Of a stretch of 64,000 bases of DNA, positions 1 through 64,000 are shown piece after piece. How positions within the stretch are numbered: position 1 is the stretch's first letter; each line of letters starts with the position of its first letter. Under the pieces are notes generated by a model that had not been told where the DNA came from, searched no databases, and saw only the letters and a program-made list of their open reading frames with translations. The translations under genes and the position numbers were made by a program. Source of the stretch: Planococcus wigleyi (GTDB lineage: Bacteria > Bacillota > Bacilli > Bacillales_A > Planococcaceae); the NCBI RefSeq assembly GCF_014836985.1, contig NZ_JACSPU010000003.1:1-64000 (forward strand). The letters are read 5' to 3'.

Positions 1-75
1 GAGGTAGATAGGTTCGAGGTGGAAGCGTGGCGACACGTGCAGCTGACGAATACTAATCGATCGAGGACTTAACCA
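1..75 (+). rRNA. 23S ribosomal RNA, 3' end (partial)
   Basis: The first 75 bases match the conserved 3' end of Firmicutes 23S rRNA, including the segment ending in GAGGACTTAACCA. The gene begins outside the window. The exact 3' end is estimated from memory of the Bacillus end. A 5S gene and tRNAs follow, as in many Bacillales rrn operons. Confidence 0.93.
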
Positions 76-147
76 AACAATGTACGGAACCTTGCATAGT
101 TCCGGTGTCGTGTATCCAGTTTTGAGCGAACAAGCTCAATGAAAATA

Positions 148-264
<117 letters not shown>

Positions 265-307
265 TATTCTATGTTTACTTTTTGTACCTGAATGATTCTT
301 TTGCCTT

Positions 308-380
308 GCTTCCATAGCTCAGCAGGTAGAGTGCTTCCATGGTAAGGAAGAGGTCACCGGTTCGAATCCGGTTGGAAGCT
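308..380 (+). tRNA. tRNA-Thr (anticodon GGT)
   Basis: Acceptor stem GCTTCCA/TGGAAGC, T-loop TTCGAAT, anticodon arm CTTCC-ATGGTAA-GGAAG giving GGT. No CCA is encoded after the discriminator base, so it must be added post-transcriptionally. Confidence 0.93.
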
Positions 381-431
381 TTTGTTCTTTTTAAGAGTTT
401 CTTTGCAGAAAGTTAAACAGTTTTTAATTAA

Positions 432-506
432 GGCCCCTTGGTCAAGCGGTTAAGACACCGCCCTTTCACGGCGGTAACACGGGTTCGAATCCCGTAGGGG
501 TCACCA
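432..506 (+). tRNA. tRNA-Glu (anticodon TTC)
   Basis: Acceptor GGCCCCT/AGGGGTC, anticodon loop CTTTCAC with TTC, T-arm GGGTTCGAATCCC. The 3' CCA is encoded. Confidence 0.94.
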
Positions 507-510
507 TTTT

Positions 511-586
511 GGAGGATTAGCTCAGCTGGGAGAGCATCTGCCTTACAAGCAGAGGGTCGGCGGTTCGATCCCGTCATCCTCCACCA
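511..586 (+). tRNA. tRNA-Val (anticodon TAC)
   Basis: Acceptor GGAGGAT/ATCCTCC, anticodon loop CTTACAA with TAC, T-loop TTCGATC, encoded CCA. Confidence 0.94.
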
Positions 587-606
587 TTTTTTTCGAAACA
601 GCATAC

Positions 607-690
607 GGTGGGGTAGCGAAGTGGCTAAACGCGGCGGACTGTAAATCCGCTCCTTCGGGTTCGGCAGTTCGAATCTGCCCCCCACCACCA
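607..690 (+). tRNA. tRNA-Tyr (anticodon GTA)
   Basis: Class II tRNA with a long variable arm (CTCCTTCGGG region). Anticodon loop ACTGTAAAT gives GTA. Acceptor GGTGGGG/CCCCACC, encoded CCA. Confidence 0.94.
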
Positions 691-706
691 GTTTTCTTTT
701 AGTTAT

Positions 707-781
707 TGGGGTATAGCCAAGCGGTAAGGCAACGGGTTTTGATCCCGTCATGCCCTGGTTCGAATCCAGGTACCCCAGCCA
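707..781 (+). tRNA. tRNA-Gln (anticodon TTG)
   Basis: Acceptor TGGGGTA/TACCCCA, anticodon loop TTTTGAT with TTG, T-arm CTGGTTCGAATCCAG, encoded CCA after discriminator G. Confidence 0.94.
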
Positions 782-791
782 TTTTTACTAT

Positions 792-864
792 GAGCCATTA
801 GCTCAGCTGGTAGAGCATCTGACTTTTAATCAGAGGGTCGAAGGTTCGAATCCTTCATGGCTCA
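792..864 (+). tRNA. tRNA-Lys (anticodon TTT)
   Basis: Acceptor GAGCCAT/ATGGCTC, anticodon loop CTTTTAA with TTT, T-loop TTCGAAT. No CCA encoded. Confidence 0.94.
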
Positions 865-894
865 TTTTTTATTTTCCTTGCGCCTGTTCAGCGC

Positions 895-967
895 GGGGCC
901 TTAGCTCAGCTGGGAGAGCGCGTCGCTGGCAGTGACGAGGTCAGGGGTTCGAGCCCCCTAGGCTCCA
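895..967 (+). tRNA. tRNA-Ala (anticodon GGC)
   Basis: Acceptor GGGGCCT/AGGCTCC with one G-T pair, anticodon loop CTGGCAG with GGC, T-arm GGGGTTCGAGCCCC. No CCA encoded. Last gene of the rRNA-tRNA transcript. Confidence 0.93.
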
Positions 968-1003
968 TTGTTCCATGTGTATTTGTACTATCCATGTGTA
1001 AAA

Positions 1004-1038
1004 AACCCGTATCCATTAACTTGGATACGGGTTTTTTT
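1004..1038. terminator. Bidirectional terminator, tRNA cluster / citA
   Basis: Inverted repeat ACCCGTATCC / GGATACGGGT with an A-tract on the left and a T-tract on the right. It can end the tRNA transcript on the plus strand and citA on the minus strand. The citA stop codon lies at its edge. Confidence 0.85.
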
Positions 1039-2117
1039 TATTTTCCGACATATTCGGATTGTGGGCGGAAAATGACGTTGTCCTGCTGCTGTTCCAAGGC
1101 ATGTGCGGTCCAGCCGACAATGCGGGCAACGCTGAATGTCGGAGTGAACAGCTGCGTCGGCATGGCAATCGACCGCATGATGGCGGCTGCGTAAAATTCC
1201 ACATTGGTGTAGAGGGCGCGTCCTGGTTTGCGTTGGTTCAATTGTTCAATGATGCGGGTTTCAGCCGCAACGGCTAAATCCAGCCAGGCGTCTTCGCCTT
1301 GCAGTTCCTGGCATTTTTTCCGGAGGATCACGGAACGGGGATCTTCGGTCCGGTAAACCCGGTGGCCAAAGCCCATGATTTTCTCGCCGCGGTCGAGTTT
1401 GTCTGCGATGACGGCATCGATGCGGTCTTCGGTTTCTATTTCATCCAGCAGATCGATTACGCCGGATGGTGCACCGCCGTGAAGTGGGCCTTTCATAGCA
1501 CCGAGTGCCGAAGTGACTGCAGAGACAAGATCGGATTCAGTGGAGATGGTGACGCGTGCTGCAAATGTCGAGGCATTCATGCCGTGCTCCATGGTCAGCT
1601 TCAAGTATGTTTCCAAGGCTTAGGTTTGGGCACTGGTCGGCTCTTGGCCGTTGATCATCCACAAGTAATTGGCGGTATGCCCCAAGTCGTCACGCGGTGC
1701 TGCAGGGTCCTGTCCATTTTGAAATCGGTAAAAACAAGCAGTCATGACCGGCAAGGCAGCAGTCAGCGCAACAGCTTGTTCCCGGGAAGGCAAAGCGGTG
1801 AAAGCCGCATGCGTATAGGCCGACGCCAAGGTGCGCATGGCGTCCATCAAAGGTGTTTCTTTTGGCAATGCCTGGGCAATCGCGATGATATGTGCAGGCA
1901 GTTTCCGGTAGCCAATCATTTGCTGCTGCAGCTTTTTCAGCGATTCGGCATCCGGCCATTCCCCGTACCATAGATAATAGGCGGTTTCTTCAAACGAGCG
2001 ATTTTTAATCACTTCATCCACCAGTTGGCCGCGATACCGCAACTCTCCTTTATCTCCATCTACGGAAGCAATAGCTGTCTGAACTGCTACAATTCCTTTC
2101 AACCCTTTTTGGAACAT
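1038..2117 (-). pseudogene. citA: Citrate synthase (CitA type), interrupted by an in-frame stop
   Basis: Read on the minus strand this is one 359-codon frame with a single internal TAA at plus positions 1620-1622. The first 165 residues and the last 192 residues are in the same frame, and both match citrate synthase: N-terminal GLKGIVAVQT, then [16 protein letters not shown] and [13 protein letters not shown]. Remembered Bacillus CitA has lysine just before ALETY, so AAA to TAA explains the break. NVEFYAAA carries Glu where many citrate synthases have Asp; this is also how I recall CitA. A good RBS (AAAGGAGGAA) precedes the ATG at 2117. Neighbour citR supports citA rather than citZ. A sequencing error or read-through is possible. 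The enzyme condenses acetyl-CoA and oxaloacetate. Confidence 0.85.
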
Positions 2118-2185
2118 AAGAAATTCCTCCTTTTCTTTTAGTTTACCCCCGTGGATTGATAAAAAAAATTAAAGATATATAATTA

Positions 2186-2201
2186 GAATAATTAAAATTA
2201 T
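2186..2201. promoter_or_regulatory. Candidate CitR operator, AT-rich dyad in the citA-citR intergenic region
   Basis: The 16-bp dyad AATAATT-AA-AATTATT lies between the divergent citA and citR starts. LysR regulators usually bind dyads in such divergent regions and repress themselves. The assignment is positional inference; AT-rich palindromes also arise by chance. Confidence 0.35.
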
Positions 2202-2221
2202 TAATTGAAATGGGGAATGTC

Positions 2222-3103
2222 ATGGAAGTCCAGTGGTTGAGAACCTTCGTGGACGCATCCGAAACATTGAATTTCAGAATGACATCGGAGCGGCTGATGA
2301 TGTCACAGCCCAGTGTTACTGTCCATATCCGTTTATTAGAGGAAAGCTTGGGGCTGCTTCTCTTTATACGCAGCAATAACCGGGTGTCATTGACCGAAGA
2401 AGGCCGGCATTTTAAAGAACGGGCCAGCAAAGTGCTGGAACAGCTGGATGACAGTGTCGAAGAACTTCATTCATTTGCGCAGGGCTATCGAAAAAAGTGG
2501 ATTTTGGCCATTTCCCCTTTGATGGCGGAAACGATTTTGCCTTATGTGCTGAAGTCATTCACAGCTGAGCATCCCCAAGTGGAATTGGTGATCCGCGTGG
2601 AGGAATCCGAACAGATTGAAGCTTTGGTGGAAGCGGGAGAAGTATCCGCAGGCATCTCTGCTTTGCCGCCTCACGGGCGCAGTATCGCTCAGCATGTGGT
2701 TTATGAGGATCCGTTGTTGTTCATCCTGCCGCGGGACGCTTATGACGATGAGACAGGGCCAGCGATTTCCGTCGAGCAGGCGCTTCGGACCTCGGTGCTG
2801 TTTTCTCACCATCATCCGTTGTTTTGGGAAGAGCTGTTGGGGAAGCTGCGGCTTCATGTTCCAGGCATCCGGACAATGAAAGTGACACAGGCTCACATTG
2901 CCAAACGTTTTATTCAGGAAGGTTTGGGTGTTTCTTTTTTGCCGAAATCGATGGTCCGGCGGGAACTGGTGGAAGGACGACTAATGGAAGCCCATTTTGA
3001 CTTGTTCCCCTTGCCGGTAGCATCGACTTACTTTTTAACAAAAAGAATGGGAGAGCTTGAGCAGGATTTTCTGCAGCGGATCCAATCAGTGTATTTTATT
3101 TAA
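2222..3103 (+). CDS. citR: LysR-family regulator, CitR-like
   Basis: About 293 residues. The N-terminal winged helix-turn-helix (MEVQWLRTFVDASETLNFR, SQPSVTVHI, LTEEGRHF) is typical LysR and close to Bacillus CitR. A type 2 periplasmic-binding-like effector domain follows (about 90-290). I take ATG 2222 as start: a GGGG precedes it, while the upstream in-frame ATG at 2210 has no ribosome-binding site. In B. subtilis CitR represses the divergent citA; the same divergent layout is seen here, although citA is broken. The regulator itself is intact. Confidence 0.85.
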   Translation: MEVQWLRTFVDASETLNFRMTSERLMMSQPSVTVHIRLLEESLGLLLFIRSNNRVSLTEEGRHFKERASKVLEQLDDSVEELHSFAQGYRKKWILAISPLMAETILPYVLKSFTAEHPQVELVIRVEESEQIEALVEAGEVSAGISALPPHGRSIAQHVVYEDPLLFILPRDAYDDETGPAISVEQALRTSVLFSHHHPLFWEELLGKLRLHVPGIRTMKVTQAHIAKRFIQEGLGVSFLPKSMVRRELVEGRLMEAHFDLFPLPVASTYFLTKRMGELEQDFLQRIQSVYFI

Positions 3104-3118
3104 TAGGGGGAAACCGGT

Positions 3119-3682
3119 ATGATTATAGAATCGGATGGCATTCGTTTGCGGTTATTGAAAAGAGAGGATTTTGAAGCTCTATGGGCTCTTTATACGCCCA
3201 AGATCTTCGAGTATATGCTCAATAAAGTCGAGGTTTTTGAAGACATGGTGACGTGGCTGGAAGCCGGATTGAACCAGTCGAATGTGCTGATATTTGCGGT
3301 GGAAAATCCACTGACGGATGAAATCATCGGCACCACACGCATATATGCAATTGATGAAACCCATAAAAGCTGCGAAATCGGTGCCACTTTTTATGCACAA
3401 TCGGCGCAGCGGACGCATGTCAATACAGCAGTCAAACGGGCATTGCTCAGTTATTGCTTTGAAGAACGCGGTATGATCCGTGTGCAATTCAAAACGGATG
3501 CCGAAAATATCCGGTCGCAGAAAGCGATTGAACGCATCGGCGCTGTAAAAGAAGGTGTCATGCGCAATGAACGCATCCGTTCAACCGGCAAGCCAAGAAA
3601 TGCCGTGGTTTATTCAATTATCGATAAAGAATGGCCGAAAGTTAAAAAAGACTTAGCAAAAAAAGTGAATAAATATACCTGA
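3119..3682 (+). CDS. GNAT N-acetyltransferase, RimJ/RimL type
   Basis: 187 residues. Starts MIIESDGIRLRLLKREDFEAL, the usual opening of RimJ/RimL-like acetyltransferases. Later segments fit the acetyl-CoA fold: EIIGTTRIYAI (beta 4), then FKTDAENIRSQKAIERIGAV near residues 122-142, which is the conserved C-terminal motif of this group. The protein would transfer acetyl from acetyl-CoA to an amine, often a protein N-terminus; the substrate cannot be read. An AGGGGG site lies 8 bases before the ATG. It follows citR by 15 bases and probably shares its transcript. Confidence 0.8.
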   Translation: MIIESDGIRLRLLKREDFEALWALYTPKIFEYMLNKVEVFEDMVTWLEAGLNQSNVLIFAVENPLTDEIIGTTRIYAIDETHKSCEIGATFYAQSAQRTHVNTAVKRALLSYCFEERGMIRVQFKTDAENIRSQKAIERIGAVKEGVMRNERIRSTGKPRNAVVYSIIDKEWPKVKKDLAKKVNKYT

Positions 3683-3692
3683 TTTTGTACGG

Positions 3693-3721
3693 TTGAGCCA
3701 ATGAGACCTTAGCGGTTACAA
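3693..3721 (+). promoter_or_regulatory. Candidate SigA promoter of rocF
   Basis: TTGAGC (3693-3698), 17-base spacer, TTACAA (3716-3721), 31 bases before the arginase ATG. The -35 is good and the -10 moderate. Confidence 0.45.
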
Positions 3722-3752
3722 TGAATCTATCTTGCTAAGGGGGTATAAAATA

Positions 3753-4661
3753 ATGAATAAATTAAATATATCTATTATCGGCGTTCCAATGGACCACGGT
3801 CAAAATCGCCGTGGTGTCGACATGGGACCAAGCGCTATCCGTTATGCGGGTGTCGTAGAACGCATTGAAGAATTGGGCCATCACGTAACGGATGAAGGGG
3901 ACATCCAAATCGGCCTGGCAGACGGCAGCGTTGATACATCAACAAATTTACGCAACTTGAAAGTGATCACTGAAGCGACTGAAGCGCTTGGAGATAAAGT
4001 ATTTGAAGTGGCAGAAGCGGGCAATTTCCCGTTGGTGCTGGGCGGCGACCACAGCATTGCCATCGGCACGCTTTCCGGAATTTCGGAGCGCCACGAAAAC
4101 CTGGGCGTCATCTGGTACGATGCACATGCAGACATGAACACCAGCGAAACGTCGCCATCCGGCAACATCCACGGCATGCCGCTTGCTGCAAGCTTTGGGC
4201 ATGGCCACGAAAAGCTGACGAACATCCGTGGCTATTCACCAAAAGTAAAACCTGAAAACATCGTCATCATCGGAGCCCGTTCAGTGGATCCCGGTGAGCG
4301 CCAATTGATTAAAGAGCATGGCATCCGTGTTTACAGCATGCACGAAATCGATAAAATGGGCATGAATGCGGTTATCGAAGATTCCATCCGTTATTTGAAG
4401 GAAGAGCGCAAAACGGACGCAGTCCATTTGTCGCTGGATCTGGATGGCATCGACCCGATGTACACACCAGGCGTCGGGACACCGGTTCCGGGGGGCATCA
4501 GTTACCGTGAAAGCCATTTGGCGATGGAAATGCTGTTTGATGCAGATATCATCACTTCTGCTGAATTTGTGGAAGTCAATCCGATTCTGGATGAGAAAAA
4601 CCGCACAGCTGATGTAGCTGTCGCATTGATCGGTTCTTTATTCGGTGAAAAATTATTGTAA
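3753..4661 (+). CDS. rocF: Arginase
   Basis: 302 residues, the usual length. It hydrolyses L-arginine to ornithine and urea with a binuclear manganese centre. Metal-ligand motifs are complete: GGDHS, DAHADMN and SLDLDGIDP, plus the substrate loop near SGNIHGMP. ATG 3753 is chosen because AAGGGGG lies 7 bases upstream; an in-frame TTG at 3732 lacks a site. The gene is monocistronic, with its own terminator before sigW. In Bacillus arginase belongs to arginine catabolism (roc genes), but no other roc gene is nearby, and no AhrC/RocR site was identified. Confidence 0.95.
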   Translation: MNKLNISIIGVPMDHGQNRRGVDMGPSAIRYAGVVERIEELGHHVTDEGDIQIGLADGSVDTSTNLRNLKVITEATEALGDKVFEVAEAGNFPLVLGGDHSIAIGTLSGISERHENLGVIWYDAHADMNTSETSPSGNIHGMPLAASFGHGHEKLTNIRGYSPKVKPENIVIIGARSVDPGERQLIKEHGIRVYSMHEIDKMGMNAVIEDSIRYLKEERKTDAVHLSLDLDGIDPMYTPGVGTPVPGGISYRESHLAMEMLFDADIITSAEFVEVNPILDEKNRTADVAVALIGSLFGEKLL

Positions 4662-4667
4662 TCCAAG

Positions 4668-4690
4668 ACAGGCGAAAGCCTGTTTTTTTA
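4668..4690 (+). terminator. rocF terminator
   Basis: Hairpin ACAGGC-GAAA-GCCTGT followed by a run of T, directly after the arginase stop. Confidence 0.85.
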
Positions 4691-4789
4691 TGCCGTTAAA
4701 CAGGAAACTTTTCCTTTATCAAAAACGTCACAAAATTGGTTGGATTTATTTGGGTATTGTCTGATACGATAGAATAAGGAAAAAATAAT

Positions 4790-4815
4790 TGAAACCTTTA
4801 GAGACAACGGACGTA
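4790..4815 (+). promoter_or_regulatory. SigW autoregulatory promoter
   Basis: TGAAAC (4790-4795), exactly 16 bases, CGTA (4812-4815). This is the B. subtilis SigW consensus, 38 bases before sigW, so the sigma factor should drive its own operon as it does in Bacillus. Confidence 0.85.
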
Positions 4816-4853
4816 TATAAAGTACAGCCGCATAGGCGGAGGGAAATGAGATC

Positions 4854-5417
4854 ATGGATGCGTTAGTCAATAAACGAATAGCTAAAGTATTAAAAGGCGA
4901 TCAGAACGCATTCGCCGAAATCGTGGAGCTTTACCAAAACCAGCTGTATCAGATCTGCTACCGGATGCTTGGCAACAAGCAGGAAGCGGAAGATATTGCA
5001 CAGGAAGCTTTTATGCGGGCTTATGTAAATATCCACACGTTTGACCAGAATCGGAAATTTTCGACATGGCTGTACCGCATCGCCACCAATCTGTGCATCG
5101 ACCGGATCCGCAAGAAAAAGCCGGATTACCATTTGGATGCTGAAGTGCGCGGGACGGAAGGCTTGAACATGTATTCGAAAATTGCCAATGATGACGAGCT
5201 TCCGGAAGAAGAATTAATGCGGATGGAAGTACAGGAGCGGGTACAGTACGAGATAAGTCGCTTGCCAGATAAGTACCGTGCCGCTATTGTATTAAAGTAT
5301 ATTGAAGAATTGCCGCTGGCGGAAATCAGTGAAATCCTTGATTTGCCGTTGGGTACGGTAAAGACGCGTATACACCGAGGAAGAGAAGCTCTTCGCAAGC
5401 AATTGAGCAATTTGTAG
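4854..5417 (+). CDS. sigW: ECF RNA polymerase sigma factor SigW
   Basis: 187 residues, the length of B. subtilis SigW. Region 2 (about 25-95) includes EAEDIAQEAFMRAYVNIHTF and FSTWLYRIATNLCIDR. Region 4 (about 130-185) includes LPDKYRAAIVLKYIEELPL and LGTVKTRIHRGREALRK. SigW directs genes that protect the envelope against antimicrobial peptides and detergents. GGAGGG precedes ATG 4854. Overlap in regulation with rsiW, the promoter upstream and the cdaA neighbourhood all support SigW over other ECF factors. Confidence 0.95.
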   Translation: MDALVNKRIAKVLKGDQNAFAEIVELYQNQLYQICYRMLGNKQEAEDIAQEAFMRAYVNIHTFDQNRKFSTWLYRIATNLCIDRIRKKKPDYHLDAEVRGTEGLNMYSKIANDDELPEEELMRMEVQERVQYEISRLPDKYRAAIVLKYIEELPLAEISEILDLPLGTVKTRIHRGREALRKQLSNL

Positions 5418-5429
5418 GAGGCGAGCACG

Positions 5430-6065
5430 ATGAATGCGTGTCCGGAAAATGTGCTTCATCTAATGGACGATTACCTGGATGGGGACATCAGTCAAAACGA
5501 TGAACGACAACTGAGAGAACACCTGGAGAGTTGCAGCGACTGCAGAAAGCTGTACCAGGAATTAAGCAAAACCATTGCATTTGTCCAAAGTGCATCACAT
5601 ATACAAGCACCAGCCGACTTTGTCCAAAAGACAATGGCGCGGCTGCCGAAAGAAAAACAGCGGGCGGGTGTCCAGCGTTGGTTCAGAAGACATCCGATGC
5701 TGGCAGCTGCCGCATTGTTCTGTGTGCTCATGAGTGCCGCGCTGTTCACGAACTTCAACGACGACCAGCAGTTTGCTTTTACCAAGCAGCCGAATCTGGT
5801 GGTTGAAGGACAGACGGTGGTCGTCCCTGAAGGCGAGAAAGTAGTCGGCGACCTGACTGTGCGCAATGGCGATTTGCGTGTGGAAGGCGAACTTGAAGGG
5901 AACGTCACCATCGTGAACGGCCAGTACATGGCTTCAAGTGGTGTCATTACCGGTGAAATCGAGGAAATCGATAAAGCTTTTGAATGGCTGTGGTACACCA
6001 TCAAAAACGGCTTCAAGGATGCAGCCGCTATTTTTGATACAGACGGCACCCAAACAGACGAGTAG
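5430..6065 (+). CDS. rsiW: Anti-sigma-W factor RsiW
   Basis: 211 residues. The N-terminal zinc-binding anti-sigma domain has LREHLESCSDCRKLY (HxxxCxxC, about residues 30-40), which captures SigW in the cytoplasm. A single membrane helix (about 88-108, MLAAAALFCVLMSAALF) is followed by an extracytoplasmic domain with beta-type repeats (VVVPEGEKVVGDLTVRNGDL). RsiW is degraded by regulated intramembrane proteolysis to free SigW. It lies 12 bases behind sigW in the same operon; the next gene follows a terminator. Confidence 0.93.
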   Translation: MNACPENVLHLMDDYLDGDISQNDERQLREHLESCSDCRKLYQELSKTIAFVQSASHIQAPADFVQKTMARLPKEKQRAGVQRWFRRHPMLAAAALFCVLMSAALFTNFNDDQQFAFTKQPNLVVEGQTVVVPEGEKVVGDLTVRNGDLRVEGELEGNVTIVNGQYMASSGVITGEIEEIDKAFEWLWYTIKNGFKDAAAIFDTDGTQTDE

Positions 6066-6095
6066 AACCCATCCTCCTAAAGGATGGGTTTTTTC
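6066..6095 (+). terminator. sigW-rsiW terminator
   Basis: AACCCATCCT / AGGATGGGTT hairpin with T-tract immediately after rsiW. Confidence 0.88.
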
Positions 6096-6166
6096 TATGA
6101 AGGCAAGCCCAATTCACTTATGATATACTGAATGCATATGCAGATGTAGAAAAGCGAGGGTTGCAG

Positions 6167-7003
6167 ATGCCTTTTTTGGAAAATTTAACAGACCAAACAC
6201 CACTCGAACTTCTAGGAAATATCATAGATATTTTATTAGTTTGGTTCGTTATCTATAAATTGATCACCGTCATCAAAGGAACGAAAGCCGTTCAATTGCT
6301 GAAAGGAATCTTTGTCATTATCATTGCGCGCCTCGTAACACAAGCACTCAACCTGGAAACGCTTGGCTGGATTATGCAGCAGGTGCTTGAATGGGGCTTC
6401 CTGGCCATCATCATCATTTTCCAGCCGGAACTGCGCCGTGCACTTGAACAGCTCGGACGCGGCAAGCTGTTTTCCAGCAGTACCTTGAATGAGGAGTCTG
6501 AACGCAACCGGTTGATCGAAGCGATGTCCAAATCTGTCAGCTATATGGCAAAACGGCGGATTGGCGCGTTGATATCGATTGAACGCGAGACCGGTTTGAG
6601 CGAATACATTGAGACGGGCATTCCAATGAACTCGGATATCACGTCTGAACTGATGATCAATTTGTTCATTCCCAATACACCGCTGCACGATGGAGCGGTG
6701 ATCGTCCAAAAAAACCGGATTGCCGCAGCGGCTTGTTACTTGCCGTTGTCTGAAAGTCCGTTCATTTCAAAAGAGCTGGGAACCCGCCACCGTGCGGCTC
6801 TCGGCATCAGTGAAGTGACCGACGCGATCACCATTGTCGTCTCGGAAGAAACAGGCGCCATCAGTTTGACAGCGAATGGCGATTTGCACCGCAATTTGTC
6901 ACTTGAAGACTTCGAAGTAAAGCTGCGCCGGATCTGGTTTGGTGCAGAACAGCAGGAAGTCGCTCCGGCCTGGTGGAATTGGAGGGGGAAAAAGAATGGA
7001 TAA
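6167..7003 (+). CDS. cdaA: Diadenylate cyclase CdaA
   Basis: 278 residues. Three N-terminal membrane helices (within about 15-85) precede a DAC domain with both catalytic motifs, DGA at 175-177 and RHR at 207-209. It makes c-di-AMP from two ATP at the membrane; c-di-AMP controls potassium and osmolyte transport and wall homeostasis. ATG 6167 is chosen over TTG 6161 because GAGGG ends 6 bases before it. The stop overlaps cdaR by 8 bases. The cdaA-cdaR-glmM order is the conserved Firmicutes module, in which CdaR and GlmM modulate the cyclase. Confidence 0.96.
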   Translation: MPFLENLTDQTPLELLGNIIDILLVWFVIYKLITVIKGTKAVQLLKGIFVIIIARLVTQALNLETLGWIMQQVLEWGFLAIIIIFQPELRRALEQLGRGKLFSSSTLNEESERNRLIEAMSKSVSYMAKRRIGALISIERETGLSEYIETGIPMNSDITSELMINLFIPNTPLHDGAVIVQKNRIAAAACYLPLSESPFISKELGTRHRAALGISEVTDAITIVVSEETGAISLTANGDLHRNLSLEDFEVKLRRIWFGAEQQEVAPAWWNWRGKKNG

Positions 7004-7982
7004 GATGATGGACAATCGCTGGTTTTTACGGATTACGGCGCTGCTGTTAGCCTTTCTATTATTCTTCTCGGTACAGGCGGAAGACAGTAACACGGGAACG
7101 ACGGATACCAGCCGCGTTTCGGAAGTGATTGAAGATGTGGAACTTGAGGTATACCATGATAACAGTCTGATGGTCAGCGGTGTGCCGAAAACAGCAGACC
7201 TGCATTTGAACGGCCCCGTCAGTATTGTTCAGACGGCCCGGCAATTAGAAGACTTCACCTTGTTTGTGGATTTGCGCAACTTGCCGGTGGGAGAGCATCA
7301 GGTCCCAATCCAAACGGAAAACCTGTCTGAACAATTAAATATCCGGGTTGATCCGGCGTTCGTCAATGTCGTGATTGAAGAGCGGGTATCGCAGGAATTC
7401 CGCATCGATCCAGAAGTGAATGAACGGATGCTGGCGGAAGGTTTTATCCTGGAAAATGTGTCTGTTAAACCGGAAACGGTGACAGTTACAGGTCCGAAAA
7501 GCATGATCGATGCCATCAGCTTCGTGAAAGCGACGGTTTCGGGCGAACAGGGAGTGAAGGAATCCTTTACGACTGCCGCGCGTGTCCGTGTTTTGGCGGA
7601 AGATTTGACGAAGCTGGAAAGTGCCGAAATCGAACCGCAGGAAGTTGAAGTGGACGTCGATGTGATTGAATACAGCAAACTGGTGCCTGTGAGGCTCGAG
7701 CCTACCGGGGAAGCCCGTCCTGGCATCACCATCAACGATTGGAATACAGCCACCGAAGAAGTCCGGATTTTTGGCCCGAAAACGGTGGTGGATGAAATCG
7801 CCGAATACGTGATCGAAGTCGATGCGGCAGACGTGACGGCTGAAGATGCCACATTAGAAGTAGAACTGGCGATTCCATCTGGAACTTCCGGCGTTTCGCC
7901 AGGGCAAGTCTCGGTGAAGGCGGAAACCGTGATCGATGAAGATGCATTGCTTCCGGAAGGTTCCGGAGCTTCCGGCAATTGA
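6996..7982 (+). CDS. cdaR: CdaA regulatory protein CdaR (YbbR repeats)
   Basis: About 328 residues from ATG 6996, which follows GGAGGGGGA. An N-terminal membrane anchor (about 12-28, ITALLLAFLLFFSV) is followed by extracytoplasmic YbbR repeats, seen as recurring blocks such as VTVTGPKSMID and VRIFGPKTVVDEI. CdaR binds and modulates CdaA at the membrane. It is translationally coupled to cdaA. The C terminus (LLPEGSGASGN) is a low-complexity tail. Confidence 0.93.
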   Translation: MDKMMDNRWFLRITALLLAFLLFFSVQAEDSNTGTTDTSRVSEVIEDVELEVYHDNSLMVSGVPKTADLHLNGPVSIVQTARQLEDFTLFVDLRNLPVGEHQVPIQTENLSEQLNIRVDPAFVNVVIEERVSQEFRIDPEVNERMLAEGFILENVSVKPETVTVTGPKSMIDAISFVKATVSGEQGVKESFTTAARVRVLAEDLTKLESAEIEPQEVEVDVDVIEYSKLVPVRLEPTGEARPGITINDWNTATEEVRIFGPKTVVDEIAEYVIEVDAADVTAEDATLEVELAIPSGTSGVSPGQVSVKAETVIDEDALLPEGSGASGN

Positions 7983-8062
7983 AAGCATAAAGTTTAAAAT
8001 AAAAAAAGCGAAAGCTTAACTAAAAAAATCAGAGTTACATGATTGAAGGAGCGAAAAGTAGA

Positions 8063-9412
8063 ATGGGAAAATATTTTGGTACAGATGGAGTGCGGGGAGT
8101 CGCCAATAGCGAGCTGACACCTGAATTGGCTTTTAAATTAGGACGAATTGGCGGATACATTTTAACGAAAAGTGCGAAAGACAAGCCGAAAGTGCTGATT
8201 GGCCGCGATACACGGATTTCAGGTGAAATGCTGGAAGGCGCACTTGCTGCCGGACTTCTTTCTGTAGGAGCTGAAGTGATGCGCCTCGGCGTCATCAGTA
8301 CACCAGGCGTCTCGTATTTGACGCGTGTCATGAGTGCTGAAGCGGGTGTCATGATTTCCGCTTCACATAACCCGGTGGAAGACAACGGCATCAAATTCTT
8401 CGGCTCAGACGGCTTTAAATTGTCCGATGCACAGGAAGCCGAAATTGAAGCATTGCTTGATAGCGAAGAAGATCTATTGCCGCGTCCGACTGGAGGCGAC
8501 CTTGGCAGCATTACGGATTATTTCGAAGGCGGCCAGAAGTACCTTCAGTACTTGAAACAGACAGTCGATGAAGAATTCGACGGCATCCACGTGGCACTTG
8601 ATTGTGCGCATGGAGCGACTTCTACACTGGCAACGCATGTATTCGCGGACCTGGATGCAGACATTACATCAATGGGAGCTTCACCGAATGGTTTGAACAT
8701 CAACGCAGGCGTCGGTTCTACACATCCAGAGAAATTGGCGGAATTGGTTCTTGCGAAAGGCGCAGACATTGGGCTTGCTTTTGATGGCGATGGCGACCGC
8801 TTGATTGCAGTGGACGAAAAAGGCAATATTGTCGATGGCGATCAGATCATGTATATTTGCGCCAAACATCTTCACTCAGAAGGCCGCTTGAAAAAAGGCA
8901 CTGTAGTTTCGACGGTCATGAGCAACATGGGCTTCTACAAAGCTTTGGAAACTCACGGCATGAAGAGCAACAAGACAGCTGTCGGTGACCGTTACGTAGT
9001 GGAAGAAATGAAGAACAATGATTACAACCTGGGCGGCGAACAATCAGGCCACATCATTTTCCTTGATTACAACACAACAGGCGATGGCTTGTTGACGGGC
9101 CTTCAGCTTGTCAATATCATGAAAATCACCGGCAAGAAATTGTCGGAGCTGGCTTCTGAAATGACCATCTATCCGCAAAAACTTGTTAATATTCGAGTGA
9201 CGGATAAACATGCGGTGACAGACAATGCCAAAGTGGCAGCTGTTATTGCCGAAGTTGAAAGCGAGATGGCCGGCAATGGCCGTGTACTGGTGCGTCCATC
9301 CGGTACAGAACCATTGGTGCGCGTCATGGTGGAAGCAGCTTCTGCAGAAGACTGTGAAAACTACGTGGAACGCATCGCAGAAGTTGTGCGCAGCGAAATG
9401 GGCTTAAACTAA
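8063..9412 (+). CDS. glmM: Phosphoglucosamine mutase
   Basis: 449 residues, matching Bacillus GlmM (448). It converts glucosamine-6-phosphate to glucosamine-1-phosphate for UDP-GlcNAc and peptidoglycan synthesis. Seen are the phosphoserine loop ISASHNP (S101), the magnesium loop DGDGDR, and the phosphate-binding loop [11 protein letters not shown] near the C terminus. ATG 8063 has GAAGGAGCG ten bases upstream, better than the in-frame ATG at 8039. GlmM also binds and inhibits CdaA in Bacillus, which fits its place behind cdaR. Confidence 0.96.
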
Positions 9413-9426
9413 TCGAATGCATTTGG

Positions 9427-9462
9427 AGAGACCGTGAGCATCCTTGCTTGCGGTCTTTTTTT
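9427..9462 (+). terminator. glmM terminator
   Basis: Imperfect hairpin built on AGACCG / CGGTCT, with an inner GAGCA/TGCTT pairing, followed by a T-run. It separates glmM from the glmS leader. Confidence 0.75.
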
Positions 9463-9469
9463 ATGTTGA

Positions 9470-9766
9470 GAAATTGCTTCAGGCGGACGCTATCCCACTG
9501 GAAAGAAGATCGGTTTGCAGAATAATAGAAATAGAATAGAAGCTATATAAGTTGAACTAATGATTTGTAGTAGTCGATATTCCACAAAACAGCTACGCTT
9601 TCCAGCGGGCTCGCGCCCAATCCTCCTCGTCCGCTGCGCTCCCTGCGGTGTATCGGTCGTCTCGCTATGCCGCAGGAGTCTTCGCTGTTTTGCTCCATAT
9701 CTTCAGAGTTTTCTCTTAGAAGCAAAGAGGTAGATAAAATGCTATTTCTTTAGTTTAACTTATATG
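9470..9766. repeat. Intergenic repeat, related to the one at 35618-35935
   Basis: Two parts. At 9470-9522 a fragment (GCTTCAGGCGGACGCT, then GGAAAG...GGTTTGCAGAATA) resembles segments of the downstream repeat. At 9576-9700 is an almost full copy of the second half of that repeat in inverted orientation: its reverse complement reads TATGGAGCAAAACAGCGAAG and ends GGAAAGCGTAGCTGTTTTG, as at 35801-35915. The inverted copy is bracketed by near-perfect 16-bp terminal inverted repeats (TATAAGTTGAACTAA near 9545-9560 and TTAGTTTAACTTATA at 9750-9765). No credible protein is encoded. A miniature transposable element is one reading. Confidence 0.65.
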
Positions 9767-9886
9767 GTCGGAAAATCAGTTTACCCATATAGATTGGATA
9801 TTAATATATAAAGATATCTTAAAAGGAAAAAGAACCATTTAACGGAAAAGAATACTGAATTAGACCTAAATAACTATCTGCTTTTA

Positions 9887-9915
9887 TTGACGGGATTGTG
9901 TGGAGCCTGTATGAT
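9887..9915 (+). promoter_or_regulatory. SigA promoter of glmS
   Basis: TTGACG (9887-9892), 17-base spacer, TATGAT (9910-9915). Near-consensus housekeeping promoter, about 60 bases before the ribozyme cleavage site. Confidence 0.75.
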
Positions 9916-9978
9916 GGTAGAGTCGGTTTACGACCGCACCAAAAGGGGGAAAGAGAGTAGTGCGAGGAAAACAATTAC

Positions 9979-10140
9979 AGCGCCTGTACTGAAGAAATCG
10001 GACGGACCAGTCATCTTCAGTAGACGAGGAGAAGGAGTATCGAGATTTCGGCGGATACCTTCCGGCCGTGAAGCCCGGTCGTTATGTCCACTCTTAAAAC
10101 AGTCGAGCGATCGATTGGACAACAAGATGGATGGGCTCAA
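9979..10140 (+). ncRNA. glmS ribozyme: glmS ribozyme-riboswitch
   Basis: The core follows the glmS ribozyme: cleavage-site context A-GCGCC (expected cut between A9979 and G9980), then GACGAGGAGAAGGAGTATCGA, then TTTCGGCGGATACCTTCCGGC and the pairing elements GCCCGGTCGTTATGTC. Glucosamine-6-phosphate acts as a coenzyme for self-cleavage, which destabilises the glmS mRNA. A further hairpin (AGTGTTT / AAACACT, 10146-10171) sits between the ribozyme and the glmS RBS; it has a short T-run and could be a weak attenuator. The 3' limit is approximate. Confidence 0.92.
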
Positions 10141-10205
10141 GCAGAAGTGTTTGAAAACTTAGCAAACACTTTATTTGGATTTTAGAAAAACGGAGGAATT
10201 AGACT

Positions 10206-12008
10206 ATGTGTGGAATTGTTGGGTATATCGGAGAAAATGATTCAAAGGAAATTTTATTGAAAGGCTTGGAGCGCTTGGAATACCGCGGTTACGATTCAGC
10301 AGGAATTGCTGTCCGCAACGGCAACGGCGTAACAGTCTTTAAAGAAAAAGGACGCATTGCAGATTTACGCGGCGTTGTTGAAGAAGAAGTCATGGGTACG
10401 ACAGGAATCGGCCATACACGCTGGGCAACACACGGCAAGCCGAACCGCGCCAATGCTCACCCGCATCAGAATACATCGGACCGTTTCACGATCGTCCATA
10501 ACGGCGTAATTGAAAACTACCACCACATCCAACGCGATTATTTGGCAGGAGTGGAAATGGAGTCGGATACAGATACAGAAATCATCGTTCAGCTGATCGG
10601 TAAATTTGTGGAAGAAGGCCAAACAACACAGGAAGCTTTCAGCAAAGCTCTTACCTTACTGAAGGGTTCATACGCAATCGCGTTATTGGATGCAGAAGAA
10701 GAGCAAACGATTTTTGTTGCGAAAAACAAAAGCCCGTTGCTAGTTGGACTTGGCGAAGATTTCAACGTCATCGCATCAGATGCAATGGCTATGCTTCAAT
10801 TGACTGACCAGTTTGTTGAATTGATGGATAAGGAAATCGTCATCGTCCGCAAAGACAGCGTGGAAATTTTGACGTTGGAAGGCGAAACTGTAAGCCGTCT
10901 GCCTTTCACTGCTGAAATCGACATGAGCGATATCGAAAAAGGGACATACCCGCATTACATGCTGAAAGAAATCGACGAGCAGCCAGCGGTTGTCCGTAAA
11001 ATTGTTCAAGCTTACCAGGACGAAAACGGCAAATTGACCATCCAACCGGAAATTCTGGAAGCGATGCAAGCTGCAGACCGCATCCACATCATTGCGGCTG
11101 GAACAAGCTATCATGCAGGATTGATCGGCAAAGAATACATCGAAAAACTAGCGGGAATTCCGGTTGAAGTGCATGTTTCAAGTGAATTTGGCTATAACAT
11201 GCCATTGCTGTCGGAAAACCCATTGTTCATCTTTATCTCCCAATCAGGGGAAACAGCGGACAGCCGCCAAGTATTGGTGAAAATCAAAGAGATGGGCCAT
11301 GCTTCATTGACCATCACGAATGTTGCAGGATCTACATTGTCACGTGAGTCTGACCATACCTTATTGTTGTATGCAGGCCCTGAAATTGCAGTAGCTTCAA
11401 CGAAAGCTTACACTGCACAATTGGCAGTATTGTCTATTTTGGGTGCAGTAACAGCAGAAGCACGCGGCATCGACATCGGCTTTGACCTGGTTCAGGAATT
11501 GGGAATCGTTGCGAATGCCATCCAGGCACAAGTGGATTCGAAAGAAGAAATGGAACAGATTGCTGCAGACTACTTGTCTACAACACGCAATTGCTTCTTT
11601 ATCGGCCGCGTTATGGATTATTTCGTTGGACTTGAAGGTTCATTGAAATTGAAAGAGATTTCATACATCCAGGCTGAAGGCTTTGCCGGAGGCGAGTTGA
11701 AGCACGGCACGATCGCTTTGATCGAAGAAGGCACACCGGTTATCGCACTTGCAACGCAAGAAGCGGTTAACTTAAACATCCGCGGAAACGTCAAAGAAGT
11801 AGCGGCACGCGGCGCCCACACATGCATCATTTCAATGGAAGGCTTGCAGGAAGAAGGCGACAGCCTGGTTCTTCCGAAAGTCAACGAATTGTTGTCACCG
11901 CTTGTATCGGTTATCCCGATGCAATTGATCAGCTATTACGCAGCGCTTCACCGCGATTGCGACGTGGACAAGCCACGTAACCTGGCGAAATCAGTAACAG
12001 TTGAATAA
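10206..12008 (+). CDS. glmS: Glutamine-fructose-6-phosphate aminotransferase (isomerising)
   Basis: 600 residues, full length. It makes glucosamine-6-phosphate from fructose-6-phosphate and glutamine, the entry step to amino sugars. The N-terminal class II glutaminase domain begins MCGIVGYIG with Cys2 as nucleophile and has GHTRWATHG. Two SIS domains follow (about 280-420 and 455-600), with [11 protein letters not shown] and ASTKAYTAQ, ending in [21 protein letters not shown] precedes the ATG. Expression is controlled by its own promoter and the upstream ribozyme. Confidence 0.97.
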
Positions 12009-12031
12009 ATAAAATTTTAGATTACCTATGA

Positions 12032-12064
12032 CAGCACCCCTTCGAATCTGAAGGGGTGCTTTGT
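12032..12064 (+). terminator. glmS terminator
   Basis: AGCACCCCTT / AAGGGGTGCT hairpin followed by TTTG TTG; strong stem, short T-run. Confidence 0.8.
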
Positions 12065-12185
12065 TGTTTGTTTGGAATTCTTATCTACTGGAGCAGTCAA
12101 CATGATTTCAATATACTGCTTTTTATAAATGGACAAAGAATTTACAAAGAATAGCCTTGTATTTTCTAACCCAAACCCTGCCAAA

Positions 12186-12194
12186 TGGTATAAT
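12186..12194 (+). promoter_or_regulatory. Extended -10 promoter of the RsbR-like gene
   Basis: TGG-TATAAT, an extended -10 element, 33 bases before the start codon. No good -35 is visible at 17 bases. Confidence 0.45.
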
Positions 12195-12226
12195 TAGTTC
12201 AACATAAAGAAAAAGGTGTGAAATAG

Positions 12227-13042
12227 ATGTCGTCGTTAAATGACTTTTCCCAATACATAAGTGAAAACGCTGAAACTTTATCAGCGGAAGTGGTTGAATC
12301 AGTTGTCCAGGAGATGAAGCTGGACATTCCTGAGTGGGAAAAAGAACAGGCTACCCAGATGTACGTGGAGCTGCTTGGATTCTTTGGTAAATTCCTTCGA
12401 GAAGACCGTTTTGAAGTTCCAGAATCGTTGATCGAGTGGAGCAAAAAGAATGCCGAAATGCAGGTGGCTTCGGGAGGCAAGATCTCGGAAATCGTCGTTC
12501 GTTATCCGGCGACACGGCAGGTCTTTTCAGAGCTCTTCACGCGGCTTAGCCTGAAGTTCGGATTGACGGTCGTGGAAAATGCCAAGGCAACCAGAGACAT
12601 CAATGCTATCTTGGATGTTAGTTTAAATGAAACCTTCTATGCTTTTGAGCGGCTTTCTGAACGCTATCAGGCGGAAACCCAGATGGAACTGCTTAATTTG
12701 TCTGCGCCCATCGTTCCGGTTCTTGAAGATGTAGTGGTGTTGCCGCTGATCGGTGTGATGGACAGCTACCGGATTGCTCATATCATGGACAATGTCATTC
12801 CAAGAATCGCGGAGAAGAATGTCCAACACGTCATTACGGACTTTTCGGGAGTCTTGACCATCGATGACCAAATTGCACAATCACTTCAGCAAATCGGCAG
12901 TACGCTGCAGTTGATGGGGATCCATGTCATCATTGCGGGATTGCGTCCGGACCTTGTCCAGACCATCGTCCACAGCGGAATCGATATGCTGGATACGGAC
13001 GCCTATGCAACAGTCAAGCAGGCGCTGGAAAGTGTTAAATAA
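12227..13042 (+). CDS. RsbR-type stressosome protein (STAS domain)
   Basis: 271 residues. An all-alpha non-heme-globin-like N-terminal half (1-150) is joined to a C-terminal STAS domain (about 160-270), as in the RsbR co-antagonists of the stressosome that release the SigB pathway. Seen are VITDFSGVLTIDD, then GLRPDLVQTIVHSGID. The position of the first phospho-threonine of RsbRA (directly after the ID motif) is Asp214 here, while the second threonine is kept (Thr246). AAAGGTG precedes the ATG. It stands alone; no rsbS, rsbT or sigB is in the window. Confidence 0.82.
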   Translation: MSSLNDFSQYISENAETLSAEVVESVVQEMKLDIPEWEKEQATQMYVELLGFFGKFLREDRFEVPESLIEWSKKNAEMQVASGGKISEIVVRYPATRQVFSELFTRLSLKFGLTVVENAKATRDINAILDVSLNETFYAFERLSERYQAETQMELLNLSAPIVPVLEDVVVLPLIGVMDSYRIAHIMDNVIPRIAEKNVQHVITDFSGVLTIDDQIAQSLQQIGSTLQLMGIHVIIAGLRPDLVQTIVHSGIDMLDTDAYATVKQALESVK

Positions 13043-13053
13043 CTGAATTGGAC

Positions 13054-13097
13054 AAAGGCGCATCCCCCGTTTATCCGGTGGGATGCGCCTTTGTTTT
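13054..13097. terminator. Bidirectional terminator
   Basis: 13-bp perfect stem AAAGGCGCATCCC / GGGATGCGCCTTT between the RsbR-like gene (plus) and the GGDEF-EAL gene (minus). Confidence 0.88.
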
Positions 13098-14914
13098 CAT
13101 TGGATGGATTTTGCAGCGGGCTGATAAAACTCTTTGATTTTTTCAGGCGGCAACGGCGGGTTAAAGTAATATCCTTGTGCCTGATTGCAGCCTTGTTGTT
13201 TTAGGAATTGCAGTTGTTCTGCAGATTCGACACCTTCAGCTATGACATTCAGCTGCAGGTTGTGCGCCATTTGGATGATGGTATCGACAAGTGCCGCGTC
13301 TTTTGGATCCGTAGTGAGGTTGCGGGTGAAACACTGGTCGATTTTAAGGGTATCAATCGGAAACAGCTTCAAATAGCGGAGCGATGAATAGCCGGTGCCG
13401 AAATCATCAATGGACAGATGAATGCCCATCGCCTTGAGTTTCCCCATTGTTGAGATAGCGCTGGGGGAGTCTTGGATAATGCTTTCAGTCAGCTCCAGTT
13501 CCAGGTAACGTGGAGCGAGTCCCGATTCCGACAGTGCGGCCTGAACGGTTTCGGTCAAGTTGCTTTGTGAGAACTGGCGGGAAGAGATATTGACGGCAAC
13601 CCGAAACTGCGGCAATCCAGCCTTCTGCCAGGCCATGTTTTGCAGGCAAGCCTGCCGCAGAACAAATTCACCAATCAGGATGATGCTGCCTGTTTCTTCT
13701 GCGATGGGAATAAATTCAGCAGGCGAGACGTTCCCCCATTTGGGATGTGTCCAGCGAAGCAAAGCCTCCAGCCCCACGGTCTTTTCGGTTTTTAAATCGA
13801 TTTGTGGCTGATAATGAAGAGAGAATTCACCGCGTTCCAAGCCTTTTTTCAAATCCATGGCCAGTTTGGATTTTCTGGAAACCAATTGATTGGTTTCTTC
13901 TGAGAAAAATTGAAAATTATTTTTGCCATGATCTTTTGCTGAGTATAATGCAATATCTGCATTTTTTATTAACGTCTCTACGTCGTTGCCATCAGAAGGG
14001 AATCTGCTGATGCCGATGGATGGCGTGATAAATAATTCTTCCTGCTGGAAATGGAAAGGTTCTTCAAATAACTCCAAGATCGCTTGTGCATGAGCAGCTG
14101 CTTCTGCATCATCGGTATTCGGCAATAATAGGATGAATTCATCTCCACCCAAACGGGAAATGGTGTCATTTTTTCGTGCGATGCTTTGGAAACGCTCAGA
14201 TGTTTTAATCAATAATTGATCTCCAGCAGAATGGCCATAGGTGTCGTTGACTATTTTGAAATGGTCCAAATCAATATACAGGAGGGAGAAACTTTGCTTA
14301 TTTCCATCCGCCTGGTCTAAAGCAGCTTGTATTTGGTCAATGAAAAGACGGCGATTTGCCAAGCCGGTCAAGGAATCCCGGTAAACGAGCGTGTTGATCT
14401 TGGCTTCCGTATCTTTCCGTTCGGTGATGTCGCGGATGATGCTGCTGAAAAATATACACTTATCTGTTTTCCAGGTTCCGAGAGACATTTCAATCGGAAA
14501 CTCACTGCCGTCTTTGCGGCGGCCAATCAATTCAACCCGTGTGCCGATTACATGGGGGACAGCAGTGTCCAGGTAACGCTTTAATCCTTTCCGGTGTGCC
14601 TCCCGTAAAGGCTTGGGAATGATGATTTCTAAATTAGAACCCAACGCTTCGTCTTTGCTGTAATGGAATATCGCTTCGGCGCCTGAGTTCCACTGCAGAA
14701 TAATGCCTTGGTGGTCCGCTACGATAATGGCGTCAGTAGTGGATTCGAAAATCGATTCGAACTTCTTTTCCGATTCAGCGGAATTCGCTTTCAGCTGGAG
14801 CTTTTGGCGCTTCCGTGAACAGAAGAAAAGCAAGGTCGCCAACAAGAGGGAAACGGAAAGAATAATCGGCAGAAAAACAGGAGAAAGCTTATCTGTGATT
14901 GAAATAATGTCCAT
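13097..14914 (-). CDS. Membrane PAS-GGDEF-EAL protein, c-di-GMP turnover
   Basis: 605 residues. One N-terminal membrane helix (15-34), PAS (about 50-165), GGDEF (170-335) and EAL (345-600). The diguanylate cyclase motif GGDEF (256-260) is intact, and an RxxD inhibitory site (R247-D250) sits five residues before it. The EAL motif is intact (E383-L385), with N442, ELTES, DDFGTGYSS (503-511), K524 and E560 present, so phosphodiesterase activity is also expected. Such proteins may be bifunctional or dominated by one activity; sequence alone does not decide. It is a plausible source of the ligand for the flgB riboswitch and the PilZ protein. It is monocistronic. Confidence 0.92.
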   Translation of the reverse strand: MDIISITDKLSPVFLPIILSVSLLLATLLFFCSRKRQKLQLKANSAESEKKFESIFESTTDAIIVADHQGIILQWNSGAEAIFHYSKDEALGSNLEIIIPKPLREAHRKGLKRYLDTAVPHVIGTRVELIGRRKDGSEFPIEMSLGTWKTDKCIFFSSIIRDITERKDTEAKINTLVYRDSLTGLANRRLFIDQIQAALDQADGNKQSFSLLYIDLDHFKIVNDTYGHSAGDQLLIKTSERFQSIARKNDTISRLGGDEFILLLPNTDDAEAAAHAQAILELFEEPFHFQQEELFITPSIGISRFPSDGNDVETLIKNADIALYSAKDHGKNNFQFFSEETNQLVSRKSKLAMDLKKGLERGEFSLHYQPQIDLKTEKTVGLEALLRWTHPKWGNVSPAEFIPIAEETGSIILIGEFVLRQACLQNMAWQKAGLPQFRVAVNISSRQFSQSNLTETVQAALSESGLAPRYLELELTESIIQDSPSAISTMGKLKAMGIHLSIDDFGTGYSSLRYLKLFPIDTLKIDQCFTRNLTTDPKDAALVDTIIQMAHNLQLNVIAEGVESAEQLQFLKQQGCNQAQGYYFNPPLPPEKIKEFYQPAAKSIQ

Positions 14915-15319
14915 AGAGTATACATCACTCTCTTTTCTTTAAATGGATTGGGCTGGAATCATACGGCTTGCGTAGAAATGGCAATGCCTATCTGTATTGT
15001 TTACATATCATAGCACAAGAATTACTTCCAATAAACGTAAGTAAAATAAAACTTTGGAACGAGTTGAAGCCCAAAAGCCATTAATTTTTCAAATGTTATG
15101 TTAAAATAGGAAGTACGTAATTTTATTTCTTCCAGCAGTTTTGTATGGGCGAATAAAATTCCGCTATTTTTTTGTCTTTTGTGAATCGAGTTTAAGCTTC
15201 CCCTTTTCCAACCTCAGAACGACTCCTTTATATCCACCCACGTACGCGAACGGGAATAGGCCAAGCCTAGACACATTCCCAAAGGACAATGAAAATTGAA
15301 TAGGAAAGGAATTGATTAA
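14915..15319. other. 405-bp intergenic region with a structured leader
   Basis: Divergent upstream region of the GGDEF-EAL gene and the NCS1 transporter gene. No protein seen. Close to the transporter, 15252-15280 folds as a nested hairpin: outer GGGAAT/ATTCCC, inner AGGC-CAA-GCCT, with a 3' bulge AGACAC. Another pair (GGAAG/CTTCC, about 15111-15141) lies upstream. I do not recognise a known riboswitch; purine-aptamer core bases are absent. Confidence 0.4.
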
Positions 15320-16738
15320 ATGAGATCTGAGATTACTGCAGATCAAGAGTTAGTTAAAAAGAAACAAAGCCACGGAGACGAATCAACAGGCGACTATACG
15401 TTTGACCGTGTACCGCGGGAAGAACGCAAAATGGGTTGGCTGAGCATCACCAATATCACCTTCGGCATCGCGACCGCCATCTTCTACTTCCAGATGGGAA
15501 GCGTCATGGCGCTGCAATTCGGAGCCGCCAATGCCATCATTTCTGCCATCTACGCGATCCTCGTCGCAGGCATCCTCGGAACCATCATCGTTTACCTATC
15601 GGCCAAGTCCGGTATGAACGTCAATTTATTATCCCGCGGAGGGTTCGGTTACATCGGAGCCTCATTAACCTCCTTAATCTACGCATCGAATTTTATTATG
15701 TATTGCGCTTTTGAAGGCATGATCCTGGTCGCTGCAGTCCATGCTTATTTTCCCGCCGTCCCCATGTGGCTTCTAATTATCGGATTCGGTTCAGTGGTCA
15801 TTCCATTAAACTGGTTCGGCATTAAACAATTGGACAAATTGCAGAAATGGTCATTGCCGGTGTTTGCGATTTTCCTGGTTGCGGCAATTTATGTCGCTTT
15901 CAACACCACATCGAAATTTGACGGAAATTTCTGGACTTATATGCCTGAAGGCGTACAAATCGGCGGAACCGCATTGCTGTTGTGCATCGGCATGCAGCAC
16001 GGCATCATGGGGCTCACTGCGTTGATCGCTTCCGATTATGCCCGTTTCCTGAAGCCGAAAGATTTGAAAATCGGTTCGGTCGCCATCGGCTTTATTCCGC
16101 AGATTTTCTGTTTTGGTGTTATGGGTGGACTCGGCATCTGGTTCGGTGTGACACTTGGCGAATCCAACCCGGGTGTCTACATCGTCGTCCTGCTTGGGCT
16201 TGGCGGTGTACTGTTTACGATGCTGACGCAAATCCGCATCAACATCACCAATATCTACAGCAGCTCGCTGTCCCTGTCGAGCTTTTTTGAAAACATGTTC
16301 GGCTTTACACCGGGTCGCCGTTTCTGGGTCGTCGTGGCAGGCGTCATCGCCATCGTCTTGATGCTTGGCGGCATCGTCGACCACCTGGATGTCGCGATGA
16401 CGTTCCAAGGGGTAGCGCTGATGAGTTGGGCAGCGATTCTCGTGACGGACGCTTTGGTCGTCAAGAAATGGCTGAAAATCGGGCCGGGCTATTACGAATC
16501 CAGACAGCGGAACCTGCATAAATGGAATCCGGTCGGGGTGGTGTCCTTGCTTGTGCCGACTGCACTCGGAACCATCGCAGCACTCGGTTACATGGGCACA
16601 TTCCTGCAAAGCACAGCCGCGTTTTTCGCGTTGATCCTGGCATCGATTTTGACTGTCGTTTTGGCCGTAGCTACAAAAGGGCGCTATTACGTGAAACGAG
16701 AAGCGCATGATATTCCGAAAGAAGATTATATTGCCTGA
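15320..16738 (+). CDS. NCS1-family nucleobase/cytosine-purine permease
   Basis: 472 residues, about twelve membrane helices starting near residue 40 after a charged N-terminal tail with RVPREERKMGW. The segments LSITNITFGIATAIFYFQMG, AKSGMNVNLLSRGGFGYIG and PLNWFGIKQLDKLQKWS fit the NCS1 (CodB/PurP) fold. It would import a nucleobase or related compound (cytosine, allantoin, hydantoin) with a cation; the substrate cannot be assigned and no catabolic gene is beside it. ATG 15320 has AGGAAAGGA 9 bases upstream. Confidence 0.85.
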   Translation: MRSEITADQELVKKKQSHGDESTGDYTFDRVPREERKMGWLSITNITFGIATAIFYFQMGSVMALQFGAANAIISAIYAILVAGILGTIIVYLSAKSGMNVNLLSRGGFGYIGASLTSLIYASNFIMYCAFEGMILVAAVHAYFPAVPMWLLIIGFGSVVIPLNWFGIKQLDKLQKWSLPVFAIFLVAAIYVAFNTTSKFDGNFWTYMPEGVQIGGTALLLCIGMQHGIMGLTALIASDYARFLKPKDLKIGSVAIGFIPQIFCFGVMGGLGIWFGVTLGESNPGVYIVVLLGLGGVLFTMLTQIRINITNIYSSSLSLSSFFENMFGFTPGRRFWVVVAGVIAIVLMLGGIVDHLDVAMTFQGVALMSWAAILVTDALVVKKWLKIGPGYYESRQRNLHKWNPVGVVSLLVPTALGTIAALGYMGTFLQSTAAFFALILASILTVVLAVATKGRYYVKREAHDIPKEDYIA

Positions 16739-16818
16739 GTAAAAATTCTGCGTTACACTGTTGGCAATAAATAAAAGAACCTGTTCCTGTCGAATCCTAT
16801 TCAGAAAGGATGATCGAG

Positions 16819-17298
16819 TTGACGACTTCTACTGTCGTGTTATCCATGGCGCGCCGATTCAATGCCAGCGACAAAGCCGTATACGAAGCTTGGACCAATC
16901 CGCAACTGATGAAGAAATGGCTGTTTACGACGGAAGACACCAACCAGGTAACCAAGAATTCCTTGCGCGCGGGCGGAAGCTGGGAAATCGCCGACCGCCG
17001 GGAAGGCACCGATTACCGGGCAGTAGGCGAATACCTCGAACTGAAGCCGCCGCATAAACTGATGTTCTCTTTCAAGATGCCGCAGTTCAACGACCTGGAA
17101 GACCGCATCACGGTATGGATTTCCATGGTGCAGGACCGTTGTGAAATGGCGTTTGTCCAGGAAATCACGGTGCCGCATGAAGAAGGCTGGACGGAAGAAG
17201 ACATCAAGAAAGCCGGCGACGACTACAGCAGCCAAAGCCAAGAAGGCTGGAGTGGGATGTTTGAGAAGTTGAGGCAGTTGGTGGAAACACCTGAATAG
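16819..17298 (+). CDS. SRPBCC / AHSA1-type protein
   Basis: About 159 residues of the START-like fold. Seen are RRFNASDKAVYEAWTNPQLMKKW, a hallmark of AHSA1/SRPBCC proteins, then GGSWEIADRRE, YLELKPPHKLMFSF and the C-terminal helix EGWSGMFEKLRQLVE. The fold has a hydrophobic pocket for small ligands; the ligand is unknown. I prefer the TTG at 16819: the Shine-Dalgarno AGAAAGGATGA overlaps the ATG at 16810, which would leave no spacing. It has its own terminator and no operon partner. Confidence 0.8.
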   Translation: MTTSTVVLSMARRFNASDKAVYEAWTNPQLMKKWLFTTEDTNQVTKNSLRAGGSWEIADRREGTDYRAVGEYLELKPPHKLMFSFKMPQFNDLEDRITVWISMVQDRCEMAFVQEITVPHEEGWTEEDIKKAGDDYSSQSQEGWSGMFEKLRQLVETPE

Positions 17299-17299
17299 G

Positions 17300-17341
17300 A
17301 AAAACCGCAATCTCCCGAAACTGGAGAGATTGCGGTTTTTT
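17300..17341 (+). terminator. Terminator after the SRPBCC gene
   Basis: Long perfect stem AAAACCGCAATCTC / GAGATTGCGGTTTT with T-tract. Confidence 0.9.
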
Positions 17342-17520
17342 CATTTGAAACAGTGCAATAAAAAATATGGGTAATATTGCATAATGGCATTTAAAAGGAT
17401 ATGATCGACAAGAAATAAAAAAATGTTAAAAAATAACGCAAGAATGACAATGACCCTAAGTTTATTAGTAAGTTGAACCGCTGAAAAGGCGAACCTACTT
17501 TAGCATATCGGAGGAAGTCC

Positions 17521-18648
17521 ATGACCCAAATAACGGATTTGGAATTTAAAGTTCAAGAGCTGGTAACGCTGCTGGAAGCGTCAAAGCAATTGAACTCGAA
17601 TATCGAAATGGAAGAAGTGCTCGAAAACATCCTGTTGCAGATGGTGCAGATTGTAGGAGCGGAAGCAGGGACCTTGTGGGTGCTGGACAAGGAACGGCAA
17701 CAGATCAAGGCGTCCGCGGCTTACGGACCGTCTGCGTTGGACATTCTGAACATCGAACTGGAACTGGATGAAGGCATTGTGGGAAAAGTAATCCGGACGG
17801 GTGAAGCCCAGCTGATCGAACATGTGGCATCCAATCCCGACTGGACAGACCGTGTGGATCATTCAAGCGGATTCGTGACCAAGTCGATGATCACCGTTCC
17901 ATTAGCTGTCAAAGGAAATGTGCTTGGCGCTTTGCAGCTGCTGAATAAAAAAGACATCGCCTTTTTCTCTGAACAGGACATCCGCCTCGCCGTTGCACTC
18001 GCCAACCAATCTGCATTGGCACTCCACAACAGCCAGATGTACGACGAATTGCAGCGCATGCTGCTGAGCATGATCCGCACGCTGGCAAAAGTGCTGGACG
18101 CGCGTGACCCGTATACCGCCGGGCATTCAGAGCGCGTAGCGAAATATTCGCTGTGGATCGCCCAAAAGCTCGAGTTCGATGCGCATACGTGCGAAGAATT
18201 ATATAAAGCGGCATTGCTTCATGACATCGGAAAAATCGGCATTGCGGACGATATTCTCCGGAAGCCCGACCGGCTGACGTCTGAAGAGTATGAGGCGATT
18301 AAACAGCATACGGTAATCGGAGCGGACATTCTGTCCAATATGGAGCCGAAAGAAGCGGTGGCACATGCCATGGAAACTGCGCTGTCCCATCATGAACGGC
18401 TGGACGGCACCGGCTACCCGCATGGACTGGCAGGAGATGATATTCCCTTATTTGCACGGATTGTCGGTGTGGCCGATGCCTTCGACGCTATGACGACGGC
18501 GCGTTCCTACAGCGAAGGCTTATCTTTCCGCTTGGGTGCAGAAGAACTGATCCGCTGCAAAGGCACGCTGTTCGACAGCGAAGCCGTAGATGCCTTTACG
18601 GCAATTCTTGCCGACTGTGAATATGAATTGGAACGTTATGAGAAATAG
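17521..18648 (+). CDS. GAF-HD-GYP cyclic-di-GMP phosphodiesterase
   Basis: 375 residues. An N-terminal GAF domain (about 20-165, EMEEVLENILLQMVQIVGAEAG onward) would sense a small ligand. The HD-GYP domain (about 175-370) has the HD pair H234-D235 in HDIGKIG, the double histidine H290-H291 in HHERLDGTGYP, and the GYP triplet at 298-300, so metal-dependent hydrolysis of c-di-GMP is expected. GGAGG precedes the ATG. It heads an operon with a DUF3307 protein and an adenylate cyclase, linking two nucleotide signals. No SigD box was seen upstream. Confidence 0.92.
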   Translation: MTQITDLEFKVQELVTLLEASKQLNSNIEMEEVLENILLQMVQIVGAEAGTLWVLDKERQQIKASAAYGPSALDILNIELELDEGIVGKVIRTGEAQLIEHVASNPDWTDRVDHSSGFVTKSMITVPLAVKGNVLGALQLLNKKDIAFFSEQDIRLAVALANQSALALHNSQMYDELQRMLLSMIRTLAKVLDARDPYTAGHSERVAKYSLWIAQKLEFDAHTCEELYKAALLHDIGKIGIADDILRKPDRLTSEEYEAIKQHTVIGADILSNMEPKEAVAHAMETALSHHERLDGTGYPHGLAGDDIPLFARIVGVADAFDAMTTARSYSEGLSFRLGAEELIRCKGTLFDSEAVDAFTAILADCEYELERYEK

Positions 18649-18665
18649 GAAAGAGGCTGTCGGCT

Positions 18666-19010
18666 ATGAGCCAGTTTGATTACTTATTGATTGCCCACTT
18701 GATCGGCGATTTTCTGCTGCAGACCGGCTGGATGGCGAAACACAAAGCCAACAAATGGCTGCCTCTATTAACACATGTCTCTATTTACACAGCAGTCATC
18801 GCGCTGTTCGGCCATTTTTCAGGAGGCTTGTCCTTTGCGGCGGTGGCTGTCGTTTCTATCGGTCATATCATTCTGGACCGGAAAACCTTTGTCTTGTTTT
18901 GGGTGGAGCGGGTCCAGATGGCTAAAGGGCCGGAGAAGGTTTGGCTGTCGATCATGGCTGACCAGATTTTCCATATTATTTTGCTGGCTGTTGCCGTAGC
19001 GATTTCTTAG
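18666..19010 (+). CDS. DUF3307 membrane protein
   Basis: 114 residues with three or four membrane helices. The start FDYLLIAHLIGDFLLQTGWMAKHK is the DUF3307 signature (HLIGDFLLQT). Function unknown; the family is often found next to class III cyclases or SatD-like genes. It lies 17 bases after the HD-GYP gene and 11 bases before the cyclase, so all three are probably cotranscribed. A membrane role in the signalling module is inference only. Confidence 0.8.
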   Translation: MSQFDYLLIAHLIGDFLLQTGWMAKHKANKWLPLLTHVSIYTAVIALFGHFSGGLSFAAVAVVSIGHIILDRKTFVLFWVERVQMAKGPEKVWLSIMADQIFHIILLAVAVAIS

Positions 19011-19021
19011 GAGTGAAGACC

Positions 19022-20845
19022 ATGAAGCCCAAAACCTATGTGCTTGAAAAAGAATATGCAGTAGACCGGAAAACCGCTTGGCAGCTGCTCGCAGACAATA
19101 ACCGCATGAACCTATACATCGGTTTGTTTCCGGTAAGCTTCAGTCCGGCAAAACAAGACGGCGCGGAAGTGTTTTACAGGGAAGCCTATGCCAAAGTGCT
19201 GGGGCTTGTGCCAATTTCGTGGCAGGAGTTTCCCTTTCAGTGGCAGGAAAACGACAGCTATACCGTTGAACGCCGTTACCTGACAGGCCCGCTCAAGCAT
19301 TACACGCTGAAAGTGGAAGTGTTCGACAGTGGAAATAAAGCGACACGGGTAAAGCTGTCGGCTGATTTTGTACCGCTTAATCCTTTAGGCTACGGTGCTA
19401 TTTGGGCGACTGGCCTGCCGTCTGTCAAAAAGATCATGCGTTATTTGGATGATTATTTGGCATCGGGTGCGACAGATCCTTTGGAAGCGCCGCAAAAACC
19501 GGCAACCGTCAAAATCAACCTGCTGGAACTCGATCGGCTGTCAGCTCTGCTTGCAAAATCACCTGTCGACAGCAGCTACGTCGAACGGCTACACCGGTAT
19601 TTAGCCGGGAAAGGTGACCACGACGTCGCACAGATCGAACCGATTCAGCTGGCGAAGTTATGGAACGCCGATTTGGATGATACCTTGCGCGTACTGCTCT
19701 ATGCCACAAAAGCGGGCTTGCTGAACTTGGGCTGGAACGTCATCTGTCCGAATTGCCGGGTGTCGAAAGTTGAGCACAGTTCATTGTCGCAGCTGGAGCA
19801 GGAATTTCATTGCGACCTGTGCGGCGTCAATTACGACGCCAATTTCGATCAATTCGTCGAGCTGAACTTCTCGGTGCATCCAAGCATCCGCCAAGCCTAT
19901 GCCGAAGTGTATTGCATCGGCGGCCCGATGATCACACCGCATGTTAAAGCCCAGCAGGTTATCCAACAAGGCAGAACGGCGCGGTTTGTGATGCCAGAAG
20001 GTGAAGGTGCACTGCGTTTTCGGGTGTTGCAAGCAAACGATAGAGTGGCCATAGATAAAAATGCGGAAGCGGATTCGCTGGATTACTCCGATGGAGGCTG
20101 GTCGCAGGATTCTGTATCTGGCTTTAGTGACGTTGTCATCACAAATTCCAGTTCTGCGGACATCGTTGTCGCGTTGGAACATGCCGATTGGAACAAACAG
20201 GCCGTAACAGCTGCCAAAGTGACAGCGATGCAGGAGTTTAGAGATCTGTTTTCTTCTGAAGTACTATCGCCTGGCCAAAAAATCGGCATCGATCACGTGA
20301 CGATCCTGTTTACGGATTTAAAAGGCTCGACTTTACTGTATGAAACGATGGGGGACTCGAACGCTTACGGCCAGGTCCGCAATCATTTTGATTTCCTGAC
20401 CGGACATATCGTGAGAAATTCAGGCAGCGTCGTAAAAACGATCGGCGACGCTGTCATGGCGATATTCAATAAACCGGAGGACGGGTTGAAGGCGGCACTG
20501 GGGATTCAGAAAAACCTGGCAGCGTTTAATGACACAACGAATGAAGACTTGGTACTGCGCCTCGGCTTATACAGCGGAGCGGCCATCGCCGTCAATTCCA
20601 ACGACCGCCTTGATTACTTCGGGCGAACCGTCAACCTCGCTGCGCGTATTCAGGGGCAGGGCGAAGGCAATGACATCGTAATCAGCCGCGAGATATTGGC
20701 ACAGCCGATGTCTGCGGAATTATTAGCCTCTACAGATATTGAGCTGGAAGAGTTTTCAGCTGCCTTAAAAGGGATTGATGGAGCAGTGGAGTTGGTGAGG
20801 ATCCGGTTAAGGGAAGAGAGTATAGTTGAAGAGCAGGCGGGTTGA
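19022..20845 (+). CDS. Class III adenylate cyclase with SRPBCC sensor domain
   Basis: 607 residues. Domains: SRPBCC-like (about 1-145), a linker, a zinc-ribbon-like segment with two Cys pairs (CPNC near 243 and CDLC near 263), a beta-rich part (about 280-400), and a class III cyclase (about 425-600). Catalytic residues are complete: metal Asp432 (FTDLKGST) and Asp476 (IGDAVMAIF), adenine-selecting Lys472 and Asp531 (DYFG), and Asn538/Arg542 (VNLAAR). This predicts cAMP rather than cGMP. ATG 19022 follows AGGAG by 8 bases. It is the last gene of the HD-GYP operon. Confidence 0.9.
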   Translation: MKPKTYVLEKEYAVDRKTAWQLLADNNRMNLYIGLFPVSFSPAKQDGAEVFYREAYAKVLGLVPISWQEFPFQWQENDSYTVERRYLTGPLKHYTLKVEVFDSGNKATRVKLSADFVPLNPLGYGAIWATGLPSVKKIMRYLDDYLASGATDPLEAPQKPATVKINLLELDRLSALLAKSPVDSSYVERLHRYLAGKGDHDVAQIEPIQLAKLWNADLDDTLRVLLYATKAGLLNLGWNVICPNCRVSKVEHSSLSQLEQEFHCDLCGVNYDANFDQFVELNFSVHPSIRQAYAEVYCIGGPMITPHVKAQQVIQQGRTARFVMPEGEGALRFRVLQANDRVAIDKNAEADSLDYSDGGWSQDSVSGFSDVVITNSSSADIVVALEHADWNKQAVTAAKVTAMQEFRDLFSSEVLSPGQKIGIDHVTILFTDLKGSTLLYETMGDSNAYGQVRNHFDFLTGHIVRNSGSVVKTIGDAVMAIFNKPEDGLKAALGIQKNLAAFNDTTNEDLVLRLGLYSGAAIAVNSNDRLDYFGRTVNLAARIQGQGEGNDIVISREILAQPMSAELLASTDIELEEFSAALKGIDGAVELVRIRLREESIVEEQAG

Positions 20846-20888
20846 ACGGTTTCCAATAGCTGGAGTTAATTAAAAATAGTTTGTTAAT

Positions 20889-20930
20889 AAATGCCTGTTG
20901 AGATATCTTTATCTTAAGAGGCATTTTTTT
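20889..20930 (+). terminator. Terminator of the HD-GYP/cyclase operon
   Basis: AATGCCT...AGGCATT stem with GAGAT/ATCTT inner pairing and a seven-T run, between the cyclase and fliW. Confidence 0.75.
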
Positions 20931-20951
20931 GTTATGGAAAGGGAGTTGGGC

Positions 20952-21407
20952 ATGAAAGTTCAAACAGAGCAATTCGGTGAAGTGGAACTGGCGGAAGAAC
21001 GCGTCATTACATTTGATAGAGGCATTCCAGGATTTGATGAATATAAGAAATATGTATTGCTGCTTGCGGATGCAGAAGGAGAATCACCATTCTTTTTCCT
21101 GCAGTCGGTAGATATGGTGGAAGTCAGCTTTTTCCTGGTCGATCCGTTTACGTTTTTCCAGGACTACGACATCAAACTGGAAGAGCAGATGGTAGAACGG
21201 TTGCAGCTGGAAGATCCGTCAGATGCTATTGTATTAACGACGGTAACGGTCAAAGGGGATATCAGCAGCGCGACGACGAATTTAAAAGCGCCGCTGGTCA
21301 TCAATAATAAGAAACAAATGGGCATGCAGGTGGTCTTGAACAATAAAGACTACCAAATCAAGCAGGCTTTATTCCAGAGCGGCGACACCGCTGCAAGGCA
21401 GGTGTAG
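20952..21407 (+). CDS. fliW: Flagellar assembly factor FliW
   Basis: 151 residues from ATG 20952 (GGGAGTT upstream). Family features: VKTEQFGEVE-like opening, FDRGIPGFDEYKKYVLL, FFFLQSVDMVEVSFFLVDPF. FliW binds flagellin in the cytoplasm and, when free, binds CsrA and relieves its block on hag translation. It lies 3 bases before csrA and just upstream of hag, so all three players of this homeostatic switch are adjacent. Confidence 0.96.
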   Translation: MKVQTEQFGEVELAEERVITFDRGIPGFDEYKKYVLLLADAEGESPFFFLQSVDMVEVSFFLVDPFTFFQDYDIKLEEQMVERLQLEDPSDAIVLTTVTVKGDISSATTNLKAPLVINNKKQMGMQVVLNNKDYQIKQALFQSGDTAARQV

Positions 21408-21410
21408 GGA

Positions 21411-21635
21411 ATGTTAGTACTGGGACGGAAAAAAGGCGAAACGATCATCATTAACGACGACATTGAAATCACAGTTACTTCTATAGAAGGCGACATGGTA
21501 CGCCTCGGCATCAATGCGCCGAAGCAAGTGACCATCCACCGGAAAGAAGTGTACCTGGAGATTCAGGAAGAGAACAAACAAGCGACCTCGAATGTTATTA
21601 ATTTGAGTGACTTCCTGAGCATGCGCAAGAAATAG
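21411..21635 (+). CDS. csrA: Translational regulator CsrA
   Basis: 74 residues. [20 protein letters not shown] is the invariant CsrA opening, followed by [18 protein letters not shown]. The C-terminal extension ([12 protein letters not shown]) is the form that FliW binds in Bacillus. CsrA dimers bind GGA-containing sites in mRNA and block ribosome access; the hag leader carries two such sites. Translationally close-coupled to fliW. Confidence 0.97.
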
Positions 21636-21640
21636 AGTAA

Positions 21641-21666
21641 GAGCCTGCAGATTTTGCAGGCTTTTT
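21641..21666 (+). terminator. fliW-csrA terminator
   Basis: GCCTGC / GCAGGC hairpin followed by CTTTTT. Confidence 0.8.
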
Positions 21667-21707
21667 AATTGGTTTGAAAAGAAAAAAGAAAAAGTTTCAA
21701 AAAACAC

Positions 21708-21734
21708 TAAACATTTATTAAACCCCTCCGATAT
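21708..21734 (+). promoter_or_regulatory. SigD (sigma-28) promoter of hag
   Basis: TAAA (21708-21711), exactly 15 bases, TCCGATAT (21727-21734), against consensus TAAA-N15-GCCGATAT. Located about 75 bases before the flagellin ATG. Confidence 0.85.
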
Positions 21735-21754
21735 AACTATTGTAAGGCGGTTCA

Positions 21755-21800
21755 AAAGGATTTGGGCGCTTGCAAAAAAACAAAAACATTACACGGAGGT
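21755..21800 (+). promoter_or_regulatory. CsrA binding sites in the hag leader
   Basis: Two GGA motifs, AAAAGGATTT (GGA 21758-21760) and CACGGAGGT (GGA 21795-21797). The second is the Shine-Dalgarno itself. This arrangement matches the two-site CsrA control of B. subtilis hag. Identified by motif only. Confidence 0.6.
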
Positions 21801-21808
21801 AATACACA

Positions 21809-22954
21809 ATGATTATCAATCACAATATCGCAGCACTTAACACTCACCGCCAAATGGGCTCGGCTCAAAGCGCACAAATGAACAGCATGGAAAAGCTTTC
21901 TTCTGGACTTCGTATCAACAGCGCGAAAGACGATGCAGCTGGACTTACAATTTCAGAAAAAATGCGCGGACAGATTCGTGGATTAGAACAAGCTTCAACT
22001 AACGCTCAAGATAGTATTTCGTTGATTCAAACTGCAGAAGGTACATTGAATGAAACTCAGGACATTCTTCAGCGTATGCGTGAACTAGCAGTTCAATCTG
22101 CCAACGATACAAACACTGATACAGATCGCAAAGAAATCCAAAAAGAAGTAACTGAGTTAGCTTCTGAAATCACAAGAATCGGTAATGATACTGCATTCAA
22201 TACTAAAGATTTATTAAACGGTGATTTTAAAGCTACTTTCCAAATTGGTGCAAACTCTGGTCAAAATCTCTCCATCTCAATCAGTGATATGCGTTCGGAA
22301 GCTCTTAAAGTAGGTACTGATTACACAGCTACAAGCAATACACTGATTTCTTATACAAATGCTGCAGGAGATGCTTCTACAGCAACGTTTATGACAGCTG
22401 CTGAAGTTGAAACGGAAACAGCAACAGCGGCAACAAATGCAAGAACGGCTGCTACTGGAGCAAGAACAGCAGCAAATGATGCTCCGACAGATACTGATTT
22501 AGCAGCAGCAGCATTAGCAGCAGAAACAGCAGCCACAGCAGCGGAAGCTACAGCAGCAAAACCTGGAGTAGCTGGTTATTATGATAACACCACTAACGCA
22601 CTAGCTGTAACAACATCAACAGCTTTTGAAACAGGCGCTAAAGGTGTAATTGGAATTGACGTTTCTTCACAAAAAAATGCTGATGCTGCGATTACAACAA
22701 TCAATAACGCAATCGAATCAGTTTCTTCTGAGCGTTCTAAACTTGGTGCAAGCCAAAACCGTTTGGATCATACAATCAACAACTTGAACACATCTTCTGA
22801 AAACCTAACAGCTGCGGAATCACGTATTCGTGACGTCGACATGGCGAAAGAAATGATGGAACAAACAAAGAACTCAATTCTTGCACAAGCATCACAAGCA
22901 ATGCTGGCTCAAGCAAATCAGGCGCCTCAACAAGTACTACAATTGCTGCGTTAA
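21809..22954 (+). CDS. hag: Flagellin
   Basis: 381 residues. N-terminal D0/D1 (1-170: MIINHNIAALNTHRQMGSA, SSGLRINSAKDDAAGL) and C-terminal D1/D0 (about 290-381: ESRIRDVDMAKEMMEQTK, ending VLQLLR) are highly conserved. The centre (about 180-270) is a low-complexity Ala/Thr/Glu insert with repeated ATAATNARTA-type units, expected on the filament surface. Polymerises into the filament after export by the flagellar apparatus. Expression: SigD promoter, CsrA/FliW translational control, strong terminator. Confidence 0.97.
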   Translation: MIINHNIAALNTHRQMGSAQSAQMNSMEKLSSGLRINSAKDDAAGLTISEKMRGQIRGLEQASTNAQDSISLIQTAEGTLNETQDILQRMRELAVQSANDTNTDTDRKEIQKEVTELASEITRIGNDTAFNTKDLLNGDFKATFQIGANSGQNLSISISDMRSEALKVGTDYTATSNTLISYTNAAGDASTATFMTAAEVETETATAATNARTAATGARTAANDAPTDTDLAAAALAAETAATAAEATAAKPGVAGYYDNTTNALAVTTSTAFETGAKGVIGIDVSSQKNADAAITTINNAIESVSSERSKLGASQNRLDHTINNLNTSSENLTAAESRIRDVDMAKEMMEQTKNSILAQASQAMLAQANQAPQQVLQLLR

Positions 22955-22965
22955 TCTTAAGAATC

Positions 22966-22995
22966 AAAAGGAGCCTAATTTTAGGCTCCTTTTTC
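22966..22995 (+). terminator. hag terminator
   Basis: AGGAGCCTAA / TTAGGCTCCT with T-tract, 12 bases after the stop. Confidence 0.9.
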
Positions 22996-23012
22996 TATAA
23001 GGAGGTCATCCA

Positions 23013-23189
23013 ATGGATGTCGCTGCGTTATCAATGGCCTTGAGCCAGATGAATGTCCGGACAGAAGCGAATGTTTTGATTATGAAGAAGACAATAAATC
23101 AGGCGGAAACCAATGGTCAGGATGTTGTGAAGATGCTGGAACAGTCTGTTCAGCCTCATATTGGAAGTCACTTAGATATTAAAGGGTGA
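23013..23189 (+). CDS. YjfB-family putative motility protein
   Basis: A 58-residue protein, MDVAALSMALSQMNVRTEAN onward, ending QPHIGSHLDIKG. This matches the YjfB_motility family (MDIAALSM... , ...Q...GQ.V.KMLE.S..P..G...D). AAGGAGGTC lies 8 bases before the ATG. Function is unknown; family members occur beside flagellin genes and often under SigD. Here it sits between the hag terminator and its own, so it is probably expressed by read-through from hag. Confidence 0.85.
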   Translation: MDVAALSMALSQMNVRTEANVLIMKKTINQAETNGQDVVKMLEQSVQPHIGSHLDIKG

Positions 23190-23191
23190 AG

Positions 23192-23239
23192 AGAAAGAAA
23201 GTCTATGACTGTAATAGGTCATGGACTTTCTTTCTTTTT
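23192..23239 (+). terminator. Terminator after the YjfB gene
   Basis: Long stem GAAAGAAAGTCTATGAC / GTCATGGACTTTCTTTC with T-run. Confidence 0.85.
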
Positions 23240-23343
23240 GTTGTAAAAATATTTTATTTCCTCCCACAATTAACCTATTCTTTTTTCCTTTGTTATCTTG
23301 TAAACTAAAAAAGATTAACTCAAGCAAGGGGTGTGAGAACCGA

Positions 23344-24084
23344 TTGACCAGTCCGATTTCTAATAATTTTCTTTTATATAATACGATTGCTTCAATGGCG
23401 AAGACGATGCCTGCTTTAGGTCAAGCCGACAGTGGTGCTAATTCAGTCGGCAGTTCGACAAGTCCGAGTACGTTTTTTGCCATGTTGATGAATGCCATGA
23501 TGGAAAGCATGGAACAAGCGAATACTGGAACGACACCGCAAACGGGCGTTCAGGCTGCTGCGCCATCTTTGACTACACCATTGACAGCACCGCTAACAAA
23601 TTCCTACAATCCGGCGATCACGATTCCGCCGATCGATAAGAAAGAAGTTGCGACCGCTGCGACAGATACGAGTGATTTGAAGTTCAAGCCGACGCAATTT
23701 ATCAAGCTGGATAATACGTTGGAAGGCAAATTGAGCGGAACAGCTGCTCACTTTATCAATGCCGGGAAGAAATACGACCTGGATCCGAATTTATTATCAG
23801 CCATCGCCATCCATGAAACCGGCAATGGCTCATCACGTGCGGTCAATGACAAAAACAATGTCGCCGGCATGATGGGCAAGAATGGCCTGCGGAGCTATGC
23901 TTCCGTGGAAGACAGCATTTTCGATATGGCCCGCAATCTGCGCCAAAATTATTTAAATGAAGGTAAAGACACCATCGCGAAAATCGGGGCGAAGTATGCG
24001 CCGGTTGGAGCCGCTAACGATCCAACCGGATTGAACAACCACTGGACACAAGGCGTCAGCAATTATTACTCCAAACTCACATAA
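23344..24084 (+). CDS. Glucosaminidase/transglycosylase-type peptidoglycan hydrolase
   Basis: 246 residues from TTG 23344, which follows AAGGGGTGTGAG; earlier in-frame starts lack an RBS. Residues 1-120 are a Ser/Thr/Ala/Met-rich region. The C-terminal 120 residues form a lysozyme-like glucosaminidase domain: LDPNLLSAIAIHETGNGSSRA with the likely catalytic Glu in HETGNG, then NNVAGMMGKNGLRSYASVEDSI and WTQGVSNYYSKLT. No Sec signal peptide or anchor is visible. Its place among filament and cap genes suggests a FlgJ-like job, opening the wall for the rod, possibly exported by the flagellar system; that is inference. Confidence 0.75.
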   Translation: MTSPISNNFLLYNTIASMAKTMPALGQADSGANSVGSSTSPSTFFAMLMNAMMESMEQANTGTTPQTGVQAAAPSLTTPLTAPLTNSYNPAITIPPIDKKEVATAATDTSDLKFKPTQFIKLDNTLEGKLSGTAAHFINAGKKYDLDPNLLSAIAIHETGNGSSRAVNDKNNVAGMMGKNGLRSYASVEDSIFDMARNLRQNYLNEGKDTIAKIGAKYAPVGAANDPTGLNNHWTQGVSNYYSKLT

Positions 24085-24124
24085 AATAAGGCAGGCTCTT
24101 TACGGGCTTGTCTTATTTTTTTTG
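24083..24124 (+). terminator. Terminator after the glucosaminidase gene
   Basis: AAAATAAGGCAGGCTC / GGGCTTGTCTTATTTT, a long stem with G-U pairs, followed by Ts. Confidence 0.7.
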
Positions 24125-24133
24125 ATTTATTGC

Positions 24134-24160
24134 TAAAAAAATCTGCTTTTCTGCCGATAA
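24134..24160 (+). promoter_or_regulatory. SigD promoter of flaG-fliD-fliT-fliS
   Basis: TAAA (24134-24137), 15 bases, GCCGATAA (24153-24160). Perfect match to the sigma-28 consensus. Confidence 0.9.
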
Positions 24161-24211
24161 CTAATATAGAGAACGATTTAGCGAGTTTAACCAATTAGGA
24201 GAGTGTCCATT

Positions 24212-24556
24212 ATGGAAGTAACCAATACATCAATACCGCATTTTCCGAAAGTCAATGAGGCAGATCCGGTAGTCTCGAAGGAGACAGCTGCTGCTGGGAA
24301 AAACAACGGCGAAAATGCAGAAAAACCTATTGCGAAGGAAGCACTCATAGATAAAGTGGACAGCATGAACAAATTTTTAGAGCCAACATCGACAAACGTG
24401 AAATTTCAGCTGCATGAAGAGCTGGAAGTTTATTATGTGCAAGTCATTGATTCCAAAACTGACGAAGTTTTAAGGGAGATTCCCAATAGGAAGTTTTTGG
24501 ATATGTATGCTTCGCTGGATGATTTAGCAGGCTTGATGATGGACGAGAAACGATAA
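24212..24556 (+). CDS. flaG: FlaG-family flagellar protein
   Basis: 114 residues. The C-terminal half is the FlaG domain: LEPTSTNVKFQLHEELEVYYVQVIDSKTDEVLREIP, then FLDMYASLDDLAGLM. FlaG affects filament length in other bacteria. ATG 24212 is 8 bases after AGGAGAG; the GTG at 24203 overlaps that site. First gene of the SigD-driven cap/chaperone operon. Confidence 0.92.
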   Translation: MEVTNTSIPHFPKVNEADPVVSKETAAAGKNNGENAEKPIAKEALIDKVDSMNKFLEPTSTNVKFQLHEELEVYYVQVIDSKTDEVLREIPNRKFLDMYASLDDLAGLMMDEKR

Positions 24557-24574
24557 GAAGGGAGTGAAAACCCA

Positions 24575-26056
24575 ATGCGCGTTGGCGGATTAGCATCAGG
24601 CATGGATACCGACTCAATCGTTAAAGACATGATGAAGATCCAAAAGATGCCTTTAGATAAATTAATGCAGCAAAAAACGTTTACCGAATGGCAGCAAGAA
24701 GCAACCCGCGATACGAACCTGTCCATGACGAACCTGCGGACAAGTGCCAGTAACTTACGTCTGCAATCGTCATTCAACTCTTATAGCGCCACGTCGCCGA
24801 CTCCAAACAGCTTCACGGTTGCGACAACAGCGAATGCGATGAGCGGATCGTATCAAGTACAGGTAATAAGTGTGGCGAGTGCAGCGAAGTTGAATTCAGC
24901 TAACTCAGTTACAAATTCAGCAGGTACTGCGGCAAAATCAACAGACCAAATCGGTGTAGCCGGAAGAATCACCATAGGCGACATAAGTATCGATGTGGCG
25001 AGCACCGATACCTTTGCGGACGTAGCCAAAAATCTACAGGACAAAACAGCAGCTTCAGTTCCAGCGTTACGGGCCAGCTTTGACAACACGACTTCCCGAT
25101 TTTTCATCGCGACAAAAGGAATGGGAGCTGACCAGAATTTTACACTGGAGTTTAAGAATGCAGATGGAACAGCAGCAAGCACTGAATTGGCTAACAAGAT
25201 AATGAATAACAGCGGTGCTACTTCAGCAACGGCAACCGGAGCAGCAGATGGCGAAATCATGTTTGATAATATCAAAATCGAAGGATTAAAAACTAATCAG
25301 ACAACAGTTAATGGAGTAACGGTCAGCCTCCTACAGGCAGGCACTGAAGTAACCATCAACGTCCAATCCAACCCGGAAAAACCACTGGCGATGATCAAAG
25401 ACTTTGTCGACAAATACAACGAAACAATCGAAAACCTGCAGAAGCAGCTGGTCGAAAAGCGCTACCCGGATTTCCAGCCTTTGTCTGACGAACAGAAAAA
25501 AGACATGACGGAAAAGGAAATCGAATTATGGGAAGACAAAGCACGGAGTGGTTTATTGCGCAATGACCCCGTATTGAAATCCGCCATGCAGGACTTGCGG
25601 AGAGCTTTTATGGACAGTGTAACCGGTCTTGCGGAAGGCAATATCAATCATTTATCGCAAATTGGCATCAACACCGGATCGTATACAGAAGGTGGTAAAT
25701 TATTCATTGATGAAAAGAAATTGAGCGAAGCGCTTACCAATAAACCCGATGAAGTAATGGCGCTTTTCACCACACGTGATGCAGCGGGGAATGGCGTTGG
25801 AGCCCGTGTTTATGACACATTGAACAACATCGTCAAAAATCTCAGCGAAAAAGCTGGCAGTTCTTCAAGCTCTGTCGATAACAGTACATTGTCCAAAAAG
25901 ATCAAACAGATGAACGATGAAATCAGCCGCTGGCAGGACCGTCTGACACGTGTTGAGGACCGCTACTGGAAGCAGTTCACTGCAATGGAGAAGGCGTTAA
26001 GCCAAATGAACTCACAAAGCGCCTGGATGCAGCAGAACCTGTTTGGAGGTGCGTAA
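24575..26056 (+). CDS. fliD: Flagellar cap protein FliD
   Basis: 493 residues, typical length. Opens MRVGGLASGMDTDSIVKDMM, the FliD_N hallmark; the C-terminal FliD domain (about 240-480) ends in a coiled coil with DEISRWQDRLTRVEDRYWKQF. The pentameric cap folds flagellin at the filament tip. GGGAGTG precedes the ATG. The stop overlaps the next start by one base (TAATG). Confidence 0.96.
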   Translation: MRVGGLASGMDTDSIVKDMMKIQKMPLDKLMQQKTFTEWQQEATRDTNLSMTNLRTSASNLRLQSSFNSYSATSPTPNSFTVATTANAMSGSYQVQVISVASAAKLNSANSVTNSAGTAAKSTDQIGVAGRITIGDISIDVASTDTFADVAKNLQDKTAASVPALRASFDNTTSRFFIATKGMGADQNFTLEFKNADGTAASTELANKIMNNSGATSATATGAADGEIMFDNIKIEGLKTNQTTVNGVTVSLLQAGTEVTINVQSNPEKPLAMIKDFVDKYNETIENLQKQLVEKRYPDFQPLSDEQKKDMTEKEIELWEDKARSGLLRNDPVLKSAMQDLRRAFMDSVTGLAEGNINHLSQIGINTGSYTEGGKLFIDEKKLSEALTNKPDEVMALFTTRDAAGNGVGARVYDTLNNIVKNLSEKAGSSSSSVDNSTLSKKIKQMNDEISRWQDRLTRVEDRYWKQFTAMEKALSQMNSQSAWMQQNLFGGA

Positions 26057-26445
26057 TGAACAGCGCGAAATCGATCATGCATGCATTTCTGAAACAGACA
26101 CAGGAACTTTATGAAAGAGCGCAAACTATCCATTCCCGCATGGAAGCCAATGAAGAAGGAACAGTCGAAGCTCTTGAAACCTTATTCTTCCGGCGGCAGG
26201 AATCGATTAAGCAATTGGAGACGTTTATGAGGCAAAAGAACTTTCAATGGACTACAGAAGAGTACTTCATTATCGAGCAAGTAAAAGAAAGCGACCACCA
26301 GCTCCAACAATTGCTTAATAACCTTCATTTTGCCTTCCTGACGCAGATCAAACGCATTGCCCAAACAAAAGAAGTATCGAAAAAATACAACGGTGCTTAT
26401 CAGACGATGGCGACCGGTGGCTCATTTATAGACAAACGGAATTAG
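26056..26445 (+). CDS. fliT: FliT-like flagellar export chaperone
   Basis: 129 residues, almost all helical, no membrane segment. Short, variable FliT proteins chaperone FliD; the position directly after fliD (one-base overlap) and the C-terminal end GGSFIDKRN, like Bacillus FliT tails, support this. In B. subtilis fliS lies between fliD and fliT; here fliT precedes fliS. The family call rests on context more than motifs. Confidence 0.65.
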   Translation: MNSAKSIMHAFLKQTQELYERAQTIHSRMEANEEGTVEALETLFFRRQESIKQLETFMRQKNFQWTTEEYFIIEQVKESDHQLQQLLNNLHFAFLTQIKRIAQTKEVSKKYNGAYQTMATGGSFIDKRN

Positions 26446-26466
26446 AAGCAAGGGGGAATTATTTAC

Positions 26467-26844
26467 ATGGCAACGATCAATCCTTACCAGACTTACCAGC
26501 AAAACTCAGTACTGACCGCATCACCGCAGGAGCTAACGTTAATGCTTTACAACGGCAGCCTGAAATTCATGAAAATGGCAAAGCGTGCGATGGCCGAAAA
26601 GAAATTCGAAGAAAAAAACACCAATATCATCAAAGCCCAAAACATCGTTCAAGAACTTCGCATCACTTTGGATTTGGATATCGAAATGTCAGCCGCTCTT
26701 GCCCAGATGTACGAATACATGTACACCCGCCTGATGGATGCCAACATGAAAAATGACATAACGGCCTTGGAAGAAGTGGAAACACTCATGGCAGACATGC
26801 GCAACACCTGGAAACAAGCGATGGTTTTAGCAAAAAATAATTAA
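26467..26844 (+). CDS. fliS: Flagellin export chaperone FliS
   Basis: 125 residues. Starts NPYQTYQQNSVLTASPQELTLMLYNGSLKF, the FliS signature, then KNTNIIKAQNIVQELRITLD and YEYMYTRLMDANMK. It binds the flagellin C terminus and keeps it monomeric for export, and is part of the Hag-FliW-CsrA balance. AAGGGGG lies before the ATG. Confidence 0.96.
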   Translation: MATINPYQTYQQNSVLTASPQELTLMLYNGSLKFMKMAKRAMAEKKFEEKNTNIIKAQNIVQELRITLDLDIEMSAALAQMYEYMYTRLMDANMKNDITALEEVETLMADMRNTWKQAMVLAKNN

Positions 26845-26886
26845 TTTAACCACATTTACTGATCAAACGATCTCACCGGCAGATAT

Positions 26887-26934
26887 AAAAATTGTGGAAG
26901 ATTTGGAGTTACTTATAGCTCAACAATTTTTTTA
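26887..26934 (+). terminator. Candidate terminator of the flaG-fliS operon
   Basis: AAAATTGT / ACAATTTT with an inner GAG/CTC pairing and a run of Ts. The loop is long, so strength is uncertain. Confidence 0.5.
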
Positions 26935-27020
26935 GCGCCGGCGCGTCCACGGGCTAGGTGAAGCAAGAAGACGGGCGTATTTTGCCCGGCTTCTTGCGGG
27001 AGCCATGCCCAAAGCGTCCG
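26935..27020 (+). other. GC-rich structured element upstream of motA
   Basis: This stretch stands out from its AT-rich surroundings. It begins with the perfect 10-bp palindrome GCGCCGGCGC (26935-26944) and contains a strong hairpin at 26964-26998: GCAAGAAG-A-CGGGC / GCCCG-GCTTCTTGC with a short loop. GCGTCC occurs directly at 26943 and again at 27014. No T-run follows the hairpin, and no coding potential is seen. It may be a repeat unit, an RNA leader of motA, or a remnant of transfer. I recognise no known RNA family. Confidence 0.45.
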
Positions 27021-27077
27021 AAGCGATGTGCAACAGGTAATTTTTTAGTATGTATATAAATGAAATGAGGTATGAAC

Positions 27078-27887
27078 GTGGATAAGACATCATGGATAGG
27101 GGTCATTTTGGGATTTGCGGTGCTGGTTGGCGGAATGATCCTGAAGGGATCAAGCCCAATCGCATTATACAATCCCGCGGCGCTGGTGATCATTTTTGCT
27201 GGGACCATCGCCTGTATCCTCGTTGCTTTCCCAATGGATGAAGTCAAGAAAATCCCTAGTTTGTTCAAAGTGATTTTCAGAAACGAGAAAACGGTTTCCA
27301 TTAAAGAAATGATTCCCATGTTCACGGGATGGGCAATGCTGGCAAGAAAACAAGGTTTGCTGGCGTTGGAAGAAAAAGCGGAAGAAGTGGAAGATCCTTT
27401 TTTGCAGCGTGGACTGAAAATGGTCGTTGATGGCCAATCGCAAGAACAGATTCGTGATTTGATGGAAGAGGAAATTGCCGCCATGGAAGATCGCCATGAA
27501 CTAGGCGCCAAAATCTTTGCCCAAGCTGGAACCTATGCACCAACACTGGGTGTACTCGGTGCCGTAATCGGACTCGTTGCCGCACTTGGCCACTTGGACG
27601 ACGTGGCGCTGCTTGGAAAATCGATTTCCGCAGCCTTTATCGCTACCTTGTTCGGGATTTTCTCAGGCTATGTATTATGGCATCCATTTGCCAACAAGCT
27701 GAAGCGGAAATCGGAACAAGAAGCCAAAATGAAAATGATTATGCTCGAAGGCTTGCTAGCTGTTCAGGAAGGTTTGCCTGTCCGGACAGTGGAAGAGAAG
27801 TTATTGACTTATTTGCCGGCGAAAGACCGTGTGCTCGACTCTGAAGAAGGAAGCGGTGTTCCACTTGAAGCGCAAAAAGAAGCATGA
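27078..27887 (+). CDS. motA: Flagellar motor stator protein MotA
   Basis: 269 residues. Four membrane helices in two pairs (about 5-48 and 145-195) with the cytoplasmic torque-generating loop between them (MFTGWAMLARKQGLLALEE, MEDRHELGAKIF). QAGTYAPTLGVLGAVIGLVAAL is near-identical to remembered B. subtilis MotA. I choose GTG 27078 (MDKTSWIGV) because GAGG ends 7 bases before it; the ATG at 27072 is only one base away from that site. It overlaps motB. Confidence 0.94.
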   Translation: MDKTSWIGVILGFAVLVGGMILKGSSPIALYNPAALVIIFAGTIACILVAFPMDEVKKIPSLFKVIFRNEKTVSIKEMIPMFTGWAMLARKQGLLALEEKAEEVEDPFLQRGLKMVVDGQSQEQIRDLMEEEIAAMEDRHELGAKIFAQAGTYAPTLGVLGAVIGLVAALGHLDDVALLGKSISAAFIATLFGIFSGYVLWHPFANKLKRKSEQEAKMKMIMLEGLLAVQEGLPVRTVEEKLLTYLPAKDRVLDSEEGSGVPLEAQKEA

Positions 27888-28629
27888 AGAACACGTTGAT
27901 GAAGCCTGGCTATTGCCTTACGCGGATATTTTAACGCTATTGTTGGCGTTATTTATCGTCCTCTTTGCTGCAAGCGAAGTGGATTCGAAGAAATTCCAAG
28001 CGATTTCCAGTTCCTTCAATAGTGAATTGCAGGGCGGCACCGGGATCTTGGATCAGGAGGCGCCGGTTGAAAGCTTAGATCCATCGACGACAGCTAAGTT
28101 GAACGAGGATCTGCCATCGGGTGAAAGTGAAGAAGAAATCCTGGCTGCTAAAGACCAGCAGGAATTAGAGGATTTTCAGACCAAGATTGAAGCGTATATT
28201 GATGAAAAAGGGTTATCGCCTCGCCTGCAAACTGAGGTGACTGTAAAAGGCTTAATGATCACCATTAAAGAAGGGGTCCTATTCGAATCGGGCAGTGCTG
28301 ATATTATCGGCGGTTCACAGACCATTGCGGATGAGATTTCAAATCTGTTGGTTTCCGATCCGCCACGGATGATTTTCATTGAAGGGCATACCGACAATAT
28401 TCCGGCAGGAACAAAAGAATATCCAACGAATTGGGAATTGAGTTCTGCACGCGCCATTAATTTCATGAAAATCCTGTTGGAGAACGACAAGTTAGATCCG
28501 GAAAAATTCAGTGCGACCGGTTACAGTGAATACCATCCGATTGCCACAAACGATACGCTTGAAGGACGAACAGAAAACCGCCGTGTCGAAGTGTTGATCT
28601 CACCTTACGAAAAAGAAACTGAAGAATAA
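27856..28629 (+). CDS. motB: Flagellar motor protein MotB
   Basis: About 257 residues. HVDEAWLLPYADILTLLLAL carries the ion-channel Asp (residue 24 from the GTG at 27856) at the start of the single membrane helix. A linker and an OmpA-like peptidoglycan-binding domain follow (about 140-250; IEGHTDNIPAG, NWELSSARAINFM). The start is uncertain: GTG 27856 and TTG 27865 share the site GAAGGAA. The frame overlaps the motA end. Together MotA4MotB2 form a stator, probably proton-driven by resemblance to B. subtilis MotB rather than MotS. Confidence 0.93.
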   Translation: MFHLKRKKKHEEHVDEAWLLPYADILTLLLALFIVLFAASEVDSKKFQAISSSFNSELQGGTGILDQEAPVESLDPSTTAKLNEDLPSGESEEEILAAKDQQELEDFQTKIEAYIDEKGLSPRLQTEVTVKGLMITIKEGVLFESGSADIIGGSQTIADEISNLLVSDPPRMIFIEGHTDNIPAGTKEYPTNWELSSARAINFMKILLENDKLDPEKFSATGYSEYHPIATNDTLEGRTENRRVEVLISPYEKETEE

Positions 28630-28639
28630 GAGGTGCACC

Positions 28640-29074
28640 ATGGGGAAATTGGGGAAACTAGAGAAAATAATCGCTGTTGTCATTATCGCGACTATTGTCG
28701 GCGGAGGCGCCGCATTTTATGTGGGGCAAAAAGATGCTGAGGCGGAAGTGGACAAGCCGCTCAGCGCTGAAGAAGTAGAAAAATTGAGCGTTGCCACCGA
28801 TATCATTACAACCAACTTGGCATCTCCCGGAAGTTATGGTATTGTCCAATTCAATATTTTGTTAAGTGATAAAGACACAAAAAAAGAAGCGGAAAAACGG
28901 ACCGCTGAAGTGCGTGCTGCGGTTATCGCAACAGTTGCAAGCTTCGAGAAAGACGAACTGATCGGTGAAAATGGGATTGAAACGCTCGAAACCGAGCTTG
29001 CCGCCCGTTTAGCTGAAGTTTTTCAAAAAGGTACCGTCGACCGGGTGCTGGTGACAGAATTTAAAGTGCAATAA
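28640..29074 (+). CDS. fliL: Flagellar basal body-associated protein FliL
   Basis: 144 residues: a short cytoplasmic start, one membrane helix (about 8-26, KIIAVVIIATIVGGGAAFYV) and an outer domain with SYGIVQFNILLSDKDTKKEAEKR, typical FliL. It surrounds and stabilises stators. In B. subtilis fliL sits in the long operon before fliM; here it has moved behind motAB, 10 bases from motB, which fits its stator role. Confidence 0.88.
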   Translation: MGKLGKLEKIIAVVIIATIVGGGAAFYVGQKDAEAEVDKPLSAEEVEKLSVATDIITTNLASPGSYGIVQFNILLSDKDTKKEAEKRTAEVRAAVIATVASFEKDELIGENGIETLETELAARLAEVFQKGTVDRVLVTEFKVQ

Positions 29075-29117
29075 GAAGATTTCTTTAAATAAAAGAGAAA
29101 TAAATTGAAATTACCAC

Positions 29118-29144
29118 TAAACTTTTCGTGGAAACTACCGATAT
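29118..29144 (+). promoter_or_regulatory. SigD promoter of the yvyF-flgM-flgN-flgK-flgL operon
   Basis: TAAA (29118-29121), 15 bases, ACCGATAT (29137-29144), one mismatch to consensus in the -10. Confidence 0.85.
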
Positions 29145-29173
29145 AAATCTATAGAGAAGATCAGGTGAATGAT

Positions 29174-29602
29174 ATGGGAGCAAATCAGCTGGATAATTGC
29201 CGGATTTGCGGTACATTATACCTTAAAGACCACACGGATTATTGCTTGGACTGCTACAAGGATATCGAGCAGGAATTCAAGACAGTGAACGAATTTCTGA
29301 AAATCGAATGCAATCGCTTTGCGAATATACAAGAAACCAGCCAATCCACAACTGTATCTGTTAAACGGATTACCGATTTTATTCGCGACGGGCGCATTTA
29401 TGCAGATGATTTCCCGAATTTGGGTTATCCGTGCAAACATTGTGGTACAGAGATTAAGAAACAGATTCTATGCGATGACTGCTACATCGAGTTTGCGGCG
29501 GAAATTGATGCGACATTGAAGAACGATGAGTTTTTACGAGCTACCGGCAGAAAACGGGAAAGACCGAAGATCAATGCGCAATACTGGCAAGCACGAAAAT
29601 AG
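29174..29602 (+). CDS. yvyF: YvyF-like flagellar operon zinc-finger protein
   Basis: 142 residues. Two Cys4-like clusters: NCRICGTLYLKDHTDYCLDCY near the N terminus and PCKHCGTEIKKQILCDDCY near residues 84-102, with SVKRITDFIRDGRIY between. This matches the TIGR03826/YvyF family found before flgM in Bacillaceae. Molecular role unknown. ATG 29174 follows AGGTGA by 5 bases. First gene of the SigD-driven hook-junction operon. Confidence 0.88.
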   Translation: MGANQLDNCRICGTLYLKDHTDYCLDCYKDIEQEFKTVNEFLKIECNRFANIQETSQSTTVSVKRITDFIRDGRIYADDFPNLGYPCKHCGTEIKKQILCDDCYIEFAAEIDATLKNDEFLRATGRKRERPKINAQYWQARK

Positions 29603-29632
29603 GACATAAAAAAATTAGAGGGCGGTGAAGGA

Positions 29633-29902
29633 ATGAATATTGATAAAACGAATGCTTCTTCCTTTATTCAATCTTATCAAAAAATGCAGGTGACTCCGGC
29701 AGCTAAGACGAAGCCGCTGCAAAAAGAGGACGAATTGCAGATTTCAAACCAGGCCAAAGCTATGTTTGAAAAAAATGCCAACGTGGATATTGAAAGACAG
29801 GAAAAGATCAAGCAGTTAAAAGCGCAGGTCCAATCCGGTGAATACGAAGTCAACAGCAGCAAAGTAGCCGAACAAGTCTTTAAATTCTGGTTTGATAAAT
29901 AA
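29633..29902 (+). CDS. flgM: Anti-sigma-D factor FlgM
   Basis: 89 residues. ELQISNQAKAMFEKN and RQEKIKQLKAQVQSGEYEVNSSKVAEQVFKFWFDK match the sigma-28-binding C-terminal half of FlgM. It holds SigD inactive until the hook-basal body is finished. It is itself in a SigD operon, giving negative feedback. GGCGG precedes the ATG. Confidence 0.94.
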   Translation: MNIDKTNASSFIQSYQKMQVTPAAKTKPLQKEDELQISNQAKAMFEKNANVDIERQEKIKQLKAQVQSGEYEVNSSKVAEQVFKFWFDK

Positions 29903-29922
29903 GTGAAAAGGGAGGGTATCGG

Positions 29923-30408
29923 ATGCTGAATTTAGTAGTCAATACGCTGGATGAATTGATCAGTCTACAAAAGCAGCTTATCCGTTATGCCGAACGCAAG
30001 CAGACAGTGTTGATCGAACGAAAAGTCGATGAACTGACGGAGCTTGTAAAAGAAGAAGCGAAGCTGGTCAAACAGCTTAGCCAATTGGAAGACGAACGGC
30101 AACTGCTTGTGGCCGACGTATTGGAAGAGCATCCGGGTCTGACATTCAGCCAGTTTGCAGAACAGATTCCAGATGAACATGTAAGACAAGAGCTGCATTT
30201 ACAATTGAAAACTTTACAAATGCTTTTAACAGAGCTTCAGGCGAAAAACAAAAGCAATGAAAAGATCCTGGAAGACTCGATGAGCTTTGTTCAACATATG
30301 ATTACTCAAGTAACGAAATCAAAACAACAGCAATTCAACTACCAATCGCCGGCAGGGCAGCAAAAACCACAAACAACCAATCAAGGCTTTTTCGATACAA
30401 GAGCCTGA
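29923..30408 (+). CDS. flgN: FlgN-type chaperone for hook-junction proteins
   Basis: 161 residues, helical, with coiled-coil stretches (about 5-60 and 90-125). LDELISLQKQLIRYAERKQ and the position before flgK match FlgN (YvyG). It would escort FlgK and FlgL to the export gate. The C-terminal tail is Gln-rich and probably disordered. Confidence 0.88.
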   Translation: MLNLVVNTLDELISLQKQLIRYAERKQTVLIERKVDELTELVKEEAKLVKQLSQLEDERQLLVADVLEEHPGLTFSQFAEQIPDEHVRQELHLQLKTLQMLLTELQAKNKSNEKILEDSMSFVQHMITQVTKSKQQQFNYQSPAGQQKPQTTNQGFFDTRA

Positions 30409-30433
30409 AGGTTGCAGGAAAGCAGGGAAAACA

Positions 30434-31705
30434 ATGGTTTCATCATTTCACGGTTTGGAATTAGGGAAACGCGGATTGTCCGTTGGGCAGGCAAGCATTT
30501 CGACGACTGGCCAAAACATCGCCAACGTCAATACGAAAGGCTACTCACGCCAGCAGGTGAATTCAAGCGCTTCGCCATCTTTGGATGTTTGGACTAGCCA
30601 AGGCGCAAACACAGGCCAACTAGGAACCGGCGTCAACCTCGATTCGATCACCCGTGTAAGAGACCGTTTTTTGGACCAGCAATTCCGGGATCATTCAGAA
30701 ACTCTTGGCCAGTGGCAGGCAAAACAGACGACATTGGACCGGTTGGAAACCATCGTCAACGAACCGAGCGACAGCGGTTTGAATAACGCGATGGACGGAC
30801 TGAAAAATGCATGGCAGGATTTGGCCAATGAGCCGGACAGCCTGTCGGCACAGGCAGTAGTGAAAGAACGTGCGCAAGGCTTTATCGAAGTGGCCCAGTC
30901 GATGAACAAGTCGATGGACAATTTGAACAGTGAACTGGTGCAGCAGTCGCAGCAGACTGTTGAGGAAGCAAATGCCTATTTAAAACAGATAGCAGATTTA
31001 AATAAAAGCATCGTCCGCGACGGCAACCAGTCAAATGACTTAAAGGACAAACGGGATGCGTTGGTGGAAGAGCTATCGACTTTGGTGTCCATCAAAGTGG
31101 ATGAAAAATCGAACGGCAGCTATTCCATCAGCCTTGCTTCAAACAACCAGCCATTGGTCAGCGGTGAAGAAGTTTCTGAAATCGACGACAAAACCGGTGC
31201 TGAAGGAAATGGAGTATATGGTGGTAAACTAGCTGGACTAAGCGAGTCGATGGCCATTGCAAAAGATTATCAAACAGACTTGAATAAGGTGGTTGCTGAT
31301 TTTGCGTCAGCCAATAGCCTGTCCGCAACAGGCGGGAAGGACCAGGCTTTATTCATCGGCAATGCGGCAGAATTCAAGCTTTCGGAGTTGAAAGTCAATT
31401 ACGCAGCTGATCCTTTAAAGCAGCCGGCTGGAACAGGAAAAACATCCGAAGCGGCGCAAAGCGATTTCCGTAAACTGGTCAGCCAGCTGGGTGCGCAAAG
31501 TCAGGCGGCGGTCAATTCCGTAAGCAATCACGGTGCAGCTCTTCAAGCGACAGAAAACCGGAGGCAGTCTGTGACCGGCGTTTCCCTTGATGAGGAAATG
31601 GCCAATTTGATCAAATTTCAGCATTCATACAATGCGGCAGCACGGTTAGTATCAATGACAGATCAGATGCTGGATACCATCATCAACCGTATGGCCGCCC
31701 GTTAA
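30434..31705 (+). CDS. flgK: Hook-associated protein 1, FlgK
   Basis: 423 residues, shorter than B. subtilis FlgK (about 507), the difference lying in the variable middle. N terminus with GLELGKRGLSVGQASISTTGQNIANVNTKGYSRQ and C terminus GVSLDEEMANLIKFQHSYNAAARLVSMTDQMLDTIIN are the conserved rod/hook family ends. It forms the first ring between hook and filament. It lies 25 bases after flgN. Confidence 0.95.
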   Translation: MVSSFHGLELGKRGLSVGQASISTTGQNIANVNTKGYSRQQVNSSASPSLDVWTSQGANTGQLGTGVNLDSITRVRDRFLDQQFRDHSETLGQWQAKQTTLDRLETIVNEPSDSGLNNAMDGLKNAWQDLANEPDSLSAQAVVKERAQGFIEVAQSMNKSMDNLNSELVQQSQQTVEEANAYLKQIADLNKSIVRDGNQSNDLKDKRDALVEELSTLVSIKVDEKSNGSYSISLASNNQPLVSGEEVSEIDDKTGAEGNGVYGGKLAGLSESMAIAKDYQTDLNKVVADFASANSLSATGGKDQALFIGNAAEFKLSELKVNYAADPLKQPAGTGKTSEAAQSDFRKLVSQLGAQSQAAVNSVSNHGAALQATENRRQSVTGVSLDEEMANLIKFQHSYNAAARLVSMTDQMLDTIINRMAAR

Positions 31706-31722
31706 GCAGAGGGGGAAGCAAA

Positions 31723-32604
31723 ATGAGAGTGACACAGCAGATGCTCAACCAAAATTCAATTCGCAACATGAATCAGAACTTGAGCCGCTTTGAAAAAATC
31801 AATAATCAGGTGTCGACAGGAAAATTGCTTCACCGGCCATCGGATGATCCAAATGGAGTCAGCCAAGCAATGAACTTGAAAAGTTCACTTGCTGCCAATG
31901 CACAATTTGAACGCAATAGCAGCGAAGCGAAATTGTGGATGGATGAAACCGACCAGAATATCGGTTCCATGGTGGATATTGTGCAACGGGTTCGCGAGCT
32001 CGCTGTACAAGGCAATAACGGTACTTTATCCGAACATGACCGTACAGTGATTTCCAAAGAAGTGGAAGAATTGACCGAGCAGATGCGCCATTTGGCGAAT
32101 GCCAAGGTCAACGGAAAGTCGTTGTTCAACGGACAGAAAACAAGCGAAATTCCTTTCCCTGAAAAAGGAAACTTTACTTTCGACAGCAATGGACTTGCCG
32201 CAAAAATGGTTAACATTGGAGAGGGCATCAGCATCCAATCAAGTTTCTTGCCAGATGATTTGTTTGGAACAGCAACAGACGGCAATAACCTCTTTAAAAC
32301 ATTGGAAAGCATGAATGCTTCTTTAGAGGCTGGAACTTCCATTGATTTGGAGAAAATCGATAAAGGAATGGAGCGGCTGTTGACAGCCGCTGCTGAAAAC
32401 GGCGCCCGCCAAAATCGTGTGGAAGCTGTGGAAAATCGGATGCTCGACAGCAACCTGCAATTGAAAACGATGCTGTCAAATGTTGAAGATATCGACTATG
32501 CTGAAGCCATTATCAAGTTAACCAGCGAAGAAAGCGTCTACCAGGCGAGTCTTGCTGCTTCTTCAAAAATAATTCAACCGAGCTTGATGGACTTTCTAAG
32601 ATAA
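31723..32604 (+). CDS. flgL: Hook-associated protein 3, FlgL
   Basis: 293 residues. MRVTQQMLNQNSIRNMNQNL and STGKLLHRPSDDP mark the flagellin-like N terminus; the C terminus has EDIDYAEAIIKLTSEESVYQASLAASSKI. It forms the second junction ring. Last gene of the flgM operon, 17 bases after flgK. The yviE-fliW-csrA genes that follow in B. subtilis are not here; fliW-csrA lie 11 kb upstream. Confidence 0.95.
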   Translation: MRVTQQMLNQNSIRNMNQNLSRFEKINNQVSTGKLLHRPSDDPNGVSQAMNLKSSLAANAQFERNSSEAKLWMDETDQNIGSMVDIVQRVRELAVQGNNGTLSEHDRTVISKEVEELTEQMRHLANAKVNGKSLFNGQKTSEIPFPEKGNFTFDSNGLAAKMVNIGEGISIQSSFLPDDLFGTATDGNNLFKTLESMNASLEAGTSIDLEKIDKGMERLLTAAAENGARQNRVEAVENRMLDSNLQLKTMLSNVEDIDYAEAIIKLTSEESVYQASLAASSKIIQPSLMDFLR

Positions 32605-32620
32605 CTTAAAAACTATAGGA

Positions 32621-32655
32621 AAGAGCAGGCACCCCGCGGGGTGCCTGCTCTTTTT
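32621..32655. terminator. Bidirectional terminator flgL / flhP
   Basis: Perfect stem AAGAGCAGGCACCCC / GGGTGCCTGCTCTT with T-tract on the plus side and A-rich sequence on the other. Confidence 0.9.
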
Positions 32656-32658
32656 GCA

Positions 32659-33501
32659 TTATCCTTTAATCGAATTGACCAAGCCCATCATATCATCCGC
32701 GTAGGAAATGGCTCTTCCTTGTGATTGGAACAATCGCTGCGTTGCAATCAATTCGGTCATTTCATCGCTCAGTTCCACATTGGAAGCTTCAAGAGCCCCT
32801 TGCTTAATGCTGACGGAACCGTCATTTTGTTGGGACAAGTTGATCAGCTGCAAATTGCCGTTGGCGATTTGCTCAGCTTCGGTGCCGGCCAGGCGGTAAA
32901 GATTGCCGCCTATTTTTTCAAGTGAATTCGTCCGGTTTACTTGGGCGATGCCCATTTGGATTTCTGTCGGTTGTTTAGCGGAATCTTTATAGGAAACTTC
33001 CAAAACGCCATTTTCATTCATCTGGAGGGTTTCGTAATCCGCATCAAAAACAACCGGCTGGTTATTGGCTCCAAGAATGGCGTCTCCGTTGGCAGTGACC
33101 AAACTTACTTGATTTGAATTTAACACCGGTTGGACTTGGAAAGAGCCATCTTTTGTATAAGATACTCCGTCTTCAGAAGAAACCCGGAAATAAGCGTTTT
33201 CTCCTTGGATCATGAAATCAAGCGGCCGGTCAGTTTGCCGGACAGAACCTTGTTCGTTGCGCACAGCTGTTTGTGAAAGAATCGCACCTGCCCCGATACG
33301 CAACCCATAAGGTGTATTTCGTCCGACTTCATGTTGCTGGCCGACTTGTTTTTCAATGGATTGCACCAAGGCGTCTGAAAAACTGGCTTCCTGGCGCTTA
33401 TAGCCATTGGTGTTGACATTGGCAATATTGTTGCCGATCAAGTCGATTTTCTTTTGCAGTTCACTCATTGTATTACTGGCTGTATTCATTTGGATATTCA
33501 A
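32659..33501 (-). CDS. flhP: Flagellar rod/hook protein, FlhP type
   Basis: 280 residues. The N terminus ends in LIGNNIANVNTNGYKRQEASF, the rod motif; the C terminus is ELSDEMTELIATQRLFQSQGRAI. The length fits Bacillus FlhP (distal rod). AAGGAGGAA stands 8 bases before a TTG at 33501; an ATG at 33489 is the alternative. It is transcribed with flhO, opposite to all neighbouring flagellar operons. Confidence 0.86.
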   Translation of the reverse strand: MNIQMNTASNTMSELQKKIDLIGNNIANVNTNGYKRQEASFSDALVQSIEKQVGQQHEVGRNTPYGLRIGAGAILSQTAVRNEQGSVRQTDRPLDFMIQGENAYFRVSSEDGVSYTKDGSFQVQPVLNSNQVSLVTANGDAILGANNQPVVFDADYETLQMNENGVLEVSYKDSAKQPTEIQMGIAQVNRTNSLEKIGGNLYRLAGTEAEQIANGNLQLINLSQQNDGSVSIKQGALEASNVELSDEMTELIATQRLFQSQGRAISYADDMMGLVNSIKG

Positions 33502-33517
33502 CTTTATAACTTCCTCC

Positions 33518-34354
33518 TTACACGCGTCCTATTTCATTGACGGCTTTTTCCATGCTTCGATCATATGCTTGAATCACTTTCTGGTTGGATTCGAAGCCCC
33601 GGTATGTCGTCATCATATCGGTCATCGTCCGAGTCAGGTCGACATTCGACTGTTCAATAAATCCTTGTTTGACAAAGGACTCTGTATTATTAAGAAGAGC
33701 AACATCCCCGACATTTTGAGGAGCTTGATCTGTATCTCCTTGCCAGCGCAATAAATTCTGGCCTTCTTTTACAAGTTGATCGGGATTTTCAGTATGGCCA
33801 ATCCATAGACGCCCCACTTGTGTACCGTCAGCCAAAACGACTTGGCCGTTATCGGCTACAGTAAAGTCAGTGGACCCGACTTGAATCGGCTGCAGGTTTT
33901 CGCCTAATACCGGGAATCCTTCGCTAGTCGTTAATGTGCCTTCAGGATTTACAGCAAAGGTTCCATTTTTTGTGTAACGTGTGTCTCCATTTTCAGCAGT
34001 GACTGCGAAAACCATAGTGCCTTTTTGTTGAGTATCTGGATTTACGGGAAGCAGCTCATCCAATAAAGCCATATCTGTGGAATTTCCGGTTTCTTTTAAA
34101 GGACCTTGCAAAAAAGAAGGAATTCCTTCTTGAGCATATACTCCTGTAGTTAAAGTCCCGATATTTTGTGAGGCTATTGTACCTTTTTTACCGGTTTCCA
34201 TCGCTTTAATCAACTGATCAGGAAAAGCGCGAAGGACCGTTTGATCTTCTTTAAATCCTGGAGTATTGGCATTGGATAGGTTATTTGTCAATATTTGTTG
34301 TTGCCTATTATTGGCCATCATCCCTGATGTAGCAGTATATAATCCACGAAACAT
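33518..34354 (-). CDS. flhO: Flagellar rod/hook protein, FlhO type
   Basis: 278 residues. MFRGLYTATSGMMANNRQQQ and ILTNNLSNANTPGFKEDQ form the FlgG/FlhO-type N terminus; the end (VDLTRTMTDMMTTYRGFESNQKVIQAYDRSMEKA) is the conserved flagellar basal body C-terminal domain. FlhO and FlhP build the distal rod in Bacillus, where they sit near mbl; here they are inside the flagellar locus. AAAGGAG precedes the ATG. Confidence 0.87.
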   Translation of the reverse strand: MFRGLYTATSGMMANNRQQQILTNNLSNANTPGFKEDQTVLRAFPDQLIKAMETGKKGTIASQNIGTLTTGVYAQEGIPSFLQGPLKETGNSTDMALLDELLPVNPDTQQKGTMVFAVTAENGDTRYTKNGTFAVNPEGTLTTSEGFPVLGENLQPIQVGSTDFTVADNGQVVLADGTQVGRLWIGHTENPDQLVKEGQNLLRWQGDTDQAPQNVGDVALLNNTESFVKQGFIEQSNVDLTRTMTDMMTTYRGFESNQKVIQAYDRSMEKAVNEIGRV

Positions 34355-34514
34355 GGTCTTTTCTCCTTTTTGAACAACGGTTAGTATTTCTCGCGTAGCA
34401 TACCATTAAAAAAACGAAAAAAATAGAGACTATTCTATTAAAATGGAAAAAATATGATAAAAAATTTTATTAAATAAAAATATACAAAAATGTAGAAACA
34501 TGATACTATCACTT

Positions 34515-34523
34515 TGCTATTAT
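34515..34523 (+). promoter_or_regulatory. Possible extended -10 promoter of the flgB operon
   Basis: TGC-TATTAT, upstream of the riboswitch aptamer by about 47 bases. No convincing -35. The remaining region from 34355 is AT-rich and shows nothing else clear. Confidence 0.3.
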
Positions 34524-34569
34524 TTTTTGAAAATAGTACGAAATAACGAGTTTGAAAATCAAATACTTG

Positions 34570-34708
34570 AAATCATTGTGATAATGGCAAACTTATTCGA
34601 AAGATAAAGACGCAAAGCCACGGGCCTAAATACGCAATGTACAGGGCAGCCGGGTTACCAAAAATGGTAGATTTGAAAGAAATCCACCTTTTTTAAGGGT
34701 GGATTTTT
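34570..34708 (+). ncRNA. c-di-GMP-I (GEMM) riboswitch with terminator
   Basis: The aptamer (34570-34674) has the invariant GEMM blocks: GGCAAAC, a GAAA tetraloop in TTCGAAAGA, GACGCAAAGCC, GGGCCTAAA, GCAATG and GGGTTACC. Both Gs before CAAAC are kept, which favours c-di-GMP over cGAMP. The expression platform: AAATCCACC / GGTGGATTT (34680-34706) is a perfect 9-bp terminator with Ts. GGTAGATTT (34666-34674) can instead pair with AAATCCACC as an antiterminator. The GATTT part can also close the aptamer by pairing with AAATC (34570-34574). Ligand binding should therefore free the terminator: an OFF switch for flgB and what follows. Confidence 0.9.
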
Positions 34709-34744
34709 ATATACCAAATAACTGTAAAAAAAAGGAGTTTATTG

Positions 34745-35146
34745 ATGAATATATTCCCTAAATCTCTGGAAACGATGGAACAAGCTTTATCGGCTTCCAC
34801 TTTACGTCAACGGGTTCACTCGGCAAACATCGCCAATGTGGATACGGCCAACTACAAAAGCAAAAAAGTCGATTTTCAAGCGGCCTTGGATACAGCAATG
34901 AATAAGCAAAGTTTAACGAGTTATAAAACAAATGATCAACATCTATCGTTCAGCAATGAAGTTTCCAAAACGACGACAGAAATCACCACTAATCATTCCA
35001 CTCAATACAACAACAATGGCAACAATGTCGACATGGATGCCGAAATGGCCGAGCTGGCCAAAAACCAATTATGGTATAACGCGGTCACTGAACGGGTCAA
35101 CGGCAAGCTTAACAGTCTCAGCTCCGTCATTAATGGAGGGAGATAA
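34745..35146 (+). CDS. flgB: Flagellar basal-body rod protein FlgB
   Basis: 133 residues. LRQRVHSANIANVDTANYKSKKVDF is the rod-protein motif; the C-terminal half has NNNGNNVDMDAEMAELAKNQLWYNAV, as in FlgB. AAGGAG stands 7 bases before ATG 34745. First gene of the long operon, directly behind the c-di-GMP riboswitch. Confidence 0.95.
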   Translation: MNIFPKSLETMEQALSASTLRQRVHSANIANVDTANYKSKKVDFQAALDTAMNKQSLTSYKTNDQHLSFSNEVSKTTTEITTNHSTQYNNNGNNVDMDAEMAELAKNQLWYNAVTERVNGKLNSLSSVINGGR

Positions 35147-35151
35147 AAAAG

Positions 35152-35607
35152 ATGAGTTTATTTAATGGATTTAACATCAGTGCTTCAGGGCTGACGGCGA
35201 ACCGGTTGCGCATGGACGTTGTCTCTGCCAATATCGCCAATGCGAACACGAACCGTGCTGAGCTGGTGGATGGAGAGTGGATGCCTTACCGCCGGAAAAC
35301 AGTGGAATTGTCGCAAAGTGGCGTATCGCCTTTTGCCAACCAATTGCAGTCGGTAATAAATAGAGGGAATACGGCTGTGTCGGGTGTGAAAGCATCGGAA
35401 ATCAGAGAAGACCAGACACCTTTCACCATGGCCTACGATCCGGAACATCCGGATGCGGGAGAAGATGGTTATGTGCGGTCATCCAATGTCGATCCACTGA
35501 AAGAAATGGTCGATCTGATGTCCGCAACCCGTTCATATGAAGCGAACGTCACTGCAATGAATGCTTCGAAAAGCATGTTCATGAAAGCATTGGAGATTGG
35601 GAAATAA
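35152..35607 (+). CDS. flgC: Flagellar basal-body rod protein FlgC
   Basis: 151 residues. SLFNGFNISASGLTANRLRMDVVSANIANANT at the start and YVRSSNVDPLKEMVDLMSATRSYEANVTAMNASKSMF near the end are typical FlgC. Only 5 bases after flgB. A 346-base repeat region separates it from fliE, which is unusual for this operon. Confidence 0.95.
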   Translation: MSLFNGFNISASGLTANRLRMDVVSANIANANTNRAELVDGEWMPYRRKTVELSQSGVSPFANQLQSVINRGNTAVSGVKASEIREDQTPFTMAYDPEHPDAGEDGYVRSSNVDPLKEMVDLMSATRSYEANVTAMNASKSMFMKALEIGK

Positions 35608-35617
35608 CTGATTAGGT

Positions 35618-35935
35618 TTGGAAGAAATCGCTCCAGGCGGACGCTTTCGGGCCCGCAGGATGGGGGTCATGCAGCTAGCGCGACAGGACGTCGCGGTGCT
35701 AGCTGCCGCGGGCACGGATTCAGCCGCTTCCACTCTTTCTTCTAAAAGACATGCAAACATGAATGAACGAAAAATTTCGTTGCAACTTAACTACTAGGGT
35801 ATGGAGCAAAACAGCGGAGACTCCCACGGGATAGCGAAGTGTCGAAATCCACTCGGGCACCTAGCCCGAGTTAGTTCGGCGCAAGCCCGTAGGAAAGCGT
35901 AGCTGGTTTGCGGAATACCAGCATAAACTACTATA
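35618..35935. repeat. Structured intergenic repeat between flgC and fliE
   Basis: Two parts. Part A (35618-35745) opens GAAATCGCTCCAGGCGGACGCT and folds into a long nested hairpin at 35651-35713: GCCCGC/GCGGGC outside, GCAGCTAGC/GCTAGCTGC and GCGAC/GTCGC inside. Part B (35801-35915) starts TATGGAGCAAAACAGCGGAG and ends GGAAAGCGTAGCTGGTTTGC; it recurs inverted at 9576-9700. No gene is supported here. The insertion splits flgBC from fliE onward without an evident new promoter or T-run terminator. Confidence 0.65.
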
Positions 35936-35953
35936 GATTATTAAGGAGGCACC

Positions 35954-36250
35954 ATGGAAAAAATTAGCCAAGTTCAGACGCCTTTCATTCAAAATCAATT
36001 GCTGGATAAAGTAAAACCTGAAAACAAAGTTGAAGGGTTTGGAGAAATATTCAAAGATGCGTTAAAAGAGGTAAGCAAAGCACAAAATGAATCAGATAAA
36101 TTGACCAATCAATTGGTGACAGGAGAAGTACAGGATGTACACGAAGTCATGATCGCTTCGCAAAAAGCCAGCTTATCGCTGCAGATGACCATGCAAGTGA
36201 GAAACAAGGTTGTCGAAGCTTACCAAGAAGTTATGAGAATGCAAGTATGA
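35954..36250 (+). CDS. fliE: Flagellar hook-basal body protein FliE
   Basis: 98 residues. FGEIFKDALKEVSKAQNESDKLTNQLVTGEVQDVHEVMIASQKASLSLQMTMQVRNKVV-type helices identify FliE, the adaptor between the MS ring and the rod. AAGGAGG precedes the ATG. It follows the repeat insertion. Confidence 0.95.
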   Translation: MEKISQVQTPFIQNQLLDKVKPENKVEGFGEIFKDALKEVSKAQNESDKLTNQLVTGEVQDVHEVMIASQKASLSLQMTMQVRNKVVEAYQEVMRMQV

Positions 36251-36275
36251 TACGAACTGGCGGGATGATGACTAG

Positions 36276-37922
36276 ATGAAAGAAAAGTTTTCGGCATATA
36301 AATCGAAGTTGAGTGAATCATGGGCCAGTTTTTCTCCTGTAACAAAATGGTCTGTCATTGGCTCATTTTTAATCACTTTATTAATTTTGATTGTCTTCGT
36401 TTTTCTAAGCAACCGCTCCGATTTTTCGGTATTGTACTCAAATTTAACAGCGGCAGAAGCAGGAGAAATCAAAGCGGCAATTGAGGCACAGACCATTCCG
36501 GTGGAAGTATCAGCCGATGGCACGACCATCAGTGTGCCTAAAGAACATTTAGCGAACTTGAAAGTCAGTTTGGCTGCAGAGGGCATTCCGAAAAACGGCA
36601 ATGTCAATTACGGCATATTCAGTGAAAACATGGGCCTCGGCATGACCGACCGCCATTTTGATGTGGTCGAGCGTGACGCGATGCAGAACGAGTTGGCGTA
36701 TTTGATCCAACAGATTGATGGTGTGACGGAAGCGAATGTCATGATCACGCTGCCGAAAGAAAACGTCTGGATTACCGATGAAGAACAGACATCTACAGCG
36801 TCCATCGTCGTCAAAGGCGATCCGACATTTCAATTAGATCAGAAACAAGTTAATGGGTTGTATCACTTGATCAGCAAATCGGTTCCAAGTTTACCGCCTG
36901 AGCAGATTGTCATCATGGATCAGAATGGGCAAGTGTTTGAAGTGCAGGATGCGAGCCAAGCGGATACAAATTTGACAGCTTATCAGCAGCACCGCGAAAT
37001 CCAAAAAGGGATCGAGCAGGACATTCAGCGTGAGCTGCAGCAAATGCTCGGCTTGCTTTTGGGGCAGGATAAAGTCGTCGTTTCCGTGATGACGAACATT
37101 GATTTCACCAAAGAAAAACGGGAAGAGCAATTGGTTGAACCCGTCGATATTGAAAACAACGAAGGCCTTGATATCAGTGTGGAACGGATTGTGGAAACCT
37201 ACTCGAGTGAAGGTACTGTAGCGGAAGATGCAGCGGGAACCGGAGACACCGAAGTCGCGAATTATCCGGCTGGAGATGCAGCTGGAAACAGCGAATCCGA
37301 ACGGACAGAAGAACGCATCAACAGTGAAGTCAACCGCATCAATCGCCAAATTGAAATGAGCCCGTACGTCATCGATGACATTACAATCAACGTAGGTGTG
37401 GAACCGCCAGTGCCAGAAAATCCAGCGAGTTTGTCGCAGGAAAACATTACCGACATCAGCAACTTGCTGAAAAATGCAGTGAGTACTTCATTGAGCATGA
37501 ATGAATTCCCAGTAACGGAAGCGGAACTGGAAGACAAGATTTCGGTGTTTGCAACAGAATTCCAGGGCCGTCCGGCAGTTGAAGAAGAAGAACCGGAAAC
37601 CACGTTCCTGTCAGGCATTCCGAATAATCTGCTGCTCGTTATTGGTGCAGCCGTAGTATTGCTGATCATCATCATTATTGCGGTGATCTTGCTTCGCAGA
37701 AAGAAAAAAGAAGAGCAATTTGAAGATGACTATGATTTTGGAGGATTTGAACAGGCATTAGCCAAGTCCAATCAAGTAAATCTGGAAGCAGAAGAAGAAG
37801 AAATGGACTTGTCCGAGTTCAGTGCCAAAGCAAATCCAAAACGAAAAACTATTGAAAAGCTTGCCAAAGGACGACCTGAAGACTTTGCTAAATTGTTGCG
37901 GTCATGGATGGCAGATGACTAG
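36276..37922 (+). CDS. fliF: Flagellar MS-ring protein FliF
   Basis: 548 residues. Two membrane helices (about 25-45 and 447-470) flank the outer ring-building domains: YSNLTAAEAGEIKAAIEAQ, ERDAMQNELAYLIQQIDGVTEANVMI, TASIVVKGDP. The C-terminal cytoplasmic tail (about 475-548, ending LLRSWMADD) binds FliG. It is the platform of the basal body. It is 25 bases after fliE. Confidence 0.96.
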   Translation: MKEKFSAYKSKLSESWASFSPVTKWSVIGSFLITLLILIVFVFLSNRSDFSVLYSNLTAAEAGEIKAAIEAQTIPVEVSADGTTISVPKEHLANLKVSLAAEGIPKNGNVNYGIFSENMGLGMTDRHFDVVERDAMQNELAYLIQQIDGVTEANVMITLPKENVWITDEEQTSTASIVVKGDPTFQLDQKQVNGLYHLISKSVPSLPPEQIVIMDQNGQVFEVQDASQADTNLTAYQQHREIQKGIEQDIQRELQQMLGLLLGQDKVVVSVMTNIDFTKEKREEQLVEPVDIENNEGLDISVERIVETYSSEGTVAEDAAGTGDTEVANYPAGDAAGNSESERTEERINSEVNRINRQIEMSPYVIDDITINVGVEPPVPENPASLSQENITDISNLLKNAVSTSLSMNEFPVTEAELEDKISVFATEFQGRPAVEEEEPETTFLSGIPNNLLLVIGAAVVLLIIIIIAVILLRRKKKEEQFEDDYDFGGFEQALAKSNQVNLEAEEEEMDLSEFSAKANPKRKTIEKLAKGRPEDFAKLLRSWMADD

Positions 37923-37933
37923 GAGAGTGGCAA

Positions 37934-38947
37934 ATGGTTAGACGCATGAGAGAGTTCACAGGGGTACAAAAAGTAGCCATTTTGTTGGTCGGCTTAGGGC
38001 CGGATGTCTCCATTGAAATATTCAAGCAGTTGACAGAACCGGAAATCGATCAATTGACTATGGAGATTTCCAACGTTCGCCAATTGAAAAAAAGCCAAAC
38101 GGAAGACGTCATCAATGAATTCTATGAAATGATTTTAGCTCAGGACTATATGAATGAAGGCGGATTAAGCTATGCCCGCAACATTTTGGAACAGGCATTG
38201 GGGAAAGAAAAAGCGATAGATACCATCAACCGCCTCTCGAACAGGCTGCAAGTAAAGCCATTCAGTTTCGCCCGAAAAGCCGATCCCAACCAGATTTTAA
38301 ATGTTTTGCAGCACGAGCAGGCTCAAACGATTGCGTTGGTGCTGTCGTATTTGGATCCCAAGCAATCTTCACAGATTTTGTCTCAGCTTCCTGCTGAAAA
38401 ACAAGCGGAAGTGGCAAGAAGAGTTGCGTTGATGGAAAGCACATCACCTGATGTCATCCATCAAGTGGAACAGATTTTGGAACGTAAGCTGACTGCCACA
38501 GGAACACATGATTATACAGCTACCGGCGGAGTCGAAACCATCGTCCGTGTATTGAGCAATGTTGACCGAGGAACAGAAAAATCCATTTTGACGAACCTTG
38601 AAAATGGCAGTCCGGAATTGGTCGCTGAAATTAAGAAGCGGATGTTTGTCTTTGAAGATATTGTCAATCTTGAAATTCGTTCGGTGCAACGGATTGTCCG
38701 TGAAGTGAGCGATGCTGATTTGATGTTCGCACTGAAAGTAGCGAGTGAAGAAGTCAAAGACAGCATTTACAGCAATATGTCGACTCGCAGAGCGGAAGCC
38801 ATCCGTGAGGAAATTGACGTGATGGGTCCTGTGAAGCTGAAAGATGTAGAAAACGCACAAACAAATATTGTTGGATTGATTCGAAGCCTTGAAGAAAAAG
38901 GAGAAATTAGCGTTTCCCGTGGAGAAGGGGATGAAATGATTGTCTAA
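37934..38947 (+). CDS. fliG: Flagellar motor switch protein FliG
   Basis: 337 residues. Domains: N-terminal FliF-binding (GVQKVAILLVGLGPDVS), middle with LQHEQAQTIALVLSYLDPKQSSQIL, and C-terminal torque domain with FVFEDIVNLEIRSVQRIVREV and DLMFALKVASEEVKDSI. It couples stator force to rotation. AGGAGAG precedes ATG 37934. The last codons overlap the TTG of fliH. Confidence 0.97.
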   Translation: MVRRMREFTGVQKVAILLVGLGPDVSIEIFKQLTEPEIDQLTMEISNVRQLKKSQTEDVINEFYEMILAQDYMNEGGLSYARNILEQALGKEKAIDTINRLSNRLQVKPFSFARKADPNQILNVLQHEQAQTIALVLSYLDPKQSSQILSQLPAEKQAEVARRVALMESTSPDVIHQVEQILERKLTATGTHDYTATGGVETIVRVLSNVDRGTEKSILTNLENGSPELVAEIKKRMFVFEDIVNLEIRSVQRIVREVSDADLMFALKVASEEVKDSIYSNMSTRRAEAIREEIDVMGPVKLKDVENAQTNIVGLIRSLEEKGEISVSRGEGDEMIV

Positions 38948-39737
38948 TATCATTCGCCTTTCTCAGACATCATCAAGTGAAAAGAAAATCATCCATACCC
39001 GAAAGATTGAAATGAAAAAAACGGTGTTCAATGATTCCGAAACGGATCCGAGGGAACAGCGGCAACAATTATTGCAGGAAATCATGGATTTGGAAACACG
39101 CCGTGAGCAATTGCGGATCCAGATTTCTGAAGAGCAGCAAAATGCTCAACAGGAAATCAGTGAATGGTGGCAAGTCAAACAGCAGGAAGCCCGACAACAA
39201 GCTGAAAAGCTGGCGAAGGAAGCTGAACAACAAGGTTTTCAAGCTGGATTTACGCAAGGTCTCCAACAAGCAGAGCAGGACAGTGTTGAAAAGCGCTCGG
39301 AGATGAACCGTTTACTGGAAATTGCTTATGAAGAAAAAGTGAACATCATTCAACAGGCAGAACCGTTTTTATTGTCGTTAAGTGTCAAGATTGCAGAAAA
39401 AGTGATTCACAACGAATTAAACCAAGATGAACAACAAGTGCTGCACATTATTCAACAGGCATTAAAGCAGGTGGAAGAATCGGAAGACGTGACAATGCAG
39501 GTTTCTCCTGAAGATTACCCGTTGATTATTCCCTTTTTGGAAGAGCTCAAGACCTATGTTAAAGCGGATTCGGAATTGAAGCTGATTCCGGTCGCCAGCC
39601 TGACGCCAGGGGGCTGCAGAATTCATACAGCAAGCGGTTCTTATGACGCGATGGTCGATAATCAGCTGGAAGAAATCAAGAACCAACTGCTTTCTTACTG
39701 TGAGGAGAAAACAAACGATGAATCTGTGGGCAGATGA
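38940..39737 (+). CDS. fliH: Flagellar export stator protein FliH
   Basis: 265 residues. A long Gln/Glu coiled coil (about 40-125), then a FliH/YscL-type C-terminal domain with LSVKIAEKVIHNELNQDEQQVLHIIQQAL and SLTPGGCRIHTASGSYDAMVDNQLEEI. It regulates the FliI ATPase. The start is TTG 38940, inside fliG, with AAGGGGATG upstream; no ATG fits. It overlaps fliI by 20 bases. Confidence 0.88.
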   Translation: MSNIIRLSQTSSSEKKIIHTRKIEMKKTVFNDSETDPREQRQQLLQEIMDLETRREQLRIQISEEQQNAQQEISEWWQVKQQEARQQAEKLAKEAEQQGFQAGFTQGLQQAEQDSVEKRSEMNRLLEIAYEEKVNIIQQAEPFLLSLSVKIAEKVIHNELNQDEQQVLHIIQQALKQVEESEDVTMQVSPEDYPLIIPFLEELKTYVKADSELKLIPVASLTPGGCRIHTASGSYDAMVDNQLEEIKNQLLSYCEEKTNDESVGR

Positions 39738-41034
39738 ATATTTAGAATTGATGAATGACATTGAACCGATCAAAAAGCATGGAAAAGTGATCCAGGTCAT
39801 TGGTTTGACGATTGAATCAAGAGGGCCGAATGCAAAAATCGGTGAACTTTGTCTGCTATACCCGAACCGCAATGAACCGCCCATTGAGGCGGAAGTCGTC
39901 GGCTTTAAAGAAAACCGGATCATGTTGATGCCTTTGCAGGATCTTTCGCAGGTCGGTCCGGGATGCCTGGTGGTTGCGACAGGAGGACCGCTTCAAATCA
40001 AAGTGGGTCCGTCCATTCTAGGGAAAGTCCTCGATGGAACAGGTATGCCGTTAGATGAGAGTTTGTTGCCGCGTGGCCTGAAAAAGTATTCGACCAACAA
40101 CGCTCCGCCGAATCCGTTGAAACGTCCGCGGATCGACAAATCGCTGGAAGTCGGCGTCCGTGCAATCGACGGCTTGCTGACAGTCGGACAAGGCCAGCGG
40201 GTTGGCGTGTTTGCGGGAAGCGGCGTCGGAAAAAGTACGTTGATGGGCATGATCGCCCGCAATACAGAAGCCGATATCAACGTCATTGCGTTAGTCGGAG
40301 AACGTGGCCGGGAAGTCCGTGATTTCATTGAACGGGATCTTGGGCCAGAAGGATTGAAGAAATCGGTGGTCGTCGCAGCGACTTCCGACCAGACCCCGAT
40401 GCAGCGCATTAAAGCTGCATTGACTGCGACCGCGATTGCGGAATATTTCCGTGACCAAGGGAAAAACGTCATGCTGATGATGGATTCGGTTACCCGTTTC
40501 GCCATGGCCCAGCGTGAAGTCGGGTTGGCGGTGGGTGAACCGCCGACCAGTAAAGGCTATACGCCGAGCGTCTTCGCCTTGTTGCCTAAATTGCTGGAGC
40601 GCTCAGGCACTTCAAGCAAAGGGTCCATCACCGCTTTCTATACGGTTTTGGTGGATGGCGACGATATGAATGAACCGATTGCCGATGCGGTACGCGGAAT
40701 TTTGGATGGCCATATTGTGTTGGACCGCAAAATTGCCCAAAAAGGCCAATTCCCAGCAATCAATGTCATGGCAAGCGTCAGCCGGGTCATGCATGAAGTC
40801 GTATCGGCGGAACATCAGCTGGCCGCGCGGGAATTCAAGCGCCTTTTGGCGGCTTATGAAACATCGGAAGACCTCATCAACATCGGTGCTTACAAGAGCG
40901 GTGCCAATAAAGAGATTGACGATGCCATCCGGTCGCATCCGCTGATTAAAGAGTATCTGCAGCAGGACATTTACGAAAAAGCCAAGCTGGAACAAAGTGT
41001 AGAACGGTTAACAGCACAATTTGGAGGCGTTTAA
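39718..41034 (+). CDS. fliI: Flagellum-specific ATPase FliI
   Basis: 438 residues. Walker A AGSGVGKS (166-173), Walker B region NVMLMMDSVTRFAMAQREV, and the family segment VGEPPTSKGYTPSVFALLPKLLERSG. Homologous to F1-ATPase beta; it powers release of substrates from chaperones at the export gate. ATG 39718 has GAGGAG 11 bases upstream; a longer frame from 39643 is not needed. Confidence 0.96.
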   Translation: MNLWADEYLELMNDIEPIKKHGKVIQVIGLTIESRGPNAKIGELCLLYPNRNEPPIEAEVVGFKENRIMLMPLQDLSQVGPGCLVVATGGPLQIKVGPSILGKVLDGTGMPLDESLLPRGLKKYSTNNAPPNPLKRPRIDKSLEVGVRAIDGLLTVGQGQRVGVFAGSGVGKSTLMGMIARNTEADINVIALVGERGREVRDFIERDLGPEGLKKSVVVAATSDQTPMQRIKAALTATAIAEYFRDQGKNVMLMMDSVTRFAMAQREVGLAVGEPPTSKGYTPSVFALLPKLLERSGTSSKGSITAFYTVLVDGDDMNEPIADAVRGILDGHIVLDRKIAQKGQFPAINVMASVSRVMHEVVSAEHQLAAREFKRLLAAYETSEDLINIGAYKSGANKEIDDAIRSHPLIKEYLQQDIYEKAKLEQSVERLTAQFGGV

Positions 41035-41035
41035 A

Positions 41036-41506
41036 CTGACGGGATTCAACTTTCGATTTCAAAAAATATTGGATTTAAAAGAAAATGAAAAAGGCGTTGC
41101 GCAACTCCAAATGGCTGAAGCTATTAAACAGCATGAAGTGGGACATCAACGCACCAAAGCTATTGAAAATAAAATTAATGATATAGAACAATTGAAAAAT
41201 GCCAAGCAACAAGGCGGCGTCAATATATCGGAATTGAGAATGCTGGAAGAATACATCCATCAGCTTCAAGACCAATCGCTTTCCTCTAAGAGAGAGCTTG
41301 AATATTTACAGAAAAACGTTTCGGCGTCTCAAGGTTTCTTGCAAAAGAAAGCGCAGGAAGAAAAAACCTGGGAAAACCTGAAACAGCAGAAACTGAATCA
41401 TTTTCAGGAAGAAAGCAAAGCGGCTGAGCAAAGCTTTTTTGATGAAATGGCCAGTACGCGCTTTTATCGCTTATCCAAAGCGAATAGCTTAGCGGAAGGA
41501 AGTTAA
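41036..41506 (+). CDS. fliJ: Flagellar export protein FliJ, probable CTG start
   Basis: About 156 residues, almost entirely coiled coil; GFNFRFQKILDLKENEKG is the FliJ opening. The Shine-Dalgarno GGAGG (41023-41027) lies inside the end of fliI. Counting from it, the only in-frame start at normal spacing (8 bases) is CTG 41036, one base after the fliI stop, giving MTGFNFRFQ as in other FliJ proteins. The TTG at 41021 overlaps the site and has no other RBS. FliJ promotes FliI ring assembly and chaperone cycling. Confidence 0.82.
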   Translation: MTGFNFRFQKILDLKENEKGVAQLQMAEAIKQHEVGHQRTKAIENKINDIEQLKNAKQQGGVNISELRMLEEYIHQLQDQSLSSKRELEYLQKNVSASQGFLQKKAQEEKTWENLKQQKLNHFQEESKAAEQSFFDEMASTRFYRLSKANSLAEGS

Positions 41507-41510
41507 TCGG

Positions 41511-42860
41511 ATGGAAGCCATAAAAATAGCGGTTCCCCAAACGGTTACTCTACCTGCAAAACCAATCGTTGCAACGGCTCAAGATCAAGCAATGTTTGCT
41601 TCTCTGCTGGAATCGTTAAGTGGAGAAGCGGAACTTCCGGCAGAAGAACAGGCACCTGAAAAAGAATTGTTGGAAAGTCTGGAAAGCCTGCTGGCATTGT
41701 TACAGGAACTGCCGACTGGCAAACAACTGCCCGAAGCGCAGGATTTTCAATACGCTGTCTATCAGTTGGCGAATCTTCAAATTGAAAATGGAGAGATTCG
41801 CATCCCTTCAACCAGCAAGTCGGGTGAAACTAGTGAACCTATAACTGATGGCACGGGAAAGCTGATTGGGTTGCTTGAAAAAATCCAGCAGAACCTGCAG
41901 ATTCTCTCCGCCGAATTTACTACAGAATTCGCAGGCTCGGTTGTCTTTACGGGGGCAGATGGAAAAAAGAATGCGATAAATGCCAATACCTTAGAAAAAA
42001 TTTCAACCCAACTCGATAATGTGATTTCGATTCTCGAAAAGCAACAGCAGCTAATGTCGGTTCAGCAATCTAAGATAGATGGACAAGAATTAGCAGTGTT
42101 GCCACCGATTGAAGGAATGAAACCTGTCAGAGAGGCTTTGAAGTATTCAAATGAAATCACCAAACCGGTAGAGGATGTGTCAACAAAGCCTGTTGACATC
42201 CAGCAGATTCCGCAGAAAAACGAAGCGAAGGAAGTACAGCCGGCCATCAAGCAACAACCCACTGACGAACTTCAAACGAAAGTGCCGGCCGAAAAAAAAG
42301 CGCCTCAAGAGCCGGCTGTTCAACCGACTGCGGCTGTTGAATCTGGAAAGACTGCAGGTGCTGTGGTCCGGACGGAAACCAATCCCCCGACTCCTTTTGT
42401 CCGGTTAGCCAACCTTTTGGAAGACTTGGGCGGCATGTTGAAAAGCTCCATGCGTTTGGTGGAAAGCCAGGAAGGCATGAAGATGCGCGTTAATATTTTC
42501 CCTGAGCATCTAGGCCATCTGGAAATCTTGCTGACGTCAACAAATGGCAAGCTGGCCGCACAAATACTGGCGAGCACTCCAATGGCGAAAGAAGCCATTG
42601 AACTTCAGCTGAATCAATTGCGGGCTTCGCTGGTTCAGCAAGGGGTGGCGGTGGAGAAAATTGAAGTGCTGCAGCAAAGTTCGCAGCAGCCATTCAACCA
42701 ACAGCACTCCCAAAACAACCAACGGTTTACACAGCCTCAGCAAGGCCAAGGTTCTTCTGGAAACAGCAAAAATGGTTATTTGAAAGAAGACGACAATGTC
42801 GTTGCTGAACGCAGGCAATCGTTAGGTGAGGGTTTGATGAAAGTGGATTACACCGTATAG
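41511..42860 (+). CDS. fliK: Flagellar hook-length control protein FliK
   Basis: 449 residues. A long variable, Pro/Gln/Glu-rich N-terminal ruler region is followed by the conserved Flg_hook domain (about 310-400) with LRVNIFPEHLGHLEILLTSTNGKLAAQILASTPMAKEAIE-type sequence and LVQQGVAVEKIEVL. A Gln/Asn-rich tail follows. It is secreted and switches the export specificity at the right hook length. It starts 4 bases after fliJ. Confidence 0.9.
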   Translation: MEAIKIAVPQTVTLPAKPIVATAQDQAMFASLLESLSGEAELPAEEQAPEKELLESLESLLALLQELPTGKQLPEAQDFQYAVYQLANLQIENGEIRIPSTSKSGETSEPITDGTGKLIGLLEKIQQNLQILSAEFTTEFAGSVVFTGADGKKNAINANTLEKISTQLDNVISILEKQQQLMSVQQSKIDGQELAVLPPIEGMKPVREALKYSNEITKPVEDVSTKPVDIQQIPQKNEAKEVQPAIKQQPTDELQTKVPAEKKAPQEPAVQPTAAVESGKTAGAVVRTETNPPTPFVRLANLLEDLGGMLKSSMRLVESQEGMKMRVNIFPEHLGHLEILLTSTNGKLAAQILASTPMAKEAIELQLNQLRASLVQQGVAVEKIEVLQQSSQQPFNQQHSQNNQRFTQPQQGQGSSGNSKNGYLKEDDNVVAERRQSLGEGLMKVDYTV

Positions 42861-42876
42861 AAGAAAGGGTGTTTAG

Positions 42877-43338
42877 ATGAACGTTACAAATGCAACGGCA
42901 GGAACGACTAACACTCCGGCTGCTGATACAGCAAGCAAAACAGACCCTAAAAATTCGTTGGGGCAAGATGCCTTTCTTAAAATCCTGGTGACGCAAATGC
43001 AGCATCAAGACCCAATGGAGCCATTGAAGGATACAGAATTTATTGGGCAAATGGCGCAGTTCACCAGTTTAGAGCAACTGACGAATTTAAATAAAACAAT
43101 GACGCAATTTGTCAGCAACCAGGGAGCTTCTTCCCTGGCGGATTACGCACACTTAATTGGGACTTCAGTTAAATGGGAAACAGAAACGGATTCAGGCGAA
43201 GGAATCGTCAAAGCCTTGTCCAGCAAGAATGGCGAATTGATTGCTGAACTTGAAGGATCCGATATAAAAGTGCCGATCGAGTCCATTCAACGAATCGAGA
43301 AACAATCAGCAAGCACAAATGAACAAGAAACTGTGTAA
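42877..43338 (+). CDS. flgD: Hook assembly scaffold protein FlgD
   Basis: 153 residues. The conserved N-terminal motif LGQDAFLKILVTQMQHQDPMEPLKDTEFIGQMAQFTSLEQL is present. The protein is short: it lacks the Ig-like C-terminal domains of enterobacterial FlgD and resembles Bacillus FlgD with a small beta domain. It caps the growing hook. AAGGGTG precedes the ATG. Confidence 0.95.
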   Translation: MNVTNATAGTTNTPAADTASKTDPKNSLGQDAFLKILVTQMQHQDPMEPLKDTEFIGQMAQFTSLEQLTNLNKTMTQFVSNQGASSLADYAHLIGTSVKWETETDSGEGIVKALSSKNGELIAELEGSDIKVPIESIQRIEKQSASTNEQETV

Positions 43339-43380
43339 TCCATTTTGGATCAAATGCAGTTCTTGAAAGGGGAAAATTAA

Positions 43381-44133
43381 ATGTTACGTTCAATGTACTC
43401 AGGTGTATCAGGTATGAAAAATTTCCAAACGAAACTGGATGTTATCGGGAACAATATTTCCAACGTCAATACAATCGGCTATAAGAAAAGTACGATTAAC
43501 TTCCAGGACTTGATGAGCCAGAACATGTCCAATAGCGGAAGCAACCCGATGCAAGTTGGATTGGGATCATCAACTTCTTCCATCAATGTGGTTCACACAC
43601 CGGGTTCTTCGATGTCTACAGGTGTGGGAACAGATTTGACGGTCAGTGGAGACGGATTTTTTGTGGTTGGTTCAAATGAAGATCCTCGTCTAACTCGTTC
43701 TGGAAGTTTTACTGTCGATGATGACGGAGTTTTAAAAACGACTCAAGGACTGAGTGTTTTAGACTCTGAAGGAAAAGAAATTAAGATTGATGAAGACTAT
43801 CGAAGTTCTTTTATTATTAATAGTCGAGGGGAAATTAAAGTACCTGGTGAAGATACTGCGACTTTTCCTAAATTAGGTATTGTTACCGTCGACAATCCAA
43901 GCAGTCTTCGGAAATTGGGAGGTTCTATGTATGGAAAACCGACTGATGCGCCAATTCGAAATGCAGAAGATGCAAAAGTAGCCATCGGTTCCGGACAACT
44001 TGAAATGTCCAACGTTGACTTAACGGAAGAGTTTACCGAAATGATCATCGCACAGCGTGGATTCCAAGCAAACTCACGGACAATCACCACTTCAGATGAA
44101 CTTCTGCAGGAAGTCGTCAACTTGAAACGTTAA
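43381..44133 (+). CDS. flgE: Flagellar hook protein FlgE (short Bacillus type)
   Basis: 250 residues. MLRSMYSGVSGMKNFQTKLD and IGNNISNVNTIGYKKS open the protein; VSGDGFFVVGS is the hook beta motif; LEMSNVDLTEEFTEMIIAQRGFQANSRTITTSDELLQEVVNLKR closes it. By position after flgD it is the hook protein, although its size (about 264 in Bacillus) leads to FlgG labels in databases. AAGGGGA precedes the ATG. Confidence 0.9.
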   Translation: MLRSMYSGVSGMKNFQTKLDVIGNNISNVNTIGYKKSTINFQDLMSQNMSNSGSNPMQVGLGSSTSSINVVHTPGSSMSTGVGTDLTVSGDGFFVVGSNEDPRLTRSGSFTVDDDGVLKTTQGLSVLDSEGKEIKIDEDYRSSFIINSRGEIKVPGEDTATFPKLGIVTVDNPSSLRKLGGSMYGKPTDAPIRNAEDAKVAIGSGQLEMSNVDLTEEFTEMIIAQRGFQANSRTITTSDELLQEVVNLKR

Positions 44134-44148
44134 TAGAGGAGGCTTAGG

Positions 44149-44173
44149 CTGAGCAAAGATTTGCTTTGCTCAG
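44149..44173 (+). promoter_or_regulatory. Hairpin between RBS and start of swrD
   Basis: Perfect 10-bp stem CTGAGCAAAG-ATTTG-CTTTGCTCAG. The Shine-Dalgarno GAGGAGG (44136-44142) lies upstream and the ATG (44182) downstream, 39 bases apart. Folding the hairpin would bring them to about 14 bases. No T-run follows, so it is not an intrinsic terminator. Confidence 0.55.
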
Positions 44174-44181
44174 CAATCGAT

Positions 44182-44397
44182 ATGATTCAATTAACCAGGT
44201 TAAACCGATCAGCGATCGTATTGAATGCAATCTATATTGAACGGCTGGAATCGACACCGGATACGGTGGTGACATTGACGACCGGCAAGAAAGTCCATGT
44301 GTTGGAAACCGTTGAGGAAGTTATGGATAAAGTGACGGTGTATTACCGGAAACTGAACATTTTGCCTCGTTTGCATGAGCCGAACCTGGACGAATGA
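44182..44397 (+). CDS. swrD: SwrD/FlbD family flagellar protein
   Basis: 71 residues. MIQLTRLNRSAIVLNAIYIERLESTPDTVVTLTTGKKVHVLETVEEVMDKV is the FlbD (YlzI) family. In B. subtilis SwrD raises motor torque and is needed for swarming. It has the same place there, between flgE and the fliL/fliM genes. The start is taken from family alignment; the nearest Shine-Dalgarno is beyond a hairpin, and a TTG at 44161 lies within that hairpin. Confidence 0.87.
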   Translation: MIQLTRLNRSAIVLNAIYIERLESTPDTVVTLTTGKKVHVLETVEEVMDKVTVYYRKLNILPRLHEPNLDE

Positions 44398-44410
44398 GGG
44401 GGCAATCAAT

Positions 44411-45394
44411 TTGACAGATGTTTTATCAGAAGAGAATATCGAAACCATTCTTTCGGCAATGGGGCAACAAGAACCGAAAGCTGTTGAGAAGGAAAGAAAT
44501 GTCCAGGTTTACGATTTTAAAAAAGCGTTACGCTTTTCGCAGGATCAAATCCGGACTTTGTCCCGAATCCATGAAAATTTTGCACGTTTGTTGACTTCTT
44601 ATTTTTCTGCCCAGCTGCGGACTTATGTTCAGATCCACGTAGATGCAGTTGAGCAGGTTTCTTATCACGAATATATCCGGAATGTCCGGAAAAAATCGAT
44701 TTTAGGTGTGTTTGAAGCAATGCCGCTGCAGGGCAGCATGGTCATGGATTTTTCCCCGAATGTGGCATATGTCATGTTCGACCGGCTTCTGGGAGGCCAA
44801 GGCACTGTTCTGGAAAAGGACAATGAGTTGACTGAAATTGAAATCAGCGTTATTGAGCGGGTATTCTCGAAGTCATTGGAAAGTTTCCAGGAGGCTTGGT
44901 CTTCAGTGTTGAAGCTAACTCCGGAACTGAAAGAGATTGAAGTGAATCCTCAATTTTTAACAATGTCCCCACCAAACGAAACGGTCATTCTGGTCAAGCT
45001 TAGCGCGAGAATAGGGGAAGTCGAAGGCTTCGTCAATATCTGTTTGCCCCATGTGGTGCTAGAGCATATTCTGCCGAAGTTATCGGCGAAACACTGGCTG
45101 GCAAATCAGAAAAAAGCAGTTGAGTCACATGAGCTGGAAGCACTGGAAGAAAAGCTCCAAGGCACCAAAATGGAAATAAAAGCTGTTTTAGGAAAATCAA
45201 CGATTGAACTTGGAGATTTTCTGAACTTGAAGAATGGCGATGTGATTCGTTTGAATGAATCCTACGATGCACCTGTCACACTTCTAGTAGACAACAAAAC
45301 GAAGTTCCATGCACAGCCTGGAGTCTCGAAAGGCAGAATGGCAGTACAGATAACGGAAGTGACCGTTGCGGGAGACTTGTCTGATGAAGATTAA
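44411..45394 (+). CDS. fliM: Flagellar motor switch protein FliM
   Basis: 327 residues. Middle domain with GSMVMDFSPNVAYVMFDRLLGG and C-terminal SpoA domain with VKAVLGKSTIELGDFLNLKNGDVIRL-type sequence. The N-terminal CheY-binding peptide, normally LSQDEIDALL, is degenerate here (LSEENIETILSAM). TTG 44411 is chosen: AGGGGG lies 9 bases before it, and the frame upstream overlaps swrD. It forms the C ring with FliG and FliY. Confidence 0.94.
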   Translation: MTDVLSEENIETILSAMGQQEPKAVEKERNVQVYDFKKALRFSQDQIRTLSRIHENFARLLTSYFSAQLRTYVQIHVDAVEQVSYHEYIRNVRKKSILGVFEAMPLQGSMVMDFSPNVAYVMFDRLLGGQGTVLEKDNELTEIEISVIERVFSKSLESFQEAWSSVLKLTPELKEIEVNPQFLTMSPPNETVILVKLSARIGEVEGFVNICLPHVVLEHILPKLSAKHWLANQKKAVESHELEALEEKLQGTKMEIKAVLGKSTIELGDFLNLKNGDVIRLNESYDAPVTLLVDNKTKFHAQPGVSKGRMAVQITEVTVAGDLSDED

Positions 45395-45464
45395 TCAGCT
45401 ATTTTCTGAAGAATTATCACGAATGCTAAAGCATAAAAAGACAGGGGGAAAAGGCGATGCCTGA
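45384..45464 (+). other. 26-codon overlapping frame between fliM and fliY
   Basis: ATG 45384 has GGGAG 8 bases upstream and encodes [20 protein letters not shown] plus six residues. It overlaps the fliM end and the fliY start in different frames. It could be a leader peptide for coupling, a remnant, or chance. No family recognised. Confidence 0.25.
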
Positions 45465-46431
45465 AAGTTCATTGTCCAAAACTGAAACAGAAGCAGTCAG
45501 CGAATTGCTGAATGCATCATTGAGCGGATCGGCTGCCGTGTTGTCTTCTCTGCTTTCTGAACAGGTTTTTGTGACTGCGCCCGTTTTGAGCGTGACCCAT
45601 AGAGATGAAGTGTTGGCATCAGCCGCTGCACCATTTTATGTGGTTTTGGGGGAATACAGTGGAGCAGCCAATGGAATGCAAATTCTGTCCTTATCGAAAA
45701 AAGATGTTGATGCTGCGGCTGGAATAGCTGGCTTAGTTGATGTGGAAGAAGAAAAGCAATTTCAGCGGGTACAGAAAATAATCGGAACGATGTTTGAATC
45801 GGTGGCAAAATCGATGTCGGCGCTGCTGGAAGTGGAAATTTCCCATTCTTTGTCCGGTATGGATACTGTAGAACAATTGGAAGATTTTCCGTTAGCTAAT
45901 TTCACTAAAGAGCAATGGTTTGTGGAAGCTAAATTTGAACTCAATATTGGCGGCAAACAGAATGTTCGTTTCCATTTATGTATTTCAGTGGCGTTGGCAA
46001 CACAACTGGCAGCGATACTGACCGAACCGTTTAATGATGAAGAAATAGAGGAGATACGCGAAATGCCAATGCAATCAGATAAGCAGCCGAACGAAACAAT
46101 CCAAGAAACACCGACTGTGCAAAATGTCCAGTTTTCAAGTTTCGACAATACGGAAACAGCACAAACCGAACCAAATAACCTGAATATGCTGTTGGATATA
46201 CCGCTTCAAGTGACGGTGGAACTGGGGCGCACAAAGCGCATGGTTAAAGACATACTGGAAATCTCCCAAGGGTCCATCATTGAACTGGATAAATTAGCTG
46301 GAGAACCGGTTGATATCCTCATCAATAACAAGTTGATCGCAGTGGGAGAAGTAGTGGTCATCGACGAGAATTTCGGTGTCCGTGTAACGGATGTGCTGAG
46401 CACAGCTGAACGCATCTCGAAATTGCGTTAA
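45457..46431 (+). CDS. fliY: Flagellar motor switch phosphatase FliY (FliN domain)
   Basis: 324 residues, shorter than B. subtilis FliY (about 378). A CheC-like part (about 5-195) keeps one E-x2-N site (SELLNAS); the second site ([18 protein letters not shown]) lacks a clear Glu-Asn pair. A Gln/Thr-rich linker follows, then a FliN/SpoA domain (about 245-324: [23 protein letters not shown]). The N-terminal CheY-binding helix of B. subtilis FliY is absent. GGGGGAAAAGG precedes the ATG. The stop overlaps an ATG of the next frame. Confidence 0.9.
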
Positions 46432-46457
46432 TGCCTGAAAGAAGGAGTTTGTCCAGA

Positions 46458-47099
46458 TTGAACAAATCATTGTTTTTAGTCATACCGCTAATTATGGCGA
46501 TACTAATGCTGTCTGTACTGTCCGTGCCATTGTCTGCTCAAGCCAGCCCGAATGTGGTGGAATGGCTGAACAATGAAGAACCGGCAGAAGAAACACCGGT
46601 AGATGATGCGGCGCCAATAGAAGAAAAAAGCCTGGCCGGCATCATTGTCCAATTGGTGCTTTATACGCTATTGATCGTGGCGATGATTTACGGCTTGATC
46701 AAGTTTTTAGCAGCACGCCAGAAAAACTTTCAGCCGAATCAAGCGGTCAAACTCATGGGCGGTACGCCTCTTGGCAACAACAAATCGCTGCAGTTGGTGA
46801 AAGTCGGCGGACAGATGTATTTGATCGGTGTGGGCAATGAAGTAACGCTGATCAAGGAGTTCTCGGATGCAGCGGAAATCAGCGGCATTGAAAAGGATTT
46901 TGAGCAGCAATCGCCGCCGCTTTCCAAAAATCTGTTCGACTTTACAAAAAAGAAAATCGGCAGTTTTTCAAAAAACCCACAAAAAAGTGGTTTTGATCAA
47001 CTGTTCAAGCAAAGCCTGAACAAGCAGAAGGCCCAGCAACAGGAACTTGAAGCAAGGCTTGGGCAAGAACAGAAAGATAAGGAAGGACGTCCGCTATGA
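46458..47099 (+). CDS. fliO: Flagellar biosynthesis protein FliO
   Basis: About 213 residues. Signal-like segment (MNKSLFLVIPLIMAILML ... SAQA), a short outer part, a membrane helix (about 65-85, IIVQLVLYTLLIVAMIYGLI), then VKLMGGTPLGNNKSLQLVKVGGQMYLIGV, the FliO domain, and a charged C-terminal tail. TTG 46458 is taken because AAGGAG lies 10 bases upstream; the ATG at 46431 has none. cheY, which lies between fliY and fliO in Bacillus, is missing. FliO helps assemble the FliP ring. Confidence 0.87.
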   Translation: MNKSLFLVIPLIMAILMLSVLSVPLSAQASPNVVEWLNNEEPAEETPVDDAAPIEEKSLAGIIVQLVLYTLLIVAMIYGLIKFLAARQKNFQPNQAVKLMGGTPLGNNKSLQLVKVGGQMYLIGVGNEVTLIKEFSDAAEISGIEKDFEQQSPPLSKNLFDFTKKKIGSFSKNPQKSGFDQLFKQSLNKQKAQQQELEARLGQEQKDKEGRPL

Positions 47100-47785
47100 T
47101 TCCGGAAATTTTATCATCCATCAATATTCCGGGCATCGATTTTGGCGGAGAGTCACCTGAAGATGTCTCGACGACGCTCCAGTTGTTCTTCCTGCTGACT
47201 GTTTTGTCTCTGGCTCCAGGCATCCTCATTTTGATGACCAGTTTCACGCGGATCATCATCGTCCTGTCGTTTGTCCGCACGGGTCTTGGTACGCAGTCCA
47301 TGCCGCCGAACCAGGTATTGGTCGGATTGGCCTTATTCCTGACGTTCTTCATCATGTCGCCGATTGCGGTGGAGATGAATGAAACAGCCTTGCAGCCTTA
47401 TCTGGACGGAGAGTTGGGGCAGCAGGAAGCCCTCGACACAGCCATTGTTCCATTAAAGCAATTCATGGCACAGAACACTCGGGAAAAAGATTTAGCTTTG
47501 TTTTTCAAATACGCCGAGTTGGAAAAGCCTGACAGCATTGAAGAAATTCCGTTGACATCATTGATTCCGGCATTTGCCATCAGTGAGCTAAAAACGGCAT
47601 TCCAAATAGGCTTTGTTATTTTCATTCCTTTTTTGATCATCGATATGGTCGTAGCCAGCACGTTAATGGCAATGGGGATGATGATGCTGCCTCCGGTCAT
47701 GATTTCATTGCCGTTTAAAATTTTGCTGTTCGTCTTGGTGGATGGCTGGTACTTAATAATCGAATCGCTGCTTGTCAGCTTTTGA
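47096..47785 (+). CDS. fliP: Flagellar export gate protein FliP
   Basis: 229 residues, four membrane helices. Family segments: SFTRIIIVLSFVRTGLGTQSMPPNQVLVGLALFLTFF, then TSLIPAFAISELKTAFQIGFVIFIPFLIIDMVVAS and GMMMLPPVMISLPFKI. FliP forms the core of the export channel. Overlaps the fliO stop by 4 bases. Confidence 0.97.
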   Translation: MIPEILSSINIPGIDFGGESPEDVSTTLQLFFLLTVLSLAPGILILMTSFTRIIIVLSFVRTGLGTQSMPPNQVLVGLALFLTFFIMSPIAVEMNETALQPYLDGELGQQEALDTAIVPLKQFMAQNTREKDLALFFKYAELEKPDSIEEIPLTSLIPAFAISELKTAFQIGFVIFIPFLIIDMVVASTLMAMGMMMLPPVMISLPFKILLFVLVDGWYLIIESLLVSF

Positions 47786-47801
47786 CGAAGGGAAGAAAAC
47801 G

Positions 47802-48071
47802 ATGACTCCAGATATGGTGATCAAACTAGCCGAACAATCGATATTTACCATTATCCTTATATCTGCTCCGATGCTGTTGATTGCGTTGGCGGTCGGATTA
47901 TTGGTTAGTGTTTTTCAGGCGATGACGCAAATTCAGGAACAGACATTGTCGTTCATCCCCAAAATATTGGCGGTCTTCATCTCGCTTGTAGTTTTTGGGC
48001 CTTGGATGCTGACGCTGTTATTGGATTACACGAGAGACCTGTTTCAGCAACTGCCAAGAATCATCGGGTAA
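47802..48071 (+). CDS. fliQ: Flagellar export gate protein FliQ
   Basis: 89 residues, two membrane helices; MTPDMVIKLAEQSIFTIILISAP and VSVFQAMTQIQEQTLSFIPKILAVF are typical. ATG 47802 with GAAGGGAAG upstream. Confidence 0.97.
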   Translation: MTPDMVIKLAEQSIFTIILISAPMLLIALAVGLLVSVFQAMTQIQEQTLSFIPKILAVFISLVVFGPWMLTLLLDYTRDLFQQLPRIIG

Positions 48072-48077
48072 AGGGAT

Positions 48078-48857
48078 ATGGAAATGATTTTTGACATACT
48101 GCCTTACTTTCTATTGATGCTTGTCCGCTTGACCAGCTTCTTTCTGATCGCTCCGCTGTTCTCGATGCGGGGTGTACCCACTCAGTTCAAAGTTGGCATC
48201 GCCGCTTTTCTGGCATATGTAGCTGTTTCGACTCTTCCGATGAACGAATCGATTTTACTGGACTCTTCTTATATTTTATTGATCCTCAAAGAACTCGGAA
48301 CCGGTTTGGCACTCGGCTTCACAGCGGCGTTGGTGCTATATGTAGTGCAGATTGCTGGAGCGTTCATCGATTTCCAAATGGGTTTTTCCATGGCCAACGT
48401 ATTGGATCCGCAAACAGGTGCCCAGGTGCCGATCATCGGCCATTTCAAGTACATGCTGGCGCTCTTATTCTTACTGACAGTCAACGGCCATCACTTGATG
48501 CTGGATGGCGTCATGCAGAGCCTCCGCGTGTTTCCGGTGGAGCGTTTGGCGATTTCAGTGAAGGCTGAAGACATCGCCCACTTTATGACCGGCTTGTTTA
48601 CGGAAATGTTCCTGATTGCGTTGCAGATCGCTTTGCCGATTGTCGGCGCTTTGTTTTTAGTGGACATCGCCCTGGGCATTCTGGCCAAGACGGTGCCGCA
48701 GCTGAATATATTTGCGGTCGGTCTGCCGTTGAAGATTTTTGTCGGCTTTATCATGCTTTTTCTGACCATGCCCGTGTTCTTCTATATCCTGCAGATTCTC
48801 TTTGAGAAACTCCTGGTGAGCATGGCTCAGTTGATCAGTTTATTAGGAGGAACGTAA
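48078..48857 (+). CDS. fliR: Flagellar export gate protein FliR
   Basis: 259 residues, about six membrane helices. LVRLTSFFLIAPLFSMRGVPTQFKVGIAAFLAYV and AGAFIDFQMGFSMANVLDPQTGAQVPI are FliR hallmarks. It starts 6 bases after fliQ and ends directly at flhB. Confidence 0.97.
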   Translation: MEMIFDILPYFLLMLVRLTSFFLIAPLFSMRGVPTQFKVGIAAFLAYVAVSTLPMNESILLDSSYILLILKELGTGLALGFTAALVLYVVQIAGAFIDFQMGFSMANVLDPQTGAQVPIIGHFKYMLALLFLLTVNGHHLMLDGVMQSLRVFPVERLAISVKAEDIAHFMTGLFTEMFLIALQIALPIVGALFLVDIALGILAKTVPQLNIFAVGLPLKIFVGFIMLFLTMPVFFYILQILFEKLLVSMAQLISLLGGT

Positions 48858-49946
48858 GTGGTGAAAAGGTATCCTTTGGACCTGCAATTTTTTGCCGGTG
48901 AGAAAACTGAAAAAGCGACACCGCAAAAACGCCAGGAATCCAAGCGGAAAGGCCAAGTCGCCAAAAGCCCGGAAGTCGCGGCTGCCATGATTATATTAGG
49001 GGGCATCATGCTGCTGAATTCGATGGGCGGCTGGATGTTGGACCGGATATTGGCTATTTACCGCATTCATTTCACTGAATATATTTCCTGGGAAATAACG
49101 CCGGCGACGATCCGTACATTATTTGAACAAATGGCGATGAATGCATTTTTATTAATGCTGCCCATCATGCTGGTTGGGGTAATCTTCGGTTTTTTGGGAA
49201 ACTTTATCCAAGTAGGGGCCATCTTTACAACCGATCCCATCATGGCGAAGCTCGAACGTCTGGATCCGGTCAAAGGGGCAAAGCGGATTTTCTCGCTTCG
49301 TGCTCTGGTGGAATTAGGCAAATCTCTGCTGAAAATCGCCATTATCGGCGGTGCCGCTTTTGGTGTGCTGTGGACCAGTAAAGCAGAACTGTTTACACTG
49401 TCCCAAAAAAGCATCAGCTTTTCTTTATCCTTTATCGGCTCATTGGTCTTTAAAATGGGTCTGACTGCTGGCATCATCCTGCTGTGTTTATCGATCATGG
49501 ATTATATGTACCAAAAATACGAATTTGAAAAAGGCATACGGATGTCGAAACAGGACATCAAAGATGAATACAAAAAAGCGGAAGGCGATCCGCTGATCAA
49601 AGGAAAAATAAAAGACAAGCAACGGCAAATGAGCATGAATCGCATGATTCAGGATTTGCCTGGCGCGGATGTATTGATCACCAATCCAACGCATTACGCA
49701 ATCGCCATCAAATACGATGCCGAAACGATGGCGGCTCCGGTCATCATCGCAATGGGCAAAGATCATCTGGCGTTAAAGATTAAAGCAAAAGCAAAAGAAT
49801 TTGGAATTGTGACGATGGAAAATAAACCTCTTGCGCGCGCACTGTATGCCCAGGCTGAAGTCGGAGATACCGTTCCGGAAGAGTTGTTCCTGGCTGTGGC
49901 AGAGGTTTTAGCATATATTTACCGATTAAAAGGAAAAATCCGATGA
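48858..49946 (+). CDS. flhB: Flagellar export switch protein FlhB
   Basis: 362 residues. Four membrane helices (about 40-215) and a cytoplasmic domain with the self-cleavage site NPTH (276-279). AGEKTEKATPQKRQESKRKGQVAKSPEV near the N terminus is conserved. Cleavage switches export from rod/hook to filament proteins together with FliK. GTG start at 48858, 7 bases after AGGAGG. Confidence 0.97.
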   Translation: MVKRYPLDLQFFAGEKTEKATPQKRQESKRKGQVAKSPEVAAAMIILGGIMLLNSMGGWMLDRILAIYRIHFTEYISWEITPATIRTLFEQMAMNAFLLMLPIMLVGVIFGFLGNFIQVGAIFTTDPIMAKLERLDPVKGAKRIFSLRALVELGKSLLKIAIIGGAAFGVLWTSKAELFTLSQKSISFSLSFIGSLVFKMGLTAGIILLCLSIMDYMYQKYEFEKGIRMSKQDIKDEYKKAEGDPLIKGKIKDKQRQMSMNRMIQDLPGADVLITNPTHYAIAIKYDAETMAAPVIIAMGKDHLALKIKAKAKEFGIVTMENKPLARALYAQAEVGDTVPEELFLAVAEVLAYIYRLKGKIR

Positions 49947-49968
49947 ACAAGAAAGAGGAGGGATACGC

Positions 49969-52008
49969 GTGAAATTTAGAGATTATGCCATCATGGTAGC
50001 CGTCATCATGATTGTGGTGATGATGGTCATCCCTCTTCCGCCGCTCTTATTAGATGTCTTAATCATGATCAATATCAGTCTTGCCTTAACGATCTTGTTA
50101 GTGGCAATGAATACAAAAGAACCGCTGCAATTTTCTATTTTTCCTACTTTATTATTATTAACGACTTTATTTCGTTTAGGCTTGAACGTCTCGACGACGC
50201 GTTCGATCCTCACTAACCAAACCGGTGGACAAGTCATTGAAACATTCGGCTCATTTGTGGTCGGTGGCAGTGCAATCATCGGGATTCTGGTATTCCTGAT
50301 CCTCGTCATCATCCAGTTCCTGGTCATCACAAAAGGATCAGAACGCGTAGCGGAAGTGGCTGCACGTTTCACACTCGATTCCATGCCCGGCAAACAGATG
50401 AGCATCGACGCTGATCTTGGCGCTGGCATGATTTCGGATCAAGAAGCCAAGAACCGCCGCGAGAAAGTCAGCTCAGAAGCGGATTTCTATGGTGCCATGG
50501 ACGGTGCCAGCAAATTCGTCAAAGGAGATGCAATTGCCGGCATCATCATTACGCTCATTAACATTATCGGCGGTTTGCTGATTGGTGTGATGGTCCACAA
50601 GCTGCCATTCGGTGAAGCGGCCCAGTTGTTCACCCTGCTGTCGATCGGAGACGGTTTGGTTTCTCAAATTCCAGCCCTACTGATCTCTACTGCAATGGGT
50701 ATTGTCGTAACTCGCGCAGTATCGGATGGCAATCTGGGTTCGGATATCACCAAGCAGCTTTTTGCTTATCCGAAAATGCTGTACATCGTAGCTGGAACCT
50801 TGGTCATGTTTGCAGTGTTTACACCGATCAGCCCGTTGTTGGTGGTGCCGATTGCAGGTGTCATCGCTTATGGCGCGTTCAGTATGCAAAAGACCTTGAA
50901 ATCTGAAGAAAAACAGGACGTCGACTTAAGCAAAGATGAAAAAGAAATCGAAGGGATGAAAAGTCCGGAAAGCGTCATCGACTTATTGCATGTCGACGCC
51001 ATCGAGTTTGAATTCGGCTATGGCCTGATCCCGATTGCCGATAAAAACCAAGGCGGTGATTTGCTGGACCGTGTCATCATGATTCGCCGGCAATGTGCAA
51101 TGGAACTGGGCATTGTGGTTCCAGTTATTCGGATCCGTGATAATATTCAGCTTCAGCCCAATGAATATGTCATCAAGATCAAAGGGAACCGGGTAGCTTC
51201 GGGTGAAATCATGCTCGACCATTACTTGGCGATGAGTCCGGGCATTGACGACGAAGCGGTAGAAGGCATTGAAACAGTTGAACCCGCCTTCGGCATGCCG
51301 GCTCTATGGGTCAATGAAGACATGAAAGAAGAAGCCGAAATGGCAGGCTATGCCATCGTTGACCCGCCTTCTGTCGTTTCAACTCACCTGACGGAAGTCA
51401 TCAAGCGCCATGCCCATGAACTGATCGGCAGGCAGGAAGTGAAATCATTGATTGAAAATGTGCGGGAAACTGCCCCGGCAGTAGTGGAAGAATTGGTGCC
51501 GCAGCTGATGACCATCGGCGAAGTGCAGAAAGTGCTGATGAAGTTATTGAAAGAAAAAGTATCGATCCGCAATTTATTGGTCATCTTGGAAACGCTGGCC
51601 GATTATGCTTCGCAGACAAAAGATACAGACCTATTGACGGAATACGTCCGCCAGTCCTTATCGCGCCAAATTACATTGCAATACGCGACTCAGAAAGAGC
51701 CGCTGCAAGTGATTACAGCTGGAGCAAGCCTTGAGAAGAAGTTCGCGGATTCGGTTCACCGGACGGAACAAGGCAATTACTTGTCCATCGATCCGGAGTC
51801 TTCCCAGACAATTTTCCAGAAGATTACGGAACAAGCCGCACAGCTTCAGCAAACCGGCGTCCAGCCGATTCTGCTGACGTCTCCGGCCATCCGGATTTAC
51901 ATGAGGCAGTTCGTGGAGCGTTTTGCCCCAGATCTGCCGGTACTGTCCTATAACGAACTGGAACCTGAAATTGAAATCCAAAGTGTTGGAGTGGTTAACA
52001 TCTCATGA
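49969..52008 (+). CDS. flhA: Flagellar export protein FlhA
   Basis: 679 residues. Eight membrane helices (about 1-310) with the FHIPEP-region sequence FPTLLLLTTLFRLGLNVSTTRSIL and FTLDSMPGKQMSIDADLGAGMI, then a large cytoplasmic domain that docks chaperone-substrate complexes. GTG start after GAGGAGGG. The stop overlaps flhF by 4 bases. Confidence 0.97.
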   Translation: MKFRDYAIMVAVIMIVVMMVIPLPPLLLDVLIMINISLALTILLVAMNTKEPLQFSIFPTLLLLTTLFRLGLNVSTTRSILTNQTGGQVIETFGSFVVGGSAIIGILVFLILVIIQFLVITKGSERVAEVAARFTLDSMPGKQMSIDADLGAGMISDQEAKNRREKVSSEADFYGAMDGASKFVKGDAIAGIIITLINIIGGLLIGVMVHKLPFGEAAQLFTLLSIGDGLVSQIPALLISTAMGIVVTRAVSDGNLGSDITKQLFAYPKMLYIVAGTLVMFAVFTPISPLLVVPIAGVIAYGAFSMQKTLKSEEKQDVDLSKDEKEIEGMKSPESVIDLLHVDAIEFEFGYGLIPIADKNQGGDLLDRVIMIRRQCAMELGIVVPVIRIRDNIQLQPNEYVIKIKGNRVASGEIMLDHYLAMSPGIDDEAVEGIETVEPAFGMPALWVNEDMKEEAEMAGYAIVDPPSVVSTHLTEVIKRHAHELIGRQEVKSLIENVRETAPAVVEELVPQLMTIGEVQKVLMKLLKEKVSIRNLLVILETLADYASQTKDTDLLTEYVRQSLSRQITLQYATQKEPLQVITAGASLEKKFADSVHRTEQGNYLSIDPESSQTIFQKITEQAAQLQQTGVQPILLTSPAIRIYMRQFVERFAPDLPVLSYNELEPEIEIQSVGVVNIS

Positions 52009-53045
52009 TGCTGAAAACCTATATCGTCGGCACAATGACCGAAGCGATCCCCCTGATCAAGCAGGATTTGGGTGCTGATGCTTTGATCTTGAATACCAAA
52101 AAAATCAAAACCGGTGGATTTCTTGGGTTTTTCCAGAAAGACAAACTGGAAGTCACTGCTGCCGTTGACCCCGAAGTGAAGCAGGAGATGCAGGTCCAGC
52201 AAGTTGAATTTCCAAAAGCTGCGACCAGTGTAACACTGGAAATCGAATCCACTGCTGAACTGCTTCAGGGAATAAAAAGACTATTGGCGGCACAGGAAGT
52301 GGCAGTGGATGTCCAAGGGGAATTGCTTTCAAAACTGCTTTCAAGACTAAAGGAAAAAACTGACCATACGTTAGAGATTGTGCATCAGATGGCTCGCGAA
52401 GAATTGATGGAGATGGTTGAAAATAATCAAAGCCCAAGCATTGTTACAGAACCGGAAATCATTTGTTTTATGGGTCCGACGGGTGTCGGAAAAACAACGT
52501 CCATCGCTAAAATTGCTGCTGATTATATGCTGAACAAAGATAAAAAAGTGGGATTAGTTACTGCAGATAAGTATCGCATTGCCGCAGTAGAGCAATTGAA
52601 GACTTATGGCAGCATCTTGAACATTCCGGTCAGAGCGGTTGAAACGGCAGGAGAGGTGTTGGTTGCACTGGAGGATTTTCAGGACTGTGACATCATTTTA
52701 ATGGATACGGCAGGACGCAATTATCAACAGTCCCAGTATATCGAAGAGTTGAAACGATTATTGCCGCTTGCCAGCAAGATTCAAATTCATTTGGTGTTGA
52801 GCTTGACCGCAAAGTACGAAGATATGAAAAAAATCATAGATAATTTTCAATCGCTTTCCGTGGATGAATTGTTGTTAACCAAAAAAGATGAAACCAGTTC
52901 TGTGGGAGCGATCCTCAACTTAATTCATCATTATGATATCCCCATTCGCCAGATCGCCAATGGGCAAAATGTTCCCAACGACATACTGAAAGTCACTCCA
53001 AGTGTAGTGGCGGATTTTATATTGGAGGAAGACAATCATGCTTGA
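52005..53045 (+). CDS. flhF: Flagellar SRP-type GTPase FlhF
   Basis: 346 residues. N-terminal basic/variable part, a helical N domain (about 85-145) and an SRP GTPase G domain with P-loop GPTGVGKTT (157-165), DTAGRNYQQS and TKKDETSSVGAIL. FlhF sets the site of flagellar assembly and pairs with FlhG. It overlaps both flhA and flhG. Confidence 0.96.
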   Translation: MMLKTYIVGTMTEAIPLIKQDLGADALILNTKKIKTGGFLGFFQKDKLEVTAAVDPEVKQEMQVQQVEFPKAATSVTLEIESTAELLQGIKRLLAAQEVAVDVQGELLSKLLSRLKEKTDHTLEIVHQMAREELMEMVENNQSPSIVTEPEIICFMGPTGVGKTTSIAKIAADYMLNKDKKVGLVTADKYRIAAVEQLKTYGSILNIPVRAVETAGEVLVALEDFQDCDIILMDTAGRNYQQSQYIEELKRLLPLASKIQIHLVLSLTAKYEDMKKIIDNFQSLSVDELLLTKKDETSSVGAILNLIHHYDIPIRQIANGQNVPNDILKVTPSVVADFILEEDNHA

Positions 53046-53907
53046 TCAGGCAAATGGTCTAAGAGAAAAGATGAAGAATCAGCAACCCGGAAATCCTGGC
53101 AGGAAAGCTGGTAAAAAGACCCGTGTCCTGGCAGTCGCCAGCGGCAAAGGAGGGGTGGGAAAGTCAAACTTCGCTTTGAACTTTGCATTAAGCTTGATCG
53201 AGCAAAACAAGAAAGTATTGATTTTTGATGTTGATCTTGGCTTTGCCAATATTGAGGTGCTTCTTGGCCTTATGCCGCGGGAAACCATCGCAACGATGAT
53301 CGAAAAAGATCTGGCTGTACAGGACATAATCGAAGAAGGACCGAATGGCTTGTTGTTCATTTCAGGAGGCAACGGTTTTAATGAATTATTTCAGATGAAT
53401 GATCTGAAATTGGAAAAAATCTTTAAGGAATTCGGCACTCTGCAAGGCAAGGTGGATTACATCATCCTGGATACTGGAGCTGGCTTATCTTATGAAAATC
53501 TCCGGTTTATCTTGGCTGCAGATGATGTCATTCTGGTGACGACTCCGGAGCCGACGTCGATTACGGATGCCTACTCAGTTGTAAAAATGGTCCAGGGCAT
53601 AGATCCAAATATCCACTTGAAATTGGTGGTCAACCAATGCATCAGCGAAAAAGAGGGGCAACAAACGGCGGACAATTTCAAACAGGCTACTGAGCAATTT
53701 TTGGGTAAAGAAATTGGCTCATTGGGGTGCATCCCGAGCGACGCGCGCGTACCGGAAGCTGTGAAAAGGCAGCAGCCGCTTCTCCTGGCCTATCCGAACA
53801 GCGAATCGGCAACAGCCATACGCCAGATAGCAAGTGGATTTCTGCAGCTGCCGTTGCCGTATAAGCTCGGCCTTAAAGGCTTTATCATGAAAATCTTGTT
53901 TAAATAA
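53038..53907 (+). CDS. flhG: MinD-like ATPase FlhG
   Basis: 289 residues. The N-terminal DQANGLR motif stimulates the FlhF GTPase. The deviant Walker A KGGVGKS (37-43), VDLGFANIEVLLGL and LDTGAGLS follow. The C-terminal amphipathic helix (KLGLKGFIMKILFK) fits membrane targeting. It controls flagellar number. In B. subtilis the cheB-A-W-C-D genes follow; here sigD comes 36 bases later. Confidence 0.95.
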   Translation: MLDQANGLREKMKNQQPGNPGRKAGKKTRVLAVASGKGGVGKSNFALNFALSLIEQNKKVLIFDVDLGFANIEVLLGLMPRETIATMIEKDLAVQDIIEEGPNGLLFISGGNGFNELFQMNDLKLEKIFKEFGTLQGKVDYIILDTGAGLSYENLRFILAADDVILVTTPEPTSITDAYSVVKMVQGIDPNIHLKLVVNQCISEKEGQQTADNFKQATEQFLGKEIGSLGCIPSDARVPEAVKRQQPLLLAYPNSESATAIRQIASGFLQLPLPYKLGLKGFIMKILFK

Positions 53908-53943
53908 GGGCGGTTTTTTCGCTTGGAAATGGTGGTGAAAATC

Positions 53944-54702
53944 ATGCTGAACCAGAAACTATCAAAAGAAGAACTTAATTATTGGGGTGACTGGCAACAG
54001 CACCGGGATCCGCTGGCTGGCGAGTATCTGGTTGAACAGTATCTTCCATTAGTAGATTACGTCATTCAACGCTTTATGATCAGTTTGCCCAAAACTGTGG
54101 AAAAAGATGATGTCCGCAGCTATGCCTATGAAGGATTGCTTGATGCGTTGAGCAAATTCAACATCGAGCGGGATCTGAAGTTTGAAACCTATGCTTCCTG
54201 GCGCATTAAAGGGGCTATTATTGATGGGCTGCGGAACAGTGATTGGCTTCCGCGTTCTGTCCGGGATAAAGTGAAAAAAATTGAAAAGGCCTATCTATTG
54301 CTGGAACAGGAGAATAACGAATCGGTCTCTGATGACCAAGTCAGCGCCTACTTGGGCATCACCAAAGCGGAACTTAACAAGACGGTTTCTGAAGCCGCCT
54401 TATCGACAATGATTTCAATGGATGATGAACATTTCCAAGAGCAAGGGACAATGGGTAGCTACTATGCCGATTCCCCTGAACGTCACCTGTCAGAGCAAAT
54501 GACTAAGGAATCATTAGTCCGTGCGATTGATAAATTGCCGGAAAAAGAAAAAATCACTGTTTCTCTATGTTATTTTGAAGAAATGAAATTAACCGAGATT
54601 GCGGAAATTCTCAATGTCAGCGTTTCAAGAGTCTCACAGCTTCACTCGAAAGCCATGCTGCGTTTGCATGCTTCGATTTTATCCGTACATGATAATTATT
54701 AA
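53944..54702 (+). CDS. sigD: RNA polymerase sigma factor SigD/FliA
   Basis: 252 residues. Region 2: DVRSYAYEGLLDALSKFNIERDLKFETYASWRIKGAIIDGLRNSDWLPRSVR-type, region 4: LTEIAEILNVSVSRVSQLHSKAMLRL. It recognises the TAAA-N15-GCCGATAA promoters seen upstream of hag, flaG and yvyF. ATG 53944 fits the GGTGGTGA site and the usual N terminus; in-frame starts at 53923 and 53929 are poorer. It is inhibited by FlgM. Being behind the riboswitch, the late genes are indirectly under c-di-GMP control. Confidence 0.96.
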   Translation: MLNQKLSKEELNYWGDWQQHRDPLAGEYLVEQYLPLVDYVIQRFMISLPKTVEKDDVRSYAYEGLLDALSKFNIERDLKFETYASWRIKGAIIDGLRNSDWLPRSVRDKVKKIEKAYLLLEQENNESVSDDQVSAYLGITKAELNKTVSEAALSTMISMDDEHFQEQGTMGSYYADSPERHLSEQMTKESLVRAIDKLPEKEKITVSLCYFEEMKLTEIAEILNVSVSRVSQLHSKAMLRLHASILSVHDNY

Positions 54703-54729
54703 GGTGCAATCAAAACAGAAGGTGCGGGG

Positions 54730-55161
54730 ATGACAATGGAATGGCTATCGGTCGCAATAATCTTCTTATTGCTGGCAATGAATATAAAATTGATGCTATC
54801 TGTTAAAAAGCAGCAGGCGGAACAAGCCCCAGCTGGAATCCATGAAGATATGGCGGAATTCATAGCCCAACTTGAAAAAGAAAATAAGGAACTTTACGAT
54901 AAATTACTTTCCCATCTGAAAGGCAGCGAGTCGGATTTAGTGGAGCGAATTGAACGTTTGGAAGAAAAACTTGCCTCTGAGTTTGAAGAGGTGCCGGAAA
55001 TCGATTCTATAGAAACTGAAAAGATCATGCAGCTTTCCAGACAAGGATTTTCTTTCGAACAAATTGCCAAAGTGCTCCAAACGGAGTATGGAAAAGTGGA
55101 ACTCGTCGTTAATAGAAACAATCAGCATCATGAGAATACGAAAGAAGACGAGGTGCTGTAA
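54730..55161 (+). CDS. swrB: SwrB-like / DUF6115 protein
   Basis: 143 residues. A single N-terminal membrane helix (about 3-22), a long coiled coil (about 30-90, EFIAQLEKENKELYDKLL ... ERIERLEEKL), and a small helix-turn-helix-like end, MQLSRQGFSFEQIAKVLQTEYGKVELVV. This is the layout of B. subtilis SwrB (YlxL), which also follows sigD and promotes basal body activation and swarming. Sequence similarity beyond the C-terminal motif is modest. ATG 54736 is an alternative start. Confidence 0.75.
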   Translation: MTMEWLSVAIIFLLLAMNIKLMLSVKKQQAEQAPAGIHEDMAEFIAQLEKENKELYDKLLSHLKGSESDLVERIERLEEKLASEFEEVPEIDSIETEKIMQLSRQGFSFEQIAKVLQTEYGKVELVVNRNNQHHENTKEDEVL

Positions 55162-55599
55162 ATGCGCATTGACAGTCAAAGCAATATCCAAAACGAACGG
55201 CTTTCGGTACAGGGCACGGGAAATAAGAGCGGAGAGCTTTTTATGAATGCCATGAAAAAATCCCAATCAAAGCTTCACAATGATTCCCTGAACCAATTGA
55301 TGGGGCGTGTGGATGCGCAAGGCCAGAAGCTTTCCAACCAGCGGACACTCGAAAACCTATTGAATTACAAGCAGGCAGTCAAGCAATTCGTCGGCGAATC
55401 CACACGGCATGGTTTACGTTTATCGGATGAACAAAGCCATGCGCCAGGCGGAGGCATGAAATCCCATCAGATCATCAAAGTGATTGATCAAAAACTGATT
55501 GAAATTCAAGACGAATTATTGAATAATGAAGAAGCTGGCATCGGTACTTTAGATCTAGTTGGGGAAATTAAAGGCTTGCTCGTTAATTTGTATATGTAA
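55162..55599 (+). CDS. YaaR/DUF327 family protein
   Basis: 145 residues. The pattern LMGRVDAQGQKLSNQRTLENLLNYKQAVKQFV, then KVIDQKLIEIQDELLNNEE and DLVGEIKGLLVNLYM, matches DUF327 (YaaR), a helical cytoplasmic family. Function unknown. It directly abuts the preceding stop (no gap) inside the flagellar operon, so a motility link is likely here; in B. subtilis yaaR is elsewhere. Confidence 0.75.
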   Translation: MRIDSQSNIQNERLSVQGTGNKSGELFMNAMKKSQSKLHNDSLNQLMGRVDAQGQKLSNQRTLENLLNYKQAVKQFVGESTRHGLRLSDEQSHAPGGGMKSHQIIKVIDQKLIEIQDELLNNEEAGIGTLDLVGEIKGLLVNLYM

Positions 55600-55619
55600 C
55601 CAGGGGTGGAGAGGGCGAA

Positions 55620-55970
55620 ATGGGAGAAAATCGTCGCGAGTTTTTTAGGGTAGTTTTTAATCAGGCCGTAACTGGTAAAGTATCGGTTTACGGAGGCAGA
55701 TTCTTGCCGATTGAGATTTACAATGTCAGTGTAGGGGGACTGACATTTTCTTCAGCGCTTAATATTCCTTTGCAGGAAAGTGTAAATTGCAGCTTTCAAA
55801 TACTGGACAGCGCTTTTCTGTTGCCAGGGGCGATTGTTCGAAAATCAACAAGAGTGGACACCATAGAATACGGAGTTGAGTTCTCAGTAAATCAGGGAAC
55901 TTCTTCGGAATTATTCAAGCAACTGAATTACTACCAGATTCGTCAGCGCAAAGGTTTATTGGCAGAGTGA
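55620..55970 (+). CDS. Single-domain PilZ c-di-GMP receptor
   Basis: 116 residues, one PilZ domain. The RxxxR motif is RREFFR (5-10) and the second motif is NVSVGG (35-40), together the c-di-GMP site. It lacks the YcgR-N domain of B. subtilis DgrA/YpfA, so if it brakes the motor it does so as a lone PilZ domain. Last gene of the flgB-to-sigD operon, which itself begins with a c-di-GMP riboswitch. GGAGAGGG precedes the ATG. Confidence 0.88.
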   Translation: MGENRREFFRVVFNQAVTGKVSVYGGRFLPIEIYNVSVGGLTFSSALNIPLQESVNCSFQILDSAFLLPGAIVRKSTRVDTIEYGVEFSVNQGTSSELFKQLNYYQIRQRKGLLAE

Positions 55971-55989
55971 TGCCACAAGCTGCGCTTAC

Positions 55990-56021
55990 AAAGAACAAAC
56001 CCTCGGGCTTGTTCTTTTTTT
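55990..56021 (+). terminator. Terminator of the flagellar operon
   Basis: AAGAACAA / TTGTTCTT hairpin with a seven-T run, 20 bases after the PilZ stop. Confidence 0.85.
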
Positions 56022-56118
56022 GATTACTGTAAATGTCTGTAGTTCGTCTGAGCTTAGAAGGACTTTCTAGAGGGAAAAGAGAAGTAATAGCCATACGAAA
56101 AAAGAGAAGGTGGAAAAA

Positions 56119-56892
56119 ATGGAAGCACCAGCAGAAATTCTTTCCGTTTGGCGGCAATTCGATGATTTTCCAATGGAGACCTTGACCAAAGCTTGGTATT
56201 CTCAGCGTTCAGGCGAACAGAAACAGCGCAGCGTAGAGTTGATGAAGGAACAGCGGGAGCAGTATGGAATCACCGGCAATTGTTTTGATTTGGCCATTTG
56301 GCTGCTTGCAGCTTTTGATGAAGCGGGTGTGAAAGCTTATCCGGTAGGCAGTGAGCTTGGAACGGAACAGGCACATGGCGCTATTATGGCCGAAGACCGG
56401 GATGGGCGCAGATTCCTGTGTGATTTAGGGGATCAATGGATACAGCCAATCTTGATGGATGTCGATAGACCGGAGTTTACAGGTGAAAGGCTGGCAGGAT
56501 TCTTTCCGGGAGCGGAAGTGCAAGTACAGAAAACCGAAGAAGGAATAAAAGTCATTTATTATCGGCCGAACGGCAAACAGTCTCAGCAGATCTATACGAT
56601 AGAGCCGGTGGATCGCGCAGACTTTATGGAAGCGGCTGAGTATTCCCAGCGCCATATCCATCCAGAGCCGCTCGTTGAAGTCCGGTTGCCGGGAGAAGGC
56701 GAAACCGTTCATTGGGAGTTCGACAACTGGACAAGCTTTTTAAGCACCAGTACGGGTCTTTATCCGGACGAACCGATTGAAAGGCTGGAAGATTGGGTAG
56801 AAAGAATACATGACAAAACGCATTACGATAAAGAGTTTCTGGCAGAAGCCTTAGGATTTTACCGCCGGCTGAATTTGGGTGGGCATGAATAG
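56119..56892 (+). CDS. Putative cysteine acyltransferase/transglutaminase-fold protein (NAT-like)
   Basis: About 257 residues. A possible Cys-His-Asp triad can be read as in arylamine N-acetyltransferases: Cys in GNCFDLAIWLL (about 54), His in QAHGAIMAEDRDG (about 87), Asp in FLCDLGDQW (about 101-104). The rest is beta-rich and unrecognised. A substrate cannot be proposed. ATG 56119 is 8 bases after AAGG; a GTG at 56110 overlaps that site. It stands after the flagellar terminator, 40 bases before another unrecognised gene. Confidence 0.5.
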   Translation: MEAPAEILSVWRQFDDFPMETLTKAWYSQRSGEQKQRSVELMKEQREQYGITGNCFDLAIWLLAAFDEAGVKAYPVGSELGTEQAHGAIMAEDRDGRRFLCDLGDQWIQPILMDVDRPEFTGERLAGFFPGAEVQVQKTEEGIKVIYYRPNGKQSQQIYTIEPVDRADFMEAAEYSQRHIHPEPLVEVRLPGEGETVHWEFDNWTSFLSTSTGLYPDEPIERLEDWVERIHDKTHYDKEFLAEALGFYRRLNLGGHE

Positions 56893-56931
56893 ATAGAGTG
56901 TATGGGGAGAAAAGGGCAGGTGATGAATGGC

Positions 56932-57396
56932 ATGGAACTTAAAACACAATTACAATTTGAACTTACCGAATTCATAGACGGTGATGGAGTCGAAAGAATA
57001 CCTGCTATCGGAAATTATGATTATTGGCTTTTGCTGATGGAATATTTTCTGGCTAAATCCGATACATTTGAAATTCATTGCTTTAATGAAGAAGCAGGAG
57101 TGATTGAAGAGCTTACAACCAGTTTGCCTGGATTGTTCGATATTGATGACAAGCAGGGTATGACCATTTTCTCGGGGTTGTTGACATTGGAAATTGCTGA
57201 ATACCTGATGAGCTGCCATGTCAGTGAAAAGAAAAAGCTCAAGTGGTTCTCCATTTTCTTGAGCAGAGGAGAACAGCATATTTTCTCTTCCGAACATTGG
57301 GGCACTGAATTTTTCGTTCCGGATATCACCGAAAAAGACCTGCTGTTCATCAAGCATGTAGCGCCGGATGATACACATTTTAATGAATACTCATGA
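56932..57396 (+). CDS. Hypothetical protein
   Basis: About 154 residues, acidic, no signal peptide, membrane helix or motif that I recognise. It reads as a compact alpha/beta protein with FDIDDKQGMTIFSGLLTLEIAEYLM in the middle and many aromatic residues near the end. Codon use resembles its neighbours. ATG 56932 is preferred (AGGTGAT about 7 bases upstream); ATG 56923 is adjacent to that site. It may be cotranscribed with the NAT-like gene and ends before a terminator. Confidence 0.6.
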   Translation: MELKTQLQFELTEFIDGDGVERIPAIGNYDYWLLLMEYFLAKSDTFEIHCFNEEAGVIEELTTSLPGLFDIDDKQGMTIFSGLLTLEIAEYLMSCHVSEKKKLKWFSIFLSRGEQHIFSSEHWGTEFFVPDITEKDLLFIKHVAPDDTHFNEYS

Positions 57397-57446
57397 ATGC
57401 ATTTGAAGAGCTTAAGACCAGAGAAGAATTTTATGATCGGAAGAAG

Positions 57447-57475
57447 GACCGGCCAGGTATACGGCCGGTTTTTTT
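57447..57475 (+). terminator. Terminator before the Nudix gene
   Basis: ACCGGCC / GGCCGGT hairpin with a T-run. Confidence 0.85.
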
Positions 57476-57506
57476 GCTATGCTAAAAAGAAAAAAGGGGC
57501 AGGGCG

Positions 57507-58133
57507 ATGGAAACGGAGAAATTGCGTGTGTACGATGAACATGGAAATCCGCAAGGGATAGAAACTCGGCAAGCTGTCCATGAACAAGGGCTTTGGCATG
57601 AAACGTTTCATTGTTGGATGGTGGGGCGTAGGAACAACAGAGATACGGTTTATCTCCAGTTGCGCAGTGAAGCCAAGAAAGATTTCCCCGGTTTGTTCGA
57701 CATCACTGCGGCCGGCCATTTGCTGGCGGATGAAACTGTAGAAGACGGCGTGCGGGAAGTTAAAGAGGAACTTGGCTTGGAAGTGGATTTTGATAAGCTC
57801 ATTCTTCTCGGTATGGTCAAAGATCAAATGGAGATTCCGGGTTTTATTGACAACGAACGCTGCCATTGCTTCTTATATCCTATGCCGAATAACAATGACC
57901 TTAGGTTTGAGTTGCAGCTGGAGGAAGTGTCCGGCATGGGGGAAGTTGATTTTGAGGCATTGGCGGATTTGTTTGCGGGTAAGGAAGAAGAAGTGGAGAT
58001 TGATGGGTTTATCGCAACGCTTGATGGCCATAGTCCTTTCAAAAAAAGGATTGGCCTGAAGGAGATAGTGCCGCATAGCTCCTCTTACTTGGAAAAAATC
58101 ATCTATCTTATCAGACAGGAGTTGAACAAATGA
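57507..58133 (+). CDS. Nudix hydrolase, IPP-isomerase-like group
   Basis: 208 residues. Nudix-like box: G70, E76, then REVKEELG (83-90). One residue is missing between E76 and R83 relative to the canonical GX5EX7REUXEEXGU, as I recall for a subgroup often labelled isopentenyl-diphosphate isomerase-like. The N-terminal part (YDEHGNPQGIETRQAVHEQGLWHETFHCWM) also fits that subgroup. It would hydrolyse a nucleoside diphosphate-linked compound; substrate unknown. GGGGC precedes the ATG; it overlaps the next gene by 4 bases. Confidence 0.82.
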   Translation: METEKLRVYDEHGNPQGIETRQAVHEQGLWHETFHCWMVGRRNNRDTVYLQLRSEAKKDFPGLFDITAAGHLLADETVEDGVREVKEELGLEVDFDKLILLGMVKDQMEIPGFIDNERCHCFLYPMPNNNDLRFELQLEEVSGMGEVDFEALADLFAGKEEEVEIDGFIATLDGHSPFKKRIGLKEIVPHSSSYLEKIIYLIRQELNK

Positions 58134-58795
58134 AATCATCCATTCAAGCCTTGATATTCGATGTTTATGGCACATTGTTCGATGTCTACTCGGTCAAAGA
58201 GAAGTGCAGGGATCTATACGGTGACAAAGGAGAGGAAATCAGCATCGTCTGGCGCCAGAAGCAGCTCCAGTACTCATTCTTGCGGCAATTGATGGGGCAA
58301 TATGAACCCTTTTCCAAAATCACGAGAGATGCCCTGGATTATACGTTGACGAAATTGGAACTTCCATATGATGAGGAAAAAGTGGAGACCTTGCTTGAGG
58401 CTTACAGAAATCTCGAAGCACATCCCGAATCCGCAGAAATTTTAGAGCAGATGCGCGACAAGAAAATTGCCGTTTTTTCAAATGGCTCACGGGATATGCT
58501 GGAGCCGCTTATCAAAAACTCGGTTCTTTCTGAACTGATCGATGAGATCATCAGCGTCGACGACATCAAGCAATATAAACCGACGCCGGCGTCGTACAGC
58601 TATGCCTTGAAGGTCCTTGGAGTGGAACGCCACGAAGTCCTGTTCATGTCTTCGAACGAATGGGATATTGCAGGAGCAAAGAGCTTTGGCTTTCAGACCG
58701 CCTGGATCAACCGGGACGGGATGCCGTTGGATAAACTGGGTATGGAGCCCGACAGCATCTATCGGGACCTTACCGGTATTTTGGAATGGCAATGA
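58130..58795 (+). CDS. Haloacid dehalogenase, type II
   Basis: 221 residues. Motifs of L-2-haloacid dehalogenases: FDVYGTLFDV with nucleophile Asp11, WR near 41, FSNGS, KPTPASYSYAL with Lys, and MSSNEWDIAGAKSFGFQTAWINR with the Ser-Asn-Asp set. The protein could remove halide from 2-haloacids, but such HAD proteins may act on phosphorylated or other acids. It is coupled to the Nudix gene (ATGA overlap). Confidence 0.86.
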   Translation: MKSSIQALIFDVYGTLFDVYSVKEKCRDLYGDKGEEISIVWRQKQLQYSFLRQLMGQYEPFSKITRDALDYTLTKLELPYDEEKVETLLEAYRNLEAHPESAEILEQMRDKKIAVFSNGSRDMLEPLIKNSVLSELIDEIISVDDIKQYKPTPASYSYALKVLGVERHEVLFMSSNEWDIAGAKSFGFQTAWINRDGMPLDKLGMEPDSIYRDLTGILEWQ

Positions 58796-58813
58796 ACAGC
58801 ATTTTCATCAAAC

Positions 58814-58850
58814 AAAACGGCAGTGCCTTTTACAGGCCTGCCGTTTTTTT
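58814..58850. terminator. Bidirectional terminator, HAD gene / DUF3899 gene
   Basis: AAAACGGCAGTGCC / GGCCTGCCGTTTT hairpin with Ts, between convergent genes. Confidence 0.88.
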
Positions 58851-58855
58851 ATTGG

Positions 58856-59227
58856 TTAATCCAAATAATACAAAGCAACAGAAATCACCAGGCTGCTGAT
58901 GGAAAAAAGAAGGCCGATCTGAAGAAACGAATTTCGGTTTGGGAATTCTTTGCGGTAATCCACTCGATCAACCGAACGTTTTTCGCTTTCCCGAATGAGC
59001 TGATCCTTTTTATTTACTTTTGCAAAAAAGTTTCGGGTGCTTTTTAAAAATGCCGTAAAAAATTGGCCTTCGATCAATACCATGATGAAATAGACCATCA
59101 GCAGCAAGAGGCCCACTAAAAACAAAGCATCAAACCATCTAGCGATTGACCATTCCGTATATAGGAAGAAAGGCAACGTTAACGAACTGCCCAGTGAAAT
59201 CAGAAACAAAACTCTTTTAAAATTCAT
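58856..59227 (-). CDS. DUF3899 membrane protein
   Basis: 123 residues from the ATG at 59227 (AAGGAAAGGG upstream); the longer frame has no RBS. Three membrane helices: about 5-22, 33-56 and 100-120. The middle FDALFLVGLLLLMVYFIMVLIEGQFF followed by FLKSTRNFFAK matches DUF3899. Function unknown. It is divergent from oppA. Confidence 0.78.
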   Translation of the reverse strand: MNFKRVLFLISLGSSLTLPFFLYTEWSIARWFDALFLVGLLLLMVYFIMVLIEGQFFTAFLKSTRNFFAKVNKKDQLIRESEKRSVDRVDYRKEFPNRNSFLQIGLLFSISSLVISVALYYLD

Positions 59228-59379
59228 ACAAGTCGACCCTTTCCTTACATAAATAGAGATTACCATGTAATTTATAAATTTGAAAATTAAAACATCTTGT
59301 TGCCTATTTCCGCAATAACAATTATGATTATAAAGAATTACCAAAATAAAGAATTATCAAAAAAATGGGGGTAGGGAAA

Positions 59380-61020
59380 ATGGAGAGAAAGAGAAAAACG
59401 CAGATTTTCATGATTTTGATCGCATTCGTTTTAATCTTATCGGGGTGTAATTTCAATTCTTCGGAGAGTTCAAACGAAGAAAGCGCAGCGGAAGGGGAAG
59501 CTGGACAAGTATTGAACATTTCGACCACAGCAGATATCCCTACTTTGGATTCTACCAAAGCACATGACGGCATCGCGTTCACTGTGTTGAATAACGTCAA
59601 TGAAGGGCTTTACCGCCAGGATGAAAACCATGAACCGATTGAAGCTTTAGTAACGGACCATACAGAAAATGAAGACAAGAGCGTTCACACGTTCACATTG
59701 CGCGACTCGAACTGGAGCAATGGGGAACCGGTTACTGCGCAGGATTTCGAATATGCTTGGAAACGTGTTATGAAAGACGCAAGCCCTTATAACTTCATGT
59801 TCGTAACAGCAGGGATCAAAAACGCTGAAGCGATCATGAACGAAGAAATGGACGCAGAAGAATTGGGCGTTAAAGCAATCGACGAGAAAACACTGGAAGT
59901 TACGTTGGAAGCAGCGAACCCATTGTTCCAGTCATTGATGACGTTCCCGACTTTCTTGCCACAGAACCAGAAATTTGTAGAAGAGCAGGGTGACCAATAC
60001 GCACTGGAAGCGGAAAATATCCTGTTCAACGGACCATTCACATTGGTGGATTGGACACATGAGCAAGGATGGAAATACGAAAAGAACGAAGATTACTGGG
60101 ATGCAGACACAGTTAAACTTGATGCTGTGAATGCTTACGTTGTGAAAGATCCGGCAGCAGGCGTCAATTTATACGAAACAAATAAAGTGGACCGCATCGT
60201 ATTGAGCTCAGAAGCTGTCGACCAGAACAAGGACGACGAAAACTTCGATACGATTTTAGAGCCGGAAGTCATCTTCCTTCGTTTCAACCATAACCATCCG
60301 GTACTGGGCAATAAAAACATTCGCCAAGCAGTTAATATGGCAATCGACAAAGCAAGCTTAACGGATGTTATTTTGAAAAATGGATCGACTGCCTTGAACG
60401 GCATCGTGCCGAAAGGATTCTTCAAATCGCCAACAGGTGAAGATTTCCGTGACTTGAACGGAGACTTCAATACAGGCACGGTTGAAGAAGCCCAGAAGCT
60501 TTGGGAAACAGGGCTGAAAGAGACAGGGGCAACAGATGTAACAGTCTCCATCAACATTGCCGATTCTGAAGACCATAAAAAAGTAGCTGAGTACATTCAA
60601 GCACAATTGGAAGACAATCTTCCAGGATTCAAATTGGACATCAAAGCGGTTCCTTTCGCACAACGTCTGGAAATCGAAAAAGCGGTCGAGTATGATTTGT
60701 CTCTATCTTCATGGGGACCGGATTACAGCGACCCGATGACTTACTTGGATATGTGGTTGGAAGGTGGATCAGCTAACCGCATGGATTACAAAAATGCCGA
60801 ATTGGAAGAATTGGTGGCTTCAGCAAGAACGGAAACGGATCTAGAAAAACGTTACCAGATGCTGTTGGATATCGAGAAAATCCTATTGGAAGAAGATGCA
60901 GCAATCGTGCCGCTTTACCAGGAAGGTGCTGCTGTCTTAATGAGAAGCAAAATCAAAAATCTTTTGGTGCATCCGACAGGGGCTTCATTCTCCTACAAAT
61001 GGGTGACGATCGAAGAATAA
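59380..61020 (+). CDS. oppA: Oligopeptide ABC transporter, substrate-binding lipoprotein OppA
   Basis: 546 residues. Lipoprotein signal with lipobox LSGC (Cys23), an acidic linker, then an SBP_bac_5 domain: HTFTLRDSNWSNGEPVTAQDFEYAWKRVM, NIRQAVNMAIDKASL, SLSSWGPDYSDPMTYLDMW. It captures peptides outside the cell for OppBCDF. ATG 59380 lies behind GGGGGTAGGGAA. The opp system feeds nutrition and, in Bacillus, imports signalling peptides. Confidence 0.95.
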   Translation: MERKRKTQIFMILIAFVLILSGCNFNSSESSNEESAAEGEAGQVLNISTTADIPTLDSTKAHDGIAFTVLNNVNEGLYRQDENHEPIEALVTDHTENEDKSVHTFTLRDSNWSNGEPVTAQDFEYAWKRVMKDASPYNFMFVTAGIKNAEAIMNEEMDAEELGVKAIDEKTLEVTLEAANPLFQSLMTFPTFLPQNQKFVEEQGDQYALEAENILFNGPFTLVDWTHEQGWKYEKNEDYWDADTVKLDAVNAYVVKDPAAGVNLYETNKVDRIVLSSEAVDQNKDDENFDTILEPEVIFLRFNHNHPVLGNKNIRQAVNMAIDKASLTDVILKNGSTALNGIVPKGFFKSPTGEDFRDLNGDFNTGTVEEAQKLWETGLKETGATDVTVSINIADSEDHKKVAEYIQAQLEDNLPGFKLDIKAVPFAQRLEIEKAVEYDLSLSSWGPDYSDPMTYLDMWLEGGSANRMDYKNAELEELVASARTETDLEKRYQMLLDIEKILLEEDAAIVPLYQEGAAVLMRSKIKNLLVHPTGASFSYKWVTIEE

Positions 61021-61040
61021 AACAGGTTTACAGCTTATAG

Positions 61041-61083
61041 ATACGAGGGTGTAGCCGATTTATGGGCGCCCTCGTATTTTTTC
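61041..61083 (+). terminator. Terminator or attenuator after oppA
   Basis: ATACGAGGG / CCCTCGTAT stem with T-run. It lies inside the opp operon and may lower oppBCD expression relative to oppA. Confidence 0.75.
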
Positions 61084-61103
61084 ATCCGTTTACGATTTTC
61101 TCA

Positions 61104-61216
61104 TTGTCTAGCTTCAGCTGCCAGCCCCTCGAGTCGCTTCAGCCTTACAGACAATGGCAAAGACCGCCATTGCCACTAAGGCTTCCAGCGCTTGTCGGGG
61201 CTAACCGGCAGCTTAC
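61104..61216. repeat. Long nested inverted repeat between oppA and oppB
   Basis: Outer stem AGCTGCC-AGCCCC (61116-61128) with GGGGCT-AACC-GGCAGCT (61197-61213), inner GCCTTA/TAAGGC and AATGGC/GCCATT. Motifs TTGTCTAGCTTC at the left and CTTGTCGGGGCT at the right recall a widespread intergenic repeat of Bacillaceae. No coding potential. It sits between the oppA terminator and oppB. Confidence 0.65.
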
Positions 61217-61252
61217 GCTTTTCATTTCACCCTATAGAATTGAGGTGTTCAC

Positions 61253-62182
61253 ATGAAACGTTATTTACTGCAGCGGATCGGCTTTATGCTCATCACGCTT
61301 TTCATCATTGTGACAGCTACCTTTTTCCTGATGCAGTTGTTGCCGGGTACACCGTTCACCAACCCGGAGAAATTGACCGATAGCCAATTGGCGATATTGA
61401 ATGCTAAATATGGACTGGATCAGCCAGTCGCTATCCAATACATTCAGTATATCGGCAACCTGGTACAGGGCGATCTAGGTTATTCATTCCAACATGAAGG
61501 CCGGACGGTCACCAGCATGATCAGTGACCGCATCGGGCCATCAGCTTTTATCGGCTTGCAGGCATTGGTGATTGGTGCAATTATCGGACTTGTTCTAGGC
61601 ATTGTTTCGGCTTTGAAGCACAACTCCCTTTTGGATTACGGGTCGGTGACATTAGCCGTTTTGGGAATGTCGATTCCGTCTTTCGTTTTTGCGGCGTTGC
61701 TGCAGTATTACGTAGGCGTTAAATTGGAATGGCTGCCCGTCGCGTTATGGGAAGGGTATTCCAGTACGCTGCTGCCGTCCATCGCTTTGTCGGTGACGGT
61801 GACGGCCACGGTCGCGCGGTTTATCCGCAGTGAAATGCTCGAAGTGATCGGCCAGGATTACATCATTACGGCCAGAGCCAAGGGCTTGAAAGAAAACCAG
61901 GTCATCGTCAAGCACGTCATCCGCAATGCGCTGATTCCGGTTGTCACTATGCTTGGGCCGCTTGCTGTCTCGATCATGACGGGAACCTTGGTCATCGAAA
62001 AGATTTTCGCAGTGCCGGGGCTTGGCGAGCAGTTCACTTTATCGATCCTGGTATTGGATTACAGCGTCATCATGGGCATTACCATTTTTTACAGCGCTTT
62101 GTTCATTTTCGTTGTCTTTGTCGTGGATATCATTTACAGCTTCCTGGATCCACGCATCAACTATAAGGGGGAATCAGCATGA
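61253..62182 (+). CDS. oppB: Oligopeptide ABC transporter permease OppB
   Basis: 309 residues, six membrane helices. MKRYLLQRIGFMLITLFIIVTATFFLMQLLPGTPF is the OppB/DppB opening. The EAA loop reads EVIGQDYIITARAKGLKENQVIVKHVIRNALIP. It overlaps oppC by 4 bases (ATGA). Confidence 0.95.
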   Translation: MKRYLLQRIGFMLITLFIIVTATFFLMQLLPGTPFTNPEKLTDSQLAILNAKYGLDQPVAIQYIQYIGNLVQGDLGYSFQHEGRTVTSMISDRIGPSAFIGLQALVIGAIIGLVLGIVSALKHNSLLDYGSVTLAVLGMSIPSFVFAALLQYYVGVKLEWLPVALWEGYSSTLLPSIALSVTVTATVARFIRSEMLEVIGQDYIITARAKGLKENQVIVKHVIRNALIPVVTMLGPLAVSIMTGTLVIEKIFAVPGLGEQFTLSILVLDYSVIMGITIFYSALFIFVVFVVDIIYSFLDPRINYKGESA

Positions 62183-63237
62183 CGAAAAACATACCACACT
62201 TTCCCCCGCATCAAGATTTGCAGGCGCAAAACCAATATGCTTACGACGAAATCCCATCGGATCTGTTTGTGAAAGCGCCGCTGGACCAACGGAAAAGCGA
62301 AGAAATTGGGACACCGTCCGTATCTTTCTGGAAAGAAGCGTTTCAGCGGCTCATCAAAAACAAAGGCGCCATGATTTCACTTGTCATGCTTGTTCTGTTG
62401 ATTGCTTTGGCGTTGATCGGTCCGAGTCTAAATGAATTCTCTTACCGGGAACAAAATTTGGCGCATTCCAATATGCCGCCGAAAGTCGAAGGCTTGGAGT
62501 GGCTCGGGTTCAATGGACAGAACTCGGCAGGCGTGGATCAATATGCTGAGCGAGACGTTCAGATCAATTACTGGTTCGGTACCGATGAATTCGGCCGCGA
62601 TCTGTGGACACGTGTTTGGAAAGGGACGCAGATTTCCTTGTTCATCGCTTTAGTGGCAGCCTTTCTCGATTTGGTGATTGGTGTCATCTACGGCGGAATC
62701 TCCTCGTTTTATGGAGGGCGCATCGACAACGTCATGCAGCGGATCATCGAAATTCTTATGGGAATTCCGAACTTGATTGTCATCATTTTGTTTATCCTGG
62801 TGCTGGAGCCGGGGATCACGTCGATTATTCTGGCGATGGTCATCACCGGCTGGGTCGGCATGGCGCGTGTGGTGCGCGGCCAGGTGCTGCAGCTGAAGGG
62901 CCAGGAATTTGTTTTAGCTTCCCGTACCCTTGGCGCATCAAATCCACGGCTGATTTCGAAGCACCTTTTGCCGAATGTCATGGGGCCGATCATCGTCACA
63001 GTCATGTTCACGATTCCGACCGCTATTTTCTTCGAAGCGTTCTTGAGCTTTATCGGCCTTGGATTGCAGGCGCCTCTTGCGTCGCTTGGTGTTTTGATTG
63101 AAGACGGCTATAAATCAATGCGGTATTTTCCGTATAAATTGATTTTCCCGGCCTTGGTCATCAGCATCATCATGATTTCGTTCAATTTGCTTGGCGACGG
63201 TTTACGTGATGCATTAGATCCGAAAATGAGAAAATAG
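62179..63237 (+). CDS. oppC: Oligopeptide ABC transporter permease OppC
   Basis: 352 residues. A long cytoplasmic N-terminal part (1-65), then six helices; the first is AMISLVMLVLLIALALIGP. The GTDEFGRDLWTRVWKGTQISL segment and the EAA loop FVLASRTLGASNPRLISKHLLPNVMGPI identify OppC. A 25-residue periplasmic stretch after the first helix is typical of the Bacillus form. Confidence 0.95.
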   Translation: MTKNIPHFPPHQDLQAQNQYAYDEIPSDLFVKAPLDQRKSEEIGTPSVSFWKEAFQRLIKNKGAMISLVMLVLLIALALIGPSLNEFSYREQNLAHSNMPPKVEGLEWLGFNGQNSAGVDQYAERDVQINYWFGTDEFGRDLWTRVWKGTQISLFIALVAAFLDLVIGVIYGGISSFYGGRIDNVMQRIIEILMGIPNLIVIILFILVLEPGITSIILAMVITGWVGMARVVRGQVLQLKGQEFVLASRTLGASNPRLISKHLLPNVMGPIIVTVMFTIPTAIFFEAFLSFIGLGLQAPLASLGVLIEDGYKSMRYFPYKLIFPALVISIIMISFNLLGDGLRDALDPKMRK

Positions 63238-63250
63238 GGGAGGGTTCAAC

Positions 63251-64000
63251 ATGAGCGAGACCATTTTGACAGTCGATAACCTGCATGTAGCATTTAAAAC
63301 CCAAACCGGCAAATTGACGGCGGTGCGGGGTGTAAGTTTTGATTTGAAAAAAGGGGAGACATTGGCGATTGTCGGCGAATCCGGATCGGGCAAGTCAGTC
63401 ACCGCAAAATCCATCATGCAATTGCTGCCGGCAGCCACCACAGAAGTGACTAAAGGCGACATTGTCTATAACGGCAAAAGTTTATTGAAGATGTCCAAAC
63501 GGCAAGTTACCGATTTGCGTGGATCGGAAATCTCAATGGTGTTCCAGGATCCGATGACTTCACTGAATCCGACGATGAAAGTCGGCAAACAGATCATGGA
63601 AGGCGTCCAGCGGCATGAACAGCTGACAAAAGCGCAAGCACGCAACCGGGCGCTGGAAATGCTCAAGCTGGTCGGGATTCCGCAAGCGGAAAATCGGCTG
63701 GATAATTACCCGCATCAATTTTCAGGCGGCATGAGGCAGCGTGTGGTCATCGCGCTGGCGCTTGCCTGCAACCCGAAAGTGCTGATTGCGGATGAACCGA
63801 CAACGGCACTCGATGTTACCATCCAGGCGCAAATCCTGGATTTGATGAAGGACCTGCAAAAGAAAACCGAGACAGCCATTATTCTGATTACGCACGATTT
63901 GGGTGTGGTTGCCAATATGGCCGATCGTGTCGCTGTCATGTATGGCGGCAAAATTGTGGAACAGGGCACACTTGATGAAATCTTCTACAATCCGCAGCAT
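63251..64000 (+). CDS. oppD: Oligopeptide ABC transporter ATPase OppD (partial)
   Basis: 250 residues seen; the gene runs past the window end. Walker A GESGSGKS (42-49), Q-loop MVFQDPMTSLNPTM, signature FSGGMRQRVVIALAL, Walker B VLIADEPTTALDV and the switch histidine in ITHDLGVV are all present. It energises OppBC with OppF, which should follow. The gene starts 13 bases after oppC, behind GGGGAGGG. Confidence 0.95.
   Translation, partial: MSETILTVDNLHVAFKTQTGKLTAVRGVSFDLKKGETLAIVGESGSGKSVTAKSIMQLLPAATTEVTKGDIVYNGKSLLKMSKRQVTDLRGSEISMVFQDPMTSLNPTMKVGKQIMEGVQRHEQLTKAQARNRALEMLKLVGIPQAENRLDNYPHQFSGGMRQRVVIALALACNPKVLIADEPTTALDVTIQAQILDLMKDLQKKTETAIILITHDLGVVANMADRVAVMYGGKIVEQGTLDEIFYNPQH

Follow-up and report, generated by a model that had tools for sequence, protein, structure and literature searches.

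Does the leader of the flagellar gene block of Planococcus wigleyi sense cyclic di-GMP (c-di-GMP), and if it does, would the bound ligand permit or prevent transcription of the genes behind it? The locus lies in a stretch of 64,000 nucleotides of contig NZ_JACSPU010000003.1, referred to here as the window. When covariance-model search, leader comparison, and folding are considered together, they argue that the flgB-block leader is a c-di-GMP-I riboswitch that turns transcription OFF through premature termination, a reading to which we assign a probability of about 0.87.

The aptamer and its ligand-specificity base

An Rfam scan identifies a c-di-GMP-I (GEMM-I) aptamer, RF01051, at 34576-34662 on the forward strand, scoring 75.1 bits (gathering score 35; E value 6.3e-13). 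The match is full length (model positions 1-87) and assigns the leader to the c-di-GMP-I family. This bears out the class I aptamer before flgB that had been proposed in an initial sequence-only reading of the DNA, and the strings quoted in that reading are all present where it had placed them.

The base recommended there for mutation, G34587, is off by one if G20 of Vc2 was meant. The Rfam structure line places G34587 in helix P2, as its first paired base, which rules it out as the specificity base, and position 20 is G34586 (Table 1). The predicted pocket contains this G, the conserved AA that precedes it, the A residues at 34614-34615, which separate P2 from P3, and C34658, and thus holds equivalents of A18, G20, A47, and C92, those of A18, A47, and C92 being assigned by position in the Rfam alignment. 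All conserved core bases of the window aptamer are intact. The base at position 20 touches one base of the ligand; the cGAMP riboswitch structure has A there, and a G20A form of the class I aptamer has been crystallized with cGAMP (PMC6274999).

Table 1. Features of the flgB leader and the downstream block (window coordinates), with the loci of the A20 leaders
Feature	Position	Strand	Basis
Probable sigma-A promoter: TATACA 34481-34486, 17-nt spacer, TACTAT 34504-34509, extended -10 TGA	34481..34509	+	read from sequence
Conserved box (TGAAAATAGTACGAAATAACGAGTTTG) 5' of aptamer	34528..34556	+	upstream alignment
P1 5' strand (P), AUCAUU	34572..34577	+	pair counts
Ligand-specificity base, equivalent to G20 of Vc2	34586	+	Rfam column 11, unpaired base preceding P2; PMC6274999
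Antiterminator strand (A), AAAAAUGGUAGAUUU; includes P1 3' strand AAUGGU 34663-34668	34660..34674	+	pair counts
Switching strand (T), AAAUCCACCUUUUUU: antiterminator 3' strand plus terminator 5' strand and loop	34680..34694	+	pair counts
Terminator 3' strand (H), GGUGGAUUU 34698-34706, with U-tract 34704-34708	34698..34708	+	stem, folding, covariation
flgB, first gene; ATG 34745, GGAG 34734-34737	34745..35146	+	Flg_bb_rod match; FlgB profile
sigD-type sigma factor	53923..54702	+	Sigma70_r2, Sigma70_r4
Single-domain PilZ protein, 116 aa, RREFFR and NVSVGG motifs	55620..55970	+	PF07238; translation
A20 flgB leaders: L025, L020, L022, L024, L026, L031, L042, L044, L053, L056, L062; plus L082			

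Leader architecture and support for the helices

From the probable sigma-A promoter, transcription would start at about 34516. The promoter block, TGATACTAT, is conserved in nearly all aligned flgB leaders; a consensus scan did not list this promoter. A box of the CAAAAT...GAGTTTA type sits between the start site and the aptamer in most flgB leaders. A possible outer helix joining GAGUUUA (34548-34554) to the loop of the antiterminator was set aside, as the 5' element is conserved and the loop is not.

The perfect terminator claimed in the sequence-only reading is present as AAATCCACC/GGTGGATTT, a 9-bp stem without mismatch followed by U5, with a hairpin energy of -14.8 kcal/mol. The consensus scan of the forward strand did not list it, probably because the short U-tract lies partly inside the stem. 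Only about 36 nt separate this tract from flgB. The antiterminator proposed in the same reading, GGTAGATTT/AAATCCACC, does exist as a pairing, but it contains one mismatch (A34669/C34685) and the helix is longer than claimed, extending by AAAAA (34660-34664) and UUUUU (34690-34694) to the full 34660-34674/34680-34694; this hairpin reaches -7.7 kcal/mol in the window. The T strand starts 17 nt past the end of the Rfam aptamer, which makes for a very short platform. Compared with 2000 dinucleotide shuffles, the region 34660-34712 folds better than 1994 of them, and not one shuffle gives antiterminator-like and terminator-like hairpins both at the observed strength.

Pairs were counted for the named structures over 30 distinct aligned flgB leaders. 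For P1 (34572-34577/34663-34668), 81% of cells are paired, against 58% in the best slid register, and seven cells carry two-sided changes; the extended antiterminator has 86.8% of cells paired with 10 two-sided changes, and the terminator has 90.6% with seven. None of 500 shuffles equals any of the three helices, either in percentage paired or in count of two-sided cells. With sequences that are related, such counts should not be read as probabilities; slid registers are the safer control, although they too favor a structure derived from these same sequences. The AAATC/GATTT pairing, which had been read as closing the aptamer, is complementary here but shows no two-sided change and is equaled by 492 of 500 shuffles; the pair counts thus rule it out as P1.

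When rows from Paenisporosarcina, a Bacillus metagenome-assembled genome, and three further genera are added, P1 at 34572-34577/34663-34668 is favored again and AAATC/GATTT is not. The antiterminator signal becomes weaker with these distant rows, yet stays above every slid register. One clade has AAGCU/AGCUU in place of GAUUU/AAAUC, and its antiterminator still forms. P1 misfits the aligned register in L004, L028, L032, and L007, and the U-tailed hairpin is kept in all aligned flgB leaders.

A predicted OFF switch by premature termination

By its coordinates, the 3' strand of P1 lies wholly within the antiterminator strand, and consequently aptamer closure and antitermination are mutually exclusive. 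The antiterminator in turn overlaps the U-tailed terminator, covering its 5' arm plus its loop. In the absence of ligand, strand A would pair with strand T once T has been made, and this pairing would hold the terminator 5' arm and loop, allowing read-through into flgB and from there to sigD and pilZ. Binding of c-di-GMP would stabilize P1, which occupies the center of strand A; the antiterminator would then not form, T would pair with H, and transcription would stop at about 34708. The OFF logic put forward in the sequence-only reading is thereby supported by the overlapping exclusive helices and by covariation across leaders; that the ligand binds and that the response is termination is what we infer from them.

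In the ligand-free partition function, the upper helix of the antiterminator reaches 0.84-0.99 for transcript ends 34684-34700, and the terminator wins from ends 34702-34704 onward. The antiterminator is therefore strongest while the terminator 3' arm is unmade, and because roughly the last dozen bases of the transcript are shielded by the polymerase, it can persist through the decision. At equilibrium, ligand present or not, the terminator prevails, so the OFF logic rests on kinetics, and simple thermodynamics is unusable as proof of direction. ViennaRNA, whose scoring leaves tertiary contacts out of account, places the forced aptamer plus P1 fold some 10 kcal/mol higher than the unconstrained ensemble. 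Among the class I switches of Clostridioides difficile, all functional ones are OFF switches (PMC6200980).

The flagellar gene block downstream

The leader stands, as had been claimed, before a flgB-to-sigD block. This block of about 21 kb (34745-55970) begins, by Pfam matches, with flgB, flgC, fliE, fliF, fliG, fliH, fliI, fliJ, fliK, and flgD; continues through flgE/G-type, fliM, fliY/N-type, fliO, fliP, fliQ, fliR, flhB, flhA, and flhF genes; and ends with an FlhG-like ATPase, the sigD-type gene of the sigma-70 family, DUF6115, DUF327, and PilZ. No chemotaxis-family genes were matched between flhG and sigD, and within the flgB-sigD interval, promoter and terminator signals did not rise above chance. 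The whole block would thus be transcribed from the promoter at 34481-34509, with predicted effects on late genes exerted through sigD.

In C. difficile, control of early and, through sigD, late genes by the one switch Cd1 is already established (PMC6200980, PMC5386303). The gene order found here, with flgB first and sigD in the same block, is of the Cd1 type, and one switch could govern both gene sets in the window genome. It is plausible that the PilZ protein acts as a brake, as its RxxxR and NxSxxG motifs are present; a PilZ homologue lies about 21 kb 3' of flgB in nine genomes.

Distribution in Planococcus and loss of the aptamer

RF01051 is present in 42 of 46 Planococcus genomes, with 31 matches before flgB and 36 before p2, which encodes a conserved secreted protein. 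Of the 35 genomes that bear flgB, 31 have the switch before it. The remaining four (G006, G009, G027, and G045) lie in the window's own clade. Their leaders, contained in the first 500 bases of L226-L229, lack the GEMM-I core, which other sequence replaces, but retain promoter, upstream box, and U-tailed hairpin. No Rfam family was matched at the replaced site in these four genomes at E values up to 1. In L226 and L227, a possible new hairpin, UCCCUAUCAUUCU/AGAGAAUGAGGGA, occupies the place of the aptamer. All four genomes have an open flhA, 95-96% identical, and retain the p2-linked switch.

The p2-linked riboswitch of the window genome (L002, 1501-2501; 36 relatives in the genus) precedes a secreted protein of 289 amino acids without a Pfam match, and its expression platform looks translational from the sequence. 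The predicted structure of p2 (mean pLDDT 81) resembles TIM-barrel glycosidases of the GH18/PgaB type, and its profile finds a match in PDB 10yv, which is a putative glycoside hydrolase. Further RF01051 copies (L005, L006, and L008; L035 and L080) stand before a subtilisin-like secreted protease and WxL-domain surface proteins; the copy before the protease has a U-tailed terminator.

The switch and FlgB types in other Bacilli

Outside Planococcus, among about 60 flgB loci examined in other Bacilli, the aptamer adjoins flgB only in L082 and L087. The contrast drawn in the sequence-only reading with B. subtilis holds, as none of 14 control genomes, B. subtilis among them, has an RF01051 match. 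In Bacillus salacetis (L141, 1975-2069), a match to the c-di-GMP-I-GGC variant RF03167 (61.9 bits, gathering score 59) lies some 430 nt 5' of flgB; it shows no evident connection with that gene and was rejected as a flgB switch.

Within the family, 32 genomes of other genera yield the switch in G062, G118, G121, and G172. The family FlgB proteins (loci L230-L258) form two groups split by a 100/100 branch, and the switch occurs in nine of 10 rows of one group and in none of 16 of the other. GlmS pairs G061 with G062, and places G116 near G118 and G121, across this FlgB divide. As close relatives by GlmS differ in FlgB type, it is likely that the flagellar operon was replaced together with its switch, within the limits of one marker gene for each side of the comparison. 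This suggests that the switch travels between genera with one type of flagellar operon.

A clade with A at position 20

In 11 Planococcus genomes, which make up the citreus/maritimus clade (100/100 support), the flgB-linked aptamer carries A at position 20 (Table 1). The same base is found in Paenisporosarcina sp. OV554 (L082), which is placed separately from the Planococcus A20 clade; an A20 match in L210 was discarded as a chance match within a coding region. The p2-linked aptamers of the A20 genomes keep G20. Hairpin strengths are inverted in this clade: the antiterminator reaches -11 kcal/mol in eight genomes and about -8 in three (window, -7.7), and the terminator only -6.5 to -9 kcal/mol versus -14.8 in the window. 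The simplest reading is that the A20 aptamers continue to respond to c-di-GMP, though at a changed affinity. It seems unlikely, at odds that still deserve mention, that the A20 and aptamer-less leaders read a different signal or that another regulator uses the retained terminator.

The window genome has 15 GGDEF-domain matches and two PilZ proteins. Some 20 kb upstream of flgB, the window encodes a PAS-GGDEF-EAL protein on the reverse strand (13097-14914). G000, G005, and G018 share an orthologous GGDEF group (L200, L210, and L217) in which Asn replaces the guanine-binding Asp (GHQSGN).

Alternative readings

These data also bear on whether the natural ligand might be a cyclic dinucleotide other than c-di-GMP, for instance 3',3'-cGAMP. 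The A at position 20 of the sister clade is the cGAMP riboswitch letter (PMC6274999, PMC8835794), but the window aptamer has G there and so falls outside GEMM-Ib. The readable GGDEF domains of G000, G005, and G018 have Asp (one orthologous group has Asn) and never the Ser of Hypr enzymes, and a SMODS/DncV-type nucleotidyltransferase was found in none of 12 genomes, all 11 A20 genomes included. With the search for cGAMP synthases covering the Hypr and SMODS families, the window's own genome shows no DncV-type synthase, and no Hypr GGDEF (Ser for Asp) was read in it, two of its 15 matches (L202 and L203) being unread by the motif search; the same holds for the Hypr enzymes of the A20-clade genomes G005 and G018, with two matches per genome unread. 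We accordingly regard another ligand as highly improbable.

An ON switch, in which ligand promotes read-through, or a leader that controls flgB translation is only a little easier to credit and remains very unlikely. There is precedent for such behavior in the pilM (cGAMP) relative of the same aptamer class, which is an ON switch (PMC9262584), and in L002, the other riboswitch of the window genome, which lacks a terminator and whose ribosome-binding site can pair in a hairpin. At flgB, however, the P1 3' strand is inside the antiterminator strand and not the terminator, the ribosome-binding site lies outside the switch helices, and the U-tailed hairpin persists in every aligned leader. Least probable of all is a decaying, non-functional relic: loss of the aptamer in four genomes of the window's own clade would fit it, but the window keeps the complete conserved core and the three exclusive helices. 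A c-di-GMP-responsive OFF switch by termination is therefore the reading carried forward here.

Relation to known systems and significance

The nearest known system is Cd1 (Cdi-1-3) of C. difficile. The two share the aptamer class, the place before flgB, and sigD inside the early operon (PMC6200980, PMC9262584, PMC5386303), as well as OFF control by premature termination (predicted here), the P/A/T/H order, and a P1 that competes with the antiterminator (PMC9262584). They differ in that the window switch belongs to Bacilli and Cd1 to Clostridia, that the window T strand begins 17 nt past the aptamer whereas the Cd1 antiterminator folds from nucleotide 134, that in the window no invertible flagellar switch separates the riboswitch from its gene, and that a PilZ gene closes its block.

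The GEMM-Ib or 3',3'-cGAMP riboswitches of Geobacter have the same fold and share A20 with the citreus/maritimus clade and Paenisporosarcina. They differ from the window switch, which has G20 and is found without Hypr GGDEF (in the genomes examined) or DncV-type synthase, and they serve other genes in another sense of regulation. Bacillus methanolicus MGA3 is a member of Bacilli that has both c-di-GMP riboswitches and a long flgB operon, whose gene order is that of B. subtilis, but its riboswitches precede sinI and genes of unknown function or signalling, not flgB (PMC4342826). No Rfam match was found upstream of flgB at the B. methanolicus locus (L098). The searchable literature, with most subscription journals outside its coverage, yielded no description of a c-di-GMP riboswitch in Planococcus.

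The arrangement is thus known from C. difficile, and the flgB-block example described here adds Bacilli. It would place direct c-di-GMP control of a whole flagellar block in aerobic, non-pathogenic Bacilli, whereas B. subtilis shows none of these riboswitches. Planococcus offers a natural series at one locus, from the intact switch through the A20 variant to the lost aptamer, and as c-di-GMP signalling is otherwise kept genome-wide, it becomes directly testable how ligand choice evolved and how the switch came to be lost.
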